A stretch of DNA of 64,000 nucleotides from Bradyrhizobium septentrionale (GTDB lineage: Bacteria > Pseudomonadota > Alphaproteobacteria > Rhizobiales > Xanthobacteraceae). This document shows, one piece after another, positions 1-64,000 of this stretch. Where the stretch lies: the NCBI RefSeq assembly GCF_011516645.4, contig NZ_CP088284.1, forward strand, positions 372,001-436,000, given 5' to 3'. How positions within the stretch are numbered: the stretch's first letter is position 1; the number at the start of each line of letters is the position of its first letter. The translations under genes and the position numbers were made by a program. Below the pieces are notes generated by a model that ran no database searches, was not told the origin of the DNA, and saw only the letters and a program-made list of their open reading frames with translations.

Positions 1-288
1 CGCCCTCAATGCCTCGACGGCGAGGGTGACGTCACCCTGGCCAGTAACCACGATCACTGGCCAGTCAAATCCAAGAGCCCTGATCTCGCGAAGAAGATCA
101 ATGCCACTCATCTCCGGCATGCTGAGATCGGTGATCACGCAGCCCCTGGCCGCGCCGTGAATGACGTCCAAGAAAGCTCGCGCGGAGTGATAGTCCTGGA
201 CAACGAAATTCGAGGTGGTCAACAGGAATACCAAGCCGTCTCTGGCAGCGTCATCGTCGTCAATTACGTGGATGGTGGAATCAGACAT
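1..288 (-). CDS. fixJ: FixJ-family response regulator, 3' part beyond window
   Basis: The visible 96 residues form most of a receiver domain. They show an acidic cluster near residues 10-13, the phospho-acceptor Asp54 in ITDLSMPEM, and a VVTGQGD segment typical of FixJ/TodR-type regulators. The C-terminal LuxR-type DNA-binding domain lies outside the window. The ATG at 288 overlaps the 3' end of fixL by 8 bp (ATGTCTGA), so the two are translationally coupled. Expected role: phosphorylated by FixL at low oxygen, then activates fixK-type regulators. Family assignment is firm; the output domain is not visible. Confidence 0.88.
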
Positions 289-2209
289 GGTCGGCTTCCT
301 GGGTCGCCCGGACCGTAAAGCGGAAGATCGTTCCGCCGGCCGGATTGGCTTCCGCCCTTATCTGTCCGCCATGCGATTCGATGATGGTGCGGCACAGTGA
401 CAAACCTATCCCCATGCCCTGCGGCTTTGTGGTCGCGAAAGGCTGGAATAATCGCGGCGCAATTTCCGGAGTGATCCCGGCTCCGGAATCGGCAACGGAA
501 ACCATCACCATTCCATCTCCGGTCGACTTCGCAGAAATAGTTAGTTCGCGCCGCGGTTCACTTCGCATGGCTTCGATGGCATTGCGTAGCAAATTGAGGA
601 GAACTTGCTGTATCTGAATTTGGTCGACCAGCACAAGGTCGGCGGCAGGATCAAGCTGAAGGCTTATCTGGACAGATCGATCTTTGGCGGCGACCAGTGC
701 CAGCGCGGTTGCATCCTCAATCATTTTTTTAAGGCTTGCGACATTCTTTTCGGTCTCGCCACGGGCAACGAATTCACGCAGACGTTTTATGACCTGCCCA
801 GCGCGCAAGGATTGTTCTGCAGCCTTTTCCAAGGCCACCATCAGGGTCTTTGCGTTCTTTTCCGGGCCGCTTTCGAGCAAGCGTCGTGCACCTTGCAAAT
901 AATTGGTCATCGCCGCCAGCGGTTGGTTGAGTTCGTGTGCAAGGGCGGCAGCCATTTCTCCCATCGAGCCTAACCTCGATACGTGCAACAGTTCCGATTG
1001 CATTTCATGCAAAAGACGCTCGCCCTCCTGGCGCTGAGTCAGGTCGCGAACAAACCCGATGAATTGTCGCTTTCCTTCCAACAAGACCTCTCCGACCGTA
1101 AGCTCCATCGGAAAGGTTGTCTTATCCTTGCGTTGACCCACAACGACGCGTCCGGTCCCGATAATGCGGCGCTCGCCTGTGGTCAGATATCTAGTCAGAT
1201 AGCCGTCGTGCTCCAGTCGGTAGGGAAGGGGCATGAGAAGGCGGACGTTATGCCCAGCTACCTCAAGTGCTGTCCGCCCGAACAGTCTTTCTGCCGCAGC
1301 GCTAAACGATTGTATCGCCCCTCGTTCGTCGATGACGACCATGGCGTCGGGAACGGTGGCAAGGACTGCCTGAAGGTGCGCTTCGCGGCTTCTCAATTCC
1401 TCCTGGCTGACCGAGAGCTCCTGATTAGCGTCGCGAAGATGATCTAAAGCCCGTTGGCGTTGCAGAAAATGAATTCCAATTGCTGCGCTCAGCAATGCAA
1501 AAGTGCCCAAGACGGCCGCTATCACGGTAGTCAGAACCGTGACTTGGTCGAGGCCTTGCTGCCGTTCACCGAGCAGGGTCAGTTCGGCTTGCCTCAATTG
1601 TCCGAGTTGAGATTCGATGAGAGGCGTGAGCTGCTTTGAGCGGGCGCTCTTCAATATCGCCAGAGCTTCGTCCACGTGAGATGGTCCAAGTTCGATAACT
1701 TGCGCCAATTCTGCCAGACGGGCGTCGATACTGGTGCGCAATTCGTCAAAGCGCCGGATCTGGGTCGGGTTGTCAGAGACCAGTTGTCGAAGTGCATCGA
1801 GTCCCGTGAGCAAAGAAACCCGCGAGCGTTTGTAGCTGTCGAGATAGCTGATTTCTGCCGTCAACAGATAGCCGCGCTCGCTTGATTCAGCTTCAAGCAG
1901 GGCTCGTTCGCTGCTCGAAATGTTGCGCAAAACCTCGTTCGTATGCTCAACCCAGCCGAAGCTCTCTCTAAGACGCGTCAGATTGAAAGCCAAGGCAACA
2001 GCCGCGACGACAAACAGAGCTATGGCGGTAGCAACCAGCGCCGAAACTTGTCGCGACGGCGTCGTCTTCCATGTCGCGAGCCAGCGCATTTGTTGATCTC
2101 TGGTGGTGGGGCTGAGCGCGCAGCAATTCATATGTAACCGCACTTCCAAGCTGTCCCGGTTTTGAGCAGCTGCATACCGGAAGAAGGGCGGTGGCATCAT
2201 AGGTATCAC
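281..2209 (-). CDS. fixL: FixL-like haem-PAS oxygen-sensor histidine kinase with CHASE3 domain
   Basis: 642 codons from the outermost start; starts at residues 27 or 41 are equally possible. TM1 is at about 55-78, a CHASE3-like region at 80-215, TM2 at 223-248, PAS at 275-395, HisKA with phospho-acceptor His425 (AHELNQP), and a HATPase with MGIGLSL near the C-terminus. The PAS keeps the FixL haem pocket. Counting from known Bradyrhizobium FixL numbering, His200 corresponds to His334, Arg206 to Arg340, Ile215 to Ile349 and Arg220 to Arg354, while His214 is replaced by Arg348. It should autophosphorylate at low O2 and phosphorylate the adjacent FixJ. The CHASE3 periplasmic part differs from the classical soluble Bradyrhizobium FixL. 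Confidence 0.88.
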
Positions 2210-2434
2210 ATACTTCCTGCCATCTGAGGCTGGAATGCAACAGAGAACTTGCGGCGTATCGGCTTTGTCCGTTTAAAATCCCGTTGAAATTGAACAGGCT
2301 ATGGGGGTTACGAGGGCAAGCGTCTTCGATACCAAGACGTGAAGGGCATTCGGTTATGAGTTCTACCCCCGGCCGGCTCGCACACTGGCCGAGACCGCTA
2401 AAATGCCGCGTCGTATGTCATTCACGACCGCAGC

Positions 2435-2782
2435 TTAAGGTCGATCCCCTCCTGGAGACCCTTCACCTGGCGCCATAGCCGCGATGATCGCTGCCTGAAT
2501 GGTCTTGTCCTGTACCGTCACGGCCCGGGTAAGCGACAGCAAACGCTGGCGGGTATCGTAGAGCTGATCAACCAGCGACAGCACGACCGGGAGCGTGCCG
2601 CTATCAATCTCGAGTTCGTATGTCAGGGTGCAGATGAGGCGGATTCGGGCGCACTCCCTGTCCGAGAATAAGAGCGATCCTGCGTCCTGCTGCGGCGAGA
2701 CCAGTTCTTCGCCGATCCAGCGTTCAAGATCGCTGCGTTGCAGCGTGGATATCGTCGCCAGGAGGTCATCGATTGCCATCAT
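2435..2782 (-). CDS. cbpM: CbpM-like chaperone modulator
   Basis: 115 residues, small and helical with a MerR_2/CbpM-like layout (IRLICTLTYELEIDSGTLPVVLSLVDQ is the recognisable core region, not quoted further). CbpM proteins bind the J domain of CbpA and inhibit it. The chosen ATG overlaps the cbpA stop by 4 bp (ATGA), which fits a coupled modulator. The frame extends 15 codons further upstream inside cbpA, but the overlapping ATG is more plausible. The Pro/Gly-rich tail is not conserved in the family as I know it. Likely the last gene of a four-gene operon. Confidence 0.72.
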   Translation of the reverse strand: MMAIDDLLATISTLQRSDLERWIGEELVSPQQDAGSLLFSDRECARIRLICTLTYELEIDSGTLPVVLSLVDQLYDTRQRLLSLTRAVTVQDKTIQAAIIAAMAPGEGSPGGDRP

Positions 2783-3696
2783 GTCTCCATCTCCTTGCGC
2801 GGATCCTGCTGGTTTTTCGGCTGCCACTCCTGCAGAAACTCGACCAGTTCGGGTTCTTCGGCTGCGGGCAGCACCACCTTCAGGGTGATCAGTTGATGGC
2901 CGCGCTGGCCAGTTTTGCGATTGCGGATGCCTTTTTCTCTCAGCCGCAGCGTGGTGCCGGTATTCGATCCCTTTGGGACCGTCACCGTTACTGGTTGGCC
3001 TGTTGTCGGCACCTCGATCCGGCCGCCCAGCACGGCCTCCTTCACGGTCACTGGTATTTCGACATGGATGTTGTCGTCCCTACGGCGAAAGAACGGGTGC
3101 GGCTGTACATGCAGTTCGACATAGGCGTCGCCCGGCGGCCCGCCGCCATAACCCGGCATTCCCTGTTCTTTCAGACGCAGCATTTGCCGGTCCTCGGCTC
3201 CTTCGGGCACGGTCACCTGCAAGGTCTTGCCTTCTGGCAAGGTAATGGTTCGGGTGGCGCCGTTGGCAGCGTCCAGGAAAGCGACCGGGAGCACATAACT
3301 TACATCCTGGCCGCGCGCCCGGAACGTACCCTGTGAGCGTTGATCTCGGCCGGCAAACGCCTTTGCCAAGAATTCTTCCAGATCCTCGTTGCTCTCAAAT
3401 CCATCCTGCGCGGCATGCGAGGTGTAGGCGGGACCATCGGCGAAGTCGCGGTAGAACCGCTCCTGCGGCCGTTCTGCGCCACTGGCGTCGATCTCGCCCG
3501 CGTCAAATTTCCGCCGCTTCTCCTTGTCCTTGAGCAGGTCGTTGGCAGCCGAGATGGCCTTGAACTTCGCTTCCGCCTCCTTGTCGCCCGGATGGAGGTC
3601 AGGATGGAATTTGCGTGCCAGTTTCTTGAAAGCGTCCTTGATCTCCTTCTCGGTCGCGGAACGGGTAACGCCGAGCGTCTCGTACGGGTCTTTCAT
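2779..3696 (-). CDS. cbpA: CbpA-type DnaJ co-chaperone
   Basis: 305 residues. The N-terminal J domain starts MKDPYETLGV and has the HPD motif at 31-33, which stimulates DnaK ATPase. A linker (75-120) follows, then two beta-rich C-terminal substrate-binding domains. The DnaJ cysteine-rich zinc finger (four CxxCxGxG repeats) is absent, which identifies the CbpA class rather than canonical DnaJ. Length matches CbpA (about 300). It overlaps the gene on each side by 4 bp (ATGA at both ends), so it is translated together with the transporter upstream and cbpM downstream. Acts in the cytoplasm in protein folding and stress survival. Confidence 0.9.
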   Translation of the reverse strand: MKDPYETLGVTRSATEKEIKDAFKKLARKFHPDLHPGDKEAEAKFKAISAANDLLKDKEKRRKFDAGEIDASGAERPQERFYRDFADGPAYTSHAAQDGFESNEDLEEFLAKAFAGRDQRSQGTFRARGQDVSYVLPVAFLDAANGATRTITLPEGKTLQVTVPEGAEDRQMLRLKEQGMPGYGGGPPGDAYVELHVQPHPFFRRRDDNIHVEIPVTVKEAVLGGRIEVPTTGQPVTVTVPKGSNTGTTLRLREKGIRNRKTGQRGHQLITLKVVLPAAEEPELVEFLQEWQPKNQQDPRKEMET

Positions 3697-4862
3697 TGTT
3701 CTGATACCTTTAAGCTGACCCGTGCCCTATCAACCTGATCCAGCGCGAGCAGCAGCGACGCGACGCGGTTGGCGGAGGAAGCCCATTCCGCCAGGCGTGC
3801 ATAATTGTCGGTGAACCAATTGAACGCACCCTGCACTATAACGAAGGCGGCTGCAGCTTGAACCACTTCCCCCAAAGTCATCGCACCTGCGAGATATTTT
3901 GGCGTACAAAGCAGCAAGCCGATGACGGGCGTGATGAGCAGGCTGGTGTGCGTGATCAGTGTCAACCGCATCAGCTGCCAACAATAGATCCGCCATACGG
4001 CTATTACCGCCTTCAAAGCACCGCCGACAACTTGGCGGCCGTCCTTTTTGCCATCTTCAAGTGCGGTGCCTTCGCCGCTTTCGCGCAGGTGAGTCCCGAT
4101 CGATCTCAGTTCGGCTTCGCTTCGTTTGTTCTCTTCCAATACGCGGACCAGGTGGCGGGCGATCAGCAAAGTGCCGGCAGAAAGCAGGATGGAATAGACG
4201 ACGACCGAAATGACCAGGTAACCGGGAATGGTCACCATGAGGCCGCTGAAGCCTATGACCAGGCTATCTCCGACGGACCAGAGAACGCTGATAAACGTGA
4301 TCGCCGTGAAGAAGGAAGAGAACAGTCCGATCGTGAGGTCAATGGGAAGGTCCGTCGCAATCCTTGCATCCTCGGCGATTCGAAACTCGGGAGTCTGATG
4401 CTCCCCAGGCATGAATCTCAACCGGGTATAGTGGTCATTCTCCAGCCAATAGTTGTAGAGATGGTTGCTCAACCACTCGCGCCACGTGCGCTGCATTGTC
4501 ATCCTGGTCCAGACTGAAAGGATGGCGAGGAAAATGCTGGCAGCTGCCAAGGGTACAAATCGCAGCGCCTGCGTCCAGAGATCTGCTGCGTCATTGCGAG
4601 CGATCGCATTGAAAAAGTCGCGATTCCAGAAATTCAGCCCGTACAGCGGCCATAGCTGCAGCAACACGGTAGCGATCAGGAGCACGACCAGCAGCCAAGC
4701 GCGCCACGCGGAACGCCCGCGCCAGAAGCCGGAAGCGCTTTGCCAGAAGCGTTTGAGCAGCTGCCCTTCGTCTGGAGAAATGTAGGTTTCATCTTGCATT
4801 CTGGCTGGTCTTGGCAGCGACGAAGCCTGCTGACTGGATGGTATGATCCCTCTGGCGCCCAT
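3693..4862 (-). CDS. SbmA/BacA- or YddA-like transporter, membrane domain only
   Basis: 389 residues with about six to seven membrane segments and the family signature region LWPLYGLNFWNRDFFNAI (near 70-87) found in YddA/Rv1819c/BclA-type half-transporters. The protein stops right after the membrane domain. No Walker A, LSGGQ or Walker B is present, so the usual C-terminal ATPase of YddA/BclA proteins (about 580-600 aa) is missing and the length fits SbmA/BacA (about 400 aa). These import peptides, bleomycin-like compounds or vitamin B12. The ATG at 4862 is 10 bp after the permease stop and is preceded by a GTAGG purine stretch. A start at residue 22 (MQDETY) is also possible. Confidence 0.7.
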   Translation of the reverse strand: MGARGIIPSSQQASSLPRPARMQDETYISPDEGQLLKRFWQSASGFWRGRSAWRAWLLVVLLIATVLLQLWPLYGLNFWNRDFFNAIARNDAADLWTQALRFVPLAAASIFLAILSVWTRMTMQRTWREWLSNHLYNYWLENDHYTRLRFMPGEHQTPEFRIAEDARIATDLPIDLTIGLFSSFFTAITFISVLWSVGDSLVIGFSGLMVTIPGYLVISVVVYSILLSAGTLLIARHLVRVLEENKRSEAELRSIGTHLRESGEGTALEDGKKDGRQVVGGALKAVIAVWRIYCWQLMRLTLITHTSLLITPVIGLLLCTPKYLAGAMTLGEVVQAAAAFVIVQGAFNWFTDNYARLAEWASSANRVASLLLALDQVDRARVSLKVSEQ

Positions 4863-4871
4863 TTGGCCTAC

Positions 4872-6101
4872 CTACTTCAAAAAGGCGATTGCCATCATGG
4901 CAATACAGGTGGCAAATCCGGCCGCGGGAACGAAAACCGGCACGGTGACATGCGGCGTTTCGGATTGCACTCCATGATAGCGAAGCCGGAGCAACGAAAG
5001 ATTCACGAGCGAAAAGACCCCAAGTGTTGCCAAAGAGGTGCCTTCTGCGAGCGAAGCCAGCGGCACGAACAGCGAAAGGGGGACGACCATCACTAGAATG
5101 AGCAGCGTTGCGACCAAGGGAGTTCCGGTCCGCGGGTTCACCCGCGCGAGGACGGCTGGCAACTGACGCTCGCGGGCGACGCCGTAAATAACCCGGGACG
5201 CCATTGTCATCTGCGCAAGGATCGTGTTCAGCGTTGCGACAATGGCGATAGCACTTATTGTCGCCGGGCTGACACCAGCGACTTCGCGAAAGACCAGACT
5301 CAGCGGTGCTGGCGAGGAAGATAGGCGTTCAATCGACACGGCACTCACCGCGACCGCTGCTACAATGACATACAGAAGGGTTGAAATGAGCAAGGTCAAT
5401 ATCATGGCGCGCGGAATGTCGCGGTGCGGCACCTTTGCTTCCTCGACAACGTTGGCAAGATCCTCGAAGCCGATGAAAGCAAAAAATGCGAGCAAACTCC
5501 CGAAGGCGATTCCCGATAGCTCGGCCGCATTCAGCGGCGGCATGTGTGCGGTTGTTGCGACAATGGGTAGGTCCGCATAAACGGCGGCGACGACAACGAT
5601 AACAAGTCCACCGACCTCGATCAGCGTAAAGATACTCGCCAGGATGACGGACTCCAGAATCCCCCAGCATGCCACGCCTCCAATAATCGCCAGGACCGCG
5701 GTCACGATTAAGGATTGCGGAAGATTGACAAATTGCTGGATATAGCCGGCGGATCCCAGCGTTACCGCGGCCGAAGAAATCACTCCGATCGCTACGGTCA
5801 GCAGGCCGACGGCCGTGGAGAATGTAGGCGACCGGAAGGCTGCCCTGACGTAGGCCGCTTCGCCGGCGCTGACCGGGTAGCGCGTCGACAACTCCGCGTA
5901 GGAGGCGACGGTCAGGCCCATCACCACCGCAGCAAGCAAGAATGACCATGGAGCATAAATGCCCGCATGGCCGGCAACTGCGCCGATCAGCACATAGATG
6001 CCGGCTCCGACCGTGATTCCGGTCCCGTACAATACAAGAAGGGGTAAGCCAAGACGGCGGCGCAATGGCACGAAGCCTTCAATCGCTCGCTCGCTCATCA
6101 T
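4872..6101 (-). CDS. APC-superfamily amino acid permease
   Basis: 409 residues, about 12 membrane helices. The N-terminal helix has the APC signature GTGITVGAGIYVLIG, with the unwound Gly-rich TM1 that binds substrate. TM6 contains FAFIGFEDLANVVEEAK, typical of basic/aromatic amino acid and GABA-type APC permeases. The substrate cannot be told from sequence alone. It heads an operon with the SbmA/BacA-like gene, cbpA and cbpM, all on the same strand with 10 bp or less between genes. Start MMSERA is near the promoter gap; either of the two adjacent ATGs could be used. Confidence 0.85.
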   Translation of the reverse strand: MMSERAIEGFVPLRRRLGLPLLVLYGTGITVGAGIYVLIGAVAGHAGIYAPWSFLLAAVVMGLTVASYAELSTRYPVSAGEAAYVRAAFRSPTFSTAVGLLTVAIGVISSAAVTLGSAGYIQQFVNLPQSLIVTAVLAIIGGVACWGILESVILASIFTLIEVGGLVIVVVAAVYADLPIVATTAHMPPLNAAELSGIAFGSLLAFFAFIGFEDLANVVEEAKVPHRDIPRAMILTLLISTLLYVIVAAVAVSAVSIERLSSSPAPLSLVFREVAGVSPATISAIAIVATLNTILAQMTMASRVIYGVARERQLPAVLARVNPRTGTPLVATLLILVMVVPLSLFVPLASLAEGTSLATLGVFSLVNLSLLRLRYHGVQSETPHVTVPVFVPAAGFATCIAMMAIAFLK

Positions 6102-6487
6102 TCAAAACCTTTGAGTTGCTCGTGAAGCTGACCCCGAGCATCCATTAAGTTCAACGCTCAGGGAGGCATGCTTGAAATTGCAACAGTCGCGAGCTTTCCC
6201 TAACGCTTGCTTCCAATAGTTCAATGCGAGGGAGTGACTATGCGATAGATCAATCACATTGCATTGCATCATGGCGCCCGTGCTTGAATTCGCGTCCGCA
6301 TTCCAGATTGAGGCAGATCAACTCTATGTTGGCGCACGGCCTTAAAATGCTGGTCAAAGAGAAAGGGCCATGGCATTTTGTGCCGCTGGTCAATTATCGG
6401 ACGCCGACTACGGTGCGGGAGATCCGAGCCTGGCTTCGCGGCGGACGGCCGCGCCAAGAACAAAGCTGGGCCAACGGCAGGCGTATT
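6102..6487. other. Intergenic, probable promoter of the permease-cbpA operon
   Basis: 386 bp between the 3' end of ackA and the permease start. I see no TTGA-N6-TCAA box, no convincing reading frame with a ribosome site, and no RNA gene. A plus-strand open frame here continues into the antisense of ackA and is treated as spurious. Confidence 0.5.
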
Positions 6488-7669
6488 TTAGCCCTGCGCT
6501 CGCAATATTCCCGAGCAATGGCGGGCGATCACGGTCTCCTCGCTTGTGGGAATAACACGCACGTCGACCCTGCTGTTCTCGGTGTTGATGCATTCGCTCC
6601 CCTGATCATTTGCCGGGTGATCGATTCGCACTCCCAGCCATTGCAGCCGTTCGCATACTTGCTGTCTTATCTCTGCGGAATGCTCGCCGATGCCACCGGT
6701 AAAAATCAGGCATTCCAGCCCTCCCAGCGTATTTGCCATCGCGCTAACTTCTCTGGCGACGCGAAACGTGAATAGCTCGATCGCCTCGATAGCACGCGGA
6801 TCGGCGCTGGCGAGCAAGACACGCATGTCGGCGGAAAGGCCGGAGACGCCGAGTAATCCGGATTCTTGGTAAAGCATGTGCTGAAGGTCATCGACGGACA
6901 TGCCCCGCTGCTGAAGGTATAGCAGCACGCCGGGGTCGATGGCGCCGCCGCGCGTACCCATCATCAATCCGTCGAGTGGGGTAAAGCCCATGGTGGTATC
7001 GACGCTTCGGCCGTTGCGCATCGCACAAAGGCTGGCTCCGTTGCCGAGATGCGCCGCCACGGTGCGTTTGCCGGCCAGGTTGGGTGAGATCTCGGCCAGA
7101 CGGCTGGCGATAAACTCAAAGGAAAGTCCGTGAAAACCGTAGCGCCGGATGCCCATCTCTTCGAACCGTCGCGGGATAGCAAAGCGGCTGACCGGCGGCG
7201 CGAGGCCATGATGGAAGGCAGTGTCGAAGCAAGCAATTTGCGTGAGACCGGGCCGCAGCGACCTGATTGCCCGTATCGGCGACAGGCAGCGCGGCTGGTG
7301 CAAGGGTGCAAGCGGCGTTAGGGCGGCCAGCTTCTCAATGGTTTTGTCCGTTATTTCGGCCGGACCAGTGAAATCGCGTCCGCCGTGAACGACGCGATGC
7401 CCGATGGCGGCTAACGTGCCGCCATCCAGATAATCATTGTTCCAATCCAGGATATCGGCGAGCAGGGCATCGCCGTTATTGTCGGCTGGTGCGCGTCGCT
7501 TCTCGAACAAATGATTGCCGGCGCCGTCGATCGCGGTGAAGCCTGGCTTGGCATGGTGTTCGTCGAGCAGGCCTTTGCAGAGCAAGCGCGGCTCAATCTC
7601 CGAAATATCGAACAATCCGAACTTGATGCTGGAGGAGCCAGCATTAAGGACCAGGACGGCGTCGGACAT
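6488..7669 (-). CDS. ackA: Acetate kinase
   Basis: 393 residues, the usual length for AckA. The N-terminus MSDAVLVLNAGSSSIKFGLFD is the ASKHA phosphate-binding signature. Further on are HRVVHGG, the adenosine-site HLGNGAS and the DTTMGFTPLDGLMMGTRGG block characteristic of acetate kinase, then FTGGIGE near the C-terminus. It converts acetyl phosphate and ADP to acetate and ATP. The gene lies 34 bp after phosphoketolase, so the pair forms a substrate-level ATP-yielding route: xylulose-5-P to acetyl-P to acetate. Confidence 0.95.
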   Translation of the reverse strand: MSDAVLVLNAGSSSIKFGLFDISEIEPRLLCKGLLDEHHAKPGFTAIDGAGNHLFEKRRAPADNNGDALLADILDWNNDYLDGGTLAAIGHRVVHGGRDFTGPAEITDKTIEKLAALTPLAPLHQPRCLSPIRAIRSLRPGLTQIACFDTAFHHGLAPPVSRFAIPRRFEEMGIRRYGFHGLSFEFIASRLAEISPNLAGKRTVAAHLGNGASLCAMRNGRSVDTTMGFTPLDGLMMGTRGGAIDPGVLLYLQQRGMSVDDLQHMLYQESGLLGVSGLSADMRVLLASADPRAIEAIELFTFRVAREVSAMANTLGGLECLIFTGGIGEHSAEIRQQVCERLQWLGVRIDHPANDQGSECINTENSRVDVRVIPTSEETVIARHCSGILRAQG

Positions 7670-7703
7670 TATCTATTTCCTTACATCGCAGCCGAGGCAG
7701 TTT

Positions 7704-10121
7704 TTAATCCCCGGCTGGGGCGGACGTTTGCTTAGGATTGTTTGGCCAAGCCCAGTTACGAATTTGCGGCATGTCTTCGCCGTGTTCGCGGACATAATGC
7801 GAATGTTCGATCAATGCATCGCGAAACTGTTGCTTGATATGGGCCGCCGCGATGCCGAGGCCGGGAACGCGTTCGATGACCTCGATCGCCAGATGAAACC
7901 GGTCAAGCTCGTTCAGCACCAGCATATCGAAGGGTGTCGTTGTGGTGCCTTCTTCCTTAAAGCCGCGGACGTGCATTCCGACGTGGTTGGCGCGGTTATA
8001 AGTCATGCGATGGATCAGGTAGGGATAGCCGTGGTAGGCAAAAAGCACCGGACGGTCGCGGGTGAAGATGCCGTCAAAATCACGCTCGCTGAGGCCGTGC
8101 GGATGCTGCTCCTTCGGCTGCAACGTCATGAGATCGACCACGTTGACGACGCGGATTTTAAGCTCGGGGAGGGATTTTCGAAGCAGGTCCACCGCCGCCA
8201 GGGTTTCGATCGTCGGAACGTCGCCGGCACAGGCCATCACGACATCCGGCTCGGAGCCTTCGGTTTCGCTACCAGCCCATCTCCAGATCCCGATGCCGGC
8301 GTCGCAATGTGTCGCCGCCTCTTGCATGGTCAGCCATTGCGGTGAGGACGCTTTGCCGGCAACAATCACGTTGATCCGGTCATAGGTTCGCAAACAATGA
8401 TCGGTGATCCAGAGCAACGTATTGGCGTCAGGCGGAAAGTAAATGCGCACGATGTCGGCCTTCTTGTTGGCGACGAGATCGACGAAGCCTGGGTCCTGGT
8501 GGCTGAAGCCATTGTGATCCTGCTGCCAGACGTGCGATGTCAGGAGATAATTGAGCGAGGCGATCGGACGTCGCCAGGGCAGGCCGCGCGAAACCTTCAA
8601 CCACTTGGCGTGCTGGTTGAACATGGAATCCACGATGTGGATGAAGGCCTCGTAGCAGGAAAAGAGGCCGTGTCGGCCGGTGAGCAGATAACCCTCCAGC
8701 CAGCCCTGGCAGAGATGCTCGCTCAACACCTCCATTACCCGGCCATCCTGAGCCAGGTGAACATCGTAAAGTTCGGTGCGCTCCATCCAGACCCGTTCGG
8801 TCACCTCGAACACCGCATCGAGGCGGTTTGAGGCGGTTTCATCCGGTCCCATGATCCGAAAGTTCCGCGCCTCGGCGTTCAAGCGGAAGACGTCGCGGAG
8901 GTATCGTCCCATCGTGCGCGTCGCCTCGGCCTTGACGCCCCCGGGCTGGCGCACATCAACGGCATATTCGCCAGGGTTCGGGAGCTTAAGTTCGCGTTTC
9001 AGCAATCCACCGTTGGTATGCGGATTGGCGCCCATTCGCCGCTCGCCCGTTGGCGCGAGAGCCTGCAATTCCGGGAGCAAGCGGCCAGCGCCGTCGAACA
9101 GCGTCTCGGGCTGGTAGCTGCGCATCCACTGCTCAAGCAGTTCAAGATGCTTGGGATTTCCGCGGGGGTTGGCGATCGGAACCTGGTGCGCGCGCCAAAA
9201 GCCCTCAACTTTCAGGCCATCGACTTCCTTGGGGCCGGTCCAGCCCTTGGGACTACGGAGCACGATCATCGGCCATTTCGGGCGGTCGCTCGTCTTGTGT
9301 CCATCGCGCGCAGTGCGCCGGATCGCACGAATGCTCTCGATTGCCCGCTTCAAGACGTCCGCCATCTGCCGATGCATCAGCTTGGGTTCGTCACCTTCAA
9401 CGAACAGGGGTTCGTGACCATAGCCGGTAAAGAGCTGGCGGATCTCGTCGTCATCCATCCGGCCGAGCACGGTCGGGTTGGCGATCTTGTAGCCGTTAAG
9501 ATGAAGGATTGGGAGGACCGCGCCGTCACGGACGGGGCTCAGGAACTTGTTGGAATGCCATGAGGCCGCCAGTGGTCCGGTCTCGGCCTCGCCGTCGCCT
9601 ATTACGCAGGCCACGATCAGGTCAGGGTTGTCGAAGGCCGCGCCATAGGCGTGTACCAGCGCGTAACCGAGCTCGCCGCCCTCGTGGATGGACCCCGGCG
9701 TTTCCGGAGCTGCGTGACTGGGAATGCCGCCGGGGAAGGAAAACTGCCGGAACAGACGTCGCAGACCATCGGCGTTCCGACTGATATCGGGATAGATCTC
9801 GCTGTAGGACCCTTCCAGATAGGTATTAGCGACGACGCCGGGGCCGCCATGGCCGGGCCCGCAAACGTAAATGACATTGAGATCCAGGGCCCGGATGGCT
9901 CGATTGAGATGGGCGTAAACAAAGTTTAGCCCGGGCGTGGTGCCCCAATGTCCGAGCAGACGTGGTTTGATGTGCTCCGGCCGCAGCGGTACCTGCAGCA
10001 GCGGATTATCCAGCAGATAGATCTGACCGACCGACAGATAGTTGGCGGCGCGCCAATAGCGGTCCACCAGGTTCAGGTCGTCGGTATCCGCCAGCTCATC
10101 GTTCGCTCTTGTCGTTGCCAT
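7704..10121 (-). CDS. xfp: Xylulose-5-phosphate/fructose-6-phosphate phosphoketolase
   Basis: 805 residues from the ATG at 10121, which has a GGAG about 10 bp upstream. The open frame runs 59 codons further but that part is unlike the family. Recognisable blocks are [40 protein letters not shown] and [13 protein letters not shown] (thiamine diphosphate/Mg site), typical of the XFP family (about 790-800 aa). It splits sugar phosphates with inorganic phosphate to acetyl phosphate, feeding ackA just downstream. In this setting it likely supplies ATP when respiration is limited. A 261-bp gap separates it from the upstream cytochrome gene, which carries a FixK-type box. Confidence 0.95.
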
Positions 10122-10382
10122 CCTGATTTCTCCGGGCCGGGCCTGCATATCAATCAGATCGAAGGCCGATCGATCCGTCCGGTCCAGGCGAAAGATCCGC
10201 ACCGATGCCGGTGCTGAGCTGGACGTGGTTGTTGTGCGCCATCTAGAACTCGCGTCGCGCGTTCCGTTTACAAGTCTTTCGTGAGGTAATGGAGTCACGT
10301 TGCGGCATTCATGTCCTCAGGAATTCCGCGGCTTTTAGGTCCTCGGGCGATCCCACAGGCCAGGTCCATCGCTACGACCTGA

Positions 10383-10721
10383 CTATTCAAGGGATTTAAG
10401 GAAGCTGATGAAATCCCCAACTTGATTGGGCTCCAACCGAAACTCCGGCATACGCGGATGACCCGTCGACATCCCTTCGGCGAGCGCGTCTTCAAGTGTT
10501 TCTACTGGATATTGCTTGTGAAGAGTCCGAAATGGTGGCGCCGCGGCGCGTGGGCTTCGGCCAGTCCTTTCGATCGAATGACAGTACGAGCACTTCGTTA
10601 CCGCAATGACCTTGCCGCGACGAACGCTCTGTTCGTCTGCAGATGCAGAGACCATCGCGATGCCTGAAATGACAGGCATCAGCAAAGAGATTGCCGCGAC
10701 CTTGTATACGCGCATGCGCAT
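10383..10721 (-). CDS. Periplasmic class I c-type cytochrome
   Basis: 112 residues from the ATG at 10721, chosen because GGAGAGA lies 8-14 bp upstream; the open frame continues 46 codons further without family likeness. There is an N-terminal signal peptide (1 to about 28, SASA cleavage region), a haem site CSYCH (C44, C47, H48) and a probable axial Met in RMPEF. It is a small monohaem electron carrier or oxidase/reductase partner. It is a paralogue of the protein at 38003-38338: both share CHSI-RTGRSP-APPFR spacing. A FixK-type box is 64 bp upstream. Confidence 0.85.
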   Translation of the reverse strand: MRMRVYKVAAISLLMPVISGIAMVSASADEQSVRRGKVIAVTKCSYCHSIERTGRSPRAAAPPFRTLHKQYPVETLEDALAEGMSTGHPRMPEFRLEPNQVGDFISFLKSLE

Positions 10722-10784
10722 GTGAATATCTCTCTCCGACCCGTTGGCCCAGTTGCCATCATCCCATCTGGGATTGCGTGGCGC

Positions 10785-10798
10785 TTGACCTGCATCAA
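10785..10798. promoter_or_regulatory. FixK/FNR-type box TTGACCTGCATCAA
   Basis: Palindromic TTGA-N6-TCAA lying between divergent genes: 64 bp from the cytochrome ATG (10721) and 52 bp from the CBS-BON ATG (10850). Such a distance suits activation at -41.5 in both directions. Confidence 0.75.
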
Positions 10799-10849
10799 TC
10801 GAGACACGCTGATCCTGAATAGTCTGCTTCCGAAAACAGGAGGCCAGAA

Positions 10850-11583
10850 ATGCGCGCACATCATGTCATGACCCGCAACGTAATCACGGTCGACGCCGAC
10901 GCGTCGATCCGGGCTGCCGCAAACCTCATGCTGAAGCAGCACATCAGCGGACTTCCCGTGGTTGATGGCGTCGGTCGGTTAATCGGCATCGTATCGGAAG
11001 GGGAGACTTTGTCCGGCGCAGCGAGATCGGGACGCAGCGTCCGCATATCGGATGGCTCGACTTCCTGATGAGTGGTGACAAGGGCGCTCTGGATTTTGTG
11101 CGTGAGCACGGCCGCAAGGTCGGCGAGATCATGACCCGAGATGAAATCCACTCTGCAACGGAAGATATGCTGCTTGAGGAACTCGTTCGATTGATGGAAC
11201 GTCACGATATCAAGCGCCTACCGGTGATGCGTGGAGATATGCTGGTCGGCATCGTGACACGGGCGGATTTGCTTCGCGCCGTCGCAAGTCTCGCGCGGGA
11301 TGTTCCGGATCCGACCGCGGACGATGACCACATTCGCAACCGCGTGATTGCATCGATCGAGAAGCTCGACTGGCAGCCCATGCAACTCGGTGTCATCGTA
11401 CGGGATGGAATTGTTCATCTAAGCGGTATGATTACGGATGAGCGTTTTCGGCAAGCCGCGATCGTGGCGGCCGAAAACGTTGCTGGCGTCAAGCTGGTTC
11501 ACGACCACCTCTATTTCTTCGACGCGATGTCCGGACTTTCGTTCAGGTCACCGGAGGACGAGGGGTGGGCGCAGGCCGGATAG
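10850..11583 (+). pseudogene. CBS-CBS-BON protein, frameshifted
   Basis: Two frames together encode a protein collinear with the intact gene at 18375-19097. The first frame (MRAHHVMTRNV to IVSEGE) has CBS1. At about 11001-11006 (GGGGAGAC) the frame slips, and the missing segment (GDFVRRSEIGTQRP...) is found in the frame that carries CBS2 (RKVGEIMTRDEI) and a C-terminal BON domain (about 11320-11510). A 2-nt GA duplication explains it. CBS pairs bind adenosyl nucleotides; BON domains contact membranes or lipids. It may be a true pseudogene or a sequencing error. A FixK-type box is 52 bp upstream. Confidence 0.75.
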
Positions 11584-12014
11584 CAGAACCAGTCACGGCC
11601 TCTCTTTGTTGATTTCGCAGCGCTTGTCGGAATACCGGTTCGTTTCCGCTGCCCACCAACCGATGTGGTTGCACTACAAACCGGTTAGGGTCGATTAGCG
11701 CCAGTTCGCACCGTCTCAAGTGCGCGGGCACGAAACGTCCGCGCGAGTCAGGCGAAAGCGCTCGCCGAATTGCGTTAACGCATTTCAGCTCGCCGTCACG
11801 GTACGCATCGTCTTGCTTAGACAAGTAAAGGCTTGAGCAGCTATCCGCTCGATCAAATCAAGAAATGTCTGACGAAATGGGTATGCCCGTTCAATAATCG
11901 GGAGGATGCCGACGCCCATCCCGTCTTACACATTCAGAGTTTGATTTGGCTCAACGGCACCTGCGACCGGACGTGGATGTAATTGGCCCGTGATCGCCAA
12001 TGGAGGAATGAGCC
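11584..12014. other. Intergenic region with promoter for the next USP gene
   Basis: 431 bp with no supported gene. A minus-strand frame (11543-11824) overlaps the end of the CBS gene and has no family likeness. Its only clear element is the regulatory box at 11941-11954. Confidence 0.5.
11941..11954. promoter_or_regulatory. FixK/FNR-type box TTGATTTGGCTCAA
   Basis: TTGA-N6-TCAA palindrome 60 bp before the ATG of the universal stress protein at 12015, the same spacing as the other boxes in this window. Confidence 0.75.
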
Positions 12015-12833
12015 ATGTCATATGCAACAGTTCTGGTCTACGTCAACGCCGACCATGTTTCGAAGCAGCTGACGGGCGTCGCAGCAGGCGTCGCAGACAA
12101 ATGCTCGGCGGTCCTGGTCGGCTTGTCGGCGCTTGCTGTCATGCCGCCGTTCGCCGCCGAAGGTGTCGTCATCGTCGACAATGCAAGCGAATTCGATATC
12201 GCCAAGATGAACGCCAGACTTGCAGAAGCTGGAAAGAAGTTTCGGGTTGCTGCAGGGGCCGCCCGCGAGATCGAATGGCGATCGGCCATCGAGTTTCCCA
12301 CTCAAACGCTGATCAACGAGGCACGATGTGCCGATTTGATCGTGGTTCAGAAGGGTAAATCGAACGACATCTACCGGACACTGGATGCCGGTGCGGCTCT
12401 TTTGGGAGCAGGGCGTCCGGTCCTCGTTGTGCCAGCGGCTGCAAAATCGCTTGCTGCCGAACACGTGGTGATTGGCTGGAAGAATACGCGGGAAGCAAGG
12501 CGCGCCGTGCAGGACGCACTGCCCTTCCTCCACGAGGCGAAGCGCGTGACCGTCATGGAGGTCTGCGAAAATGATGGCATGGACGTCGCGCGCCGTGGAG
12601 TGAATGACGTCGCCCGCTATCTGGCACGGCACCGGATAAGGGCCGAAGCGCGAGCCGAAGTGCAGTCAAAAGGGTCGGGCGCGGATCAGATCATCGCATT
12701 CGCCGAGGACGAAGGTTCCGATCTGCTGGTGACCGGGGCTTATGGTCACAGTCGGTTCAACGAATGGGTCTTTGGTGGCATGACCCGCGATCTCCTGACG
12801 TCGAGCCCGATCTGCTGCCTGATGTCGCACTGA
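12015..12833 (+). CDS. Tandem universal stress protein (UspA x2)
   Basis: 272 residues with two Usp domains (about 1-140 and 145-272). The second has the ATP-binding signature G-2x-G-9x-G(S/T) region as GAYGHSRFNEWVFGGMTRDL, and the first is more degenerate. The RBS GGAGGA lies a few bases before ATG. One of three tandem USPs in this region (others at 21937 and 29933) that end alike in LMSH/LLSH. Cytoplasmic; proposed role is stress or hypoxia survival through nucleotide binding. It is followed 22 bp later by a BT1-family transporter, so a two-gene operon is likely. Confidence 0.9.
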   Translation: MSYATVLVYVNADHVSKQLTGVAAGVADKCSAVLVGLSALAVMPPFAAEGVVIVDNASEFDIAKMNARLAEAGKKFRVAAGAAREIEWRSAIEFPTQTLINEARCADLIVVQKGKSNDIYRTLDAGAALLGAGRPVLVVPAAAKSLAAEHVVIGWKNTREARRAVQDALPFLHEAKRVTVMEVCENDGMDVARRGVNDVARYLARHRIRAEARAEVQSKGSGADQIIAFAEDEGSDLLVTGAYGHSRFNEWVFGGMTRDLLTSSPICCLMSH

Positions 12834-12855
12834 GGCGACAGATGAAACTAGTCTC

Positions 12856-14367
12856 ATGAGCCAGTCCACGGACGGAGCGCCGACGCCAACCACATTGCCG
12901 GAAACGATCATCAGGGCGGTCACCGCATGGTCGCCCGGCCTCATGCGACCCATTCTAGGCTTTCGTCGTCAGTATCTGCCGTTGCTGATGGTCTATTTTG
13001 CCTATGGCGCCCTGGGTATCATCGACGTAAGCCGCGACATGTGGGTAAAGGAGAGCTTGGCTCTTACCGCAGCGGAGCTCGCCGGAATAGGCGTCTGGCT
13101 CAGCCTGCCGTGGACGGTGAAGATGATGTTCGGCCAACTGGTCGACAGCGTTCCGATCGTCGGCTCGCAGCGGCGGTCCTACATCTTGATCGGAGCCGTT
13201 TTCAGTGCTGCTGGGATGCTCACGCTGGCTGGCGCGGCCGGCGGATGGCTTCCCTTCAGTCGAGCCGACAACCTGTACGTTCTCGGCGCGATGCTGATCG
13301 TGGTTGGGGCCGTAATCCAGGACGTCGTAGCGGATGCGATGTCGACCGAGGTCGTATCCCGCGTGGACCCGGCCGGTAATGCTCGCCCAGAGGACGAGGT
13401 TCGAGCAGAGCTAGGTATGGTTCAAGTCCTCGGCCGTCTCGCGCTCGGCATCGGAATACTTGCGGTGGCAGGATTATCCGGATGGCTCGCTCAAATCTTC
13501 GGCCGTGAAACAGTATTTCTTCTCGGGCTCTTCATCCCCGCCATCTCGGCTTTAGGAGTGCTGTTGATTCAGTCGGAAACCAGCGAGCGGCGGCCGATCG
13601 ACTGGCGCATTCTCGGCGGCGGCGTCGGCTTCGGGCTTATCGTTCTGGCCGTGGCTTTGGGCGGGCTGCCATTTGCACAAGAAGTGGTTTTCTTATTGTC
13701 GATGCTGGCAATTTGCACGATGTTATTCTTTGTTACCCGAGAACTTGAGGCGAAGACCCGGCGCGCCATCCTGTTCGCAAGCATCACTATCTTTGCATTT
13801 CGCGCCACACCATCCGTCGGCGACGGGTATTTCTGGTGGACGCTCGACGTACTCAAATTCGACGAGACCTTTTATGGTAGCCTTCGTCAAACTGCGGCTA
13901 TCATTGCCATCGCCGCGATGTGGACCTTCAGCAAACAACTGACGGAGTATTCCGTGACGAGGGTGCTGTTCTGGCTTGCTGTTGCCGGAGCAGTTCTGTC
14001 CTTGCCCAATATCGGTTTATTCTTCGGCATCCACCACTGGACCGAGAAATTCGGGTTTGGCGCGCGCGCAATCGCCGTGATTGACGCAGCGGCGGCCTCT
14101 CCCTTTGCACAGCTCAGCATGATCCCTCTGCTCACCTTGATTGCGTTCTATGCGCCGGAGGGTCGCCGTGCGACGTGGTTCGCCCTAATGGCCTCGCTGA
14201 TGAACCTGGCGCTCGTGGCAGGCCAACTTCAGACCAAATATCTCAACCATATTTTCGTCATCCAACGTGGCGAGTATTCGGAGCTTGGCCCGCTGTTGAT
14301 CACGGCGGCAGTACTTGGTTTCATCCTCCCAATTGGCGCGATTCTCTTGTTTGGTCGGCGCGCGTGA
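12856..14367 (+). CDS. BT1/FBT-like major facilitator transporter
   Basis: 503 residues, about 12 membrane helices. Sequence layout resembles the folate-biopterin transporter (BT1) branch of MFS: YFAYGALGIIDVSRDMWVKE in TM1, WTVKMMFGQLVDSVPI between TM2 and TM3, IQDVVADAMSTEVV in the TM4 region and RATPSVGDGYFWWTLD in the second half. These blocks are close to those I know for bacterial and plant BT1-like proteins. The substrate is unknown here. It follows the USP gene by 22 bp and is probably co-transcribed from the FixK-type promoter at 11941. Confidence 0.75.
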   Translation: MSQSTDGAPTPTTLPETIIRAVTAWSPGLMRPILGFRRQYLPLLMVYFAYGALGIIDVSRDMWVKESLALTAAELAGIGVWLSLPWTVKMMFGQLVDSVPIVGSQRRSYILIGAVFSAAGMLTLAGAAGGWLPFSRADNLYVLGAMLIVVGAVIQDVVADAMSTEVVSRVDPAGNARPEDEVRAELGMVQVLGRLALGIGILAVAGLSGWLAQIFGRETVFLLGLFIPAISALGVLLIQSETSERRPIDWRILGGGVGFGLIVLAVALGGLPFAQEVVFLLSMLAICTMLFFVTRELEAKTRRAILFASITIFAFRATPSVGDGYFWWTLDVLKFDETFYGSLRQTAAIIAIAAMWTFSKQLTEYSVTRVLFWLAVAGAVLSLPNIGLFFGIHHWTEKFGFGARAIAVIDAAAASPFAQLSMIPLLTLIAFYAPEGRRATWFALMASLMNLALVAGQLQTKYLNHIFVIQRGEYSELGPLLITAAVLGFILPIGAILLFGRRA

Positions 14368-14687
14368 TCGGAGCCGGCATTGCATGCACAAGGGGCGGTG
14401 GCGGGGCAGCTGCGACGACTCCTGGCCAGGGTGACGGTCCGAGGTGTGTTCAATCCGTTAGCGATGTCCGCCAATTCGGCGGTATTCTCTGGTCGGCCAT
14501 CGACTACGTGACTATTTGTGAGCCGAGATCCAGATCGCCTCATGCAATGCCGTAGACATGTGCGTCAACCAGGCCGATCGAGACCGCCCTTTCGATCGAG
14601 GTTGCCCACCGGCTGGTCGACCGGTACAAAGAACAGCAATGTCCTCATGGCCGATCAAGACCGGGCACTCCTTGCACCCGGACCGTG
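14368..14687. other. Convergent intergenic region
   Basis: 320 bp between the ends of the BT1-like gene and the Spy-like gene. No supported reading frame, operator or RNA seen; a terminator is expected but I could not identify a convincing one. Confidence 0.4.
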
Positions 14688-15203
14688 CTACCAGAGTTCT
14701 CGCCAGAAGCGCATCCGACCAAGAGGAGCATCGAGACGCGCCTTTTGCTCGTCGTTGAGCGTGGCGTAAAAAGCCTCGAGCGCGGGTCGGATGGTTTTCA
14801 CCGCTTGCAGCATTGCATCTAGTCGCTTTTCCATTGCGGCCATCCGTCCGGGTGCTGTCGTCGCAGCTTCGTTCGGACAGGCAGCGCGCATGGTCTCGGA
14901 AGCCTTGTTCGATGCCACCTTTAACTCGTCGAATTTTCCGCGCTGTGCTTCTGTTGGCTTGATGGACCGCTCAATCCGATCGATCCGCCAACCGACAAAG
15001 CCCGCTGCCGCAGGGCTGCACATGAGGTCGACCCGGCCGTACCTCATCATGCCTGGTCCCATTATAGCGCCGGGGCCCATGACGTCTTGACCCGAGCCCC
15101 ATCCGCGCATCCCCATTCCAAAGGGCTGTGCGCGGGCAATTTCAGCAACCGAGAAGGACGCAAGCACGGACGCAAGCAGGATGAACCGGCGGATAGTGGG
15201 CAT
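14688..15203 (-). CDS. Spy/CpxP-like LTxxQ-motif periplasmic protein
   Basis: 171 residues from the ATG at 15203; a GTG 15 codons upstream is possible. A signal peptide is visible (RRFILLASVLASFSVAEIARA, cleaved before QPFG). The mature part is Gly/Met-rich at its start and then helical. Near the C-terminus ATLNDEQKARLD resembles the LTxxQ motif of Spy/CpxP periplasmic chaperones, and a related segment KPTEAQRGKFDEL occurs mid-protein. Probable role: envelope stress or metal-linked chaperone. It is divergent from the AhpD-like gene. Confidence 0.75.
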   Translation of the reverse strand: MPTIRRFILLASVLASFSVAEIARAQPFGMGMRGWGSGQDVMGPGAIMGPGMMRYGRVDLMCSPAAAGFVGWRIDRIERSIKPTEAQRGKFDELKVASNKASETMRAACPNEAATTAPGRMAAMEKRLDAMLQAVKTIRPALEAFYATLNDEQKARLDAPLGRMRFWRELW

Positions 15204-15325
15204 AGCATGGCTCCATCGGTCCTCGTCGCGTTCTCGCGGCGATGTCACCGTAGGATCAAAGCTCCCGAACCGATTTGACCCAGCGCAAAGGTCGCTCGCG
15301 CTGGCTGCGCATGGATCGCTCCATG

Positions 15326-15339
15326 TTGACGTTGGTCAA
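15326..15339. promoter_or_regulatory. FixK/FNR-type box TTGACGTTGGTCAA
   Basis: Symmetric TTGAC-N4-GTCAA, 73 bp before the AhpD-like start at 15413 and 122 bp from the divergent Spy-like start. Confidence 0.75.
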
Positions 15340-15412
15340 AGCGGTGCCTCCAGAAGAGTGCTGATGATATGCATCGGAGTTCGGTTTCCTCCACAGGAGA
15401 AGGCACCAGACC

Positions 15413-15781
15413 ATGACGAAATATTTTCCCGAGATCACAAAGCGCATTTCCGATGACATCAAGAAGTTGCGCAAAGATATCCCGGATACTCTGACGGGCT
15501 TTTCGACACTCGCTAATGCCGCTTTGCGCGGCGGCGCCCTGGACAAGAAGACGAAAGAACTGATTGCGCTTGCCCTTGGAGTTGCTGCCCATTGCGACGG
15601 CTGTATCGGCTTCCATGTCGAAGCACTGGTGAAGCTGGGCGCGAGCCGTCAAGAGATCGAGGAGGCGCTGGGCATGGCGGTTTACATGGGCGGAGGGCCT
15701 GCGTTGATGTATGCAGCCGATGCGATCGGGGCCTTCGAACAATACGGTGAACTAGCTAACACCGAGGCCGTTGTGGATTGA
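15413..15781 (+). CDS. AhpD/carboxymuconolactone-decarboxylase-family protein
   Basis: 122 residues, all helical. The CxxCxxxH motif HCDGCIGFH (C61, C64, H68) is the AhpD-type thiol-disulfide/peroxidase centre, so a redox role is more likely than true carboxymuconolactone decarboxylation. The LTxxxxxLIALALGVA-type segment precedes it. Cytoplasmic. The gene is preceded by a good ribosome site (ACAGGAGAAGG) and by the FixK-type box at 15326. Confidence 0.88.
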   Translation: MTKYFPEITKRISDDIKKLRKDIPDTLTGFSTLANAALRGGALDKKTKELIALALGVAAHCDGCIGFHVEALVKLGASRQEIEEALGMAVYMGGGPALMYAADAIGAFEQYGELANTEAVVD

Positions 15782-16012
15782 GGCACCGACCGTGACCTGC
15801 TGCTCATTGGCATAGACGAACAGCCGAAGATGCAGTGGTCTGGCAGCGCCAGGTTAGCAGTTCCACCCTGCGGCGCTTAATCGTTCTTTTGACATGGCTC
15901 AATAAGACGTGCCGCCCAGCTCCTATTATTTTGGGTGGACGGCTGCGCAAAGGGAGAGATCTGCGGAACCCAATCGATACTTCAGAACTCGATGTCGTAG
16001 GCTGCGGAGCGA

Positions 16013-17227
16013 ATGAGAATGAAAATGCAGTTTCCAGCACCAAAGCGGGATCTGCGTCTTGACTTGTTTCGGGGCTTCGCCAACTGGGCAATGTTTCTGG
16101 GTCATGTCTCCAGCAGCGTGCTCGCGTGGTTTTCGTTCCGTAACTATGGCTTCAGCGACGGTGCCGATCTGTTCGTGTTCATTTCCGGCTACACCTCGGC
16201 TCTCGTGTTTGGAAGGAAGATGGTTGAGGACGGCTTTGCCTTCGGAGCAAGCAGGCTTTTGAGACGTGTTGGGCAAATCTATACTGCCCACGTTCTGCTA
16301 TTCGTGATCTATTTGGCTTCCGTCCATTTTTTCTCGAACCAGTTTAACGCTCCTGACCTCATTGATCGATTTAATGTGGGTCCGCTGCTTGCGTCACCGG
16401 TCGAAACGATCACGCAAGGGTTGCTGCTGAGGTACAAGCCGCTGAACCTGGACGTACTACCGCTCTACGTCGTCTTGATGAGTGCGTTTCCGCCGGTCCT
16501 CTGGCTGATGCTCAGATACCGGAACTGGGTCATGGCGGGATCGATATTGCTCTACTTCGCCGCCCGGCAGTTCGGTTGGAATCTTCCCTCCTTTCCATCG
16601 GGTGTGTGGTATTTTAACCCCTTCGCGTGGCAGCTGCTTTTCGTGCTTGGCGCGTGGTTGGCACTGGGCGGCGCCAACGCGTTGCATTTCCTGGTACGCT
16701 CCAAGGCCGTCCTGATCTTCGGGGTGGCGTACTTGATCTTTGCGACCGCGATGACGATGGCCGGGCAGATACCCGAGCTTCAGAAACTGTTTCCTCGCGT
16801 TCTTTTCGAAGCGTTTAATCCCAACGACAAGACCAACCTCGCGCCATATCGCGTCCTGCACTTGGCGGTCCTTATCATTTTGGGGGCAAGGTTCATACCG
16901 ATCGATGCTGCGGGACTGCAGGCCGTTCTCTGGAAGCCCGTAATCAAATGCGGCCAGCAATCGCTCGAGGTGTTCGCCGTCGGTATCTACCTTTCGTTCC
17001 TCGCGTATTTTGTGCTGCAAACGACCTCCAGCGGCGTCATTGCCCAACTGCTGGTAGGAGCAGGCGGTATTTCGATCATGACGACGGTTGCTTACTATCG
17101 CTCATGGTCAAAGCGTGTTGAAAAGCATCCTCACGGCCATAGCAATCTGCTGGCAGTGCAAAAACCTCTCGCTCCCGCCGGCGAAGCAGTCCAATCAGGT
17201 GAAGAGATGACTGTCAGCGCCGCCTGA
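16013..17227 (+). CDS. opgC: OpgC-family membrane protein
   Basis: 404 residues with about ten membrane helices. The N-terminus KRDLRLDLFRGFANWAMFLGH is characteristic of the OpgC acyltransferase family, and SDGADLFVFISGYTSALVFG follows. OpgC succinylates osmoregulated periplasmic glucans; in rhizobia these cyclic glucans matter for osmoadaptation and host interaction. Starts at codons 1 (ATGAGAATG) and 3 are equivalent. No operator of the TTGA-N6-TCAA type is seen in the 230 bp upstream, so it may not belong to the low-oxygen set. Confidence 0.88.
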   Translation: MRMKMQFPAPKRDLRLDLFRGFANWAMFLGHVSSSVLAWFSFRNYGFSDGADLFVFISGYTSALVFGRKMVEDGFAFGASRLLRRVGQIYTAHVLLFVIYLASVHFFSNQFNAPDLIDRFNVGPLLASPVETITQGLLLRYKPLNLDVLPLYVVLMSAFPPVLWLMLRYRNWVMAGSILLYFAARQFGWNLPSFPSGVWYFNPFAWQLLFVLGAWLALGGANALHFLVRSKAVLIFGVAYLIFATAMTMAGQIPELQKLFPRVLFEAFNPNDKTNLAPYRVLHLAVLIILGARFIPIDAAGLQAVLWKPVIKCGQQSLEVFAVGIYLSFLAYFVLQTTSSGVIAQLLVGAGGISIMTTVAYYRSWSKRVEKHPHGHSNLLAVQKPLAPAGEAVQSGEEMTVSAA

Positions 17228-17389
17228 GTTGTACGGACAGTATGCCGATCCTCCCGGCGGGCCTCGCCAATTGATATCAGAAATGCCGGCAAGTTGGACT
17301 CGCGCAGGATCATTTCCGCGGGCGTGGCATTGACGTGCACGGAATTGCGGGCGCGTCGCGCCTGTCAAGGATGGGGGCTGGTTTACGTG

Positions 17390-17608
17390 TCACCGAAGGT
17401 CGGGATAGACCGGCTCTCGGTGAATTTCAGTGCCCGATTCGTTGAGCACCTCGATCCAGAGATTGCGGTCCTCGACCAGATGCTCATGGCTAAAACGATG
17501 CGCAATCAGTTTTGAGTGTTCGATCGCGAGCTGGTCCGTTGGAAATTCCAGTCCTACCCTGTCTCTGATCGGCACCCCATCCTTCATATCAAAATAGTAA
17601 GTTGGCAT
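17390..17608 (-). CDS. DUF6894-family small protein
   Basis: 72 residues beginning MPTYYFDMKDG, with a mid-protein GLEFPTDQLA. This is the pattern of the small DUF6894 proteins that are abundant in Bradyrhizobium and Methylobacterium. Function unknown. Intact length for the family (about 70-80). It stands alone on the minus strand between opgC and a gene-poor stretch. Confidence 0.75.
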   Translation of the reverse strand: MPTYYFDMKDGVPIRDRVGLEFPTDQLAIEHSKLIAHRFSHEHLVEDRNLWIEVLNESGTEIHREPVYPDLR

Positions 17609-17628
17609 CGTCCACTCATAAATTGGAG

Positions 17629-17686
17629 TTCGGGGCTGCGGATGCTCTCAAGTCCTGTCCACCCTTGAGCATCCGCAAAACCGAAC
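17629..17686. repeat. Long imperfect hairpin
   Basis: TGCGGATGCTC...GAGCATCCGCA (17637-17677) with an added TC bulge and an about 11-nt loop, flanked by an outer pair GTTCGG (17629) and CCGAAC (17681). It could fold as a bulged stem of more than 15 bp in either strand. It has no U-tract, so it is not a classical terminator. It may be a repeat-type (REP-like) element or a structured leader upstream of the DUF6894 gene. Confidence 0.5.
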
Positions 17687-18177
17687 GTCCAGCGAAGTAA
17701 GCCCCGAATAGAGCAGCCGCGAACGTCCCTGACGTGGGCATTGTTAGGGCGTCAGACGTGAAGGATATTGTCCTGGATCAATATTCGGATTCCTCGCGGT
17801 AGTAGGTTTCAACTGCGATGCCCTTGGCCGTGGGGCTCCAGGAGAAATCTATGACCTTTCCCGAAAAAGCCGCCATCAACGAGCATGTAACGGGCGGGTC
17901 AAGGCTTGCAAGCAGCTCCGAAGCAAACCGGGTCTCCTGACGGAGAACGATCCGCATCCGACGAAGGTCGGTTTCAGAATGCCCTTGAAGATGATGAGGT
18001 CAGGGAAGCGTTGCAAGTTCTACGCGGTACAAAGCCGGCCGCCCGGAACAAAAGGCGCCCGCCGCTCTGATTGTGGTAGAGGCGGCGAGCGGTCAATTGG
18101 TGGGCATGGCGCTCATTGCTCAGGTCTTCGGAAGCTGAGGAATAGGAATAGTCAGCGCATTTCGCGTCCGGCCACGG
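17687..18177. other. Gene-poor stretch with decayed-looking short frames
   Basis: About 490 bp. A near-match to the FixK-type box (TTGTCCTGGATCAA, 17768-17781) is followed by a 29-codon frame (MTFPEKAAINEHV...) with a purine-rich leader at about 17851. A second overlapping frame without ATG ends in an Arg/Lys-rich tail near 18070. I recognise neither. The region may be the remains of a small regulated gene. Confidence 0.35.
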
Positions 18178-18363
18178 CTATCCGACGCCGCGCTGTCCAC
18201 GAGGCGGTGGCAGCTTCCAGAAGGCCATTGCCAAACAGAATGCTGCTATCAAAATGACGGCGATGAGGGTTTGCATAACGCCAAAGTTCAAGGCGTCTCG
18301 AGACACAAACAGCGCCGTAATCGGTGCAGCGATAAACAGGAGCACTCGCAATAGAATCATCAT
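18178..18363 (-). CDS. Small two-helix membrane protein
   Basis: 61 residues starting MMILLRVLLFIAAPITALF, with a second hydrophobic stretch (TLIAVILIAAFCLAMAFW). The basic tail follows the second helix. It begins 11 bp after the stop of the CBS-BON gene on the same strand, so it is probably co-transcribed with it. No ribosome site is obvious. Function unknown; I do not assign a family. Confidence 0.55.
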   Translation of the reverse strand: MMILLRVLLFIAAPITALFVSRDALNFGVMQTLIAVILIAAFCLAMAFWKLPPPRGQRGVG

Positions 18364-18374
18364 TGGAAGTCGTC

Positions 18375-19097
18375 TCAGCTCGCTGCTTTCATATCCTCGG
18401 GCGACTCCACGTAGAAGCCGGAGTAGGTGTCAACGTAACAAAGATGATCATGGACCTCTTTGACGCCGGCGATGTTTTTCGCCGCGACGATTGTCGCTTG
18501 GCGAACGTGATCGTCGAAGATGACCCCGTGGAGATGAACAATTCCGTTCCGGACGGTGGCCTGAAACCCGGCCGGGCGCCAATCCGTTGCCTGAATAGTT
18601 CTTGTGACGCGGTCGCGAATGTGATCGTCGTCTGCGGTCGGGTCCGGAATTTCGCGGGCCAGGCTGGCGACGGCCTGCAACAGATTTGAACGGGTCACGA
18701 TCCCGACCATCACCTTACCGCTCAAAACCGGCAGGCGTTTGATTCCACGCTTCTCCATAAGCTCCACCAGCTCGCTCAGCGGTGTTTGCTCGGTCACCGT
18801 GACCGGGTCGCGTGTCATGATATCTTCCACCTTGCGGCCGCGCTCGTGGACGAAATCCGCGGCCAATTTTCCAGCGCTCGCAAAGAACTGGAGAAATGCA
18901 GGCCGTTTGCGTTCAGTGCCGATTTCGGTCCGTCGAAGGAAGTCGCTCTCGGAGACAATTCCTACAAGTGAACCTTCGTCATTCACAACCGGGACACCAC
19001 TAAGATGGCAGCGCAGCATAATATTCGCCGCGTCCTCTATCGTCGTACGAGGCGTTACGGTGGTGACATACTTCGTCATGATTTGATGGGCGCGCAT
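18375..19097 (-). CDS. CBS-CBS-BON protein
   Basis: 240 residues. CBS1 (about 7-60; MTKYVTTVTPRTTIEDAANIML) and CBS2 (about 95-145; IMTRDPVTVTEQTPLSELVELM) each carry the GIV(S/T)-type end (VGIVSESDFL, VGIVTRSNLL) that helps bind adenine nucleotides. A BON domain follows at about 165-225. It is the intact paralogue of the frameshifted gene at 10850 and the ghost at 50468. A regulatory role sensing AMP/ATP or AdoMet is plausible. The FixK-type box at 19170 is 72 bp from its start and is shared with the divergent dehydrogenase. Confidence 0.88.
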   Translation of the reverse strand: MRAHQIMTKYVTTVTPRTTIEDAANIMLRCHLSGVPVVNDEGSLVGIVSESDFLRRTEIGTERKRPAFLQFFASAGKLAADFVHERGRKVEDIMTRDPVTVTEQTPLSELVELMEKRGIKRLPVLSGKVMVGIVTRSNLLQAVASLAREIPDPTADDDHIRDRVTRTIQATDWRPAGFQATVRNGIVHLHGVIFDDHVRQATIVAAKNIAGVKEVHDHLCYVDTYSGFYVESPEDMKAAS

Positions 19098-19169
19098 TTG
19101 TCGGTCTCCGGGACCCTCTGACTAAGCCATAGTGGCATGTGCAAGTTAGCGAGGGCAAAATCGCGCTCT

Positions 19170-19183
19170 TTGACAGGGATCAA
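19170..19183. promoter_or_regulatory. FixK/FNR-type box TTGACAGGGATCAA
   Basis: Lies between divergent genes, 72 bp from the CBS-BON start (19097) and 55 bp from the alcohol dehydrogenase start (19239), so it can serve both. Confidence 0.75.
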
Positions 19184-19238
19184 ACTTTGACCGTGTACCG
19201 CTGGATATCGTGCCTGCAGCAAGTTTAGGAGCGATGAG

Positions 19239-20222
19239 ATGCACGCGATGGTTCTGACAGCGCCCGGTGCGCCGCTCCGGCTTCAGGAGAGAGATGATCC
19301 GGTTCCTGAAGCTGGCGCCGTACGCGTCAAGATAGACGCTTGCGGCGTTTGCAGGACCGATTTGCATGTCGTGGATGGAGAATTGCCTGACATTTGCTAT
19401 CCCATCGTGCCGGGGCATGAGGTGATCGGCCGGGTGGAAGAACTCGGTCCCGGTGTAACGGCCCTAAGGGTCGGTGAGCGTGTTGGCGTACCCTGGCTCA
19501 GCCACACCTGTGGTGAATGTGCTTATTGCAGGAGCGGCCGCGAAAATTTATGTGATCACCCTCTATTTACCGGCTACACCCGCGACGGCGGCTTTGCCAC
19601 CCATCTTGTCGCGGATGCTCGCTATTGCTTTCCACTCGGAGAGGCCGGTGACGACGTCGCTCTTGCGCCTTTGCTGTGTGCCGGCTTGATCGGCTGGCGT
19701 TCACTGGTGTTGGCAGGCGAGGGAAAGCATCTCGGCATCTATGGTTTCGGCGCAGCCGGGCATATCATTGCTCAGGTGGCCCGCTGGCAGGGTCGCGCGG
19801 TTTACGCGTTTACGCGCGCGGGCGATGTCGAAGCGCAACGCTTGGCAAATTCCCTCGGCGTGGACTGGGTCGGGGAATCAGGACAGAGGCCACCGATGCC
19901 GTTCGACGCCGCGATCATTTACGCTCCGGTCGGAGCGCTGGTGCCCCAGGCATTACGGGCGGTGCGCAAAGGCGGACGGGTGGTCTGCGCCGGCATTCAC
20001 ATGTCGGATATTCCTTCCTTTCCCTACAGCATACTCTGGGAAGAGCGGCAGTTGCTCTCCGTCGCCAACCTCACGCGCAATGATGGGATCGAGTTCTTCA
20101 AGATCGCTGCCCAGGCGGGCATCAAGACCCATACGACCGCATTTCCATTGCGGGAAGCCAATGAGGTTCTGTCGAAGCTGCGATCGGGGCAAATCACTGG
20201 CGCCGCCGTGCGACAGCCATGA
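19239..20222 (+). CDS. Zinc-dependent alcohol dehydrogenase (MDR family)
   Basis: 327 residues. Catalytic zinc ligands are in CGVCRTD (near 35-41) and GHE (59-61), and the structural zinc site is the four-cysteine lobe CGECAYCRSGRENLC (near 91-105). The Rossmann nucleotide site is IYGFGAAGHI. The family oxidises alcohols or reduces aldehydes with NAD(P); ethanol or other fermentation alcohols would suit the context. The stop overlaps the next start (ATGA), coupling it to the kinase-like gene. Similar to AdhP-type enzymes; substrate not assignable. Confidence 0.9.
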   Translation: MHAMVLTAPGAPLRLQERDDPVPEAGAVRVKIDACGVCRTDLHVVDGELPDICYPIVPGHEVIGRVEELGPGVTALRVGERVGVPWLSHTCGECAYCRSGRENLCDHPLFTGYTRDGGFATHLVADARYCFPLGEAGDDVALAPLLCAGLIGWRSLVLAGEGKHLGIYGFGAAGHIIAQVARWQGRAVYAFTRAGDVEAQRLANSLGVDWVGESGQRPPMPFDAAIIYAPVGALVPQALRAVRKGGRVVCAGIHMSDIPSFPYSILWEERQLLSVANLTRNDGIEFFKIAAQAGIKTHTTAFPLREANEVLSKLRSGQITGAAVRQP

Positions 20223-21805
20223 TCTCGCTCGAACCACCCGAAATTGCGACAGACCCCGAGAGCCAGCTCCAAAGTCATGTGCTGGAGTTTCTCGAGAATT
20301 CCGGCTTCGGTCCAGCAAAGGGTGGCAAGCGGATCGACACTCATGCCTCGGTGGTGTTTCTCGGCGGGGACCGTGCCCTGAAAATCAAGCGTGCGGTGCG
20401 GTTGCCTTTTCTCGATTATTCGACGCTCGCAAAGCGCAAGCAGGCCTGCGAAGAGGAGCTTAACGTCAATACAGGCAATGCCCCGGAGATCTACCGGCAG
20501 GTTGTGGCGATTACGCGCACCGACAATGGTGGCCTTGAAATCGGAGGAAGCGGTGTTCCGGTCGAATGGGCGGTCGAAATGGCGCGCTTTGACGAGGAGC
20601 AGGCGCTGGATCGCATTGCCGGGAGGCAACAGGTCGGACTATCCCTTGCAGTTGCTGTCGCAGATACGATCCTACAATCGCATGACAAGGCGTCGCGCGC
20701 CGATGGCGCAATATGGCTCGCCTCCATTCCCGGGATTATCGACCGCAACACCGCAAAATTCCGTAATGTAAACGGGCTTGACGCTGGCGCGATTGATCAG
20801 CTCGATGCTCGGAGCCACGATCATGTTGCGACGCTCCAGGCGCTGCTTGAGCGGCGCGCAGGGAAGGGGTTCGTGCGGCGCTGCCATGGCGACCTTCATC
20901 TGGCCAATATTGCGCTGATTAACGGCGCGCCGCGGCTGTTCGATGCCATCGAGTTCGATCCGGCCATTGCGACGACAGATATTCTTTACGATCTCGCGTT
21001 CACGCTGATGGATTTGATTCATTTCGATAATGATGCGGCTTCGAACGCGGTGTTCAACCGCTATCTCGCCGGCGCGTCGGACGACAATCTCGACGGCCTC
21101 GCCGTTCTGCCCTTGTTTCTCTCGATGCGTGCCGCAATCCGCGCACATGTGGTGTTTACCAAGAGCGAGCAAATGGTGGACGGGCAAGCCGCGTGGCATG
21201 AAGCCAAACGATATTTCGATTTGGCGCTACGCCTCGCCAATCCCAAGCAGCCACTGCTGACCGCAATCGGGGGCCTTTCGGGGACGGGGAAGTCGGTTCT
21301 TGCGTTCGGGCTTGCGGGCATGATCGAGCCGCCGCCGGGCGCGGTCATTGTCCGCTCGGATGTCATGCGCAAACATCTGTTCGGCGTGAGCGAAACGACG
21401 CATCTGCCGGAAACTGCCTATCAGGTCGAGACCTCCCGGCGCGTCTACGATCTACTTTCGAGAACCGCATCACGTATTCTCGCCCAGGGCTGTTCGGTTA
21501 TTCTCGACGCGGCCTTCCTGCAGGAAGCACAGCGGGCCGGGCTTCCGGATTTGGCGTGCCGGCATCGCGCTCGCTTTGTCGGGCTGTTTCTGACGGCAGA
21601 TTTGGCGACCCGGCTCTCGCGGATCGGGCGGCGCGAGCACGACGCGTCGGATGCGACACGGGACGTTGCCAAGCAGCAAGAAGCTAAGGCGATCGGTACG
21701 GTGAACTGGCATATGGTCGATGCTTCGGGAACCCCCGACGACACGCTGCGGCGAGGTCTCGCCTGTTTTTCCGCGCCAGACCAAGCCTCGGGCGAAGGTA
21801 GATGA
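20219..21805 (+). CDS. Fused aminoglycoside-phosphotransferase-like / P-loop kinase protein
   Basis: 528 residues. The N-terminal half is an APH/ChoK-like kinase with RCHGDLHLANI (catalytic loop, HGD) and FDAIEFDP (Mg site). The C-terminal part has a Walker A GGLSGTGKS at about 351-359 and a downstream RSDVMRK as in small-molecule kinases such as gluconate or chloramphenicol kinases. The same two-part layout is known in mycobacterial Rv2004c, a member of the DosR dormancy regulon. Substrate unknown; resistance is not implied. It is coupled to the dehydrogenase by a 4-bp overlap. Confidence 0.82.
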   Translation: MISLEPPEIATDPESQLQSHVLEFLENSGFGPAKGGKRIDTHASVVFLGGDRALKIKRAVRLPFLDYSTLAKRKQACEEELNVNTGNAPEIYRQVVAITRTDNGGLEIGGSGVPVEWAVEMARFDEEQALDRIAGRQQVGLSLAVAVADTILQSHDKASRADGAIWLASIPGIIDRNTAKFRNVNGLDAGAIDQLDARSHDHVATLQALLERRAGKGFVRRCHGDLHLANIALINGAPRLFDAIEFDPAIATTDILYDLAFTLMDLIHFDNDAASNAVFNRYLAGASDDNLDGLAVLPLFLSMRAAIRAHVVFTKSEQMVDGQAAWHEAKRYFDLALRLANPKQPLLTAIGGLSGTGKSVLAFGLAGMIEPPPGAVIVRSDVMRKHLFGVSETTHLPETAYQVETSRRVYDLLSRTASRILAQGCSVILDAAFLQEAQRAGLPDLACRHRARFVGLFLTADLATRLSRIGRREHDASDATRDVAKQQEAKAIGTVNWHMVDASGTPDDTLRRGLACFSAPDQASGEGR

Positions 21806-21844
21806 TGCTGCTGCTGCGGACGGGCGCCTGCTAGTCGTCCTGGC

Positions 21845-21858
21845 TTGATGTGCATCAA
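21845..21858. promoter_or_regulatory. FixK/FNR-type box TTGATGTGCATCAA
   Basis: Nearly perfect palindrome, 78 bp before the ATG of the USP gene at 21937 and 39 bp after the end of the kinase-like gene. Confidence 0.78.
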
Positions 21859-21936
21859 CTTTGGTTGTGCCTCTGCCGGTTACTCTCAACAAATGGGACG
21901 CGGGCTTCGCGCGTTCGCAGACCTGGGAGAACGACA

Positions 21937-22779
21937 ATGTTCAGGAATATTCTGGTCCATATTCCGTCAGAGCGACCGGTCAGGACGGTGGTCGACGTTG
22001 CCGTCGGGCTGACGGTCGGTCGCCGGGCACATCTGGACGCCGTCGCCATCGGTTACGAATCCACGGGTTCCATTGGAATGGTTGCCGAAGGTGGGGGCGC
22101 TGCCGTCGCCGCTGTGATGGGGTATGAACAGGATCGCGCGCTGGAGCGGGCAAACGCCGCGATTTCTGTGTTCGAAGTGGAAGCCAAGCTGGCCCAGATC
22201 GCGTACGGCACCCGCGCTCTTGCCGCCATTCCGGCCGACGCTGAGGAAACCATTGGCAGGCTTTCGCGGTTTTATGACTTGACCATTGTGTCGCAGCCGG
22301 ATCCATCATTTCCCACCTACGACAACCTCATACCGCAAGGTGTTCTCTTCAATTCCGGCGGTCCGATGCTGATGGTCCCTTACATCCACAAGGGACCGCT
22401 CGACGCGCATCACGTCGGGATCGCCTGGGACGGAAGCAGGCTGGCCGCCCGTGCCGTACGCGATGCGCTGCCATTCCTGACGGCCGCGCAGGCAGTGATC
22501 GTGATTGCGGTGAATGAGGAGCGCGGTGACACGGGCGAAAGGTCCTCAGAGGAGCTCATCAACCACCTCGCACGGCGCGGCATCAAGGCGAGTGTCCAGC
22601 GGCTGATGGCGGACCGCGCCAACGTTCAGGGGACCATTATTTCAGCCGCCGCGGACAGTAATATCGGCCTGCTGGTGATGGGCGGATTTGGTCATTCGCG
22701 GCTGCAGGAGCGGATTCTGGGCGGCGTCACGCGTGAAATGTTCGAGTCTATGACAGTGCCGGTGTTGATGTCGCACTGA
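21937..22779 (+). CDS. Tandem universal stress protein
   Basis: 280 residues from the ATG at 21937, with GGGAGA 7-12 bp upstream; the open frame extends back to 21850 but that part contains the regulatory box and lacks family likeness. Two Usp domains: first MFRNILVHIPSERP to about 140; second from VGIAWDGSRLAARAV, with the nucleotide-binding end GGFGHSRLQERILGGVTREM. It resembles the other two tandem USPs here. Probably monocistronic or followed by the small gene 46 bp downstream. Confidence 0.9.
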   Translation: MFRNILVHIPSERPVRTVVDVAVGLTVGRRAHLDAVAIGYESTGSIGMVAEGGGAAVAAVMGYEQDRALERANAAISVFEVEAKLAQIAYGTRALAAIPADAEETIGRLSRFYDLTIVSQPDPSFPTYDNLIPQGVLFNSGGPMLMVPYIHKGPLDAHHVGIAWDGSRLAARAVRDALPFLTAAQAVIVIAVNEERGDTGERSSEELINHLARRGIKASVQRLMADRANVQGTIISAAADSNIGLLVMGGFGHSRLQERILGGVTREMFESMTVPVLMSH

Positions 22780-22825
22780 TCGACTAAACGCCATTCGGAT
22801 CCCCCGTTCAAACGAGAGAATAATC

Positions 22826-23212
22826 ATGGCTGCTCACAATCACGCCGTCGTCTGGATCGATCACCGCGTCGCCAAAGTCTTTTATCTGGGGCTGGAAACC
22901 TCCGACGAACGGACGATCCGTGCCGATCTGGCAACCGAGCATCTGCATCACAAGGCCAATACCATCGGATCTGGCAAAGCCCTAGAGGATGCGACTTTTT
23001 TTCCGCGGATCGGGGAGGCACTGCAGAGCAGCGAAGCGATCCTGATCGTGGGACCTGGAAATGAGAAGACGTTGCTGCTGAAATATCTCGAGGAGCGGCG
23101 CCAGGCTGTCAAGGGAGGTGAGCTCCGAGCGGAGGCTTGCGATCACCCCACCGATCGCGAGATCATTGCGCTGGGTCGCCGCCATTTTCATCTGGGTGAC
23201 CCTGCGCGTTGA
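22826..23212 (+). CDS. Release-factor-like (baeRF/eRF1-domain) small protein
   Basis: 128 residues. It starts with HNHAVVWIDHRVAKVFYL and contains ILIVGPGNEKTLLLKYL, the layout of bacterial proteins related to domains of archaeo-eukaryotic release factors (often labelled translational machinery protein or host attachment-like). There is no GGQ motif, so peptide release is not expected. Such genes commonly sit beside stress genes in Bradyrhizobium. Ribosome site GAGAGAATAATC precedes ATG. Function unproven. Confidence 0.6.
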   Translation: MAAHNHAVVWIDHRVAKVFYLGLETSDERTIRADLATEHLHHKANTIGSGKALEDATFFPRIGEALQSSEAILIVGPGNEKTLLLKYLEERRQAVKGGELRAEACDHPTDREIIALGRRHFHLGDPAR

Positions 23213-23229
23213 GGCCATCCTCGCCCTGA

Positions 23230-23243
23230 TTGATGTGCCTCAA
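23230..23243. promoter_or_regulatory. FixK/FNR-type box TTGATGTGCCTCAA
   Basis: TTGA-N6-TCAA 53 bp before the phasin start at 23297. The same promoter probably also transcribes phaC, which follows the phasin by 10 bp. Confidence 0.75.
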
Positions 23244-23296
23244 TGTCCGGTTTGGCATCAGACGATAGCGTTCCGATCGAAAAATAGGAGATTGTC

Positions 23297-23668
23297 ATGC
23301 CAGAGCGTTCTGAAGCAGTTGCAGTGACGGCCGTTGAGCAAGCGGCGACCGACGCCCAAACCCGGGTAGCAAAGGCCAATGAGCGGGCTTCCAGCTTCGT
23401 GTTTGGCGCCCAGAAATTGATGTTCGAGGAATTCGTGTTCGCCGGCAATGAACTCGTCGAGCGGGCGCAAACCGAAATGCACCTATTTTCGGAGTTGGTC
23501 TCGAAGTTGGCCGGTGCGCATTCCGTCAAGGACATCAGGACGATGTGGGAAGAATGCAGCAAGCATCAGGTCGATTTCATTCGTCGCGACTGCGATCGAG
23601 TGTTCAAGCACGGCGAACGGGTGATCGAGGCCACCTCGAATCTGTTCAAGAGCCATCCGCTGAACTGA
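23297..23668 (+). CDS. Phasin-family PHA granule protein
   Basis: 123 residues, almost wholly amphipathic helix. The central part (FVFGAQKLMFEEFVFAGNELVERAQTE is the core, positions 35-61) and the LFSELVSKLAGAHSVKD segment are typical of the phasin 2 family. Phasins coat polyhydroxyalkanoate granules and control their size. The ribosome site AGGAGATTGTC precedes ATG. It lies just upstream of phaC, so granule coat and polymerase are made together under the FixK-type promoter. Confidence 0.88.
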   Translation: MPERSEAVAVTAVEQAATDAQTRVAKANERASSFVFGAQKLMFEEFVFAGNELVERAQTEMHLFSELVSKLAGAHSVKDIRTMWEECSKHQVDFIRRDCDRVFKHGERVIEATSNLFKSHPLN

Positions 23669-23678
23669 CCGGTACCGA

Positions 23679-25505
23679 ATGCCAGTAAACTCGACCATGC
23701 CGAAGGCGGAAGCATCGACTTTACCCGCGCCGGTCGGGGGAGGCGCGCCGGGACGAAAAAGCATCGAGCCAACGGCCGGTGTTCGCCCGCAACAGGCGGT
23801 CGAATCCTATCCGGCCGATCGCGCGTTTCACGCTGCGCTGGCTCGGCTTAGCGGGGGTATTTCGCCGGTCGCCCTGTTGCTGGCCTATACCGACTGGCTT
23901 TCTCACCTGGCGACGTCGCCGCAGCGACAGCTCGAGATTTCGCAGGAGGCGGTGCGAGACGGCAAGCGACTCTTCGAAGCCGCGCAGCATTTCCTTTCAC
24001 CGCAACATGGACCCTGGTCGCTGATCAGGCCGTCGGCGTGGGATCGCCGCTTCGCCCGGCCGGAGTGGGAAATTCCACCCTTCAATCTGTTGGCACAATC
24101 ATTTCTGCAAGCAGAGCAATGGTGGCATAACGCGACCACTGGCACGCGCGGTGTTGCGAAGCAAAACGAGGCAATTGTCGAGTTTTCGGTCCGGCAGATG
24201 CTGGACGTGCTGGCACCGTCGAATTTTGCCGCAACCAATCCTGAAGTGCTACAGAAAGCGTTCCAGAGCGGTGGCGAGAATTTCGTGCGCGGCTGGCAGA
24301 ATTGGTGCAGCGACTGGGTGCGGCTATTGTCGGGACACCCGCAACCGGCCGGTGGCGATTTCGTCGTCGGAGAGACCGTTGCGACGTCGCCCGGCAAGGT
24401 CGTGTTCGGCAATGAATTGATCGAACTAATCCAGTATTATCCGACCACCGACAAGGTACATCCGCAGCCGATCCGGATCGTGCCGGCCTGGATCATGAAA
24501 TACTACATCCTCGATTTGTCGCCGCAGAACTCGCTGGTGAAGTATCTCACCGGTCAGGGCTTCACGGTCTTCATGATTTCGTGGCGCAACCCTGGTGCGA
24601 AAGATCGCGATGTCGCCTTCGACGACTATCGCACGCTGGGCGTGGAAGCCGCGCTCGCCACCATCGAAGACATTATACCGGATCGGCAGGTTCATGCGCT
24701 GGGCTATTGCCTCGGCGGTACGTTGCTGTCGATCGCCGCCGCGGCCATGGCACGCGACGGCGACAACCGCTTGAAGTCGATCACGCTGCTCGCCGCGCAA
24801 GTCGATTTCACCGAGGCCGGCGAGCTGACGCTATTCATCAACGAAAGCCAGGTTGCGTTCCTGGAAGACGTGATGTGGCAACGCGGCGTCCTCGACACCA
24901 CTCAAATGGCTGGCGCCTTCCAGTTGCTGCGCTCCAACGACTTGATTTGGTCTCGGCTCACCCGCGACTATCTGATGGGCGAGCGGTCTCCGCCGAGCGA
25001 TCTGATGGCCTGGAATGCGGATGCGACGCGTCTGCCGTACCGGATGCATTCGGAATACCTACGCAAGCTATTCCTTAACAACGACCTCGCCGCGGGCCGC
25101 TATCTCGTCGAAGGAAGGCCGATTTCGCTGTCGGATATTCATACGCCGATGTTCGTGGTCGGGACCGTTCTCGATCATGTCGCGCCCTGGAAGTCGGCCT
25201 ACAAGATCCATTTCCTAGTGGATGCAGACGTGACGTTCCTTTTGACCAGCGGCGGCCATAACGCTGGAATCGTGGCGCCGCCCGGCGAGGAGGGGCACAG
25301 TTACCGAGTCAGGACCAAGGCGGCCGATGCCACCTATGTCGGTCCGGATGAATGGTTGAAGACCGCGCAACCGGTTGAAGGATCGTGGTGGCTGGAATGG
25401 ACGAAGTGGGTCGCGGCGCGATCAGGCGAGCCATCCGCGCCGCCGCGCATGGCCGTGGACGGGCAGGCCTTGCCGGATGCGCCGGGCGGCTATGTTCGGC
25501 AATAA
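23679..25505 (+). CDS. phaC: Class I-like poly(3-hydroxyalkanoate) synthase
   Basis: 608 residues, normal for class I PhaC (about 590-600). The lipase-like box GYCLGGT holds the catalytic Cys344. The catalytic Asp is probably in GTVLDHVAPWKS and the His in TSGGHNAGIVAPP. The N-terminal half contains the PhaC_N region (PFNLLAQSFLQAEQWW). It polymerises hydroxyacyl-CoA into PHB, an electron and carbon store used when oxygen limits growth and in nodules. It begins 10 bp after the phasin stop without a strong ribosome site; the ATG six codons on is an alternative start. Confidence 0.93.
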   Translation: MPVNSTMPKAEASTLPAPVGGGAPGRKSIEPTAGVRPQQAVESYPADRAFHAALARLSGGISPVALLLAYTDWLSHLATSPQRQLEISQEAVRDGKRLFEAAQHFLSPQHGPWSLIRPSAWDRRFARPEWEIPPFNLLAQSFLQAEQWWHNATTGTRGVAKQNEAIVEFSVRQMLDVLAPSNFAATNPEVLQKAFQSGGENFVRGWQNWCSDWVRLLSGHPQPAGGDFVVGETVATSPGKVVFGNELIELIQYYPTTDKVHPQPIRIVPAWIMKYYILDLSPQNSLVKYLTGQGFTVFMISWRNPGAKDRDVAFDDYRTLGVEAALATIEDIIPDRQVHALGYCLGGTLLSIAAAAMARDGDNRLKSITLLAAQVDFTEAGELTLFINESQVAFLEDVMWQRGVLDTTQMAGAFQLLRSNDLIWSRLTRDYLMGERSPPSDLMAWNADATRLPYRMHSEYLRKLFLNNDLAAGRYLVEGRPISLSDIHTPMFVVGTVLDHVAPWKSAYKIHFLVDADVTFLLTSGGHNAGIVAPPGEEGHSYRVRTKAADATYVGPDEWLKTAQPVEGSWWLEWTKWVAARSGEPSAPPRMAVDGQALPDAPGGYVRQ

Positions 25506-25533
25506 CTCCAGAATCTGCCGGCCCAGGCGTCGA

Positions 25534-25740
25534 TTACTGGCGAACGCTGCAGGTCGAGTAGCCGATGATGGTGTATAGCGGGCAGCTCTTGAAGAACGCG
25601 GTTGCGAGCGGCACCAGACCGATCAATCCGACCCAATGCCATCCCTGAATCGAAAGACCGTCCTGCAGCGCATAAGCGACAAGAGCCAGCCCGATCACAA
25701 TCCGCACATACTGATCAACCGTTCCGACATTTACCGGCAT
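25534..25740 (-). CDS. DUF2892/YgaP-type membrane protein
   Basis: 68 residues from the ATG at 25740, with AGGAGAA 7-13 bp upstream. N-terminal MPVNVGTVDQYVRIVIGLALVAYAL and C-terminal FFKSCPLYTIIGYSTC fit the DUF2892 (inner-membrane YgaP transmembrane) family: two helices and a conserved CPLY motif. Function unknown; often linked to sulfur transfer. A FixK-type box is 62 bp upstream. The 28-bp gap to the phaC stop is convergent. Confidence 0.85.
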   Translation of the reverse strand: MPVNVGTVDQYVRIVIGLALVAYALQDGLSIQGWHWVGLIGLVPLATAFFKSCPLYTIIGYSTCSVRQ

Positions 25741-25802
25741 CGTGCTTCTCCTGCGAGTTGAATGAACGCCGGTGAGGATCGCACGCAATGCCTGAAATGG
25801 TT

Positions 25803-25816
25803 TTGATCTGTCTCAA
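25803..25816. promoter_or_regulatory. FixK/FNR-type box TTGATCTGTCTCAA
   Basis: 62 bp upstream of the DUF2892 start at 25740 and 19 bp beyond the end of the beta-CASP nuclease gene on the same strand, so it drives the DUF2892 gene. Confidence 0.72.
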
Positions 25817-25834
25817 CCTTGGACCGGGCGGGCT

Positions 25835-27427
25835 TCATTCATCCAGCGCTCGCCTCATTCTTCGAATGATGACACCGCGCGCGCGATCGTCGGCAGCGGC
25901 CGCAATGCAGTCGTTGATATCGAGGATGAGCTTTGACATGTCATTATGCCAGTCCAGCCTGACTACCGCCTCAGGTGGCAGCCGACGGTGTTTGGAGCCT
26001 TCCACGATCATCGGGGCTGCGGCCGTCAATTCGTAGACGTCATCCAGAAGCGGCTGGAAAACCATTGCTGCGGGAACGATCCGCTCCGAAATGCGCTCAG
26101 CCAAGCCGGCGATGGCTGGCTCGTCCCCATGGACCAGGAACACGCCGCGATGAACCGGACGGCGCTCGGCAATCCAGCGCGCCAGTTCCGATCCGTCGGC
26201 ATGTCCGGAGTAGTCGTCGATATTTCGAATCCGGGCCGCGACCTTGATCTCATTGCCCTGGATACGAACAGCCTTGGTGCCGTCCGCGAGAAACCGGCCG
26301 AGCGTTCCCTGGGCTTGAAATCCGACGAGCAGTACGGTCGCCCTCGCATTCCACAGCCAATTCCGCAGGTGATGCCGGATACGGCCGGCGTCGCACATGC
26401 CGCTGGCGGCGATGACGATGTGAAATCCGGTCAGCTTGGCAATCGCCTTGCTCTCGTCGACGGTTTCGGTGAAGCGGAGCTGCGGCGAGTTTAAGAGCCG
26501 GCGGACATCGACCGCGGGATCGAGGCTCGCGGCGTGTTTGCAAAAGACTTCGGTGGCTCGGATCGCGAGCGGCGAATCGAGGAAGATTGGGGCGGACGGA
26601 ATCTCACCACGCTCCATCAGGTCGACCAGATCGACGATCAGTTCCTGTGTACGCTCCACCGCGAAGGCCGGAATCAGCAGCGCGCCCTTGCGGGTCGCCG
26701 CGTCGCGGACCTCCGCGGACAAGCGTGCGCGGCGTGCGTCAGCCGTGATCGGCGCTCGTTCGCGGTCGCCATAGGTCGATTCCGATATGACATAGTCGAA
26801 GCCCGCCGGCGCCTCGGGATCGGGCTGCAAAAGCGTAGTGTCTGGCCCGACGTCGCCGGAGCAGAGAACGCGAAGCGGTTTGCTTGATGCGTTTTCGTCG
26901 GCGAATTCCATCTCGATCGACGCCGAGCCGAGTAGATGTCCGGCGTTCCAGTAGCGGGCGCGAACGCCCGGAATTACGTCGACCCATTTTTCGTAGTCGA
27001 CCGGCGTGAATGACTGCAGCGTGGCAATCGCATCGGCCTGCGTATAGATCGGGCTGACCTCGGCCCGCCCGCTTGCCGCATTGCGCCGGTTTAGGGTGGC
27101 AACCTCGGATTCCTGGATGCTGCCGGCATCCGGCAGCATGTAGGAGCAGAGATCGATGGTGCCGCGCGTGGCAAGGATGCGCCCGGGAAAGCCGTTGCGC
27201 ACCAGCTTCGGCAGCAGGCCGCTGTGGTCGATATGGGCATGGGTCAGGAGGACAGCGTCGATGTCCGCGGCGCGAAAGGGAAACGGCCTGTAGTTCAGCT
27301 CCTTCAGGGTTTTGGGTCCCTGAAACAGGCCGCAATCGACCAGGAAGCGTCCGGAGCGGGTCTCGAACAGATAGCAGGAGCCTGTCACCGTGCGGGCCGC
27401 GCCGAAGAAACGGATCGTGACGCTCAT
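25835..27427 (-). CDS. Beta-CASP metallo-beta-lactamase-fold nuclease
   Basis: 530 residues. The metal site HAHIDH is at 63-68 (LTHAHIDHSG). Further metal motifs are the NAGHLLGSA region and CSGDVG. The beta-CASP block (SESTYGDRERAP, FAVERTQELI, LDSPLA, ASGMCDAGRI, then DYSGHADGSEL) is complete, so an RNA-processing exonuclease of the YSH1/CPSF-like type is expected. Typical size is 450-550. Its start overlaps the preceding PRPP-synthetase-like stop by 4 bp, coupling RNA decay to nucleotide salvage in one operon. Confidence 0.9.
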   Translation of the reverse strand: MSVTIRFFGAARTVTGSCYLFETRSGRFLVDCGLFQGPKTLKELNYRPFPFRAADIDAVLLTHAHIDHSGLLPKLVRNGFPGRILATRGTIDLCSYMLPDAGSIQESEVATLNRRNAASGRAEVSPIYTQADAIATLQSFTPVDYEKWVDVIPGVRARYWNAGHLLGSASIEMEFADENASSKPLRVLCSGDVGPDTTLLQPDPEAPAGFDYVISESTYGDRERAPITADARRARLSAEVRDAATRKGALLIPAFAVERTQELIVDLVDLMERGEIPSAPIFLDSPLAIRATEVFCKHAASLDPAVDVRRLLNSPQLRFTETVDESKAIAKLTGFHIVIAASGMCDAGRIRHHLRNWLWNARATVLLVGFQAQGTLGRFLADGTKAVRIQGNEIKVAARIRNIDDYSGHADGSELARWIAERRPVHRGVFLVHGDEPAIAGLAERISERIVPAAMVFQPLLDDVYELTAAAPMIVEGSKHRRLPPEAVVRLDWHNDMSKLILDINDCIAAAADDRARGVIIRRMRRALDE

Positions 27428-28344
27428 CGGGATGCCTCCAGAAGGGTTGTGAACGTTATTTCATCCTGCAAGGCGTCAATGAACAGGTTGTCGAGCACGA
27501 TGGCGTTGGTGGAGTGTGGCACGCTTTGGGTGGAGCGGATCGAGCGAATGCCGGCCTCGATCATGTCGCGGCAGAGTTGCTCCGGGAACAGTGCGTGCGT
27601 GACGACGGCGTCGATCGTTGTCGCGCCGGCCGTCGTCAGCGCACTGGCGCAGGCTATCATGGTGCCGCCCGAGGAGACGATATCATCGAAGATCAAAGTT
27701 GGACGCCCGGCAATGGATGCCCGGTCCGGGAACCTGATCTCGACGGAGCAGTCACCGCGACGGATTTTTTGCGCAACTACGTGAGAAAGTCGAAGCCGGC
27801 TGGCGAGATCGCTGACCCAGGGCTCCGATTCCGCATCCGGTCCCACCACGATGGTTGCGGGATCAAGACCGGTTTTGCGCAGCGCGACGGCTATTGCTGG
27901 CATCGCCGACAGATTGTCGGACGCGATCCCGGGAAACACCGCTGCGATGTCGGGCGTGCGATGCAGATGCGCATCGACGGTGACCACGCGGTCGAAGCAT
28001 CCGGCGAGCAGCGCGCCGATGACATTTTGACTGATGGCGTCGCCTTCGTGAAAGGCCGTGTCCTGTCGCATGTAGCAGAGATAGGGCGCCAGCAGGACGA
28101 GGCGTTTCGCACCGCCGCGCCGGAGCGCCTCGGCCGCGAAGGCCAGAGCGATCAGCTTTTCGTTCGGCCGGTCGAGCGACGCATAGATGATGGTCACAGG
28201 CGATGCCGGTGCGGCAGTCACCCGTATCTCCCCGTCGGGAAACCCATGGATCGCAATCTCGTGAAAGGGTATCCCGAGCCGCGCTGCCAGCCGGGCGGCG
28301 TCCCGTGACGACGACGGCAGGCTCTGAATGATGGCCGCGCTCAT
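27424..28344 (-). CDS. Ribose-phosphate pyrophosphokinase-like protein
   Basis: 306 residues. The PRPP-binding loop is [13 protein letters not shown], and the domain-I blocks [20 protein letters not shown] and VTVDAHLHR correspond to ATP and metal sites of PRPP synthetases. It is diverged from housekeeping Prs, where I would expect KRR-type and longer flexible loops, so it is probably a specialised paralogue. It overlaps its neighbours by 4 bp on each side (NMP phosphorylase and beta-CASP nuclease). The reaction could be PRPP formation from ribose-5-phosphate or the reverse; not decidable here. Confidence 0.85.
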
Positions 28345-29894
28345 GGTGCCGTCTCGCCGGTTACTGGCTGCCGGGTACCGACGGTGTAACCGCTATCCGC
28401 TTTTGCGCCTGCCGCGGCGAGGTCGAGTTCCGACTGATCATAGGCATGGATTCGATAGAGTGGCTGGCCCTTCTCGACGCGGTCACCGATCTTGCGGAAC
28501 AGCCGGATGCCGGCGCCTTTGTCGATTGGCGCCCCTGCGGTGCGGGCGAGGCGGTTCAACTGGAGACAGTTGATCTCGGAAATCGTGCCGTCGGCGGTGG
28601 CAGCGATATCGAAGATCAGCTTGCCGATGTCGTTGCGGCACGAGGAGGGACCTTGCGCTTCGATAATGACCTGCAGTTTCTTCAGCGCCGCGCCGCTGTC
28701 GAGTAGTTCGCGGGCGCGCGCATAGCCGCTGCCGCCCCGCAACTGCGGGTCATATTCCAGCAGATGCGCCGCAAGCCGCAGCGATTTTTCGCGCAGGTCG
28801 GTGGGGGCAGTCGTCTCGTTGGTCAGAACGGCCATCACGTCCTCGGCCTCCAAAACCGGACCGATGCCGTTGCCGATCGGTTGGCGGCCATCGGTCGTGA
28901 TCACTTCGACGGCAATGCCGAAATGGTCGCCGACGAATTCGAACAACCTGCGCAGGCGCATCGCCTCATTAGCGTTGGCCAGTTTCGCCGTCGGGCCGAC
29001 TGGCAGATCGATCAGGAGATGGGTGGAGCCGGCGGCGAGCTTCTTCGACATGATCGAGGCGACCATCTGCTCGCGGGTGTCGAGGCTGAGCGGGCGTTCG
29101 ACAGAGATCAGAATATCGTCGGCGGGCGACAGGTTGACGTGTCCGCCCCAAACCAGGCAGCCGCGGCACGCGGCGACGACTTCCTTCATCTCTTCGATGC
29201 CAACATCGATCCGGGCCAGCACTTCCATGGTGTCGGCGGTGCCGGCCGGCGAGGTGATCGCGCGTGAGGATGTCTTGGGGATCGTCAGCCCGTGCGCCGC
29301 CACGATCGGGACCACGATCATGGAGGTGCGGTTGCCCGGAATGCCGCCGACACAGTGCTTATCGACGACAATCTGATCCGGCCATTTCAATTGCGTGCCG
29401 GCGCGCGCCATCGCCTGGACCAGAGCGAGCAACTCGCCACTGGTCATGAAGCTGGCCGAGCCGATCAGGAACGCGGCGATCTCCATGTCGGAGTAGCGAT
29501 AATGCGTGAGGTCGTCGATGATAGCTTCGATCTCGGCCGGTTTGAGGATCCGGCCCTGGATCTTGGCACGAACCGAATCGAGGCTCGCAGGGGAGGCTGC
29601 GGGGCTTACCGTGACCTGGCTGCCCGCCGGCTCGGCAAAGCGCCGGAACGCCGGTTCGGAAAGGCCGATTTCATCGGGCCCGACCAAGGCATCGTCGTCC
29701 GTGATCAGCAGCGTCGCGAGCAAGATTTCGGCGCCAACCCGCAACTCGACCCGGCTGAATCCGCGGAAGACGTCGGGCCGCAACGCGCTGGAGTGGCGTG
29801 AGATCACGACCACGTTTTCCCGTCCGGTATCCAGGTTCACTCGGCGAACCTTCAGAGGCGGACGAGATCTGTCCTTGTTCGTGTCTTCGGCCAT
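28341..29894 (-). CDS. AMP/nucleoside-5'-monophosphate phosphorylase-like protein
   Basis: 517 residues from the ATG at 29894, with GTGGAG about 7 bp upstream; the frame extends 195 codons further without likeness. It matches archaeal AMP phosphorylase rather than short thymidine phosphorylase: an about 90-residue N-terminal extension, then [15 protein letters not shown] and [21 protein letters not shown]. The family converts NMP and phosphate to base and ribose-1,5-bisphosphate. Its stop overlaps the PRPP-synthetase-like start (ATGA). It follows the USP gene by 38 bp. Together the genes suggest RNA to NMP to ribose phosphate recycling under starvation. Confidence 0.88.
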
Positions 29895-29932
29895 TGGATC
29901 TCCACGGCCCGCGCCGGCACCGCTCTTGGTCG

Positions 29933-30772
29933 TCAGTGCGAGAGCAGGATCGGCAGCGGCGGCTTGGACAGCAGGCTCTTGGTGGCGCCACCCAGGATAA
30001 ATTCGCGCCATTTCGAGTGGCCATAGGCGCCCATCACGAGGACGTCTGCCTGGTGGGAAAGCACGTAGGTTTCGAGGACATCGCCGATCGGCCTGCCGCC
30101 TGCATCGACCTGATCCAGCAACACGTCGATGCGGTGACGCGCCAGATTCTTGGCCAGTTCCTCGGCGGAGTGCTTGGTATCGAGATTCTTTTCGTTTGTG
30201 ACGGTGACGATGCGCACCTTCCTGGCGCGTTCGAGCAGTGGAATTGCGTCGGATACCGCCCGGGCCGCGGCGCGGCTGAAGTCCCAGGCGACGACGACCG
30301 TTCCCAGTTCGAAGGGACGCGAGCGCGGCGCTTCTGGCAGGATGAGAGTCGGTCGGCCTGATCCGAATATCATCGCCTCGGCGTACCATTGGTCGTAGGA
30401 TTCGGGGATGGGCACGATCGTCAGATCGCGAAGCCGGGCATACTCGACCAGCAGATCCGCGACCTGGTAGGTCAGGCATTTCTCCATGATGGCTTCGTGC
30501 AGAACGCCAGATTTTTCCGCCGCGGCATCGAATGCAGCGAGTAGATTTCGCGCGCTATTTCTGCTTTTTTCTGCTGCGCCCGCAATAATCCCGGAAATGT
30601 TTGGAATCGCGCCCGACAGGATGTTGCCGGGTACCTCAACGTGCACCTCGCAGGATACCGCGGCAAGGTGTGCGCCGAGCGTGGCGGCGATCGAAACCGC
30701 ATCGTCCAGCACCGAGACCGGGGTTGGGTCGGGATAGTTCGTCAGTGTCAGAAGAATATCCTTGAAAGCCAT
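29933..30772 (-). CDS. Tandem universal stress protein, first gene of the salvage operon
   Basis: 279 residues, two Usp domains (about 1-150 and 155-279). The second has [18 protein letters not shown] and the nucleotide-binding end [21 protein letters not shown]. It heads the operon USP - NMP phosphorylase - PRPP synthetase-like - beta-CASP nuclease. The ribosome site GGAGGAGAG is about 7 bp before ATG. A degenerate FixK-type box lies 54 bp upstream. Confidence 0.9.
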
Positions 30773-30826
30773 GTGTCTCTCCTCCTTTGGCCCGACGGTA
30801 ATTTAGCGTCCGGGAAGCGGTGGCTT

Positions 30827-30840
30827 TTGATCCATCGCAA
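30827..30840. promoter_or_regulatory. Degenerate FixK/FNR-type box TTGATCCATCGCAA
   Basis: The left half is perfect (TTGAT); the right half is CGCAA instead of (G/A)TCAA. It sits 54 bp before the USP start, where real boxes sit elsewhere in this window, so it may still work at lower affinity. Confidence 0.45.
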
Positions 30841-31154
30841 GGAGGCGAATCTGGCAGTCGTCCGGATTTATACGACTGCAGTCGGCGACGCAGCAGCGGC
30901 TTAACATTTCAAGAACAACCAGCACGATCCTTGCGCCGAGCGGGAGGGCGAGGTCGTCGGCGTCAGGGGCCTGAAACGGTCAACACGACCAGAAACTCTT
31001 CCGGCAATCCCGACATGCGAAGCGCAATTCCGGCGGCATGCGTCGACCGGATCGCGGGAGATCGTTGTACCCCTCGGCCTTCAGCCGTGCCTGGGCATCC
31101 GCCTCACCCAGGCCCGGGTTCGGTCGTTGAATTCGGAGGCTGCGGCACCCGACC
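30841..31154. other. Intergenic region upstream of the USP operon
   Basis: About 310 bp between the box upstream of the USP gene and the 3' end of the next minus-strand gene. No frame or operator that I can support. Confidence 0.4.
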
Positions 31155-31781
31155 TCATGATTGGATTCGATCGATGTGTGCCTGGGGGGATGGCGCCTCG
31201 ATATTGATTGAATATGGCTTCGCCTCGACTGCTGCTACCGCGAGACGATTGTACAGATCGCGCCGATGCGCGAGCGGCCACCAGTCGTAGAGGAAGATTT
31301 CAAGCGGTCGCCAATTAGCAACCCAGCCGAGGATCAGGAAGCTCTCTTCAGCCAATCCCTTGAACGCAGTTTCAGTCAGATGGCTCCCAGCCAGATGCGC
31401 GAGTAAAAAACAGACGGCAAGAATTGAGGCGCCAATTAACAGCGAGCGCCGGCCTATGCGGAAGAGTTCGTTTAGATCACGCTGAATGACGACGGCTCGA
31501 CCACCGAAATAGCGATTGAATGCCTCAACGAACTCGCGCGATGCTCTTTGTTGTAATTCGTTGTCCGGAATGTGCACCACAATCTTGAACGGGCGGTTGC
31601 CGGGCATCTCTCGGGCCCAGCTTACGATGTACTCCTCAGCTTCATCGGCGAGGTCCTTTTCCCGAAAAGGGAAGGGATCCAGCGTATGAAACAGTTGTGC
31701 GATGTCGTTGACCCGAATTTCGATCAGGTTTTCCGCGACCCTGGATGTCGGCTCCGTGGCCATTTGGCTGCTGCCCCACAT
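31155..31781 (-). CDS. Membrane protein of unknown function
   Basis: 208 residues from the ATG at 31781 (alternatives: a TTG six codons upstream, or MATEP six codons downstream). The N-terminal about 110 residues are soluble (EIRVNDIAQLFHTLDPFPFREKD). One clear helix (RSLLIGASILAVCFLLAHLAG) and a second hydrophobic segment ending in WRPLEIFLYDWWPL follow. The YDWWP pattern recurs in rhizobial hypothetical membrane proteins as far as I recall; no function is known to me. Isolated between intergenic regions. Confidence 0.7.
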   Translation of the reverse strand: MWGSSQMATEPTSRVAENLIEIRVNDIAQLFHTLDPFPFREKDLADEAEEYIVSWAREMPGNRPFKIVVHIPDNELQQRASREFVEAFNRYFGGRAVVIQRDLNELFRIGRRSLLIGASILAVCFLLAHLAGSHLTETAFKGLAEESFLILGWVANWRPLEIFLYDWWPLAHRRDLYNRLAVAAVEAKPYSINIEAPSPQAHIDRIQS

Positions 31782-31834
31782 CGACCGTCTCTGCTGCAAT
31801 TAACTGGGCAGAAACGCCTGAGTCAGAAGCGCCG

Positions 31835-32245
31835 CTAAAGATGCGACACCGTCGTCACGCGGTAGGTATGCATCTTGCCACTTTCGTTAATCGAGACATA
31901 TTCGCCGGCGACGAAGCGCTCGTCGGCGAAATGATAACCGAGGTCGTCAGGCAGACTGGTTTCGCCGTCGTAGTGGAATCCCCAAGCGCCGCCCGGATGA
32001 TGAACGAGATGACCAAGCTGGTCTTGCTCGTTTGGGCGTTGCCGCGCAACCCTGCAGGCCTCGCGATGCGCCCGCCAAAGTTTTGGATCGATACGGCCGT
32101 CGGCATCGACCGGTGCTACGAAGATGTAGGCGACTTCCGCATCGCCTTCGGGATGACCAGGCTCGCGGGCCAGCACGATTCGAATTTGACGGAACTGTGC
32201 GGGCAGCGAAGCATTCAGGATCGGCTTGCGTTGGGTCTTGGACAT
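31835..32245 (-). CDS. Hypothetical soluble protein
   Basis: 136 residues from the ATG at 32245, chosen because AAGGAGC lies 9 bp upstream; the open frame extends far upstream through other genes without likeness. Features: an early VLAREPGHPEGDAEVAYIFVAPVD strand region and a WGFHYDGETSLPDDLGYHF block rich in aromatic and acidic residues. It ends TYRVTTVSHL. I do not recognise a family. It lies in the same direction as the YqjE/YqjD-like pair, 53 bp downstream of it. Confidence 0.65.
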   Translation of the reverse strand: MSKTQRKPILNASLPAQFRQIRIVLAREPGHPEGDAEVAYIFVAPVDADGRIDPKLWRAHREACRVARQRPNEQDQLGHLVHHPGGAWGFHYDGETSLPDDLGYHFADERFVAGEYVSINESGKMHTYRVTTVSHL

Positions 32246-32298
32246 GTCGGTGTGCTCCTTTGGAATCGTGAGGGGTGAAGCCAATGGTTCGGTCGGGA

Positions 32299-32784
32299 TC
32301 AGGTTTGCTCTGCCGCAGCCGCCACTGGCGCGGCCCTGGATTTCTTCAGGCTCTTGACGATGATCGTGATCAGTGGCACCAGCAACAAAGGCAGAGCGCT
32401 GTTGAGCGGATGTTGGACCATGCCGAGGAATTGCGAATGCATCGCCCTTGCCTCGATTTGCAACGCATCGACTGCCGAGCCGTGAATTTCGTTGGCAAGT
32501 TCGAGCTCGCGTCCCGCTGGTGGGCGCCCAGCAATCACGAACAGGACGGCAGCAATCACAAAATTGACCACGCCCAGGATTGCGGCTGCGGAAACCGCGC
32601 TCCAGATTTGCACTAGAGCAAAATAGGCCGCCAGTTCCAGCATCAACAGGCCGAAGGCCGCAATTAAAGCGGCAAATGCCCGCAAGCCGAGGCCGACCAG
32701 CATGTGCTTCATCCGGATCTCCGCAATAAGCCGGTCGGTTCGCCACAGCGCACGCAGGTTCTTGACGACATTCTCGCTGTTCAC
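32299..32784 (-). CDS. YqjE/phage-holin-3_6-like membrane protein
   Basis: 161 residues with two to three hydrophobic helices (FAALIAAFGLLMLELAAYFALV and AAILGVVNFVIAAVLFVIAG, plus ALPLLLVPLITIIVK). This matches the putative phage-holin (DUF1469/YqjE) family, here a stress-related inner-membrane protein rather than a phage gene. The start is 2 bp after the DUF883 gene stop, matching the yqjD-yqjE order of enterobacteria. Confidence 0.7.
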   Translation of the reverse strand: MNSENVVKNLRALWRTDRLIAEIRMKHMLVGLGLRAFAALIAAFGLLMLELAAYFALVQIWSAVSAAAILGVVNFVIAAVLFVIAGRPPAGRELELANEIHGSAVDALQIEARAMHSQFLGMVQHPLNSALPLLLVPLITIIVKSLKKSRAAPVAAAAEQT

Positions 32785-32785
32785 G

Positions 32786-33061
32786 TCAGTGTCTCCTCAG
32801 CATGAAGCCGATAACGACGCCAAGCGCGAAGGCCGACGCCATCGTTGCAATCGGGCGCTCCGCAATCAGCGTCTCGACATGATCTTCCTGTTCGCTCAGG
32901 GTCTCGCCGAGTTCGTTCAAGGCGGCCTTGATCTGGTCGGCGAGGGCGTCGGCGCGATTTTTGGCGTTGTCGAACAGCCCATCGCCGGTTGCGTTCAAGA
33001 GGCGCGATACTTCACTCTTGAGCGCCTGCAGTTCGTCAACCGTCTCGCTTGAACTGAACAT
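32786..33061 (-). CDS. DUF883 (ElaB/YqjD)-family protein
   Basis: 91 residues from the ATG at 33061; an ATG five codons upstream is possible. Long amphipathic helix (ELQALKSEVSRLLNATGDGL...) then one C-terminal membrane anchor (ATMASAFALGVVIGFMLRRH) as in ElaB/YqjD, which tether ribosomes to the membrane in stationary phase in E. coli. A FixK-type box is 59 bp upstream, which suggests low-oxygen control. Confidence 0.85.
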   Translation of the reverse strand: MFSSSETVDELQALKSEVSRLLNATGDGLFDNAKNRADALADQIKAALNELGETLSEQEDHVETLIAERPIATMASAFALGVVIGFMLRRH

Positions 33062-33120
33062 CGCGTCCACCCGCATTGCTTCGTGCTGGAAGAATTCTAT
33101 GCAAGCCCGCGGCGCAGCCC

Positions 33121-33134
33121 TTGATTTGGGTCAA
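33121..33134. promoter_or_regulatory. FixK/FNR-type box TTGATTTGGGTCAA (DUF883 side)
   Basis: First of two boxes in the divergent gap: 59 bp from the DUF883 start on the minus strand. Confidence 0.75.
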
Positions 33135-33166
33135 GCGCGGCTTGCCCCAGTGCGCATTTTGCAACC

Positions 33167-33180
33167 TTGAGCGAGGTCAA
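33167..33180. promoter_or_regulatory. FixK/FNR-type box TTGAGCGAGGTCAA (mla side)
   Basis: Second box of the divergent gap: 59 bp from the start of the STAS-MlaE gene. Each gene thus has its own operator at the same distance. Confidence 0.72.
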
Positions 33181-33239
33181 CGTGGCAATGGGGCCGCGGT
33201 TCTAGGAAGGAGGTGTTATGTGACTGAGGAATAACCAAC

Positions 33240-34376
33240 TTGACGACCGCACCTCTATTAACGGCCACGGCAACGGGCGATGTCCTCGAATTGCGACCAG
33301 GCGGATCCTGGATTGCGGCCAATGTGGCGACGCTTGAACGTCTTTCCGAAGCCGTCGCGCCGCAGCTCGATCACTCCGGTACCCTTAAGCTCGACATGGC
33401 CGAGGTGCGCGAACTCGACACGTTAGGGGCCTGGTTGCTGGAGAAAATGTCGCGGCGCGCGACGTCGGCGGGACACCGTGCCGAAGTCGTTCGAGTTTCC
33501 GACAATTATGCCGGGTTGATCGAGGAGGTGCGTCAGGTCAATCGACGGGTGCCCGTGCCGGTCCCGGCGCGTAACTCGATCGCGGCGAAAATCAGCGATA
33601 TCGGCCGCGCCACCATCGGTTCGGGTGAGGACGTGACCGCGTTCCTGCAGATGCTGGGCGCGCTGTGCATCGGGATCCTCGGCGTGTTGCGGCGGCCGCG
33701 ATCGCTGCGGCTGACGTCGTTGGTCTATCAGTTTTACCGGGTCTGCTGGCAGGCGATCCCGATCGTGGTGCTGATCACCTTCCTGATCGGCGCCATCATC
33801 GCCCAGCAGGGCATCTTCCATTTCCGCAAATTCGGCGCGGATTCCTATGTTGTCGACATGGTCGGCATTCTGGTGTTGCGCGAACTCGGCGTCCTGATCG
33901 TCGCCATCATGGTCGCTGGCCGCTCCGGCAGCGCTTACACCGCCGAGCTCGGCTCGATGAAGATGCGCGAGGAAATCGACGCGTTGTCGACCATGGGGCT
34001 GGACCCGATCGAGGTCCTGATGCTGCCCCGGATCATCGCGCTGGTCTGCGCACTGCCGATTCTCACCTTCATCGGTTCGATGGCCGCACTTTATGGCGGT
34101 GGCCTCGTCGCTTGGTTCTATGGCGGCATGGGGCCGGCAATCTTCATTGCACGGCTGCATGAGGCCGTGTCCGTCACCCATTTCGAGGTCGGCATCATCA
34201 AGGCGCCGTTCATGGCGCTGGTGATCGGCATTGTCGCCTGCAGCGAGGGCCTTCGGGTGAAGGGAAGTGCCGAGTCGCTGGGCAAGCAGACCACTACTTC
34301 GGTTGTGAAGTCGATTTTCCTGGTGATCGTGCTCGACGGGCTGTTTGCGGTGTTCTTCGCATCGATCGGAATGTAG
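33240..34376 (+). CDS. STAS-MlaE fusion, lipid ABC permease
   Basis: 378 residues from a TTG start with GAGGAA about 8 bp upstream. The first about 110 residues form a STAS/MlaB-like domain (LKLDMAEVRELDTLGAWLLE). The rest is an MlaE-type permease of about six helices, with the signature GRSGSAYTAELGSMKMREEIDAL between helices. In E. coli MlaB and MlaE are separate; here they are one chain. Together with the next two genes it forms an Mla-like phospholipid transport system at the inner membrane. Confidence 0.88.
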   Translation: MTTAPLLTATATGDVLELRPGGSWIAANVATLERLSEAVAPQLDHSGTLKLDMAEVRELDTLGAWLLEKMSRRATSAGHRAEVVRVSDNYAGLIEEVRQVNRRVPVPVPARNSIAAKISDIGRATIGSGEDVTAFLQMLGALCIGILGVLRRPRSLRLTSLVYQFYRVCWQAIPIVVLITFLIGAIIAQQGIFHFRKFGADSYVVDMVGILVLRELGVLIVAIMVAGRSGSAYTAELGSMKMREEIDALSTMGLDPIEVLMLPRIIALVCALPILTFIGSMAALYGGGLVAWFYGGMGPAIFIARLHEAVSVTHFEVGIIKAPFMALVIGIVACSEGLRVKGSAESLGKQTTTSVVKSIFLVIVLDGLFAVFFASIGM

Positions 34377-34378
34377 CG

Positions 34379-35155
34379 ATGCAGGAAGTGGAAGGACAGT
34401 TAGCGATACGCGTGCATGACCTGGTGGTCGGTTTCCGCCGCCATGTCGTGATCGATCATCTCGATCTTGATGTACGCCGAGGCGAGATCCTCGGCCTGGT
34501 CGGCGCTTCCGGCGGCGGCAAGTCGGTGCTGATGCGAACCATCATCGGTCTGATTCCGCGCCAGGCAGGCGAGATCGAGGTGATGGGGGCGCCGATCGGC
34601 GACCACGACCGGGCGACCAGGAGCGCTGCCGGACGCTGGGGCATCCTGTTCCAGCAGGGCGCGCTGTTTTCATCGCTCACCGTGCGGCAAAACATCCAGT
34701 TTCCGCTGCGCGAAAATCTCGTGCTGTCGGATGCGCTGATGGACGAGATTGCCACCGCCAAGTTCGAAATGGTCGGACTCAAACCGGAAGACGGTGACAA
34801 GTTTCCGTCCGAATTATCCGGCGGCATGACTAAACGGGTAGCGTTGGCGCGCGCGCTCGCGCTCGATCCCGCGATTGTGTTCCTTGATGAGCCGACCTCA
34901 GGCCTCGACCCGATTGCGGCCGGCGATTTCGACGCCCTGATCAAGACATTGCAGAAGACGCTGGGACTGACGGTGTTCATGGTGACCCATGACCTCGCCA
35001 GCCTGAATACCGTTTGCGATCGCGTCGCGGCACTGGCCGACGGCAAGATCGTGGCGATCGGACCGATGCGCGAACTGCTTCAATCCGAGCATCCCTGGGT
35101 GCGGGCCTATTTCCACGGCAAGCGATCACAGATGCTGCAACCCCAAGCGAGCTAG
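34379..35155 (+). CDS. MlaF-like ABC ATPase
   Basis: 258 residues. Walker A GASGGGKS, signature LSGGMTKRVALARAL (the LSGGM variant typical of MlaF/Ttg2A), Walker B AIVFLDEPTSGLDP and a VTHDL switch. It energises the permease encoded just upstream (2-bp gap) and precedes the MCE gene by 3 bp. The start is the ATG immediately after the permease stop. Confidence 0.93.
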   Translation: MQEVEGQLAIRVHDLVVGFRRHVVIDHLDLDVRRGEILGLVGASGGGKSVLMRTIIGLIPRQAGEIEVMGAPIGDHDRATRSAAGRWGILFQQGALFSSLTVRQNIQFPLRENLVLSDALMDEIATAKFEMVGLKPEDGDKFPSELSGGMTKRVALARALALDPAIVFLDEPTSGLDPIAAGDFDALIKTLQKTLGLTVFMVTHDLASLNTVCDRVAALADGKIVAIGPMRELLQSEHPWVRAYFHGKRSQMLQPQAS

Positions 35156-35158
35156 ACC

Positions 35159-36262
35159 ATGGAAACCCGTGCACCCTTCGTCATCGTCGGCGCCTTCGTG
35201 CTTGCGGCGATCGCCGCTGTGTTTGGCTTTGTTTACTGGCTGCACAACGCCGGTGGTCTCGGTCCGCGCGCAACCTACCACGTCCAGTTCGAAGGGTCGG
35301 TGCCCGGGCTGTTGGTCGGCGCTGCGGTGCTGTTCAACGGCATCCGGGTCGGCGAAGTCTCCGAGCTCGTCCTCGCGCCCGGCAAACCGCGTGGCGTCAA
35401 CGCGACCATCTCGGTGGCTTCGACGACGCCGGTACGCGCCGACACCAAGGTCGGTCTGGAATTCCAGGGCCTGACCGGCGTTCCCGTCATCACACTGGAG
35501 GGCGGCATGCTGGTCGCTAACTCCGGCGAGGTACCGACGCTTGTTGCCGAAGCCGGGGCCGGCCAGGGCATGTCGCAGGCCGCCCGCGATGCGTTGCGCA
35601 AGGTGGATTCGGTGCTGACGGAGAATTCTGGGGCGCTGAAGGACACTATCGCTAATTTCAGGGTCTTTTCGGAAGGCCTGGCCCGCAACACCGGCAAGCT
35701 TGATGGCATCGTTGCCGGCCTCGAACGCATGACCGGTGTGACCGCGCCGCCGGCAAAAATCACCCATGATTTGCGCGCCCTGCCAAATCAGGGACCGGCG
35801 GGCAAGACTGTTGGCGCCCAATGGGCGATCCCGGAGCCCACCGCGGTTGCGATGCTGGAGACGCAACGGTTCCTGTTCTCCCCGCCGCAGGACGTTCCGG
35901 GGTTTGCGGAAGCGATGTGGGCCGACTCGCTTCCGAAACTGTTGCAGGCAAGGTTGATCGAGAGCTTTGAGAATTACGACCTCGTGCACGCGCCGCTGCG
36001 CATGGCCGATGTTGCACAGACCGAATTCCAACTTCTGATCGACGTCAGGCGGTTCCGCATCGCCGTTGATTCGAAGCCGGCGGCCGAAATCGCATTGTCG
36101 GCGAGGATCGTCGACAAGAACGGCAAGATTGTCGCCGCACGCCTGTTTGAGGAAAGTGAGAAATTCGATCAGGTCGCGCCGCCGGAAGCCGTCGCCGCGT
36201 TCAGCGATGCATTTGGCCGGATTGCCAAGGACATGATCTCCTGGACCGTGCAGGCTCTCTAA
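35159..36262 (+). CDS. MCE (MlaD-like) protein fused to a PqiC/ABC-auxiliary domain
   Basis: 367 residues. TM anchor at about 8-28 (FVIVGAFVLAAIAAVFGFVYWL), then one MCE domain (YHVQFEGSVPGLLVGAAVLFNGIRVGEV region, to about 125). A helical stretch (130-195) follows. From about residue 205 the chain resembles the ABC-type auxiliary lipoprotein family (PqiC/DUF330): VAMLETQRFLFSPP, RFRIAVDSKPAAEIALSARIV, VAAFSDAFGRI. In gamma-proteobacteria these are two proteins. Likely bridges inner-membrane transporter to periplasm in lipid movement. Confidence 0.82.
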   Translation: METRAPFVIVGAFVLAAIAAVFGFVYWLHNAGGLGPRATYHVQFEGSVPGLLVGAAVLFNGIRVGEVSELVLAPGKPRGVNATISVASTTPVRADTKVGLEFQGLTGVPVITLEGGMLVANSGEVPTLVAEAGAGQGMSQAARDALRKVDSVLTENSGALKDTIANFRVFSEGLARNTGKLDGIVAGLERMTGVTAPPAKITHDLRALPNQGPAGKTVGAQWAIPEPTAVAMLETQRFLFSPPQDVPGFAEAMWADSLPKLLQARLIESFENYDLVHAPLRMADVAQTEFQLLIDVRRFRIAVDSKPAAEIALSARIVDKNGKIVAARLFEESEKFDQVAPPEAVAAFSDAFGRIAKDMISWTVQAL

Positions 36263-36270
36263 GGGCCGTT

Positions 36271-36299
36271 CCGGCTTGCGATGGGGTTAGTCAAGCCGG
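36271..36299. terminator. Possible bidirectional terminator hairpin
   Basis: CCGGCTTG and CAAGCCGG form an 8-bp stem with a 13-nt loop in the convergent gap between the MCE gene and the next cytochrome gene. There is no long T-run, so strength is uncertain. Confidence 0.45.
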
Positions 36300-36304
36300 T
36301 TCCG

Positions 36305-36673
36305 TCATTTCCGAAGCGAGCCGATATAGGCAGCGATATCGCCGGCTTCATTTCGGCTTAGCGGGAAATTGGGCATCTTTGGATGGGGATCGAGCAGAAA
36401 GAACGCGAGCTTCTCGGGGCTGAAATCCGATCTGTTCGCAACTGCGGAGAAGGGAGGAACGTCTGCGCTCGCTTGTTTCTGTCCGCCATCGACAACGTGA
36501 CATGAAGCGCACCAGCGCTTTGCGAGTTCTGCACCGCGATTCGCGTCGGCCGCCTTTGCCGGCGACAGGATCAGACTTGCCGTGCCGGCAAATACGAGCA
36601 GATATTGGCCCAAAGCCATCTGCGCGGGACGGATCTTTTGCATCTGAACCGATGAGTATTGCGGTCGTATCAT
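36305..36673 (-). CDS. Monohaem c-type cytochrome
   Basis: 122 residues. Signal peptide at about 18-41 (LGQYLLVFAGTASLILSPAKA). Haem motif CASCH (C55, C58, H59) and probable axial Met in HPKMPNFPL. The last part NEAGDIAAYIGSL is the usual class I helix. The ATG at 36673 has AAAGG about 8 bp upstream; a second ATG ten codons later is possible. Periplasmic electron carrier. It differs from the paired paralogues at 10383 and 38003 in having no RTGRSP block. Confidence 0.85.
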   Translation of the reverse strand: MIRPQYSSVQMQKIRPAQMALGQYLLVFAGTASLILSPAKAADANRGAELAKRWCASCHVVDGGQKQASADVPPFSAVANRSDFSPEKLAFFLLDPHPKMPNFPLSRNEAGDIAAYIGSLRK

Positions 36674-36921
36674 TCGATTACCTTTCTAGGCGCTGCCCAA
36701 CACCGGTGGTCAAGCAATCCTACTACTATTCGCGGGCTCGGCGTAGAACCGTTCCAGCGCGTCGCTTCCCGCCCAATTTTTCAAGTCCACTATGTGGCCT
36801 GAGCTCCTTGAGCATGCGTCAAGTCCGCTTCGAGCCAAGCCTGACATACTACCTGTTGATTTCGCTCAATTTGATGCTGTTCTTCCATGTTAGCGTTGAT
36901 CCTATTGACCGAGTTTTTCAG

Positions 36922-37137
36922 ATGTCAGCCAGCCAAATCGCAAAACTCCATTTCGAAGCAGCCATTTCGACCGCCGAAGCGGCGAACCTAAATGTCGATA
37001 CCGTCTGTCGCGCATTGCTAGGGTTGGTTATTTCAAAGTATCTCCAAAGCAGGACTCTTTCCGACGTGCAGTCCGAACTGCGCTTCGTCGCTGAAAATTG
37101 CGATCCCGACACGGATTTCATGTTTATGCGGCCATAG
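36922..37137 (+). CDS. Small hypothetical protein
   Basis: 71 residues from MSASQIAKLHFEAAIST. Mostly helical with ALLGLVISKYLQSRTLSDVQSELRFVAENCDPDTDFMF. The open frame extends upstream to 36502, overlapping the cytochrome on the other strand, but the section from 36922 reads best. I do not recognise a family. No strong ribosome site is visible. Confidence 0.5.
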   Translation: MSASQIAKLHFEAAISTAEAANLNVDTVCRALLGLVISKYLQSRTLSDVQSELRFVAENCDPDTDFMFMRP

Positions 37138-37170
37138 TTCAACCGCGCCACACACGTTTGGCGGGCTCTA

Positions 37171-37184
37171 TTGACCCAGGTCAA
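37171..37184. promoter_or_regulatory. FixK/FNR-type box TTGACCCAGGTCAA
   Basis: TTGAC-N4-GTCAA, 128 bp before the gene at 37313, longer than usual in this window, so a leader or an earlier start is possible. Confidence 0.68.
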
Positions 37185-37312
37185 ATCCGGGTCGTCAATA
37201 CGTTCTACCAATGGTGAGTTCGGAGCTTTCAGGAGAGATGCGTTTCCCTGGGCCCCGAGTTCGACGAGGCCCGCTCTCTCATGTGACCAATCATCTTTGA
37301 AGGCTGACGGAA

Positions 37313-37639
37313 ATGACGAAGCCGGTGTCCGATAAAGCACAAGTGACCCTGGAGTACCCCGACAAGTTTTATAGTGGCACATTTGAACGATCCTCCCGTT
37401 TTGAGGTTTCGTTCGATGCGACCGGCTTATTGCGTCTGCTCGAACATCCGGGTTCTGAAGACGTGCGGAAATCCGTTCACATCCACATTAACTATGGTCT
37501 GTTTTCAGACATCTTGCAGGAATCGTGTTTGCAGGTGCCTAACATTCCGAAAGACGAGATTCATCTGGAGCAACTTCGCCGAGCCGTGTCCGCATTCGAA
37601 CAGTCTCTGAGAGTCGTGCCAGCCGAAGCTGCGAGGTGA
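37313..37639 (+). CDS. Hypothetical soluble protein, FixK-box associated
   Basis: 108 residues starting MTKPVSDKAQVTLEYPDKFYSGTFERSS. Contains a central HIHINYGLFSDIL segment and a helical C-terminus (LEQLRRAVSAFEQSL). No family recognised. The upstream FixK-type box makes it a candidate member of the low-oxygen regulon. Confidence 0.65.
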   Translation: MTKPVSDKAQVTLEYPDKFYSGTFERSSRFEVSFDATGLLRLLEHPGSEDVRKSVHIHINYGLFSDILQESCLQVPNIPKDEIHLEQLRRAVSAFEQSLRVVPAEAAR

Positions 37640-38002
37640 TGTTGGGTGGTACGTGCGCCCGCAACCGGCAATGGCGGTCGGGCGTGGGCGATTCCTGCGC
37701 ATCGGTGACGGCCAGGGTACCGCGCCGCGATTTTCGAGCGGATGTGAACCAGCATCGCGTGGCGCAAGGGAGAGGCGTCGTCCCCTCTATGCCGAGATGG
37801 TGGTGATTCTCGCCGAGCTATGGAGCGACAACTTGTGGCGCAAAGTAGACACTACTCGGATTGGCGTCGTCGGATCTCTGAGTGCCGGCAGCGTCAAGAA
37901 GGAGCGTGCGCTAGAGAAGTCATTTTCAGCTCGTATGCAGCCGTCGTGCGTTTGAATGGCTAACGCTTCGACGAGCGGCGGTCGCACGAAAGAAAGACTG
38001 CG
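37640..38002. other. Gene-poor gap
   Basis: 363 bp between the hypothetical gene and the next cytochrome. A plus frame at 37653-37955 has no family likeness. No TTGA-N6-TCAA box and no RNA gene seen. Confidence 0.4.
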
Positions 38003-38338
38003 ATGAAACGAGTCTTGCTTGTACTGACAATGGGTCTCCTGTGGAGTACCTTCGCCCACGCGCGCGCTGAGGAGCAGCGAGATGGCAAAGAGATGTTGCA
38101 ACAGCTGTGCGCCCGCTGTCACTCCATTGGCAGGACCGGCAGAAGCCCGAACAGGCAAGCACCGCCGTTTCGCAGCTTTAGCGAAACGAAACTTTACGAC
38201 AGCGACTTCTTGCAACGACTGCAAGACGGCTATAGCAGCATCCACCCTTCCATGCCGACCTTCCGCTTCAACAGGGAGGATGCGGAGGAGGTGCGCAACT
38301 ACATGAAGTCCATTCAGGAACCATACAAGGCGAAATAA
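38003..38338 (+). CDS. Monohaem c-type cytochrome, paralogue of the one at 10383
   Basis: 111 residues. Signal peptide MKRVLLVLTMGLLWSTFAHA, haem site CARCH (C36, C39, H40), then SIGRTGRSPNRQAPPFR, nearly the same spacing as the protein at 10383-10721. Probable axial Met in SMPTFRF. Periplasmic electron carrier. No FixK-type box is visible upstream, unlike the paralogue. Confidence 0.85.
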   Translation: MKRVLLVLTMGLLWSTFAHARAEEQRDGKEMLQQLCARCHSIGRTGRSPNRQAPPFRSFSETKLYDSDFLQRLQDGYSSIHPSMPTFRFNREDAEEVRNYMKSIQEPYKAK

Positions 38339-38701
38339 CCACCAAGTCGCGGCAGGACTCGGAGCTGGGCTCCATCTTGATTGCTGCGATAATACCTAGA
38401 GGCCGGCGATCAAATTCGCGCGCCGCGGATCCTCGACGAGGAGGCAATACGGATCCAGTCCTGATTTTGAGTAGATCGAACCGGAAAGATTGGATCTAGT
38501 TGATCTATCTCAACGCGAGTGCAGGCGAATAGGAAGACATAACAACGATGGAGGATCAGGTGTCGGCGGATGAAACATGTTGTTTTCATCAAGGAAGCGT
38601 CAACATCGGTAGCCGGAGTTATAATGATCGATTCGGGCGCGAGGCGCGAAACCAAGAGACGATCGGGCAGTTGCGTCACACTCCAATGGAGAAGAAATCC
38701 C
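38339..38701. other. Intergenic leader of the Arg/Asp/Met-rich protein gene
   Basis: Holds the FixK-type box at 38500. The reading frame of the next gene is open from 38570 but that section (MKHVVFIKEAST...) lacks a signal and looks like leader. Confidence 0.45.
38500..38513. promoter_or_regulatory. FixK/FNR-type box TTGATCTATCTCAA
   Basis: 56 bp before the open-frame ATG at 38570 and 188 bp before the preferred GTG at 38702. Confidence 0.7.
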
Positions 38702-39274
38702 GTGCGTGTATTTGTCCTTGCCACCATGTTACTCGCGTCGTCGAGCCTCGGCTCACTCGCTCAGGAGCAGGGCAAGGCGTTGCCTGCAGCCCCGCAAGCC
38801 GGAACATCTGTCCAGACTGACCAAAACGCCGCGCCACAACCGGATCAACGAACTGGCCGTGATCAACCGAAGACTCACGACCACGAGGTGGGCGAAGGAC
38901 CGAAAACGCGCCGCGACGACGGCGAACGTATGGGCCGCGACACCCGCGAGATGGGACACAGCGGGATGATGCGTCGCGGTGACACCGACCGCTTGGGCGG
39001 AAACGACCGTGAGATGGGTGGCGGCGGAATGATGCGTCGCAGCGACGGCGACCGTATGAACCGTGATGAACGCGAAAAGAGCCAGGACTCGAGAATGTAT
39101 CGCGACCGCGAGACCAGCCGCGATCGGGAGCCGGATCGCGGACGATACTCGGATCGCGGCGATCGGGATTGGGACCGAGCGGACCGAGATAGGGACAACA
39201 GGGGGTACGTCGATGCAGACCAACCCCGGCGCCGCGTGAAAGTCTGCTTCGAATTCGAAAATGGCGACGAATAG
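38702..39274 (+). CDS. Exported low-complexity Arg/Asp/Met-rich protein
   Basis: 190 residues from the GTG at 38702, chosen because it yields a signal peptide (RVFVLATMLLASSSLGSLA, then QEQ) and has GGAGAAG upstream; the ATG at 38570 gives 234. The mature part is hydrophilic and repetitive: a unit of about 24-25 residues with REMGHSGMMRRGDTDR and REMGGGGMMRRSDGDR occurs twice, then runs of RDR/DRD. It ends with a short non-repetitive RRRVKVCFEFENGDE. Probably intrinsically disordered and periplasmic; possibly metal or polyanion binding, which is a guess. Confidence 0.65.
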   Translation: MRVFVLATMLLASSSLGSLAQEQGKALPAAPQAGTSVQTDQNAAPQPDQRTGRDQPKTHDHEVGEGPKTRRDDGERMGRDTREMGHSGMMRRGDTDRLGGNDREMGGGGMMRRSDGDRMNRDEREKSQDSRMYRDRETSRDREPDRGRYSDRGDRDWDRADRDRDNRGYVDADQPRRRVKVCFEFENGDE

Positions 39275-39547
39275 TGCCGTTACAGATAATAAGGCGCTAC
39301 TGAGTGGAAACGGTCTCAGCGCGCCGCGCTCCGTTTTCGGGGCGCAGTGCTTCGTCCTTGGCGAAGTTGAAATCACTAAATCCGTGTCGGTCTGCACTAG
39401 CGCCGAGCAGGAGATAAGCAGGCCCCGGCGAAAACCGGCACAACATCCCGACGCTATTTCCGTCTCGGTCTTGCTGCGGCGGCGCACGGATCAGCGTATC
39501 AACGATCCCTTGCCGGACCTGGAACAGATTCTTAAAGAGGTTCCAAC

Positions 39548-40108
39548 ATGCAACTATCCAATTCAACCAAGGGCTACGGCGCGATCCCCCAGGCGCTGCA
39601 TTGGCTGACGGTCTTTCTCGTGGCTCTCGCTTGGGCGCTTGGGACCTTTGACGATGTGCTGCCCAAGGGCGGGCCGCGGGAGTCCGGTCTATTCGTTCAC
39701 ATTTGCGCGGGAATAGTCATCCTGTGCCTTCTCGTAGCGCGCCTAACCTGGCGGTTGGTCGACCCGCCGCCGCCTGAGGCTACCGAGTTTGGCAACTGGA
39801 TGGGAAGGTGGCTGGATCCTGTCACCCGGATCGCGCACTTCAGCCTATATGCGTTGCTGGTAGCGGTCCCAGTCGCTGGTATCGTGCTTCAGTTTGCACG
39901 GGGCGATGCGTTGCCGCTATTGGGCTTTGCCGAAATTGCGTCGCCATGGCCAAAGGACCGTGCCTTCGCCCATAACGTGAAAGAGGTGCATGAAACTCTC
40001 GCCCATGCATTGGTGGTTCTCGCGGCATTCCATGCTGCCGCTGCACTAGTTCACCACTGGATATTTAGGGACCGCACGCTCGTTCGGATGCTACCTCATT
40101 CCGAGTGA
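39548..40108 (+). CDS. Cytochrome b561-type membrane protein
   Basis: 186 residues with four helices. Histidines that would bind two haems b lie in ALHWLTVFLVALAWALG (TM1), FVHICAGIVILCLLVARL (TM2), IAHFSLYALLVAVPVAG (TM3) and HETLAHALVVLAAFHAAAALVHHW (TM4), the CybB family pattern. It transfers electrons across the inner membrane, probably between quinol and periplasmic acceptors. Ribosome site AAAGAGG is about 6 bp before ATG. No FixK-type box seen upstream. Confidence 0.9.
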   Translation: MQLSNSTKGYGAIPQALHWLTVFLVALAWALGTFDDVLPKGGPRESGLFVHICAGIVILCLLVARLTWRLVDPPPPEATEFGNWMGRWLDPVTRIAHFSLYALLVAVPVAGIVLQFARGDALPLLGFAEIASPWPKDRAFAHNVKEVHETLAHALVVLAAFHAAAALVHHWIFRDRTLVRMLPHSE

Positions 40109-40192
40109 TGATGGGTAACGGAATGGTCCACCCAGTGGCGAGCGAGACGCGTTCAACTCTGTGGAGCTGTTCTTATTGATAGGTGCGTGATC

Positions 40193-40303
40193 ATGGGAAT
40201 CGAGCGCGTGACGCCGATGCTCAAGTGCGATGCCTGCGGTGTCGAATTTCAGGCGCGTGGCCTCCGCAGAGAATTCGGAGAGGCAGTACATTCTAACAGG
40301 TGA
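40193..40303 (+). CDS. Possible 36-residue zinc-ribbon-like peptide
   Basis: Frame MGIERVTPMLKCDACGVEFQ... ending in SNR, with one CxxC. It lies in the otherwise empty gap before the VIT-family gene. No second Cys pair and no ribosome site, so it may be a chance frame. Confidence 0.25.
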   Translation: MGIERVTPMLKCDACGVEFQARGLRREFGEAVHSNR

Positions 40304-40343
40304 TGACCGTAACGCCGCTTCAGGGCGTTAGCAGGAGAATAAG

Positions 40344-41045
40344 ATGAGCCGCCTTCACGCGCACCCCGAGAACCATCTCGTCGATCGGATCGGATGGCTC
40401 AGGGCCGCCGTCCTGGGAGCAAATGACGGCATCATCTCGACTGCGAGCCTGATCGTCGGTGTTGCAGCCGCAGCTGCGACACGAAATGATGTCCTGATCG
40501 CAGGTATTGCGGGATTAGTGGCTGGAGCGATGTCGATGGCGGCCGGCGAATATGTCTCCGTCAGTTCGCAGTCGGACACCGAGCAGGCCGATCTTGCACG
40601 TGAGCGCAAGGAGTTGAACGAAAACTCCGCATTCGAACTCGACGAACTTGCCGAAATCTATGTTAGGCGAGGTGTCGATAAGTCCCTGGCGCGGCAGGTG
40701 GCCAAGCAACTGATGGCGAAGGACGCGTTGACGGCTCACGCGCGCGACGAACTGGGGATCTCGGAAATCACCGCGGCGCGTCCGGTCCAAGCCGCGCTAA
40801 CCTCGGCTGCAATGTTTGCGGTGGGCGCCGCCATGCCGTTGCTGATGGTTATCGTGTCGCCTGGTAGCGGCCTGGTACCGATTGTGTCCGCGGCATCGTT
40901 GGCCTTTCTCGCCGTCTTAGGAGCGATCGGGGCAAAGGCGGGGGGCGCAAACATTCTGAGAGCCACCATCCGTGTGACGTTTTGGGGCGCCTTCGCCCTG
41001 GCGCTGACCGCCGGCATTGGAAAGCTGTTCGGGACGGTGGTCTGA
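40344..41045 (+). CDS. VIT/CCC1-family (DUF125) metal transporter
   Basis: 233 residues with five helices: WLRAAVLGANDGIISTASLIVGVAAAAA and AGLVAGAMSMAAGEYVSVSSQSD form the VIT1 core (TM1-2), followed by a cytoplasmic metal-binding helical region (LARERKELNENSAFELDELAEIYV) and three C-terminal helices. These proteins move Fe2+ or Mn2+ out of the cytoplasm. The ribosome site AGGAG precedes ATG. The following P1B ATPase gene starts 82 bp later in the same direction, suggesting paired metal efflux. Confidence 0.88.
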   Translation: MSRLHAHPENHLVDRIGWLRAAVLGANDGIISTASLIVGVAAAAATRNDVLIAGIAGLVAGAMSMAAGEYVSVSSQSDTEQADLARERKELNENSAFELDELAEIYVRRGVDKSLARQVAKQLMAKDALTAHARDELGISEITAARPVQAALTSAAMFAVGAAMPLLMVIVSPGSGLVPIVSAASLAFLAVLGAIGAKAGGANILRATIRVTFWGAFALALTAGIGKLFGTVV

Positions 41046-41127
41046 AATTCCGGCTAAGGCGACTTCGCGCGTGCAACCTGGTATGGCTCCGGTCGGGCAG
41101 TCGCACGCTTGTGTGAGGGCGTTTGAG

Positions 41128-42969
41128 ATGCTTGCTGGCTTCTTCGTGCGGACACTGTTGGTGTTGCTGCCGGCTTTCGGTCTTGGCCTCGGCTTTGTCT
41201 TGCCGTTGCTCGGACAGCCGGCATGGCAGGATCGCGTCTGGGGAGCGTTCACTGTTCCGGTTCTGATCGTCCTTGTTTACGACATTGTTGCAAGTGTGCG
41301 ACGCGGTGAGGTCGGCCTCGATATCGTAGCGGTCCTGTCGATGGCGGCAGCGCTCGTCGTCGGAGAGGAGCTCGCCGCGGTCGTCGTCGCGCTGATGTAT
41401 GCCGGTGGGCAATTCCTCGAAGCGTTTGCCGAACGCCACGCGCGCCGCGAGATGACGGCGCTGCTGGCACGGGCACCTCGAAGCGCTGTTCGATACCGGG
41501 CCGGTGGTCTCGAAGAAGTCGACCTGGATCTGATCGTGCCAGGCGACCGCTTACTGATCCGGCAGGGCGATGTGATCCCGGCCGACGGGATAGTGGCGAG
41601 CGGGCTTGCGGTCCTCGATCAATCCGCGCTCACAGGTGAGCCGATCCCTGTCCAGCAGCACGCCGGCGATCAGGTGATGAGCGGATCCAATAACGCCGGT
41701 GAGGCGTTCGATCTCACAGTATCGCACCGCGCCGCTGAAAGCACTTATGCCGGCATCGTGCGCCTGGTCGATGGAGCGCAGCGCGCCAAGGCGCCGATGT
41801 CGCGACTTGCCGATCGCTTCGCGATCGTCTTTCTCGGGGTCACCGTACTCATCGCCGCCGTCGCCTGGTTCTTCACCGGCGATCCGGTTCGCGCGGTCGC
41901 TGTTCTCGTCGTTGCGACGCCGTGCCCGCTTATTCTGGCGGTGCCGGTCGCCATCGTTTCCGGGCTTTCTCGGGCAGCGCGACATGGCATTCTGATCAAG
42001 GGAGGTAAGGCAATCGAGGCGCTCGCGCGCGTTAATTCGCTGGTCCTTGACAAGACCGGCACGCTTACCGACGGCAGGGCGAAGGTCGTGGCCGTTAACG
42101 TTTCGGACGGTGCCGATCCCGACGAGGTGTTACGCCTTGCTGCCTCGCTTGATCAGGCGTCCAAGCATATCATCGCCCAGACCATCGTTGCCGAAGCGCA
42201 GGGCCGCCTGTTTAAACTCGCGCTACCGTCTGACGTCGTCGAAACTCCTGGCGAAGGCGTCCGGGGCGTCGTTGAGGGACGATCCATCGCGGTCGGTGGG
42301 ATTCAATTCGTGATGTCCAAATTGCCGCAGGGAACCGAAAATCGCCTCCAGGCAAAAAAAGTTGCCGGCGCGGTCATTGTTGCTGTTGCCATCGATGGCC
42401 ATTTTGCGGGCGAGATAAGGCTGGCTGATGAACTGCGGTCGGGCACACAATTGCTCCTGCAGCGGCTGAGAATGCTGGGAGTACAACGGATTGTTCTCGC
42501 AACGGGGGATCGGAGCGAGGTTGCGGACGCCATTGCTGCAGGCTTGGGAATCGACGCGGTACGCTCGGGACTGACGCCGGATCAAAAAGTTCTCGTTGTG
42601 CTCTCCGAGCGGAAAAATGGTCCCGTCATGATGATCGGCGACGGCGTCAACGATGCGCCGGCGCTGGCCGCTGCCGATGTTGGCGTGGCAATGGGCGCGA
42701 GAGGTGCGGCTGCATCCGCCGAAGCCGCCGACGTCGTGATCTTGGTCGACCATCTCGACCGCATCCTGCCCGCCATGCAGATCGCCCGACGTTCCCGCTT
42801 CATCGCGCTGGAGGGTGTCATTGCCGGGATAGGGCTCTCACTGATCGGAATGGTGGCCGCCGCGTTGGGCTATTTGACGCCGGTAGAGGGCGCGCTGATC
42901 CAGGAAGCAATCGACGTCGCCGTTATCCTAAACGCTCTGAGAGCTCTGGGTGATGGGAAATTGTCTTAG
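41128..42969 (+). CDS. P1B-type metal-transporting ATPase, TPC-motif class
   Basis: 613 residues from the ATG at 41128 (GAGGG about 8 bp upstream; frame open from 41017 inside the VIT gene). Phosphorylation motif DKTGTLTDG, hinge GDGVNDAPAL, actuator LTGEPIPV. The metal motif in TM6 is TPCPLIL, the TPC-type seen in P1B-5 ATPases linked with nickel/iron, not CPC of copper pumps. No N-terminal HMA domain and no C-terminal hemerythrin domain. Adjacent VIT-family gene hints at iron or manganese traffic; specificity is inferred only. Confidence 0.85.
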   Translation: MLAGFFVRTLLVLLPAFGLGLGFVLPLLGQPAWQDRVWGAFTVPVLIVLVYDIVASVRRGEVGLDIVAVLSMAAALVVGEELAAVVVALMYAGGQFLEAFAERHARREMTALLARAPRSAVRYRAGGLEEVDLDLIVPGDRLLIRQGDVIPADGIVASGLAVLDQSALTGEPIPVQQHAGDQVMSGSNNAGEAFDLTVSHRAAESTYAGIVRLVDGAQRAKAPMSRLADRFAIVFLGVTVLIAAVAWFFTGDPVRAVAVLVVATPCPLILAVPVAIVSGLSRAARHGILIKGGKAIEALARVNSLVLDKTGTLTDGRAKVVAVNVSDGADPDEVLRLAASLDQASKHIIAQTIVAEAQGRLFKLALPSDVVETPGEGVRGVVEGRSIAVGGIQFVMSKLPQGTENRLQAKKVAGAVIVAVAIDGHFAGEIRLADELRSGTQLLLQRLRMLGVQRIVLATGDRSEVADAIAAGLGIDAVRSGLTPDQKVLVVLSERKNGPVMMIGDGVNDAPALAAADVGVAMGARGAAASAEAADVVILVDHLDRILPAMQIARRSRFIALEGVIAGIGLSLIGMVAAALGYLTPVEGALIQEAIDVAVILNALRALGDGKLS

Positions 42970-43226
42970 TCACTGCGCCAATAGAGCGCGAGACCATCAT
43001 GAACGAACGGCAGGTTCTGGCGCGAAGCGGTCGTTGTGGATTTCTCGATAGCCCCCGCGAACTCGACCTAGGCCGAACAACTTCCATCTCGATCGATGGG
43101 TCGACCTGAATTGGAGCCAATTCAAACACGTGTAGAAATTTTCTCCCAATTGCTTACTCGCGCGAATGAACCGAAACTGAAGTCTCAGGCTGGGCATGCA
43201 TATCGCGTTGCAAAACAAGGAAAAGC

Positions 43227-43271
43227 TGGCGCACCCGACACGATTCGAACGTGTGACCTTTGCCTTCGGAG
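43227..43271 (-). repeat. att site: 3' fragment of tRNA-Arg(CCG)
   Basis: Read on the minus strand this 45-bp stretch runs from the anticodon loop (CTCCGAA) through the variable arm and TpsiC arm (GTTCGAATC) to the 3' GGTGCGCCA end. The 5' half expected to its right is absent: the sequence diverges right at the anticodon loop. It is therefore the core left by site-specific integration, lying 180 bp before the integrase. The intact tRNA should lie at the right island end, beyond the window. Confidence 0.85.
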
Positions 43272-43451
43272 CAATTTAACTTGCTTATCCGAATGTTGCG
43301 ATAGGGCACGCCATGGTACGCCATCCACCTGTAATAACTAGATATTCCCAACGGCGCAAGCGACGTTCCTATCCGAAAGTTCGACGCGATTTCCGTCCGC
43401 CTGCTTACGCAGTGCTTACGCGAGAGATCCGGCTGCGGACGGAGCAAACGC

Positions 43452-44810
43452 ATGACTAAGGTCACGAAAAGGGTCGTCGACGCCGCCGAGGTCCGAAAGA
43501 AGGACTACGTCATCTGGGACGAAGAATTGCCAGGTTTCGGAGTCCGCATCTTCGCGTCAGGCAAGCGAAGCTACGTCATCCAGTATCGGGCCGCGGGCCG
43601 CTCGCGCCGCTTCACCATCGGACTACATGGCATTTGGACGCCCGAGACAGCCAGGCAAGAGGCGAAAGTCCAACTCGGCCGCGTTGCTAAAGGCGACAAC
43701 CCCGCCGAAGAGCGCCAACTCGATCACAAAGCGATCACCGTCAAGGAACTCTGCGACCTATATTTTGCCGACTTGAAGGCGGGTCTCATACTCGGAAAAG
43801 GAGGGAAACCCAAAAAAGCTTCAACGATCGTAACCGATACCGGCCGAATCCAACGCCACATCATTCCGCTGATAGGCGCCCGCAGGGTCAAAGACCTCAC
43901 AAAGGCTGACATCAACAAGGTCCTAAAAGATATCATGGCCGGAAAGACGCGGGTTTCGGTCAAGACCAAGAAGTTGCGCGGAAAGGCCATTGTCCGAGGC
44001 GGTGCAGGAACGGCCACACGCACAGTCGGCCTTCTGGGCGGCATCCTCACCTATGCTGTCGAAGCCGGCATCATCGAGACCAACCCCGCCCATGGCATCC
44101 GCAAGCCGAAAGACAATGTGCGGAAGCGGCGGCTCTCGGAGGCGGAGTACCGAACATTGGGCCAGATGCTGCGCGATGCCGTAGGCCTGGAAAAGTACAT
44201 CATGACTGTCGACATCATTCGCCAAATCGCGCTCACCGGTTGCCGGCGCAGCGAAATCATCGACCTCAAATGGACAGAAGCCGACACCGAAGCGAGTTGC
44301 TTGAGATTGGATGACAGCAAGGAAGGCGAGTCGATTCGTGCTATCGGTTTGCCAGTGGTCGAGTATCTTGAACGACGCCGAACCACTGCTCGTGCCACAT
44401 ACGTGTTTCCTGGCCAAGGCGAAGATAATGCATTTGGAAGCTTCCCGAACCACTGGAAGCAGCTATTCAAGGACTCTCCGCTTGCGGACGTAACGCCGCA
44501 CGTTCTTCGTCACAGCTTCGCGAGCATCGCCAACGATCTCGGTTTTACCGAGGTGACCATCGCGGCCCTGGTCGGCCATGCCAAGGGTTCGGTCACAAGC
44601 AAATACATTCACGCGGTTGACACGGCCCTTATCATGGCTGCGGACACGATCTCTGGGTATATTCAAGGACTCCTTGACGGCATCGAGTTTAGGCAGACGG
44701 CCTATGCATTGGATCGCTCCTCACGAAAAGCCGCCCTGGTTCACTTCCTGAAGAGGGCTTCGGTGGGTGACCAAGACTCGACTGAAGAGGAGCGCCGCTT
44801 GGCTGCTTAG
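43452..44810 (+). CDS. Tyrosine recombinase / island integrase
   Basis: 452 residues. An N-terminal DUF4102-like arm-binding region (WDEELPGFGVRIFASGKRSYVIQY) is followed by a core-binding domain (about 95-215) and the catalytic domain: Arg265 in TGCRRSE, His350 and Arg353 in HVLRHSF, His374 or so in LVGHAKG, and the nucleophile Tyr385 in SKYIHAV. All catalytic residues are present. It reads away from the adjacent att fragment into the island. Integrases of this group target tRNA 3' ends, which agrees with the neighbouring site. Confidence 0.93.
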   Translation: MTKVTKRVVDAAEVRKKDYVIWDEELPGFGVRIFASGKRSYVIQYRAAGRSRRFTIGLHGIWTPETARQEAKVQLGRVAKGDNPAEERQLDHKAITVKELCDLYFADLKAGLILGKGGKPKKASTIVTDTGRIQRHIIPLIGARRVKDLTKADINKVLKDIMAGKTRVSVKTKKLRGKAIVRGGAGTATRTVGLLGGILTYAVEAGIIETNPAHGIRKPKDNVRKRRLSEAEYRTLGQMLRDAVGLEKYIMTVDIIRQIALTGCRRSEIIDLKWTEADTEASCLRLDDSKEGESIRAIGLPVVEYLERRRTTARATYVFPGQGEDNAFGSFPNHWKQLFKDSPLADVTPHVLRHSFASIANDLGFTEVTIAALVGHAKGSVTSKYIHAVDTALIMAADTISGYIQGLLDGIEFRQTAYALDRSSRKAALVHFLKRASVGDQDSTEEERRLAA

Positions 44811-45025
44811 TGCATGCACTCCTGAATCACCGGCCGCAGATCAGCCCATTTGATGTCCGATTTCATCCCGAAAGCAGCGGGAACGCAGACGGGTCAAGAG
44901 CTAGCCCGTCTTATTCGTCAGAGTGCGCCTGAGAGGCTGGCGAGCGTGGTGTAAAGCGCTGATGCGGCGTAGGATTCGGTTGCGAAGCCAACCCCATCAC
45001 CTCAACCGCGAACGCCACGCCCGCC

Positions 45026-46369
45026 ATGACCGACGATACGATTCTGCCCTTCTCGTTTCCAGCCGTTCACGCCAAGAAAGTCACAGCTGCCTTCGATGGC
45101 GGTCGGCTGACCTCGAACGGGGGCGTGATGCTTCTGGCGATGGCCGAGCGGCGTCTCGGCTTGGCCGACAATTTGGCCCGGGTGTTCCCGGATCGGCGCG
45201 ATCCGACGCGGGTCGTGCACAGCCTTGTCGATATGTTCCGCGCGCGCATGTTCGCGATCTGCTGCGGCTACGAGGACGCCGACGACCTCGATCATCTGCG
45301 GTCCGATCCCGCATTCAAGCTGGCCTGCGGACGGCTGCCGGACACGGGTCGCGATCTGTGTTCCCAACCGACGCTGTCGCGGCTGGAGAATGCTCCGCGC
45401 CTGCGCGACGTGATCCGACTGACCTACACTTTGGTCGACGCATGGATGGATAGCTACCCGCGCGAGCCGGCATCCGTCACGCTCGACATCGATGATACCT
45501 GCGATGTCGTCCACGGCCATCAGCAGCTCTCGCTGTTCAACGCTCATTATGACGAACGCTGCTTCCTGCCGATCCACGTCTACGACACGGAGAAGAGCCG
45601 GCCCGTGGCGGTCGTGCTGCGGCCCGGCAAGACGCCGGGCGGCGTCGAGGTGCGTGCCCACCTGCGCCGCCTGATCCGGCATATCCGGACGCGGTGGCAC
45701 AACACGCGAATTACGTTCCGTGGCGACGGGCACTATGCCCGGCCGGAGGCAATGGCGTGGTGCGAGACCAACGGCATCGACTACATCTTCGGTCTGTCCG
45801 GCACCAAGCCGCTCGCCAGAAAAGTCGACGAGGCCGCCGACGACATCCGCACGCGACGCGCCATCGAGAACCTGCCGGTTCTGCGCGGCTATACCGAGAC
45901 GCGCCACAAGGCAAAGTCCTGGGATCGCGAACGGCGTACCGTCGCCCGTATTGAGGCGACGATGCTCGGCCTCGACATCCGTTTCGTCGTCACCAGCCTC
46001 GATGTCGGTTCGGCCGAGTGGATCTACGACAGCCTGTATTGCGCACGCGGCCAAGCCGAGAATCTGATCAAGCTGCATAAGACACAGCTCGCCTCCGATC
46101 GCACCAGCTGCCGTTCGGCGCTCGCCAATCAAGTCCGCCTCGTTCTCCACACCGCCGCTTAATGGCTGATGCTGACCGTGCGCGACGCGATTCCCAAAGC
46201 CCGGGAATTGGCCACAGCCGAGTTCGCGACGCTGCGTCTTCGTCTCTTGAAACTCGCTGCCCGTGTGGTCGAGACCGCGAGCCGCATTCGCCTTGCGTTT
46301 GCCGCGGCATGTCCCGAAGCCGACCTGATCCGCGGCTTGCCAGGCGCGCTGCTGCCGCTCGGTCCTTGA
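45026..46369 (+). pseudogene. IS1380-family transposase, interrupted by a nonsense codon
   Basis: The frame encodes a DDE transposase of the IS1380 type (FDGGRLTSNGGVMLL at the N-terminus; DIDDTCDVVHGHQQL holding catalytic Asp; GDGHYARPEAMAW). An in-frame TAA at 46160-46162 replaces an expected Tyr (HTAA-stop-WLMLTVRDAIPKAREL), and the same frame continues to a TGA at 46367. A single base change TA(C/T) to TAA explains it. Full length would be 447 codons. Terminal inverted repeats were not identified. Confidence 0.82.
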
Positions 46370-46474
46370 CCGGCGGGGCGTCCGCCCCCCGTTCGCCCAA
46401 CCTACACCTCAAGCGCGTTGCAAAGTACGGGTCGGTCAGGCGGTGAAAAGCCGAAGGCAATCCCGCGCGCCTCG

Positions 46475-46690
46475 TCAGAGCAGATGTGCGGCCACATCAA
46501 TCGGACTAAAAAAAGCACTCTCACGAATAGGACGGGCTAGCTCGACATTACCGGCGAAGATGCGGAAGTGTGGTCCCTTGTCGGAGGGGTTCTCGACCCG
46601 CACCAGCTTGGCTTTGGCATTGAGGGCGAGGGTGCGAACCGTGCCGGTGAAGCCGTTGCCGGTCGAGGTGAAGGTGCCGATGGTCGCCAT
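46475..46690 (-). pseudogene. Truncated DUF736-family gene
   Basis: The first about 50 residues ([21 protein letters not shown]..., to RIFAGNVE) are those of DUF736, a small protein common on rhizobial integrative elements and plasmids. After residue 50 the sequence changes abruptly to unrelated residues ending in AAHLL, so the C-terminal half is lost. The ATG at 46690 has an AAAGGAC ribosome site. It supports conjugative-element ancestry of this island. Confidence 0.75.
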
Positions 46691-47433
46691 TGTCGTGTCC
46701 TTTTTCAGTTTCCGGGCCACGCCCATCGCGGCCTCGATGGCTGGCGACAGACCGGAGGCGGTCGACCCGCACCCCGCAGGGGCCGGCACGCAGTAGAGGG
46801 CAGCCAGGGCACGACTTTCTTGTCTTGCGCGAGGAATGGACGCGCAGCGGTCCAGGGGAAGAAAGTCGTAACCGGCTGTTGCGGGGATAAGAGCGAGGCG
46901 GCGCTTAAGCGACGCCGCCCTTCGGTCAGACATGCCAATCAAGGACGACGTGGGTGTGCCAGAAGAAACGGCCAAGAACACGAACTGCGATCATCGAAAC
47001 CTTGACCGAGGAAAGAACCCGATCACCGCTCACCGCACATCTGACAATTCCTCAAGCTTGCTGGTCGAGGCCCGAAACCGCTTAACGTGACAAGCATGGT
47101 GGAGCAGATGGTGAAACTCGCCGCGAAATTCGACGTTCCTTTCGATCTTCCGCTGGCAACCCTTTGAGTCCCCCGGCAATCTGGTCGAGGAAGCATTCGC
47201 GCGCCATCGTGCTGACGTGATGAACTCATCTGGAGGCAAAACACCGCCATTCTGTCGATGTTGATCATTTTCGCGATGCAGGCCTTCTCGGTCCTACCCG
47301 AGACGTCGATTCGAGCCCGTCCGCGAAACACAGCCTTACCATTCTTTTGGCCTGGGCACTCCCGATGCTGGCCCAGCAGCGAAATTGAGCTGGGTCCGAC
47401 ATAAGGTCGACTGCTATCGCGTAGCCGCTGAGG
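46691..47433. other. Gene-poor mosaic between the IS and the exporter genes
   Basis: 743 bp without a supported gene. Frames on both strands are short and lack family likeness. Probably deleted and rearranged island sequence. Confidence 0.45.
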
Positions 47434-48150
47434 TCACCCAGCCCCCTGCGCGATCGCCATCGGCGTCCGCTCGTCCTTCTCCAGGTGTCCATCCACAATG
47501 TGCAGCCGTCTATGCATTTGCGTGGCAAGGTTGACGTCATGCGTCACTGCTACGACCGTCTTGCCGTGCTCCGTAACGAGATCGCGCAGCATTTCGAATA
47601 CTTGCATGGTCGAGATGGAATCGAGGCTGCCGGTCGGCTCGTCCGCAAGGATGACCGGCGAGTCATTCGCGAGCGCGCGAGCCACGGCTACCCTCTGACG
47701 CTGGCCGCCGGAGAGCTGATCTGGACGTTTGCGAAGATGATCGCCTAGGTCCAAGGAGTTGAGCAGTTCCATGGCTCTAGCCGAGATCGCCGCTTGGGAA
47801 AGCTTGCCGAGTGCACGCATCGGCAGTGCGACATTTTCCGTAATCGAGAACTCCGGCAGCAGGAAATGAAACTGAAATACGAAGCCGAACTGGGTCAGCC
47901 GCATATGGGCGCGTTCCTCCGCGCTCATTGCCGTAGTCGAGCGATTGTTGACCAGGATATCGCCGCTGCTAGGAAGATCCAGCAGACCGAGCATATAGAG
48001 CAACGATGACTTGCCCGATCCGGACGGACCTGTGATCGCGATCAGCTCGCGCGCGCCAATCGACAAGTTCAAGTCGCGAACCAGCGTCACCGGGGCGATG
48101 CCTGGCAGCACCTTTGTCGCATTCCGTGCTACGATAAGCGCTGCCGTCAC
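47434..48150 (-). CDS. MacB/LolD-type ABC ATPase
   Basis: 238 residues. Walker A GPSGSGKSS, Q-loop FVFQFHFLLPEFS, signature LSGGQRQRVAVARAL and Walker B VILADEPTGSLDS are all intact, as is the switch His (VTHDV). These ATPases pair with FtsX-like permeases in efflux or lipoprotein release. It overlaps the permease gene downstream end by 4 bp. It remains intact while its partners are broken. Confidence 0.88.
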   Translation of the reverse strand: MTAALIVARNATKVLPGIAPVTLVRDLNLSIGARELIAITGPSGSGKSSLLYMLGLLDLPSSGDILVNNRSTTAMSAEERAHMRLTQFGFVFQFHFLLPEFSITENVALPMRALGKLSQAAISARAMELLNSLDLGDHLRKRPDQLSGGQRQRVAVARALANDSPVILADEPTGSLDSISTMQVFEMLRDLVTEHGKTVVAVTHDVNLATQMHRRLHIVDGHLEKDERTPMAIAQGAG

Positions 48151-49382
48151 GTCGCGCCCCTGATGATGTCGACGGGGTTGACCTCTGCGGCCGCGCGCGC
48201 GGGAAAGTATCCGGCGACAAGGCTGGTTGTCAGCGCGACCGAGGTGGCGATCGTGTAATGGGTAACCGAATAGAGCACTGGAAGATGATTGTGGTCCGAA
48301 AAGGAATCGTTGAACTCCAGTGAAGCCATTCCCCGCGTCAGGAGATAGCCAAATCCGCAGCCGAGTACCGCGCCGAAAAGCCCAATCGTCATGGCCGCAA
48401 TCATGAAGATCGCCTTCACGGTGCGTTCCGTGAACCCCAGCGATTTCATGATTGCGATGTCGCGCGTCTTTTCACGTGTGATGGTGGATAAGATGCTGTA
48501 GGTGCCAAAGCTTGCGACCAGAAGAATGGCGCCGACGATCGTGTACATCAGGACGTTACGAATGGTGATGGCCGACAGCAGATCCTCCTGGGCTTCCTGC
48601 TAGGAGATCGATTTGTAGCCGGTCTGCTCGCCGATACGCTCGCTGATCAGGCGCGCCTCCATTGGCTCGCGCGCACGAACCCGAATCTCGTTCACGATCC
48701 CGATCTGATTCTCAAGGGTCTGCGCAGTGCGAAGCAGGACGTAGCCTGTCGTTGCGTCCGTGGCGCGGAAGCCGGAATGGAAGGTGCCCACTACGGTTGC
48801 GGTCACGGTGATACCCCTGGCAGAAACCAGCGTGACTTTCGAGTTGACGCGGGTGCCGATTTTGCGCGCAAGGCCATCGCCGAGCAGAATCGCGTTGGAG
48901 GCACGGTAGAGCGAGGTGAGGCTGCCCTCGCGTACGTGGGTCGCGAGATTGGACACGCTGCTTTCGGTGTGTGGATCAATTCCGATCACGGAGATCGTAA
49001 GATTGCGGCCCGCATAACGCATCATGGCCTTGGATTGCACCGAGGGGGTAAGGGCGGCCGCAACCCAGGTCTGTAGCGAGGCGATGGTCGCCATCGGGTT
49101 CTTGATGCCGGGCCGTCGAACCGCGGGCGTGAGACCGTGGATTTCTGCAGCGGTGTAGAGGAGGTCGGCGGGCTGGGGCGTCGGCTCACGCCGTTCGTCT
49201 GTGAGGGAGATGTGGGGGAGCGCGTCGAGCAGTGTTGAGATGAAGTCGTTCTGCGATCCTTCCATCAGCGCGGCCATCATAATCGAGAAGCCGACGCCAA
49301 TTGCGACGCCCGCCACCCCGACCAGCGTCTGGTGGATGCGGTATGTGATGTGCGTCCAAACGATGGCAAGGATCAGCTTCAT
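48147..49382 (-). pseudogene. FtsX-type ABC permease with in-frame amber codon
   Basis: 411 codons in one frame, interrupted by TAG at 48602-48600 (codon 261). N-terminal helix IHQTLVGVAGVAIGVGFSIM, the periplasmic MacB-type domain in between, and after the stop the three C-terminal helices (VLMYTIVGAILLVASFGTYSIL, AIFMIAAMTIGLFGAVLG, TSVALTTSLVAGYFPARAA). The context SIS-stop-QEAQEDLL suggests Trp (TGG to TAG), as in related permeases with a W-Q-E motif at this spot. Same strand and overlapping start with the adaptor. Confidence 0.8.
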
Positions 49383-50481
49383 AGTGAGGACGCATCCGTC
49401 GCCCGTACCTTGACATGACCACGTGTTTGGATGTTCGCGGTCGCGGGCGACGCCACCATCTCATTCTCTTCAAGGCCGTCGACGATTTCGACGTGGCCGG
49501 CGCCACGAACGCCGATCTCGACTTTGCGCGGTGTCGGGCGGCCGTCCTTGACGACCAGTACCTCGTTGCCAATCACGGCATTGGCAGGAACGACGATCGC
49601 ATCCTGCTTCTCGCGTGCAACAATGTTAGCTTCCACGCTCATGCCGACGCGAAGTGGGCTGTCGTCGGGCAATCCGATCCGAACCCGGAAGGTTTTCGCG
49701 ATGGGATCGCCGGCCGGCGTGATTTCCTTGATGAACCCTGAGAGCACCTTTCCTGCAAACGCGTCGGTCCGCAACAACGCTCTTTGTCCGGGTTCGATCG
49801 GGGGACGTCTTCCTCGTTGACCTCGGCGACGACCCAGAGCGACTTTGCAAGTGCGAGGCGATAAAGGATCGTGCCAGGATCCACCATGTCGCCGATCTCC
49901 CCGTCTTCCCGCAGTACCGTGCCATCCATCGGAGCGACTATTTCGTAGAATCTCAACCGCTGCGTCTGTGCGGCGATCTGGGCTTGGACGCGTGCGAGGT
50001 CGCTTGCGGCCCTCTGTTCCATTTGCGCGGTCGTCGCGCCAAGCGCAAACAAGTGGGATTGCCGTTCGAACTCATGGCGCCGGAAATTCTCCAGCGCTCG
50101 CAGGTCGTTGAGCGTGGCCTGTGCCTCAGTGTCGTCAAGCCGAGCCAGGCGGTCTCCTTTGTGAACCGCTTTGCCCTCGCATCTGCAGCGCTCTATGATA
50201 CGACCGCGCACCAGGGGCGTGAGGCGCGACCAAGTTTCGGGCTCGACTGATCCGGTGGCATAAACGATCTCGGCCACCGGACCGCGAACGGCACGCGCGA
50301 TCGCGATTTCGGGCTCGTGCAGATACCAGACGAGGATGGCGGCTAGGACAAAGACAAGGCCGCCGATCAGCTTCCGGCCACGTCCCGGCGGCCTTGCTTT
50401 CGCATCTTTCGCTTCCGTCTCCGCCGCCGGAAGCGTTCGCAGCTGCACGTTCATTTGGGATTCGGCCTCAGAGACAGTCAT
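49379..50481 (-). pseudogene. MacA/HlyD-type periplasmic adaptor, frameshifted
   Basis: An N-terminal helix (KLIGGLVFVLAAILVWYL), biotinyl-like first half-motif, long coiled hairpin (EAQATLNDLRALENF...), and lipoyl/beta-barrel (EIVAPMDGTVLREDGEIG) are encoded in one frame. At 49800-49804 a run of five C on the coding strand shifts the frame; with six C the sequence would read through as VPPIEPGQRALL and continue in the second frame to 49379. Hence a one-base deletion in a homopolymer (or assembly error). Start taken at 50481; ATGs at 50577 and 50454 are alternatives. Confidence 0.78.
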
Positions 50482-51096
50482 CGCAGCGCTTCCCGATCGA
50501 GGCCCGAAGATCTCGCCCAAGACGGTAGCGAGGATTGGTGTTTCCCACGTCAACGGCGCCGTCTTGAACGGCTGCATTCAGTTGAAGGGGGACCCACTCT
50601 TTAAAATCGCCGAGCAGCGTGTTCCCGATGCAGGAATGGGGAAGTGAAATCTCGAGCTGCGGCCGGGCGCTGGCGTTCGCCTGCCGAAGGTTGGTCTCCG
50701 CTGACGATCCCGACGCGCCGCCCGACCTTTGTTGACGATCGGAGCACACTCGAATCGGGTGCTCTTCGAGCAGCATTGGGAGTTCGTGCAGCGGCATCTC
50801 CCGGGCGGCGGTCGCTACTTCCAAGGGCATGATGTCGCTGCTATCGACAGCTTGCGATTTCACCCGATCGGATGCCCGTGCGCGGCAACGCAGCCACCAG
50901 AGATAGAGGCGCTCGATTCCCGTTCGGCCCGATGCGGCAGGTCGGCTTTCGTGACGATGCGGACAACTCTGCTGCGGCCATCGACAACAGGGGTGACGGT
51001 GATCCCGTGCTCTCGGTAGGACCTTGGCGGCCTGCCAGACGGTTGCAGTCGTGCCGACGGTGGTCACCGAAGAAATCATGATGTCGCGGCTTGCAT
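50468..51096 (-). pseudogene. Ghost CBS-CBS-BON gene
   Basis: Degraded copy of the regulon's CBS-BON type. From the natural-looking ATG at 51096 (GGAGG 6-10 bp upstream) the frame is lost after a few codons. The CBS1 segment (SRDIMISSVTTVGTTATVWQAAKVL) and then REHGITVTPVVDGRSRVVRIVTKADL lie in different frames. CBS2-like (MPLHELPMLLEEHPI) and BON-like (IGNTLLGDFKEWVPLQLNA) follow. At least two frameshifts. A FixK-type box is 55 bp upstream. Confidence 0.68.
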
Positions 51097-51150
51097 GATC
51101 AGCCTCCAAAAACATGGTGACTATCTTGGCAGGATACAGCCTCGCGGGGA

Positions 51151-51164
51151 TTGACTAGGATCAA
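51151..51164. promoter_or_regulatory. FixK/FNR-type box TTGACTAGGATCAA on the island
   Basis: 54 bp upstream of the ghost CBS-BON start. It is the only such box on the island side of the att site. Confidence 0.65.
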
Positions 51165-51343
51165 AGGGAGCGCAACATACGAAGATAAAGTCTGCGCCAC
51201 CGCGATTGCCAAGTGCCTACCAGTCATCTTCGTCCGTCTGGCGGAGTGCCTGCCTAGAGTATTGATGGATACGCTGAGGCGAACAGTTTGTGCGGATCGA
51301 TCGTCTCAACGAGGAGATCCTGGAGATCGAGCGGGTGCCGTCC

Positions 51344-52754
51344 GGGATGTGGTTGGAATCTGGAGTGGGCAATCTCCGACATTGTGAAGCCATCTGATTA
51401 CGCGGCGAGGTCAATTGGCTGATCGATGGGTTTGGTGGCCAGCGTTTTCCAGCCGTCGACCTTGCGCATGTTGATCTGGCCGGAAGCGAGCAAAGCCCAG
51501 AACAACATTGCCGCGGTGTCCGCTGATGGCAACACGGCCTGCGTCTTGATCCGTCGCTTGAACTCTTCGTGCAGCCGCTCGATTGCATTGGTGGTGCGTG
51601 CGCTCTTCCATTGACTCGGCGGCAGTCGCGTGAAGGTGAAGAGCCGGTCGCCGGCTTCCTGCCGGCTGTCGGCCACCGCACGATGCTTGAGCCGCCACTT
51701 GCGGATGAAGGCCTTGCGCCGCGCCTCGATCTCCTCGCGAGTCGCCCCGCAGATCATGTCGTTGTAGTCAGCGGTGATCTCCTCATGCAGGCGCTCGGGC
51801 GCATGCGCCAACAGGTTGCGGTGCTTGTGGACCGTGCAGCGCTGCACTGGCACGCCGTCCCATACCGCGGCGATCGCAGCCTCAAGCCCTGGCGCGCCGT
51901 CGACGATGAGGAACTCGGGCCGCCGCAGCTCACGCCGGATAAGATCGTCGAGCACGGGGCACGCCAGGCTTCGGTGCTCTCGCCACCCATACTCTTGATC
52001 GCGAGCAACACTTTCTGACCGTCCGCACGCACACCGATGATGACCAGCAGCGAGATAGCGGTCGCCTTGCGGTCGAGCCGCACCCGCACCACGGTGCCGT
52101 CGAGGATCAATCGCACGATCGGCTCCGCGGCCAGCGAGCGGGCATTCCAGGCGTCCCAGTCGCTCTTCACCTTGCGCCACACCCGGCTCACCGTGTCCTT
52201 GCCGACTGCGCCAGCGAACAGAGCGCTGAGCGCCCGGCGCACACGGCGCGTGTTGGTGCCGGCCAGGTAGCAGCTGGCGATCAGCGCGTCGGCGGCCAGC
52301 GTGCGGCGCTGGTAGGCCCGCAGCGATTGGCTCTTCCACTCGGTGGTCTTGCCGTCGGCCGTGTTGAGCCGCGCGCGCGGGACCGCGATCTCAATCGGCC
52401 CGAAGCTGCCGGTCAGCGACCGCGGTCGGCTGCCATGCCGATGCCCCGTAATGCCGGCCGTCCCCTCGCGGCTGGCCATCTTGATGCGTTCGTAGCGCGG
52501 GCGCGCAAGGGCCACATCGAGCTCGCTGCGGATCAATTCTTCAATGAATTCCCCCGCTCGTTCCCGCACCGCAGTTTCGATCGGATCGAACCAATCGTCG
52601 AAAAGCTGGGGAGCCGCCTCGTCTCCACACTGCGGCGAATGCGTCTTCGTGATATTGCTGCTCATGGCGTGGTCTCCGGTCCGGCGCTCCAACGCCGGAT
52701 GATTCGAGGTTGATCACCTCGGAGACTACGCCACCTTCAATTCCAACCAACCCC
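51344..52754 (-). mobile_element. IS256-family element with imperfect terminal inverted repeats
   Basis: Ends read alike in inverted orientation: left 51344-51379 (GGGATGTGGTTGGAATCTGG...) and right 52719-52754 (GGGGTTGGTTGGAATTGAAG...). Both continue into (A/T)(A/G)TCTCCGA. No clear target-site duplication is visible, which fits an old insertion or later rearrangement. Contains the transposase frame below. Confidence 0.72.
51398..52665 (-). pseudogene. IS256-family transposase, frameshifted
   Basis: The N-terminal frame (from MSSNITKT) covers the DNA-binding region, LILDGTVVRVRLDR (first Asp) and ends around GGESTEAWRA. A run of G at 51956-51959 shifts the frame; the second frame continues with VLDDLIRRELRRPEFLIVDGAPGLE (second Asp) and AIERLHEEFKRRIKTQ (the Glu region). 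Two extra bases or one missing explain it. About 420 codons in total; not functional as read. Confidence 0.82.
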
Positions 52755-52846
52755 GCGACGGGACCATCGAGCGCCGGCGGCGTGACTGACACAAACTGAA
52801 TGATGCATGCCGGGCGGCTCGCGGCGATTCCTGGTTCGGTCTGCTC

Positions 52847-53268
52847 ACGGCCACAGCGACTGTCGTGATGATTGCCGATGCCAAAGCGGTTACGTGACGC
52901 GAGTTTGCCGACTGGTTTGGATGGGTTCCTCGACAAACAGCTACGGGCGGGCACCTGAAGTTGCTTGGCATCAGCAAACGCCGAACTCCTAGTTGCGCAC
53001 GCTGTTAATCCAATGGCGCTCGATCTGCGTTGACGGCGAATCGCAGCTGGGATGGATCATGAGTTTGGTCAAGTGTCGGCCGATGAAGGTGGCGATAGTG
53101 AATAAGACAGCACGCACGCTATGGGCGCTTTGGCTCATGGGGGCAGCTATAGGCCGATCCAAGCATCATAATCTCAGCCGCGCCGGCGCCGTCTCTGCAA
53201 CCCTGAGCCGCTCCGACGGCACGGGCGCTACCGTCGTGTCGTCGGCGAGCCAAAAAGTGGAAGCTTGA
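52847..53268 (+). pseudogene. IS110-family transposase remnant
   Basis: C-terminal part only. One frame reads FADWFGWVPRQTATGGHLKLLGISKR, the IS116/IS110 C-terminal motif, preceded by a TGA in frame. A frameshift leads into LRTLLIQWRS...VAIVNKTARTLWALW. The N-terminal RuvC-like half is missing. No terminal repeats seen. Confidence 0.68.
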
Positions 53269-53493
53269 CTATATGCAGCAATCAAAGGGCCCGATTGACA
53301 GGCCGCGTCTCGGCCGCCCAATAACATTAGATCATACCGCAAGATCGCGTGACACTTGGTGTTTCAACGTCAAGCGTTCGATCATGAGTCGCCATCGGAA
53401 GATCCCCCTCAGGCAGATGTCCGAGTTCGGCACGAGAAGCAACCCTCTGAGTTTGAAGTCGTCATGTTTCGCCATGTCCAGCTGAAGACGTTA

Positions 53494-53509
53494 TGTCCGA
53501 AATTGGACA
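53494..53509. promoter_or_regulatory. NifA-type upstream activator site TGT-N10-ACA
   Basis: TGTCCGAAATTGGACA: TGT-N10-ACA with perfectly paired 5-bp arms TGTCC/GGACA. Its centre is about 90 bp upstream of the GG of the -24/-12 element at 53590, within the usual range for NifA. Confidence 0.7.
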
Positions 53510-53589
53510 CTGAGGCTTAAGTATTTCGGCGCCGCGGCGAAAAGCACGTGCTCTTTCGCTCTTCAACCCGGATTTGTAAAGCTTCTTTG

Positions 53590-53605
53590 TGGCACGCGGA
53601 TTGCT
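53590..53605 (+). promoter_or_regulatory. Sigma-54 (-24/-12) promoter TGGCACGCGGATTGCT
   Basis: Matches the RpoN consensus TGGCAC-N5-TTGC with the required GG-N10-GC spacing. Transcription would start near 53615, giving a leader of about 300 nt before the NRPS ATG at 53919. It is the only strong match I saw in the window, though I did not scan every base pair systematically. Confidence 0.72.
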
Positions 53606-53732
53606 ATGAGACGGTGAAGGATTTGTGGGGCCATGGCGGTCCCGCGGTGACCCGCCCGCACAGTCAGATGAAGCTTGTTCGACTGAGTCAACTCACCGCC
53701 ATAGACGCTGCACTGTTAAGTGGTCCGGCCGA

Positions 53733-53915
53733 ATGACGCTTGGTCGCGGAGGCGCCGCTGTCGTTATTCGAGCTGGTAGCTCTCTAAGTTGGTCGGATTC
53801 GATGAGCGTTCACGCGGCAGCTCTCGATCAAATCCTGACCAGTGCGGCAGGTCCAAGTCTCTATGGTACGGGCGCCTTGGGTGGAGCTGCTCAACCTACG
53901 CGACGGATTGGCTGA
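53733..53915 (+). CDS. Possible small leader ORF before the NRPS
   Basis: 60 codons, MTLGRGGAAVV...GGAAQPTRRIG, in the same frame as the NRPS and ending (TGA) one codon before its ATG (TGA GCG ATG). Its ATG also overlaps the TGA of a short upstream frame (ATGA). Rich in Ser/Ala/Gly, no family recognised. It could be an unrelated leader, a coupling ORF or a chance frame. Confidence 0.3.
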   Translation: MTLGRGGAAVVIRAGSSLSWSDSMSVHAAALDQILTSAAGPSLYGTGALGGAAQPTRRIG

Positions 53916-53918
53916 GCG

Positions 53919-56900
53919 ATGAAGATAGTACATCAGTCTCCTCCGATGCGCACAGATGCTTACGGGCCAAGCGACAGTAGCAGGCAGCAGGCTGCAACTC
54001 CGTCAATTTATTCTAGCGTCTTTGTTGGTAGTGGTACGCTAGCCATAAGGTGCTTGCAGCTAGCAAAGGAGATGGGTCACGACATCCGCGCGGCGCTGTG
54101 TGCCGACGCTACATTCGCCGATTGGGCCGCTCGCGCCAATATCCTGTGTGTGGTGAGCGTTGAAGAGCTCTCCATGTTGCTGAAGGCCGAGCCGGTGGAA
54201 TGGATTTTTTCCGTTGCTAATCCGTTCGTGCTGCCGCCGGAGGTGTTTGGGCGAGCCCGTCAAGGCGCTTTCAACTACCATGACGGTCCATTGCCGCGAT
54301 ATGCAGGAACCCATGCGACGTCCTGGGCGCTTCTTGCCGGGGAGACCGAACATGGCATCACGTGGCATCGTATCGCTCATGGGGTTGATACTGGTGAGCT
54401 GGTAGTACAGCGCCAAGTGTTGATTGCGCCGAGTGATACGGCATTGACGCTGAATCTCAGATGTTATGAGGCTGCTATCGAGGGCTTCCGCGAGCTTCTA
54501 ACTGGCTTAACAAATGGAGAGCTCGGTGCTCGTCCGCAGGCGCTAGCGGACCGAAGTTTTTTCCCGAAACGTCGCCGCCCAGATGCTGCGGGTTGTCTGC
54601 GATGGGATCGACCAGCGCAGGGTCTGGCAGCGATGACACGTGCCTTGGACTTTGGCCCCTATCATGCCAATCTGTTGGGTCTGTCCAAGGTTTTTGTAGG
54701 CGATGACTTCGTCCCCGTCAGGCGCTTGGAGGTGACGGCCGGGAGCTCGGGCTTTGCGGCGGGGTCTCTAGTTGAAATCCACCCTAGCCATTGGCGTGTC
54801 GCGACAGGCACAGAGGATGTTGATGTTTGGTTTGGCAGCTCAGATGGTCAGGCTCTGGACGCGCGGACAGTCGCGAGGCGTTCTGGTTTCGATGTAGGCG
54901 GCCGCCTCCCGATTCTGAGCGATGACGAGGCCCGGAGCATAACGGTTGCGCATGAATTGTTGGCGCCTCGGGAGAGTTTTTGGCGAGGGCGGCTTGAGAA
55001 GTTCAAAACATACCAGCTTGCTTTTTTGCCGTCTGCAAAAGCTGCGGCTGGGCTCAGATGGCAGTCTAGTGCGTGGCGAATTCCAGAAGAGTTGCTTGGG
55101 CTGTCCCCCAGTGATCGCGCGGAATTCTTGCTAACTGCTTGGCTGGTCTATCTCGCCCGCATCACGGGGGAATCAGAGCTTCAATTGGGATGGACTCCCG
55201 CGCCGAATGGATCGCGAGCCGGCGTGAAAGCGCTCGAGGTGCTTGTTGCGTCTGTCGTGCCGATGGGAATTACCATCGACCTTGATAATGATTTCGTAGA
55301 GGCGCGCACGGCGGTCGCGGCAGAATTCGCTCAGCTGAATGAGCAGGATACCTTTGCGCGGGATCTTATTGCGCGATGCCCGACGTTGCGCGGTGTGGAG
55401 GCGCTACGATTGCGCCGTCCCTGGCCGGTTGGCGTTACGGTTACGGTAAATGGCGGATCTGCCACTGGTGATCTAGCGTCGAGCCCGATTTCTGAGGCGG
55501 CCCTGGCTGGTGAGGCGCTAACGTTTGAGGTTTGCGCTCTGGATGGGAGCTTCCGATGGCACTTTGATGCAAGTCGCCTGGAGCCCAATCAGATCGAGCG
55601 TATGACACAGCATTTGCAGAATTTGTTGTGTGCTGTGAAGGCTGATGCGCAGCAGCCGGTGGGGCGGGTTGAACTCTTGTCATCCTCTGAGCGGGCGTAT
55701 GTGTTGGAGGCGCTGAACCGGACGGCGGTGACGTATCCTGAGCAGCAGTGCATCCATGAGCTGTTCGAGGCCCAGGTGCGCCGTGCGCCGGATGCGGTGG
55801 CGGTGGTGTGCGCGGAGGAGCGCGTCAGCTATGGCGAGCTCAATGCGCGGGCCAACCAGCTGGCGCATCATCTGATCGCAATTGGGGTGACGCCGGACCA
55901 GCCGGTGGCGATCTGCCTACAGCGCAGTCCGATGATGGTGGTGGGGCTGTTGGCGATCCTGAAGGCGGGTGGGGCCTATCTGCCGCTGGACCCGGCCTAT
56001 CCGAGCGCGCGGCTGCGCCAGGTGCTTGCGGATGCGGCGCCGTCGCTGCTGCTGGCCGATGCGGCGGGACGATCGGCGCTGGGCGCCGATGCGCTACGCG
56101 ATCTGACGGTAGTGGATCTGGCGGCGGCGAGCCCGGCCTGGGCGGCGCTGCCGGCCACCGATCCCGACCCGTGCGCGCTCGGCCTGACCTCGCGCCATCT
56201 GGCCTATGTGATCTACACCTCGGGCTCGTCAGGCACCCCCAAGGGCGTCATGGCCGAGCATCGGAGCCTGGTGCGTCTAGTGGCGGGGAACGACTTCGTC
56301 GAGATCTCGCCGCAGGACGTCTTTCTCAACGCATCCTCGCCGACATTCGACGCGACCACGTTCGAGCTCTGGGGAGCCTTAGCAAACGGTGCGAGTGTTG
56401 TGCTCTATCCTGAACGCTACCTCTCGACAGCAACGCTGGCCCAGATCATCCAAGATCAAGGCATCACCATCGCCTGGATGACTGCCCGGTTGTTCGATAC
56501 CTATACCGCAGAGGGGCGCGGCACTGATCGGCTGCAGCAACTGCTGGTCGGAGGCGAAGAGGTCTCCGTCACTTCCGTTAGAGCATGCCAGAAGCGACAT
56601 CCGACGCTGCGGATCTCAAATGCCTACGGCCCGACAGAGAACACCACCTTCAGTCTCTGCTATCCGGTGCCTGCTGGCTTTGATGGAGCCATTGTCCCGA
56701 TTGGCCGTCCGATTGCGAACACGCGGGTGTACCTGCTGGACGGTCATGGTGCGCCGGTTCCGTTTGGCGCGGCGGGTGAGCTTTACATTGGCGGGGCGGG
56801 GGTGGCGCGCGGCTATCTGAACCGGCCGGAGCTGACGGCGGAGCGGTTCATCGCCAGCCCGTTTGTGGACGGCGACCGGCTGTACCGCACTGGCGATCTG

Positions 56901-59900
56901 GCGCGCTACCTGCCGGACGGCAATCTTGAGTTTTTGGGCCGCAACGACGACCAGGTGAAGATCCGCGGCTTCCGGATCGAGCCGGGGGAGATTGCGGCGC
57001 GGCTCATCGAGCATGCCTGGGTGCGCGATGCGGTGGTGGTGGCGCAGCAGGATGGCGCCGGCGAGAAGCGGCTGGTGGCCTATGTGGTGTGCGCGCCTGA
57101 AGCTCGATCGGATGAGCCGGATGGCGCTGGCGCTGAGCTGGCCGCGACGTTGCGGGCGCATGTGGGCGCGCACCTGCCGGACTACATGGTGCCGGCGGCG
57201 TTCGTGCGGCTGGCGGCGCTGCCGCTGACGGTGAACGGCAAGCTCGACCGCCAGGCGCTGCCGGCACCTGCGGATGAGGCGTATGCGCATCGCGCTTACG
57301 CGCCGCCGCAGGGCGAGATCGAGACGGCGCTGGCGCAGATCTGGGCCGAGCTTCTCGGTGTGGAGCGGGTCGGACGCCACGACCACTTCTTCGAACTGGG
57401 CGGCCACTCGCTCTTGGCGGTGCAGTTCTTGAGCCGGCTGTCGCAGGCGCTGGGTGTAGCGCTGCCGCTGGCGGCGCTGTTTGCCAAACCGGTGCTGGCC
57501 GATCTGGCGACGAACATTGTCGAGATGTTGAGCCGCTGCGGTCCGCAAGACCTGCCGGCGATTGTCGGCGTGTCGCGTGATGAACCGCTTGTGCTGTCGT
57601 TTGCGCAGCAGCGGCTGTGGTTTTTGGCGCAGCTGGATCAGGATAGCACGAGCTATCACGTGCCGCTGGCCTTGCGGCTGCGCGGCGTGCTCGACCGCCG
57701 CGCCTGGCGGCGCAGCCTTGACCGTGTGTTGGCGCGTCATGAGGCGCTGCGTAGCGTCTTTGTCGCGCCGGAGGGCAAGCCCTGGGTTGAGGTGCTGCCG
57801 CCGGATGCGGGGCTGCCGGTGCTCGAGCACGATCTGCGGGACAGGCCGGATGCGGACGCGGCGCTTTTGGATCTGTGCCGGGAAGAGGCGCGCACGCCGT
57901 TTGATCTGGCGCGCGGGCCGCTGATCCGGGGCCGCCTGATCCGCACCTCGGATGGGGAGCACGTGTTCCTGCTGACCCAGCATCACATTGTCTCCGATGG
58001 CTGGTCGCTGGGCGTCTTGGTGCGCGAACTCAGTCAGCTGTACCGGGCGTTCGTAGCTGGGCAGGACGATCCGCTGCCGCCGCTTGCGATCCAGTATCCG
58101 GACTATGCCGCCTGGCAGCGGCAGTGGCTGTCGGGGGAACGGCTGCAGCGCCAGGCGCAGTATTGGCGCAACAATCTATCTGGCGCGCCGGCCCGTCTGG
58201 CGCTGCCGACAGATCGGCCTCGGCCGGCAGAGCAGTCGTTTGCCGGGGCCAACCTGCCTGTCGTGATCGATGCGGATCTGACGCGGGATCTGAAGCGGCT
58301 GAGCCGGCAGCATGGCACGACCTTGTTCATGACGGTGTTGGCGGCGTGGGCGGCGGTGCTGTTGCGTCTGTCGGGGCAGGACGACATTGTGATCGGGGTG
58401 CCGAGCGCCAATCGAGGTCGGTGCGAGCTCGAAGGGTTGATCGGGTTCTTCGTCAACGCCCTGGCGCTTCGCCTCGACCTGTCGGGCGCGCCGAGCGTGG
58501 CGGAGCTGTTGGAGCGGACGCGGCGCACGGCCTTGGGAGCACAGGAGCATCAGGACCTGCCGTTTGAGCAGGTGGTGGAGATCGTGCAGCCGCCACGGCA
58601 TCTTGATCACACCCCGCTGTTCCAGGTGATGCTGGCCTGGCAGAACAACGCCATCCCGTCCTTCGACCTTCCCGGGCTGCTGGTGGAGGCTGCGGGGCAG
58701 GGGTTCGATCAGGTCAAGTTCGATCTGGAGCTGAACCTTTGCGAACATGGCGAGGTGATCGCCGGGACGCTGGGTTATGCCACGGCGCTGTTTGATCAGG
58801 CGACGATCGAGCGACAGCGGGGGTATCTGCTGGCGCTGCTGCGGGCGATGGTTGCCGATGCGCAGCAAGAGGTCGGGCGGATTGAGCTGCTGCCCCCTGA
58901 CGAGCGGGCGTACCTGTTGGAGGCGCTGAACCGGACGGCGGTGACGTATCCTGAGCAGCAGTGCATCCATGAGCTGTTCGAGGCCCAGGTGCGCCGTGCG
59001 CCGGATGCGGTGGCGGTGGTGTGCGCGGAGGAGCGCGTCAGCTATGGCGAGCTCAATGCGCGGGCCAACCAGCTGGCGCATCATCTGATCGCAATTGGGG
59101 TGACGCCGGACCAGCCGGTGGCGATCTGCCTACAGCGCAGTCCGATGATGGTGGTGGGGCTGTTGGCGATCCTGAAGGCGGGTGGGGCCTATCTGCCGCT
59201 GGACCCGGCCTATCCGAGCGCGCGGCTGCGCCAGGTGCTTGCGGATGCGGCGCCGTCGCTGCTGCTGGCCGATGCGGCGGGACGATCGGCGCTGGGCGCC
59301 GATGCGCTACGCGATCTGACGGTAGTGGATCTGGCGGCGGCGAGCCCGGCCTGGGCGGCGCTGCCGGCCACCGATCCCGACCCGTGCGCGCTCGGCCTGA
59401 CCTCGCGCCATCTGGCCTATGTGATCTACACCTCGGGCTCGTCAGGCACCCCCAAGGGCGTCATGGTCGAGCATCGGAGCCTGGTCAATCTTGTCGCATG
59501 GCATGTGCAAACGTTTTGTCCGCAACCAGAAGCCTGCTGCGCACTCGTGGCTGGAGTGGCATTCGATGCCAGCACCTGGGAGCTATGGTCTGCGTTATGC
59601 AACCGCAGCACATTGCAGCTGCCGCCCAAAGCGACAGCTGCAGATTCCTTGCGTCTGCTGCAATGGTGGCGAGATCAATCGCTGGACGTTGCCTTTTTGA
59701 TCACGCCACTGGCTACACTCGCGCTGGAAGATAAGCTCATCAACTCCAGATTGGAGTACTTGCTTGTTGGCGGGGAACGTCTCCAGCGTGTGCCTGGGCC
59801 TCTGTCGCCTCTGAAGCTAATCAACAACTATGGGCCTACTGAAGCTACGGTCGTGGCGACCTCAGGACGGCTCTTCAGCGACAACGCTGTGCCGCATATC

Positions 59901-62900
59901 GGCCGTCCGATCGCGAACACGCGGGTGTACCTGCTGGACGGTCATGGTGCGCCGGTTCCGTTTGGCGCGGTCGGGGAGCTTTACATTGGCGGGGCGGGGG
60001 TGGCGCGCGGCTATCTGAACCGGCCGGAGCTGACGGCGGAGCGGTTCATCGCCAGCCCGTTTGTGGACGGCGACCGGCTGTACCGCACTGGCGATCTGGC
60101 GCGCTACCTGCCGGACGGCAATCTTGAGTTTTTGGGCCGCAACGACGACCAGGTGAAGATCCGCGGCTTCCGGATCGAGCCGGGGGAGATTGCGGCGCGG
60201 CTCATCGAGCATGCCTGGGTGCGCGATGCGGTGGTGGTGGCGCAGCAGGATGGCGCCGGCGAGAAGCGGCTGGTGGCCTATGTGGTGTGCGCGCCTGAAG
60301 CTCGATCGGATGAGCCGGATGGCGCTGGCGCTGAGCTGGCCGCGACGTTGCGGGCGCATGTGGGCGCGCACCTGCCGGACTACATGGTGCCGGCGGCGTT
60401 CGTGCGGCTGGCGGCGCTGCCGCTGACGGTGAACGGCAAGCTCGACCGCCAGGCGCTGCCGGCACCTGCGGATGAGGCGTATGCGCATCGCGCTTACGCG
60501 CCGCCGCAGGGCGAGATCGAGACGGCGCTGGCGCAGATCTGGGCCGAGCTTCTCGGTGTGGAGCGGGTCGGACGCCACGACCACTTCTTCGAACTGGGCG
60601 GCCACTCGCTCTTGGCGGTGCAGCTGATGGAGCGGCTGCGGCGGCGGTCGCTGGGGGTCGAGGTGCGGACCTTGTTTGCAAAGCCCGTGCTGGCGGATCT
60701 GGCCGCGAGCCTCGGCAGTCATCACGAGGTGGCGGTCCCGGCCAACCTGATCAGCGAACAGAGTGCGGCGATCAGGCCAGAGATGCTGCCGCTGATCGAG
60801 CTGACGCAGGACGAGATCGCGCGGATCGTCGTCACGGTGCCGGGCGGCGTCGGCAACATCCAGGACATTTATGGCTTGTCGCCGCTGCAGGACGGCATCC
60901 TGTTCCATCATCTGTTGGCGACAAAGGGCGATCCGTACCTGCTGGTCTCGCAGATGGCGTTTGCCGATCGTGACCTGCTCGAGCGCTATCTTGCCGCGGT
61001 TCAGCGGGTGGTGGGTCGGCACGATATCCTGAGGACGTCGTTTGTCTGGGAAGGGCTGTCGCGCCCGGCCCAGGTGGTGTGGCGGAACGCGCCGCTGGAG
61101 GTGAGCGAGGTCGAGCTGGACGGGTCTGGTGGTCCTGGCGCCGCGCAGCTTAAGGATCGGTTTGATCCGCGCCGGCAGCGCATCGAGCTTGGCCGGGCGC
61201 CCTTGTTGCGGTTTGTGATTGCGCGCGAGCCCGGCAGTGCGCGCTGGCTGCTGCTGGAGCTGCAGCATCATCTGATCGGGGATCACACCACGCTGGAGGT
61301 GATGCATGCCGAGGTCCGGGCCGTGCTGGAGGGACGCGAGCATGAGCTGGCAGCCCCGCAGCCGTTCCGCAACCTGGTGGCGGCGGCACGGCTTGGCGTG
61401 GGTGCAGAGGCGCATGAAGAGTTCTTCCGGACGATGCTGGGGGACATCGCTGAGCCGACCACGCCGTTTGGGCTGAGCGAGGTCCACGGCGAGGGCCGCG
61501 GGGCTCATGAGGCGCGGCGCATGCTGCCGCAGGCGCTCAACGCGCGATTGCGCAGCCAGGCGCGGCGGCTGGGGGTGAGCCTGGCGAGCCTGTGCCATCT
61601 GGCCTGGGGGCAGGTGGTGGCGCGCAGCAGCGACCGCGAGCAGGTGGTGTTCGGCACGGTGCTGTTCGGCCGCATGCATGGCGGGGCGGGTGGCGACCGC
61701 GCGATGGGTCTGTTCATCAACACGCTGCCGCTGCGGCTTGACCTGGACGGGACCGGGGTCGAGGCGAGCGTGCGGACCACCCACGCGCGGCTGGCCGAGC
61801 TGCTCGCACATGAGCATGCCTCGCTGGCGCTGGCGCAACGCTGCAGCGGCGTTGCGGCGCCGGCGCCGCTGTTCAGCGCGCTGTTGAACTACCGCCACAA
61901 CACGCCGGCGGCGATCTCCGCCTCCGCAGCCGATGATGCGCTGTCCGGCGTGGAATGGCTGGGCGGGGAGGAGCGCACCAACTATCCGCTGATCTTGTCG
62001 GTGGAGGATTTTGGCGAGGCACTCGGGCTGACGGCGCAGGTGGCGGAGGGCGTCTCAGCGGATCGGGTCTGCGGCTACATGCAGCACACGCTCGCGCAAC
62101 TGGCGGAGGCGCTGGAGCGGGCGCCGACCACGCCGGTGCGGGAGCTGGACATCCTGCCCCCTGACGAGCGGGCGTACCTGTTGGAGGCGCTGAACCGGAC
62201 GGCGGTGACGTATCCTGAGCAGCAGTGCATCCATGAGCTGTTCGAGGCCCAGGTGCGCCGTGCGCCGGATGCGGTGGCGGTGGTGCGCGCGGAGGAGCGC
62301 GTCAGCTATGGCGAGCTCAATGCGCGGGCCAACCAGCTGGCGCATCATCTGATCGCAATTGGGGTGACGCCGGACCAGCCGGTGGCGATCTGCCTACAGC
62401 GCAGTCCGATGATGGTGGTGGGGCTGTTGGCGATCCTGAAGGCGGGTGGGGCCTATCTGCCGCTGGACCCGGCCTATCCGAGCGCGCGGCTGCGCCAGGT
62501 GCTTGCGGATGCGGCGCCGTCGCTGCTGCTGGCCGATGCGGCGGGACGATCGGCGCTGGGCGCCGATGCGCTACGCGATCTGACGGTAGTGGATCTGGCG
62601 GCGGCGAGCCCGGCCTGGGCGGCGCTGCCGGCCACCGATCCCGACCCGTGCGCGCTCGGCCTGACCTCGCGCCATCTGGCCTATGTGATCTACACCTCCG
62701 GATCCACCGGAACGCCCAAGGGCGTCATGATTGAGCATGCGAGCACCGTGAACCTGCTGCATTGGAGCAGCGGCGTGTTTGCGGAGGAGACCAGCCGCAT
62801 GCTGTTCTCCACCTCGATCAGTTTTGATCTGTCGATCTATGAGTGCTTCGTTCCGCTGTCACAAGGAAGCACGCTTTATCTTGTCGAAAGTGCGTTGACG

Positions 62901-64000
62901 CTGGGGCAGACGTCCTTGGATGTCTCCTTGATCAACACAGTCCCCTCGGCGATCGCCGCTCTGGTCGATAACAAAGCCGTGCCGCCCTCGACAAGGGTCA
63001 TCAATTTGGCGGGCGAGCGGCTGCAGGCAGGCCTCATAGAGAAGGCTTTCGAGAGCAGTCGGGTCGAGAAGATCTGCAATCTGTACGCGCCTTCGGAAAC
63101 CACGACGTACTCGACCTGGATTTGCATGCGACGGGGAGAGACTGTCGTCGAGACGATTGGCCGTCCGATCGCGAACACGCGGGTGTACCTGCTGGACGGT
63201 CATGGTGCGCCGGTTCCGTTTGGCGCGGTCGGGGAGCTTTACATTGGCGGGGCGGGGGTGGCGCGCGGCTATCTGAACCGGCCGGAGCTGACGGCGGAGC
63301 GGTTCATCGCCAGCCCGTTTGTGGACGGCGACCGGCTGTACCGCACTGGCGATCTGGCGCGCTACCTGCCGGACGGCAATCTTGAGTTTTTGGGCCGCAA
63401 CGACGACCAGGTGAAGATCCGCGGCTTCCGGATCGAGCCGGGGGAGATTGCGGCGCGGCTCATCGAGCATGCCTGGGTGCGCGATGCGGTGGTGGTGGCG
63501 CAGCAGGATGGCGCCGGCGAGAAGCGGCTGGTGGCCTATGTGGTGTGCGCGCCTGAAGCTCGATCGGATGAGCCGGATGGCGCTGGCGCTGAGCTGGCCG
63601 CGACGTTGCGGGCGCATGTGGGCGCGCACCTGCCGGACTACATGGTGCCGGCGGCGTTCGTGCGGCTGGCGGCGCTGCCGCTGACGGTGAACGGCAAGCT
63701 CGACCGCCAGGCGCTGCCGGCACCTGCGGATGAGGCGTATGCGCATCGCGCTTACGCGCCGCCGCAGGGCGAGATCGAGACGGCGCTGGCGCAGATCTGG
63801 GCCGAGCTTCTCGGTGTGGAGCGGGTCGGACGCCACGACCACTTCTTCGAACTGGGCGGCCACTCGCTCTTGGCGGTGCAGCTGATGGAGCGGCTGCGGC
63901 GGCGGTCGCTGGGGGTCGAGGTGCGGACCTTGTTTGCAAAGCCCGTGCTGGCGGATCTGGCCGCGAGCCTCGGCAGTCATCACGAGGTGGCGGTCCCGGC
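53919..64000 (+). CDS. NRPS with N-terminal formyltransferase domain, 3' end beyond window
   Basis: Uninterrupted frame of 3360 codons in the window, checked by translation and by frame position of motifs from 54270 to 63864. Domains: formyltransferase (residues about 30-195; NYHDGPLPRYAG near 119) with C-terminal subdomain (to about 345); a degenerate condensation-like section (about 348-588) without HHxxxDG; A1 (600-1110); T1 (Ser1164 in LGGHSL); LCL-type C (HHIVSDG at 1355); A2 (1665-2185); T2 (Ser2230); a C domain with HHLLATKGD (2330) and HHLIGDH (2450), dual condensation/epimerisation type; A3 (2755-3270); T3 (Ser3316). Predicted pockets: DAFWLGATF (valine-like), DAWFLGNVV (Leu), DLYNNALTY (Ala-like). 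Expected product begins formyl-Val-D-Leu-Ala or similar. No thioesterase or further modules are visible here. ATG chosen since an in-frame stop precedes it; no strong ribosome site. Confidence 0.9.
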   Translation, partial: MKIVHQSPPMRTDAYGPSDSSRQQAATPSIYSSVFVGSGTLAIRCLQLAKEMGHDIRAALCADATFADWAARANILCVVSVEELSMLLKAEPVEWIFSVANPFVLPPEVFGRARQGAFNYHDGPLPRYAGTHATSWALLAGETEHGITWHRIAHGVDTGELVVQRQVLIAPSDTALTLNLRCYEAAIEGFRELLTGLTNGELGARPQALADRSFFPKRRRPDAAGCLRWDRPAQGLAAMTRALDFGPYHANLLGLSKVFVGDDFVPVRRLEVTAGSSGFAAGSLVEIHPSHWRVATGTEDVDVWFGSSDGQALDARTVARRSGFDVGGRLPILSDDEARSITVAHELLAPRESFWRGRLEKFKTYQLAFLPSAKAAAGLRWQSSAWRIPEELLGLSPSDRAEFLLTAWLVYLARITGESELQLGWTPAPNGSRAGVKALEVLVASVVPMGITIDLDNDFVEARTAVAAEFAQLNEQDTFARDLIARCPTLRGVEALRLRRPWPVGVTVTVNGGSATGDLASSPISEAALAGEALTFEVCALDGSFRWHFDASRLEPNQIERMTQHLQNLLCAVKADAQQPVGRVELLSSSERAYVLEALNRTAVTYPEQQCIHELFEAQVRRAPDAVAVVCAEERVSYGELNARANQLAHHLIAIGVTPDQPVAICLQRSPMMVVGLLAILKAGGAYLPLDPAYPSARLRQVLADAAPSLLLADAAGRSALGADALRDLTVVDLAAASPAWAALPATDPDPCALGLTSRHLAYVIYTSGSSGTPKGVMAEHRSLVRLVAGNDFVEISPQDVFLNASSPTFDATTFELWGALANGASVVLYPERYLSTATLAQIIQDQGITIAWMTARLFDTYTAEGRGTDRLQQLLVGGEEVSVTSVRACQKRHPTLRISNAYGPTENTTFSLCYPVPAGFDGAIVPIGRPIANTRVYLLDGHGAPVPFGAAGELYIGGAGVARGYLNRPELTAERFIASPFVDGDRLYRTGDLARYLPDGNLEFLGRNDDQVKIRGFRIEPGEIAARLIEHAWVRDAVVVAQQDGAGEKRLVAYVVCAPEARSDEPDGAGAELAATLRAHVGAHLPDYMVPAAFVRLAALPLTVNGKLDRQALPAPADEAYAHRAYAPPQGEIETALAQIWAELLGVERVGRHDHFFELGGHSLLAVQFLSRLSQALGVALPLAALFAKPVLADLATNIVEMLSRCGPQDLPAIVGVSRDEPLVLSFAQQRLWFLAQLDQDSTSYHVPLALRLRGVLDRRAWRRSLDRVLARHEALRSVFVAPEGKPWVEVLPPDAGLPVLEHDLRDRPDADAALLDLCREEARTPFDLARGPLIRGRLIRTSDGEHVFLLTQHHIVSDGWSLGVLVRELSQLYRAFVAGQDDPLPPLAIQYPDYAAWQRQWLSGERLQRQAQYWRNNLSGAPARLALPTDRPRPAEQSFAGANLPVVIDADLTRDLKRLSRQHGTTLFMTVLAAWAAVLLRLSGQDDIVIGVPSANRGRCELEGLIGFFVNALALRLDLSGAPSVAELLERTRRTALGAQEHQDLPFEQVVEIVQPPRHLDHTPLFQVMLAWQNNAIPSFDLPGLLVEAAGQGFDQVKFDLELNLCEHGEVIAGTLGYATALFDQATIERQRGYLLALLRAMVADAQQEVGRIELLPPDERAYLLEALNRTAVTYPEQQCIHELFEAQVRRAPDAVAVVCAEERVSYGELNARANQLAHHLIAIGVTPDQPVAICLQRSPMMVVGLLAILKAGGAYLPLDPAYPSARLRQVLADAAPSLLLADAAGRSALGADALRDLTVVDLAAASPAWAALPATDPDPCALGLTSRHLAYVIYTSGSSGTPKGVMVEHRSLVNLVAWHVQTFCPQPEACCALVAGVAFDASTWELWSALCNRSTLQLPPKATAADSLRLLQWWRDQSLDVAFLITPLATLALEDKLINSRLEYLLVGGERLQRVPGPLSPLKLINNYGPTEATVVATSGRLFSDNAVPHIGRPIANTRVYLLDGHGAPVPFGAVGELYIGGAGVARGYLNRPELTAERFIASPFVDGDRLYRTGDLARYLPDGNLEFLGRNDDQVKIRGFRIEPGEIAARLIEHAWVRDAVVVAQQDGAGEKRLVAYVVCAPEARSDEPDGAGAELAATLRAHVGAHLPDYMVPAAFVRLAALPLTVNGKLDRQALPAPADEAYAHRAYAPPQGEIETALAQIWAELLGVERVGRHDHFFELGGHSLLAVQLMERLRRRSLGVEVRTLFAKPVLADLAASLGSHHEVAVPANLISEQSAAIRPEMLPLIELTQDEIARIVVTVPGGVGNIQDIYGLSPLQDGILFHHLLATKGDPYLLVSQMAFADRDLLERYLAAVQRVVGRHDILRTSFVWEGLSRPAQVVWRNAPLEVSEVELDGSGGPGAAQLKDRFDPRRQRIELGRAPLLRFVIAREPGSARWLLLELQHHLIGDHTTLEVMHAEVRAVLEGREHELAAPQPFRNLVAAARLGVGAEAHEEFFRTMLGDIAEPTTPFGLSEVHGEGRGAHEARRMLPQALNARLRSQARRLGVSLASLCHLAWGQVVARSSDREQVVFGTVLFGRMHGGAGGDRAMGLFINTLPLRLDLDGTGVEASVRTTHARLAELLAHEHASLALAQRCSGVAAPAPLFSALLNYRHNTPAAISASAADDALSGVEWLGGEERTNYPLILSVEDFGEALGLTAQVAEGVSADRVCGYMQHTLAQLAEALERAPTTPVRELDILPPDERAYLLEALNRTAVTYPEQQCIHELFEAQVRRAPDAVAVVRAEERVSYGELNARANQLAHHLIAIGVTPDQPVAICLQRSPMMVVGLLAILKAGGAYLPLDPAYPSARLRQVLADAAPSLLLADAAGRSALGADALRDLTVVDLAAASPAWAALPATDPDPCALGLTSRHLAYVIYTSGSTGTPKGVMIEHASTVNLLHWSSGVFAEETSRMLFSTSISFDLSIYECFVPLSQGSTLYLVESALTLGQTSLDVSLINTVPSAIAALVDNKAVPPSTRVINLAGERLQAGLIEKAFESSRVEKICNLYAPSETTTYSTWICMRRGETVVETIGRPIANTRVYLLDGHGAPVPFGAVGELYIGGAGVARGYLNRPELTAERFIASPFVDGDRLYRTGDLARYLPDGNLEFLGRNDDQVKIRGFRIEPGEIAARLIEHAWVRDAVVVAQQDGAGEKRLVAYVVCAPEARSDEPDGAGAELAATLRAHVGAHLPDYMVPAAFVRLAALPLTVNGKLDRQALPAPADEAYAHRAYAPPQGEIETALAQIWAELLGVERVGRHDHFFELGGHSLLAVQLMERLRRRSLGVEVRTLFAKPVLADLAASLGSHHEVAVP
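54000..54960 (+). other. NRPS formyltransferase initiation domain
   Basis: Methionyl-tRNA-formyltransferase-like fold: the FNYHDGPLPRYAGTHATSW block gives the Asn/His of the catalytic centre and HGVDTGELV the later Asp region. The C-terminal OB-like part follows (about 54590-54930; LDFGPYHANLLGLSKVF). In gramicidin synthetase LgrA the same domain formylates the first aminoacyl-T intermediate using formyl-tetrahydrofolate. Confidence 0.85.
55702..56253 (+). repeat. NRPS repeat block a, copy 1 (A-domain N-terminal part)
   Basis: Identical by eye to 58915-59466 over 552 bp and nearly identical to 62179-62698. Encodes the stretch from before A1 core to the ATP-binding A3 core motif (YTSGSSGTPKG). 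Confidence 0.85.
56778..57425 (+). repeat. NRPS repeat block b, copy 1 (A-domain C-terminal part plus T)
   Basis: Identical by eye to 59976-60623 (648 bp) and to the third copy. Encodes cores A6 to A10 (GGAGVARGYL, RTGDLARY, NGKLDR) and the T-domain start through LGGHSLLAVQ. Confidence 0.85.
58915..59466 (+). repeat. NRPS repeat block a, copy 2
   Basis: See copy 1. Directly followed by the divergent A2 pocket cassette (59467-59900). Confidence 0.85.
59901..60742 (+). repeat. NRPS repeat block b, copy 2 (extended)
   Basis: 842 bp matching 63159-64000 without a difference that I saw, including the T domain and the linker after it; the true repeat probably continues beyond the window edge. Confidence 0.85.
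62179..62698 (+). repeat. NRPS repeat block a, copy 3
   Basis: 520 bp matching copies 1 and 2 with one difference seen (position 62286, changing Cys to Arg). Ends at YTS of the A3 core, where this copy switches to GSTGTPKG. Confidence 0.82.
63159..64000 (+). repeat. NRPS repeat block b, copy 3
   Basis: Matches 59901-60742 to the last base of the window. Confidence 0.85.

Follow-up and report, generated by a model that had tools for sequence, protein, structure and literature searches.

Near-identical frames around divergent pocket cassettes in the A domains of a Bradyrhizobium septentrionale nonribosomal peptide synthetase

The synthetase gene and its A domains

We analyzed a window of 64,000 nucleotides from Bradyrhizobium septentrionale (bases 372001-436000 of contig C1, which is 456,902 bp long, in a genome of 10.4 Mb). 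The window closes with the start of a nonribosomal peptide synthetase (NRPS) gene, which opens the array referred to here as K1 (Table 1). Pfam identified three AMP-binding, two Condensation, three PP-binding and one Formyl_trans_N domain in this reading frame, in the order formyl-transferase, A-T-C-A-T-C-A-T. Past the window, the gene continues to the end of C1 and across a contig join, with 11 A domains in this assembly and a terminal thioesterase (PF00975) in the last reading frame; the frame breaks of the array lie outside the window. Rfam models gave no match over the window at gathering scores. Among solved structures, LgrA, the linear gramicidin synthetase, matched the A2-T2 stretch best. 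In LgrA a formyl-transferase domain precedes an A-T starter, a layout that Pfam also found here; unlike in LgrA, the starter is followed, in this assembly, by 11 modules of C-A-T type.

Table 1. Features of the synthetase gene, in positions of the window.
Feature	Position	Strand	Basis or remark
NRPS gene (start of K1 array)	53919..63998	+	ORF, runs off the window end
Formyl-transferase domain, upstream of first A domain	54162..54488	+	residues 82-190; PF00551, 69.9 bits vs. cut-off 26.1
A1 N-frame (homogenised)	55684..56213	+	99.6% to A2 N-frame
A1 pocket cassette, type D (predicted Val-like code)	56254..56699	+	5' border approximate
A1 C-frame (homogenised)	56700..57412	+	99.6% to A2 C-frame
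T domain, module 1	57327..57512	+	PP-binding, residues 1137-1198
C domain, module 2, type 2	57591..58916	+	HHIVSDG motif at 57981
A2 N-frame (homogenised)	58897..59426	+	reference copy
A2 pocket cassette, type B (predicted Leu code)	59467..59897	+	5' border approximate
A2 C-frame (homogenised)	59898..60610	+	sequence comparison of A domains
C domain, module 3, type 1	60800..62150	+	carries HHLLATKGD; ends approximate
A3 N-frame (homogenised)	62161..62690	+	identity to A2 N-frame
A3 pocket cassette, type A (predicted Ala-like code)	62699..63155	+	same module is type B in strain 162S2
A3 C-frame (homogenised)	63156..63868	+	identity to A2 C-frame

The three A domains of the window consist of two nearly constant blocks, the frames, around a variable center, the cassette. 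Frames were compared over an N-terminal block of 530 nt and a C-terminal block of which 670 nt were measured (the identical stretch starts at 56700, 59898 and 63156). The frames of A1 and A3 were 99.6-100% identical to those of A2, with 0-3 nt changed per block, while the centers between them were unrelated in sequence. The original prediction of identical blocks around a variable center therefore held in its outline, although identity of the blocks falls slightly short of complete, and the measured change points agree with the cassettes it had placed at 56254-56702, 59467-59900 and 62699-63158. At 4-fold synonymous sites, the frames showed differences at 1/253 (A1-A2), 1/253 (A1-A3) and 0/255 (A2-A3), compared to 21/24, 7/11 and 13/19, respectively, in the cassettes (Fisher p 2.5e-27, 1.6e-10 and 4.6e-18). 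Because synonymous sites show the contrast, protein constraint is not its cause. The mosaic in A1-A3 is real, and it is not confined to the window. It continues through all 11 K1 A domains, which combine common frames with few cassette types and whose N-frames (530 nt) and C-frames (670 nt) were 99.4-100% identical to those of A2. Over 1500 nt, the type 1 and type 2 C regions were identical among the K1 copies compared.

Borders were located by breakpoint analysis of 274 pairs with unlike cassette types in 13 arrays, with positions given as codons of A2. In K1, 5' change points fell at codons 179.7-198.7 depending on the pair (median 179.7, between YTS and G), and 3' change points at codons 327.3-334.7 (median 333.7, between H and IGRPIANTR), as foreseen in the placing of the borders at the YTSG(S/T) motif and just before core A6. 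Among the 13 arrays, medians ranged over codons 179.7-194.0 at the 5' border (from YTS/G to EHR/S; extremes 146.0-198.7) and 332.5-347.7 at the 3' border (around H/IGRPI; extremes 322.0-363.7), and the change-point medians enclose the substrate pocket within the A core. By GrsA numbering, the 5' median corresponds to K205 in 7 of the 13 arrays (codon 193.0) and to about G192 in the two K1-type arrays, and the 3' medians to about 346 to 361. The cassettes were also less GC-rich than their flanks, as had been suspected (57-59% in the three window cassettes vs. 70% in the frames, whole sequence).

Substrate codes of the window were read by hand against a specificity-code table in GrsA numbering; automatic alignment shifts one position in some types. 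The codes are presumably Val-like for A1 (DAFWLGATF), Leu for A2 (DAWFLGNVV) and Ala-like for A3 (DLYNNALTY), and the other types are predicted to be Phe-like (C), Ser (E), Asn-like (F), Thr (G), Asp-like (H) and Pro-like (J). The C domains of the arrays are of two main types. The type 1 domain of module 3 contains HHLLATKGD, which resembles the dual condensation/epimerisation motif HH[I/L]xxxxGD near the N-terminus, and stereochemistry, if set at all, would come from the C domains.

Frames and cassettes across arrays and strains

The window genome contains three arrays, K1 with 11 A domains, K2 with 13 (C1:51-93 kb) and K3 with five (C2:5.33-5.34 Mb). Frame identity was 99-100% within K1, 98-100% within K2 except in module 3, whose unhomogenised N-frame was 65-68% identical to other K2 frames, and 90-100% within K3, compared to 81-88% between these arrays. 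Cassettes were ~35-48% identical between types (the defective cassette of K1 module 4 aside) and 77-94% identical when one type occurred in two arrays. A tblastn survey kept 433 of 507 hits (85% coverage, no stop), and after this filter 8/11 A domains of K1, 12/13 of K2 and 4/5 of K3 entered the synonymous-site, composition, tree and breakpoint analyses. Cassette typing in relatives used 13 of 77 loci, with the rhizobial loci L064, L068 and L073 left out. With relatives included, frame identity was 99-100% inside most arrays and 81-91% when most array types were compared with one another, while the N-frames of the G021 and G005 arrays were only 77-81% alike within the array. Cassettes were ~40% identical between types, and the comparison with other arrays that had been proposed found same-type cassettes recurring at 73-100% identity. 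Eight recurrent types hold 138 of the 156 A domains of K1-K3 and their relatives. Pairwise cassette clustering with permissive gaps was rejected, as it chained unrelated types, and an extra type "L" (K1 module 4) proved to be type D with many indels.

Several arrays differ among strains by the loss or gain of whole modules. H-type arrays had eight A domains (41S5, 1S5), seven (5S5), six (38S5) or five (27S5, 12S5), another array had six in 144S4, USDA 123 and 323S2 vs. four in S06B, and K1-type arrays had 11 (window genome), 7 (162S2) and 16 (2S1), with assembly doubt on all three. Cassette order in K2 was unchanged among the window genome, 2S1 and the 12 modules read from 162S2. Array P of strain 1S5 differs in cassette type from K2 at module 3 only; P and its companion array Q also differ by lost modules.

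Frames and cassettes have conflicting phylogenies. In trees of 53 A domains from seven arrays with nine cassette types, the frame tree required 7 array changes and 29 cassette-type changes, and the cassette tree 8 type changes (the minimum for nine types) and 24 array changes. AU tests on frames rejected clades of type A (p 9e-85), C (p 3e-52) and D (p 2e-10), and those on cassettes rejected array clades of K1 (p 1e-40) and K2 (p 5e-6). K3 and array G027 share one cassette order, DCAEC, and their orthologous cassettes are 92-98% identical. Their N-frames carry no positional signal (89-94% at the same position, 87-94% at other positions). Within arrays, N-frames were 92-100% alike in K3 and 86-96% in G027, which indicates stronger homogenisation in K3; G027 N-frames were no closer inside the array (median 90.5%) than to K3 (90.7%). 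Of 21 polymorphic frame sites in six related H-type arrays, 5 had a single state within every array (3/7 before the cassette, a count that leaves out module 1S5_R.2 owing to its register, and 2/14 after it), and the remainder segregated in at least one array. Gene conversion of everything but the pocket, which the original prediction had offered as one origin, is supported by frames that cluster by array, cassettes that cluster by type, and the K3 and G027 cassettes tracking position where the frames do not.

A composition step accompanies the identity step and falls at the same place. In the rhizobial arrays, GC at 4-fold sites (GC4) was 92.0% in the N-frame, 66.5% in the cassette and 88.2% in the C-frame, with 4-fold GC skews of +0.40, +0.06 and +0.31. 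These arrays comprise 21 sets, including Cupriavidus L079 and the near-identical groups K1/2S1a/162S2, K2/2S1b/L065/L066 and 41S5/27S5. The 51 control loci (L086-L088 and L090-L137) were flat, with GC4 of 76.6, 78.5 and 75.3% and skews of +0.21, +0.14 and +0.14, and one of them, the Bradyrhizobium NRPS L086, showed no step (82/84/84%). Loci L076-L085 and L089 were left out of the controls; among these, L079, L080, L082, L085 and L089 had a GC4 excess of +12 to +25, and L076, L077, L078, L081, L083 and L084 little or none (-5.5 to +5). The 22 other genes of the window had a mean GC4 of 74.2% (64-85%) and a skew of -0.07, and the unhomogenised N-frame of 2S1b.3 had a GC4 of 75% vs. array means of 92-93%. 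Frame identity correlated with GC4 excess (Spearman 0.66, 158 rows, 79 loci), which is not independent evidence because one family supplies most of the high-identity rows, and single rows run counter to the trend (the L078 C-frame, 92.5% identity and -3.2; the L071 N-frame, <85% and +25.6). GC-biased gene conversion was considered as the cause of the step and found no support. Every polarised frame singleton was S>W (21 in 8 core lineages, 10 in all 15 lineages), with 0 W>S; the derived-allele frequency was 0.44 for W>S (14 sites) vs. 0.38 for S>W (57 sites; p 0.40). Inherited composition is the likelier source of the step.

Pocket replacement and its explanation

Two pairs of modules differ in the pocket and almost nowhere else. 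Plasmid NZ_CP096256.1 of B. barranii 1S5 carries two K2-like array copies, P and Q (genes of 36.1 kb and 29.8 kb), in which module P.9 has a type E cassette (predicted Ser-like code) and module Q.5 a type G cassette (predicted Thr-like code). All 277 of 277 differences over this 3.2-kb module lie in the cassette, within limits at the A3 motif and IYLLDDHG, and the modules before and after show 0 and 1 differences. The Q.5 cassette has 0 differences to P2, P5, P13, Q8 and Q9, which are possible donors in the same two arrays. The pairs P.11-Q.7 and P.13-Q.8 (814 and 1557 differences outside the cassette) were left out of this argument; we take these differences to mean that different module parts follow. 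The second pair is module 3 of B. septentrionale 5S5 (type C) and module 4 of Bradyrhizobium 41S5 (type B), with 246 of 247 differences in the cassette and 0-5 differences in each of the other six aligned modules. The 5S5.3 cassette is 98.6% identical (ends trimmed) to K1.10, 2S1a.8, 2S1a.10 and 162S2.5, while K1-type frames are 85-88% identical to those of the 5S5/41S5 array type. B. quebecense 66S1MB (three modules read) also has type C at the 5S5.3 position, with 17 within-cassette differences from 5S5. The C-A linker, A-sub and A-sub/T interface were unchanged in both swaps (0 differences outside the cassette in 1S5, one in 5S5). Between K2.3 and 1S5 P.3, the difference spans ~1.6 kb, which is wider than the cassette, and here the linker, A-sub and interface are not all unchanged. 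In-cassette differences of 277/277 and 246/247, with donors at 100% and 98.6%, support the earlier proposal that recombination replaced only the pocket.

Module 3 of the window (type A) differs from its counterpart in 162S2 (type B) at 261 sites over the 3258-nt module, one at position 125 and 260 at 538-1073, two of the latter just beyond the called cassette. Doubts over the assembly make this pair a weaker example. Array sequence of the window genome is close to identical with that of 162S2. The average nucleotide identity of 1S1 and 162S2 is given as 99.8% in the passages available to us of PMC8374602, a value that holds for this comparison only if the window genome is 1S1.

Cassette sharing was also measured against frame divergence at 4-fold sites. 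The B cassettes of K1 and 41S5 differed at 2/75 sites vs. 0.21-0.23 in frames, and the E cassettes of K2 and K3 at 7/66 vs. 0.23-0.24. Types A, C and D, compared between K1 and K2 or K3, had a frame-like divergence of 0.26-0.29 (frames 0.22-0.29), and type B in K1 and K2 reached 0.45, above the frames, so many cassettes have long been in place.

We consider it likely, with a probability of about 0.87, that recombination homogenises the frames and replaces the pockets of these multi-module NRPSs. Each A domain would combine a frame that stays constant with an exchangeable pocket cassette of ~430-500 nt, which carries the specificity residues and extends from core A3 or just past it to between A5 and A6. 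Homologous recombination between modules, by gene conversion and unequal crossing-over, would keep the frames and each C type near identical within an array. Unlike cassette types would escape homogenisation, being too divergent (~40% nucleotide identity), and different substrates would keep them apart. A tract that starts and ends in two identical flanking frames would replace the whole pocket and leave all else intact. In soybean-nodule Bradyrhizobium, cassettes would be copied from place to place inside an array and also from one array or plasmid to another, and a swap would probably change the peptide product.

Whole-module duplication alone, with pockets that later diverged under selection while the rest was conserved, would account for modules that are copies in C type, frame and cassette, and for arrays that differ among strains by whole modules. 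It fits poorly with frames almost without synonymous differences beside cassettes in which most comparable 4-fold sites differ, and the conflict between the frame and cassette trees contradicts it. Same-type cassettes also occur in other arrays, where those of A, C and D have diverged about as far as the frames, so these types predate the frame identity of the array. We regard this explanation as highly improbable, and give as little credence to frame homogenisation with cassettes that never move. The latter is consistent with the common cassette order of K3 and G027, whose frames do not track position, with the stable K2 order in the window genome, 2S1 and 12 modules of 162S2, and with A, C and D cassettes that diverge between arrays about as frames do. 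However, the in-place swaps in 1S5 and 5S5 contradict it unless those records are misassembled, and the near-identity of B in K1 and 41S5 and of E in K2 and K3, against frame divergences of 0.21-0.24, is not what immobile cassettes would give.

An assembly or polishing artefact, in which distinct frames were collapsed into one consensus, deserves attention for K1 itself. Outside the window, the cassette of K1 module 4, amid perfect frames, is of type D with numerous differences and indels scattered over it, single-base indels occur in modules 5 and 9, and the array contains the contig join, which is defective and has a small gap. Module 4 looks like unpolished long-read sequence next to frames polished by reads from other copies. 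Published mean read lengths, in the accessible parts of PMC8374602, were 11.6 kb for 1S1 and 9.0 kb for 162S2. These defects leave the K1 module number uncertain, as they do the final digit of the identity value for its frames, and consensus polishing may have inflated that identity in part; the 11-module count, part of the perfect frame identity and the module 3 difference from 162S2 may be artefacts. Neither 162S2 nor 2S1 has its K1-type array annotated as a whole gene, the 5S5 gene is annotated as two overlapping genes, and these three records may have frame breaks too. Collapse of repeats, the objection raised alongside the original prediction, thus stands as a defect of part of K1, but it does not explain the pattern, because long ORFs of other strains repeat it. 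Two deposited assemblies of 323S2 agree on cassette order (they may share reads), real frame differences are kept in the assemblies (N-frames, ~5% in K3 and ~9% in G027), and the six related H-type arrays differ at sites uniform within each. We judge an artefact very unlikely as the origin of the mosaic, and the general conclusion of homogenisation and pocket replacement rests on arrays other than K1.

Relation to known systems

Recombination of the A-core (flavodoxin-like) subdomain is established in NRPSs, as the consulted parts of Baunach et al. 2021 (PMC8097286), PMC9205934 and PMC8616955 describe and as cited elsewhere for Crusemann 2013 (hormaomycin) and Kries 2015. Available passages of Calcott et al. 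2020 (PMC7486941) put the hotspots seen in nature between A2 and A4 and from close to A5, with engineered cut points at K205/A322 and T221/I352. As in these systems, the exchange unit here lies in the A core around the pocket, the C-A linker and A-sub stay, and donors come from the same or another cluster. Unlike in them, nearly all modules of an array have one frame, which makes the cassettes a portable set of ~ten types found in numerous arrays and plasmids, and both donor and recipient copies still exist together. Concerted evolution of PKS and NRPS modules, with array-specific clades ascribed to internal recombination, was described by Medema et al. 2014 (PMC4256081, as far as accessible). 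The frames share this array-specific clustering; clustering of domains by gene cluster rather than by position or substrate holds for frames and fails for cassettes in our trees and AU tests. Here, in contrast to that work, a single domain contains both the homogenised and the exempt part, and the pocket is sharply delimited. Both A-core swapping and NRPS concerted evolution have thus already been published, and the arrays add unusually clean natural before-and-after pairs.

GRINS were reportedly described in PKSs by Nivina and colleagues in 2021. These genetic repeats of intense nucleotide skew are defined, in the accessible text of PMC10394414, by GC and TA skews >25%. The resemblance lies in ~1-kb repeats >90% identical, G-biased and linked to gene conversion; here each A domain contributes one 530-nt and one 670-nt block, with the C domains in addition, and these repeats are >90% identical. 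The frames are not GRINS by definition, since their GC skew and TA skew, each +0.06 to +0.16, are under 25%. Unlike GRINS, the skew here is strong only at synonymous sites, and the genes are NRPSs and not PKSs.

In a search of open-licence full texts, no paper on Bradyrhizobium appeared to describe this pattern, and the passages available of the B. septentrionale species paper (PMC8374602) make no mention of a nonribosomal peptide synthetase. The natural exchange unit for NRPS specificity is a central question for engineering, in which partial A-domain swaps are called generally unsuccessful or inefficient in the available text of Calcott 2020 (PMC7486941) and 12 of 17 pocket swaps were productive according to the parts seen of Thong 2021. 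In these arrays, a 3.2-kb module occurs with either of two pockets and with almost no other change, and ~ten cassette types occur in the many A domains that have a frame in common. Such material permits direct tests of how well a given pocket works in a given frame, and of whether the upstream C domain is selective. More tentatively, and with the odds against it, these arrays could be a natural pocket-exchange platform, in which the frames (GC4 ~88-92%, G-skewed at synonymous sites) would act as permanent homology arms and ~ten circulating cassettes would be reshuffled, both inside a plasmid and from one plasmid to another, in bradyrhizobia of soybean nodules. Near-identical strains might then make different peptides, and the recoded frames might be a recombination-prone proteobacterial NRPS counterpart of GRINS.

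Synonymous composition and an unhomogenised frame

Homogenised frames, the near-identical flanks of the A domains, combined high synonymous-site GC with a G-skew, and in the cassettes, the variable pocket centres, both fell to the plasmid background. This pattern was found at 55684-63868 of the window and in K1 (the NRPS array starting in the window), K2 (13 A domains) and K3, the third array of this genome, as well as in their relatives. L086, a genus-matched unhomogenised NRPS used as a control, lacked this pattern. Within K2, the N-terminal frame of module 3 was ~65% identical to other N-frames, while the rest of the array was uniform. At the matching position of P, one of two K2-like copies in B. 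barranii 1S5, the cassette was of type C.

Features within and beyond the window (C1, contig NZ_CP088284.1)
Feature	Location	Remark
K2 module 3, unhomogenised N-frame	C1:58907-60600	Counterpart 2S1b.3 (K2-type array of Bradyrhizobium sp. 2S1) likewise
ORFs resembling ABC transporter ATPase, permease and periplasmic adaptor	window 47434-50577 (- strand)	Adjoin NRPS
K1 module 4 cassette	C1:437949-438484	Outside window; scattered indels vs type D
Inverted duplication, NRPS array and its transporter genes	NZ_CP096256.1 113450-156279 and 270019-299796	Single plasmid (1S5)

Array rearrangement and assembly quality

Between the two 1S5 copies, modules had been lost and a single pocket was exchanged. 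Two main C-domain types occurred in varying order in K1, K2 and related arrays, and variants of the stretch 3' of the C-frame sorted with the C type that comes next. Judged from these sequences, the C-domain types look exchangeable as T-C blocks. The join between the end and start of C1 contained a small gap, which sits within identical repeats. This gap and the indels of the K1 module 4 cassette look like an assembly or polishing defect.

Neighbouring genes and predicted residues

Genes named similarly to the transporter-like ORFs also adjoin the array of strains 162S2 and 2S1, and the ORFs beside the NRPS possibly encode an exporter. A formyl-transferase opens the NRPS at window 53919-63998 and the K1-type arrays. 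The residues predicted from specificity codes for K1-type arrays are presumably mostly hydrophobic (Val, Leu, Ala, Phe); with the formyl-transferase start, this would liken these arrays to linear gramicidin.
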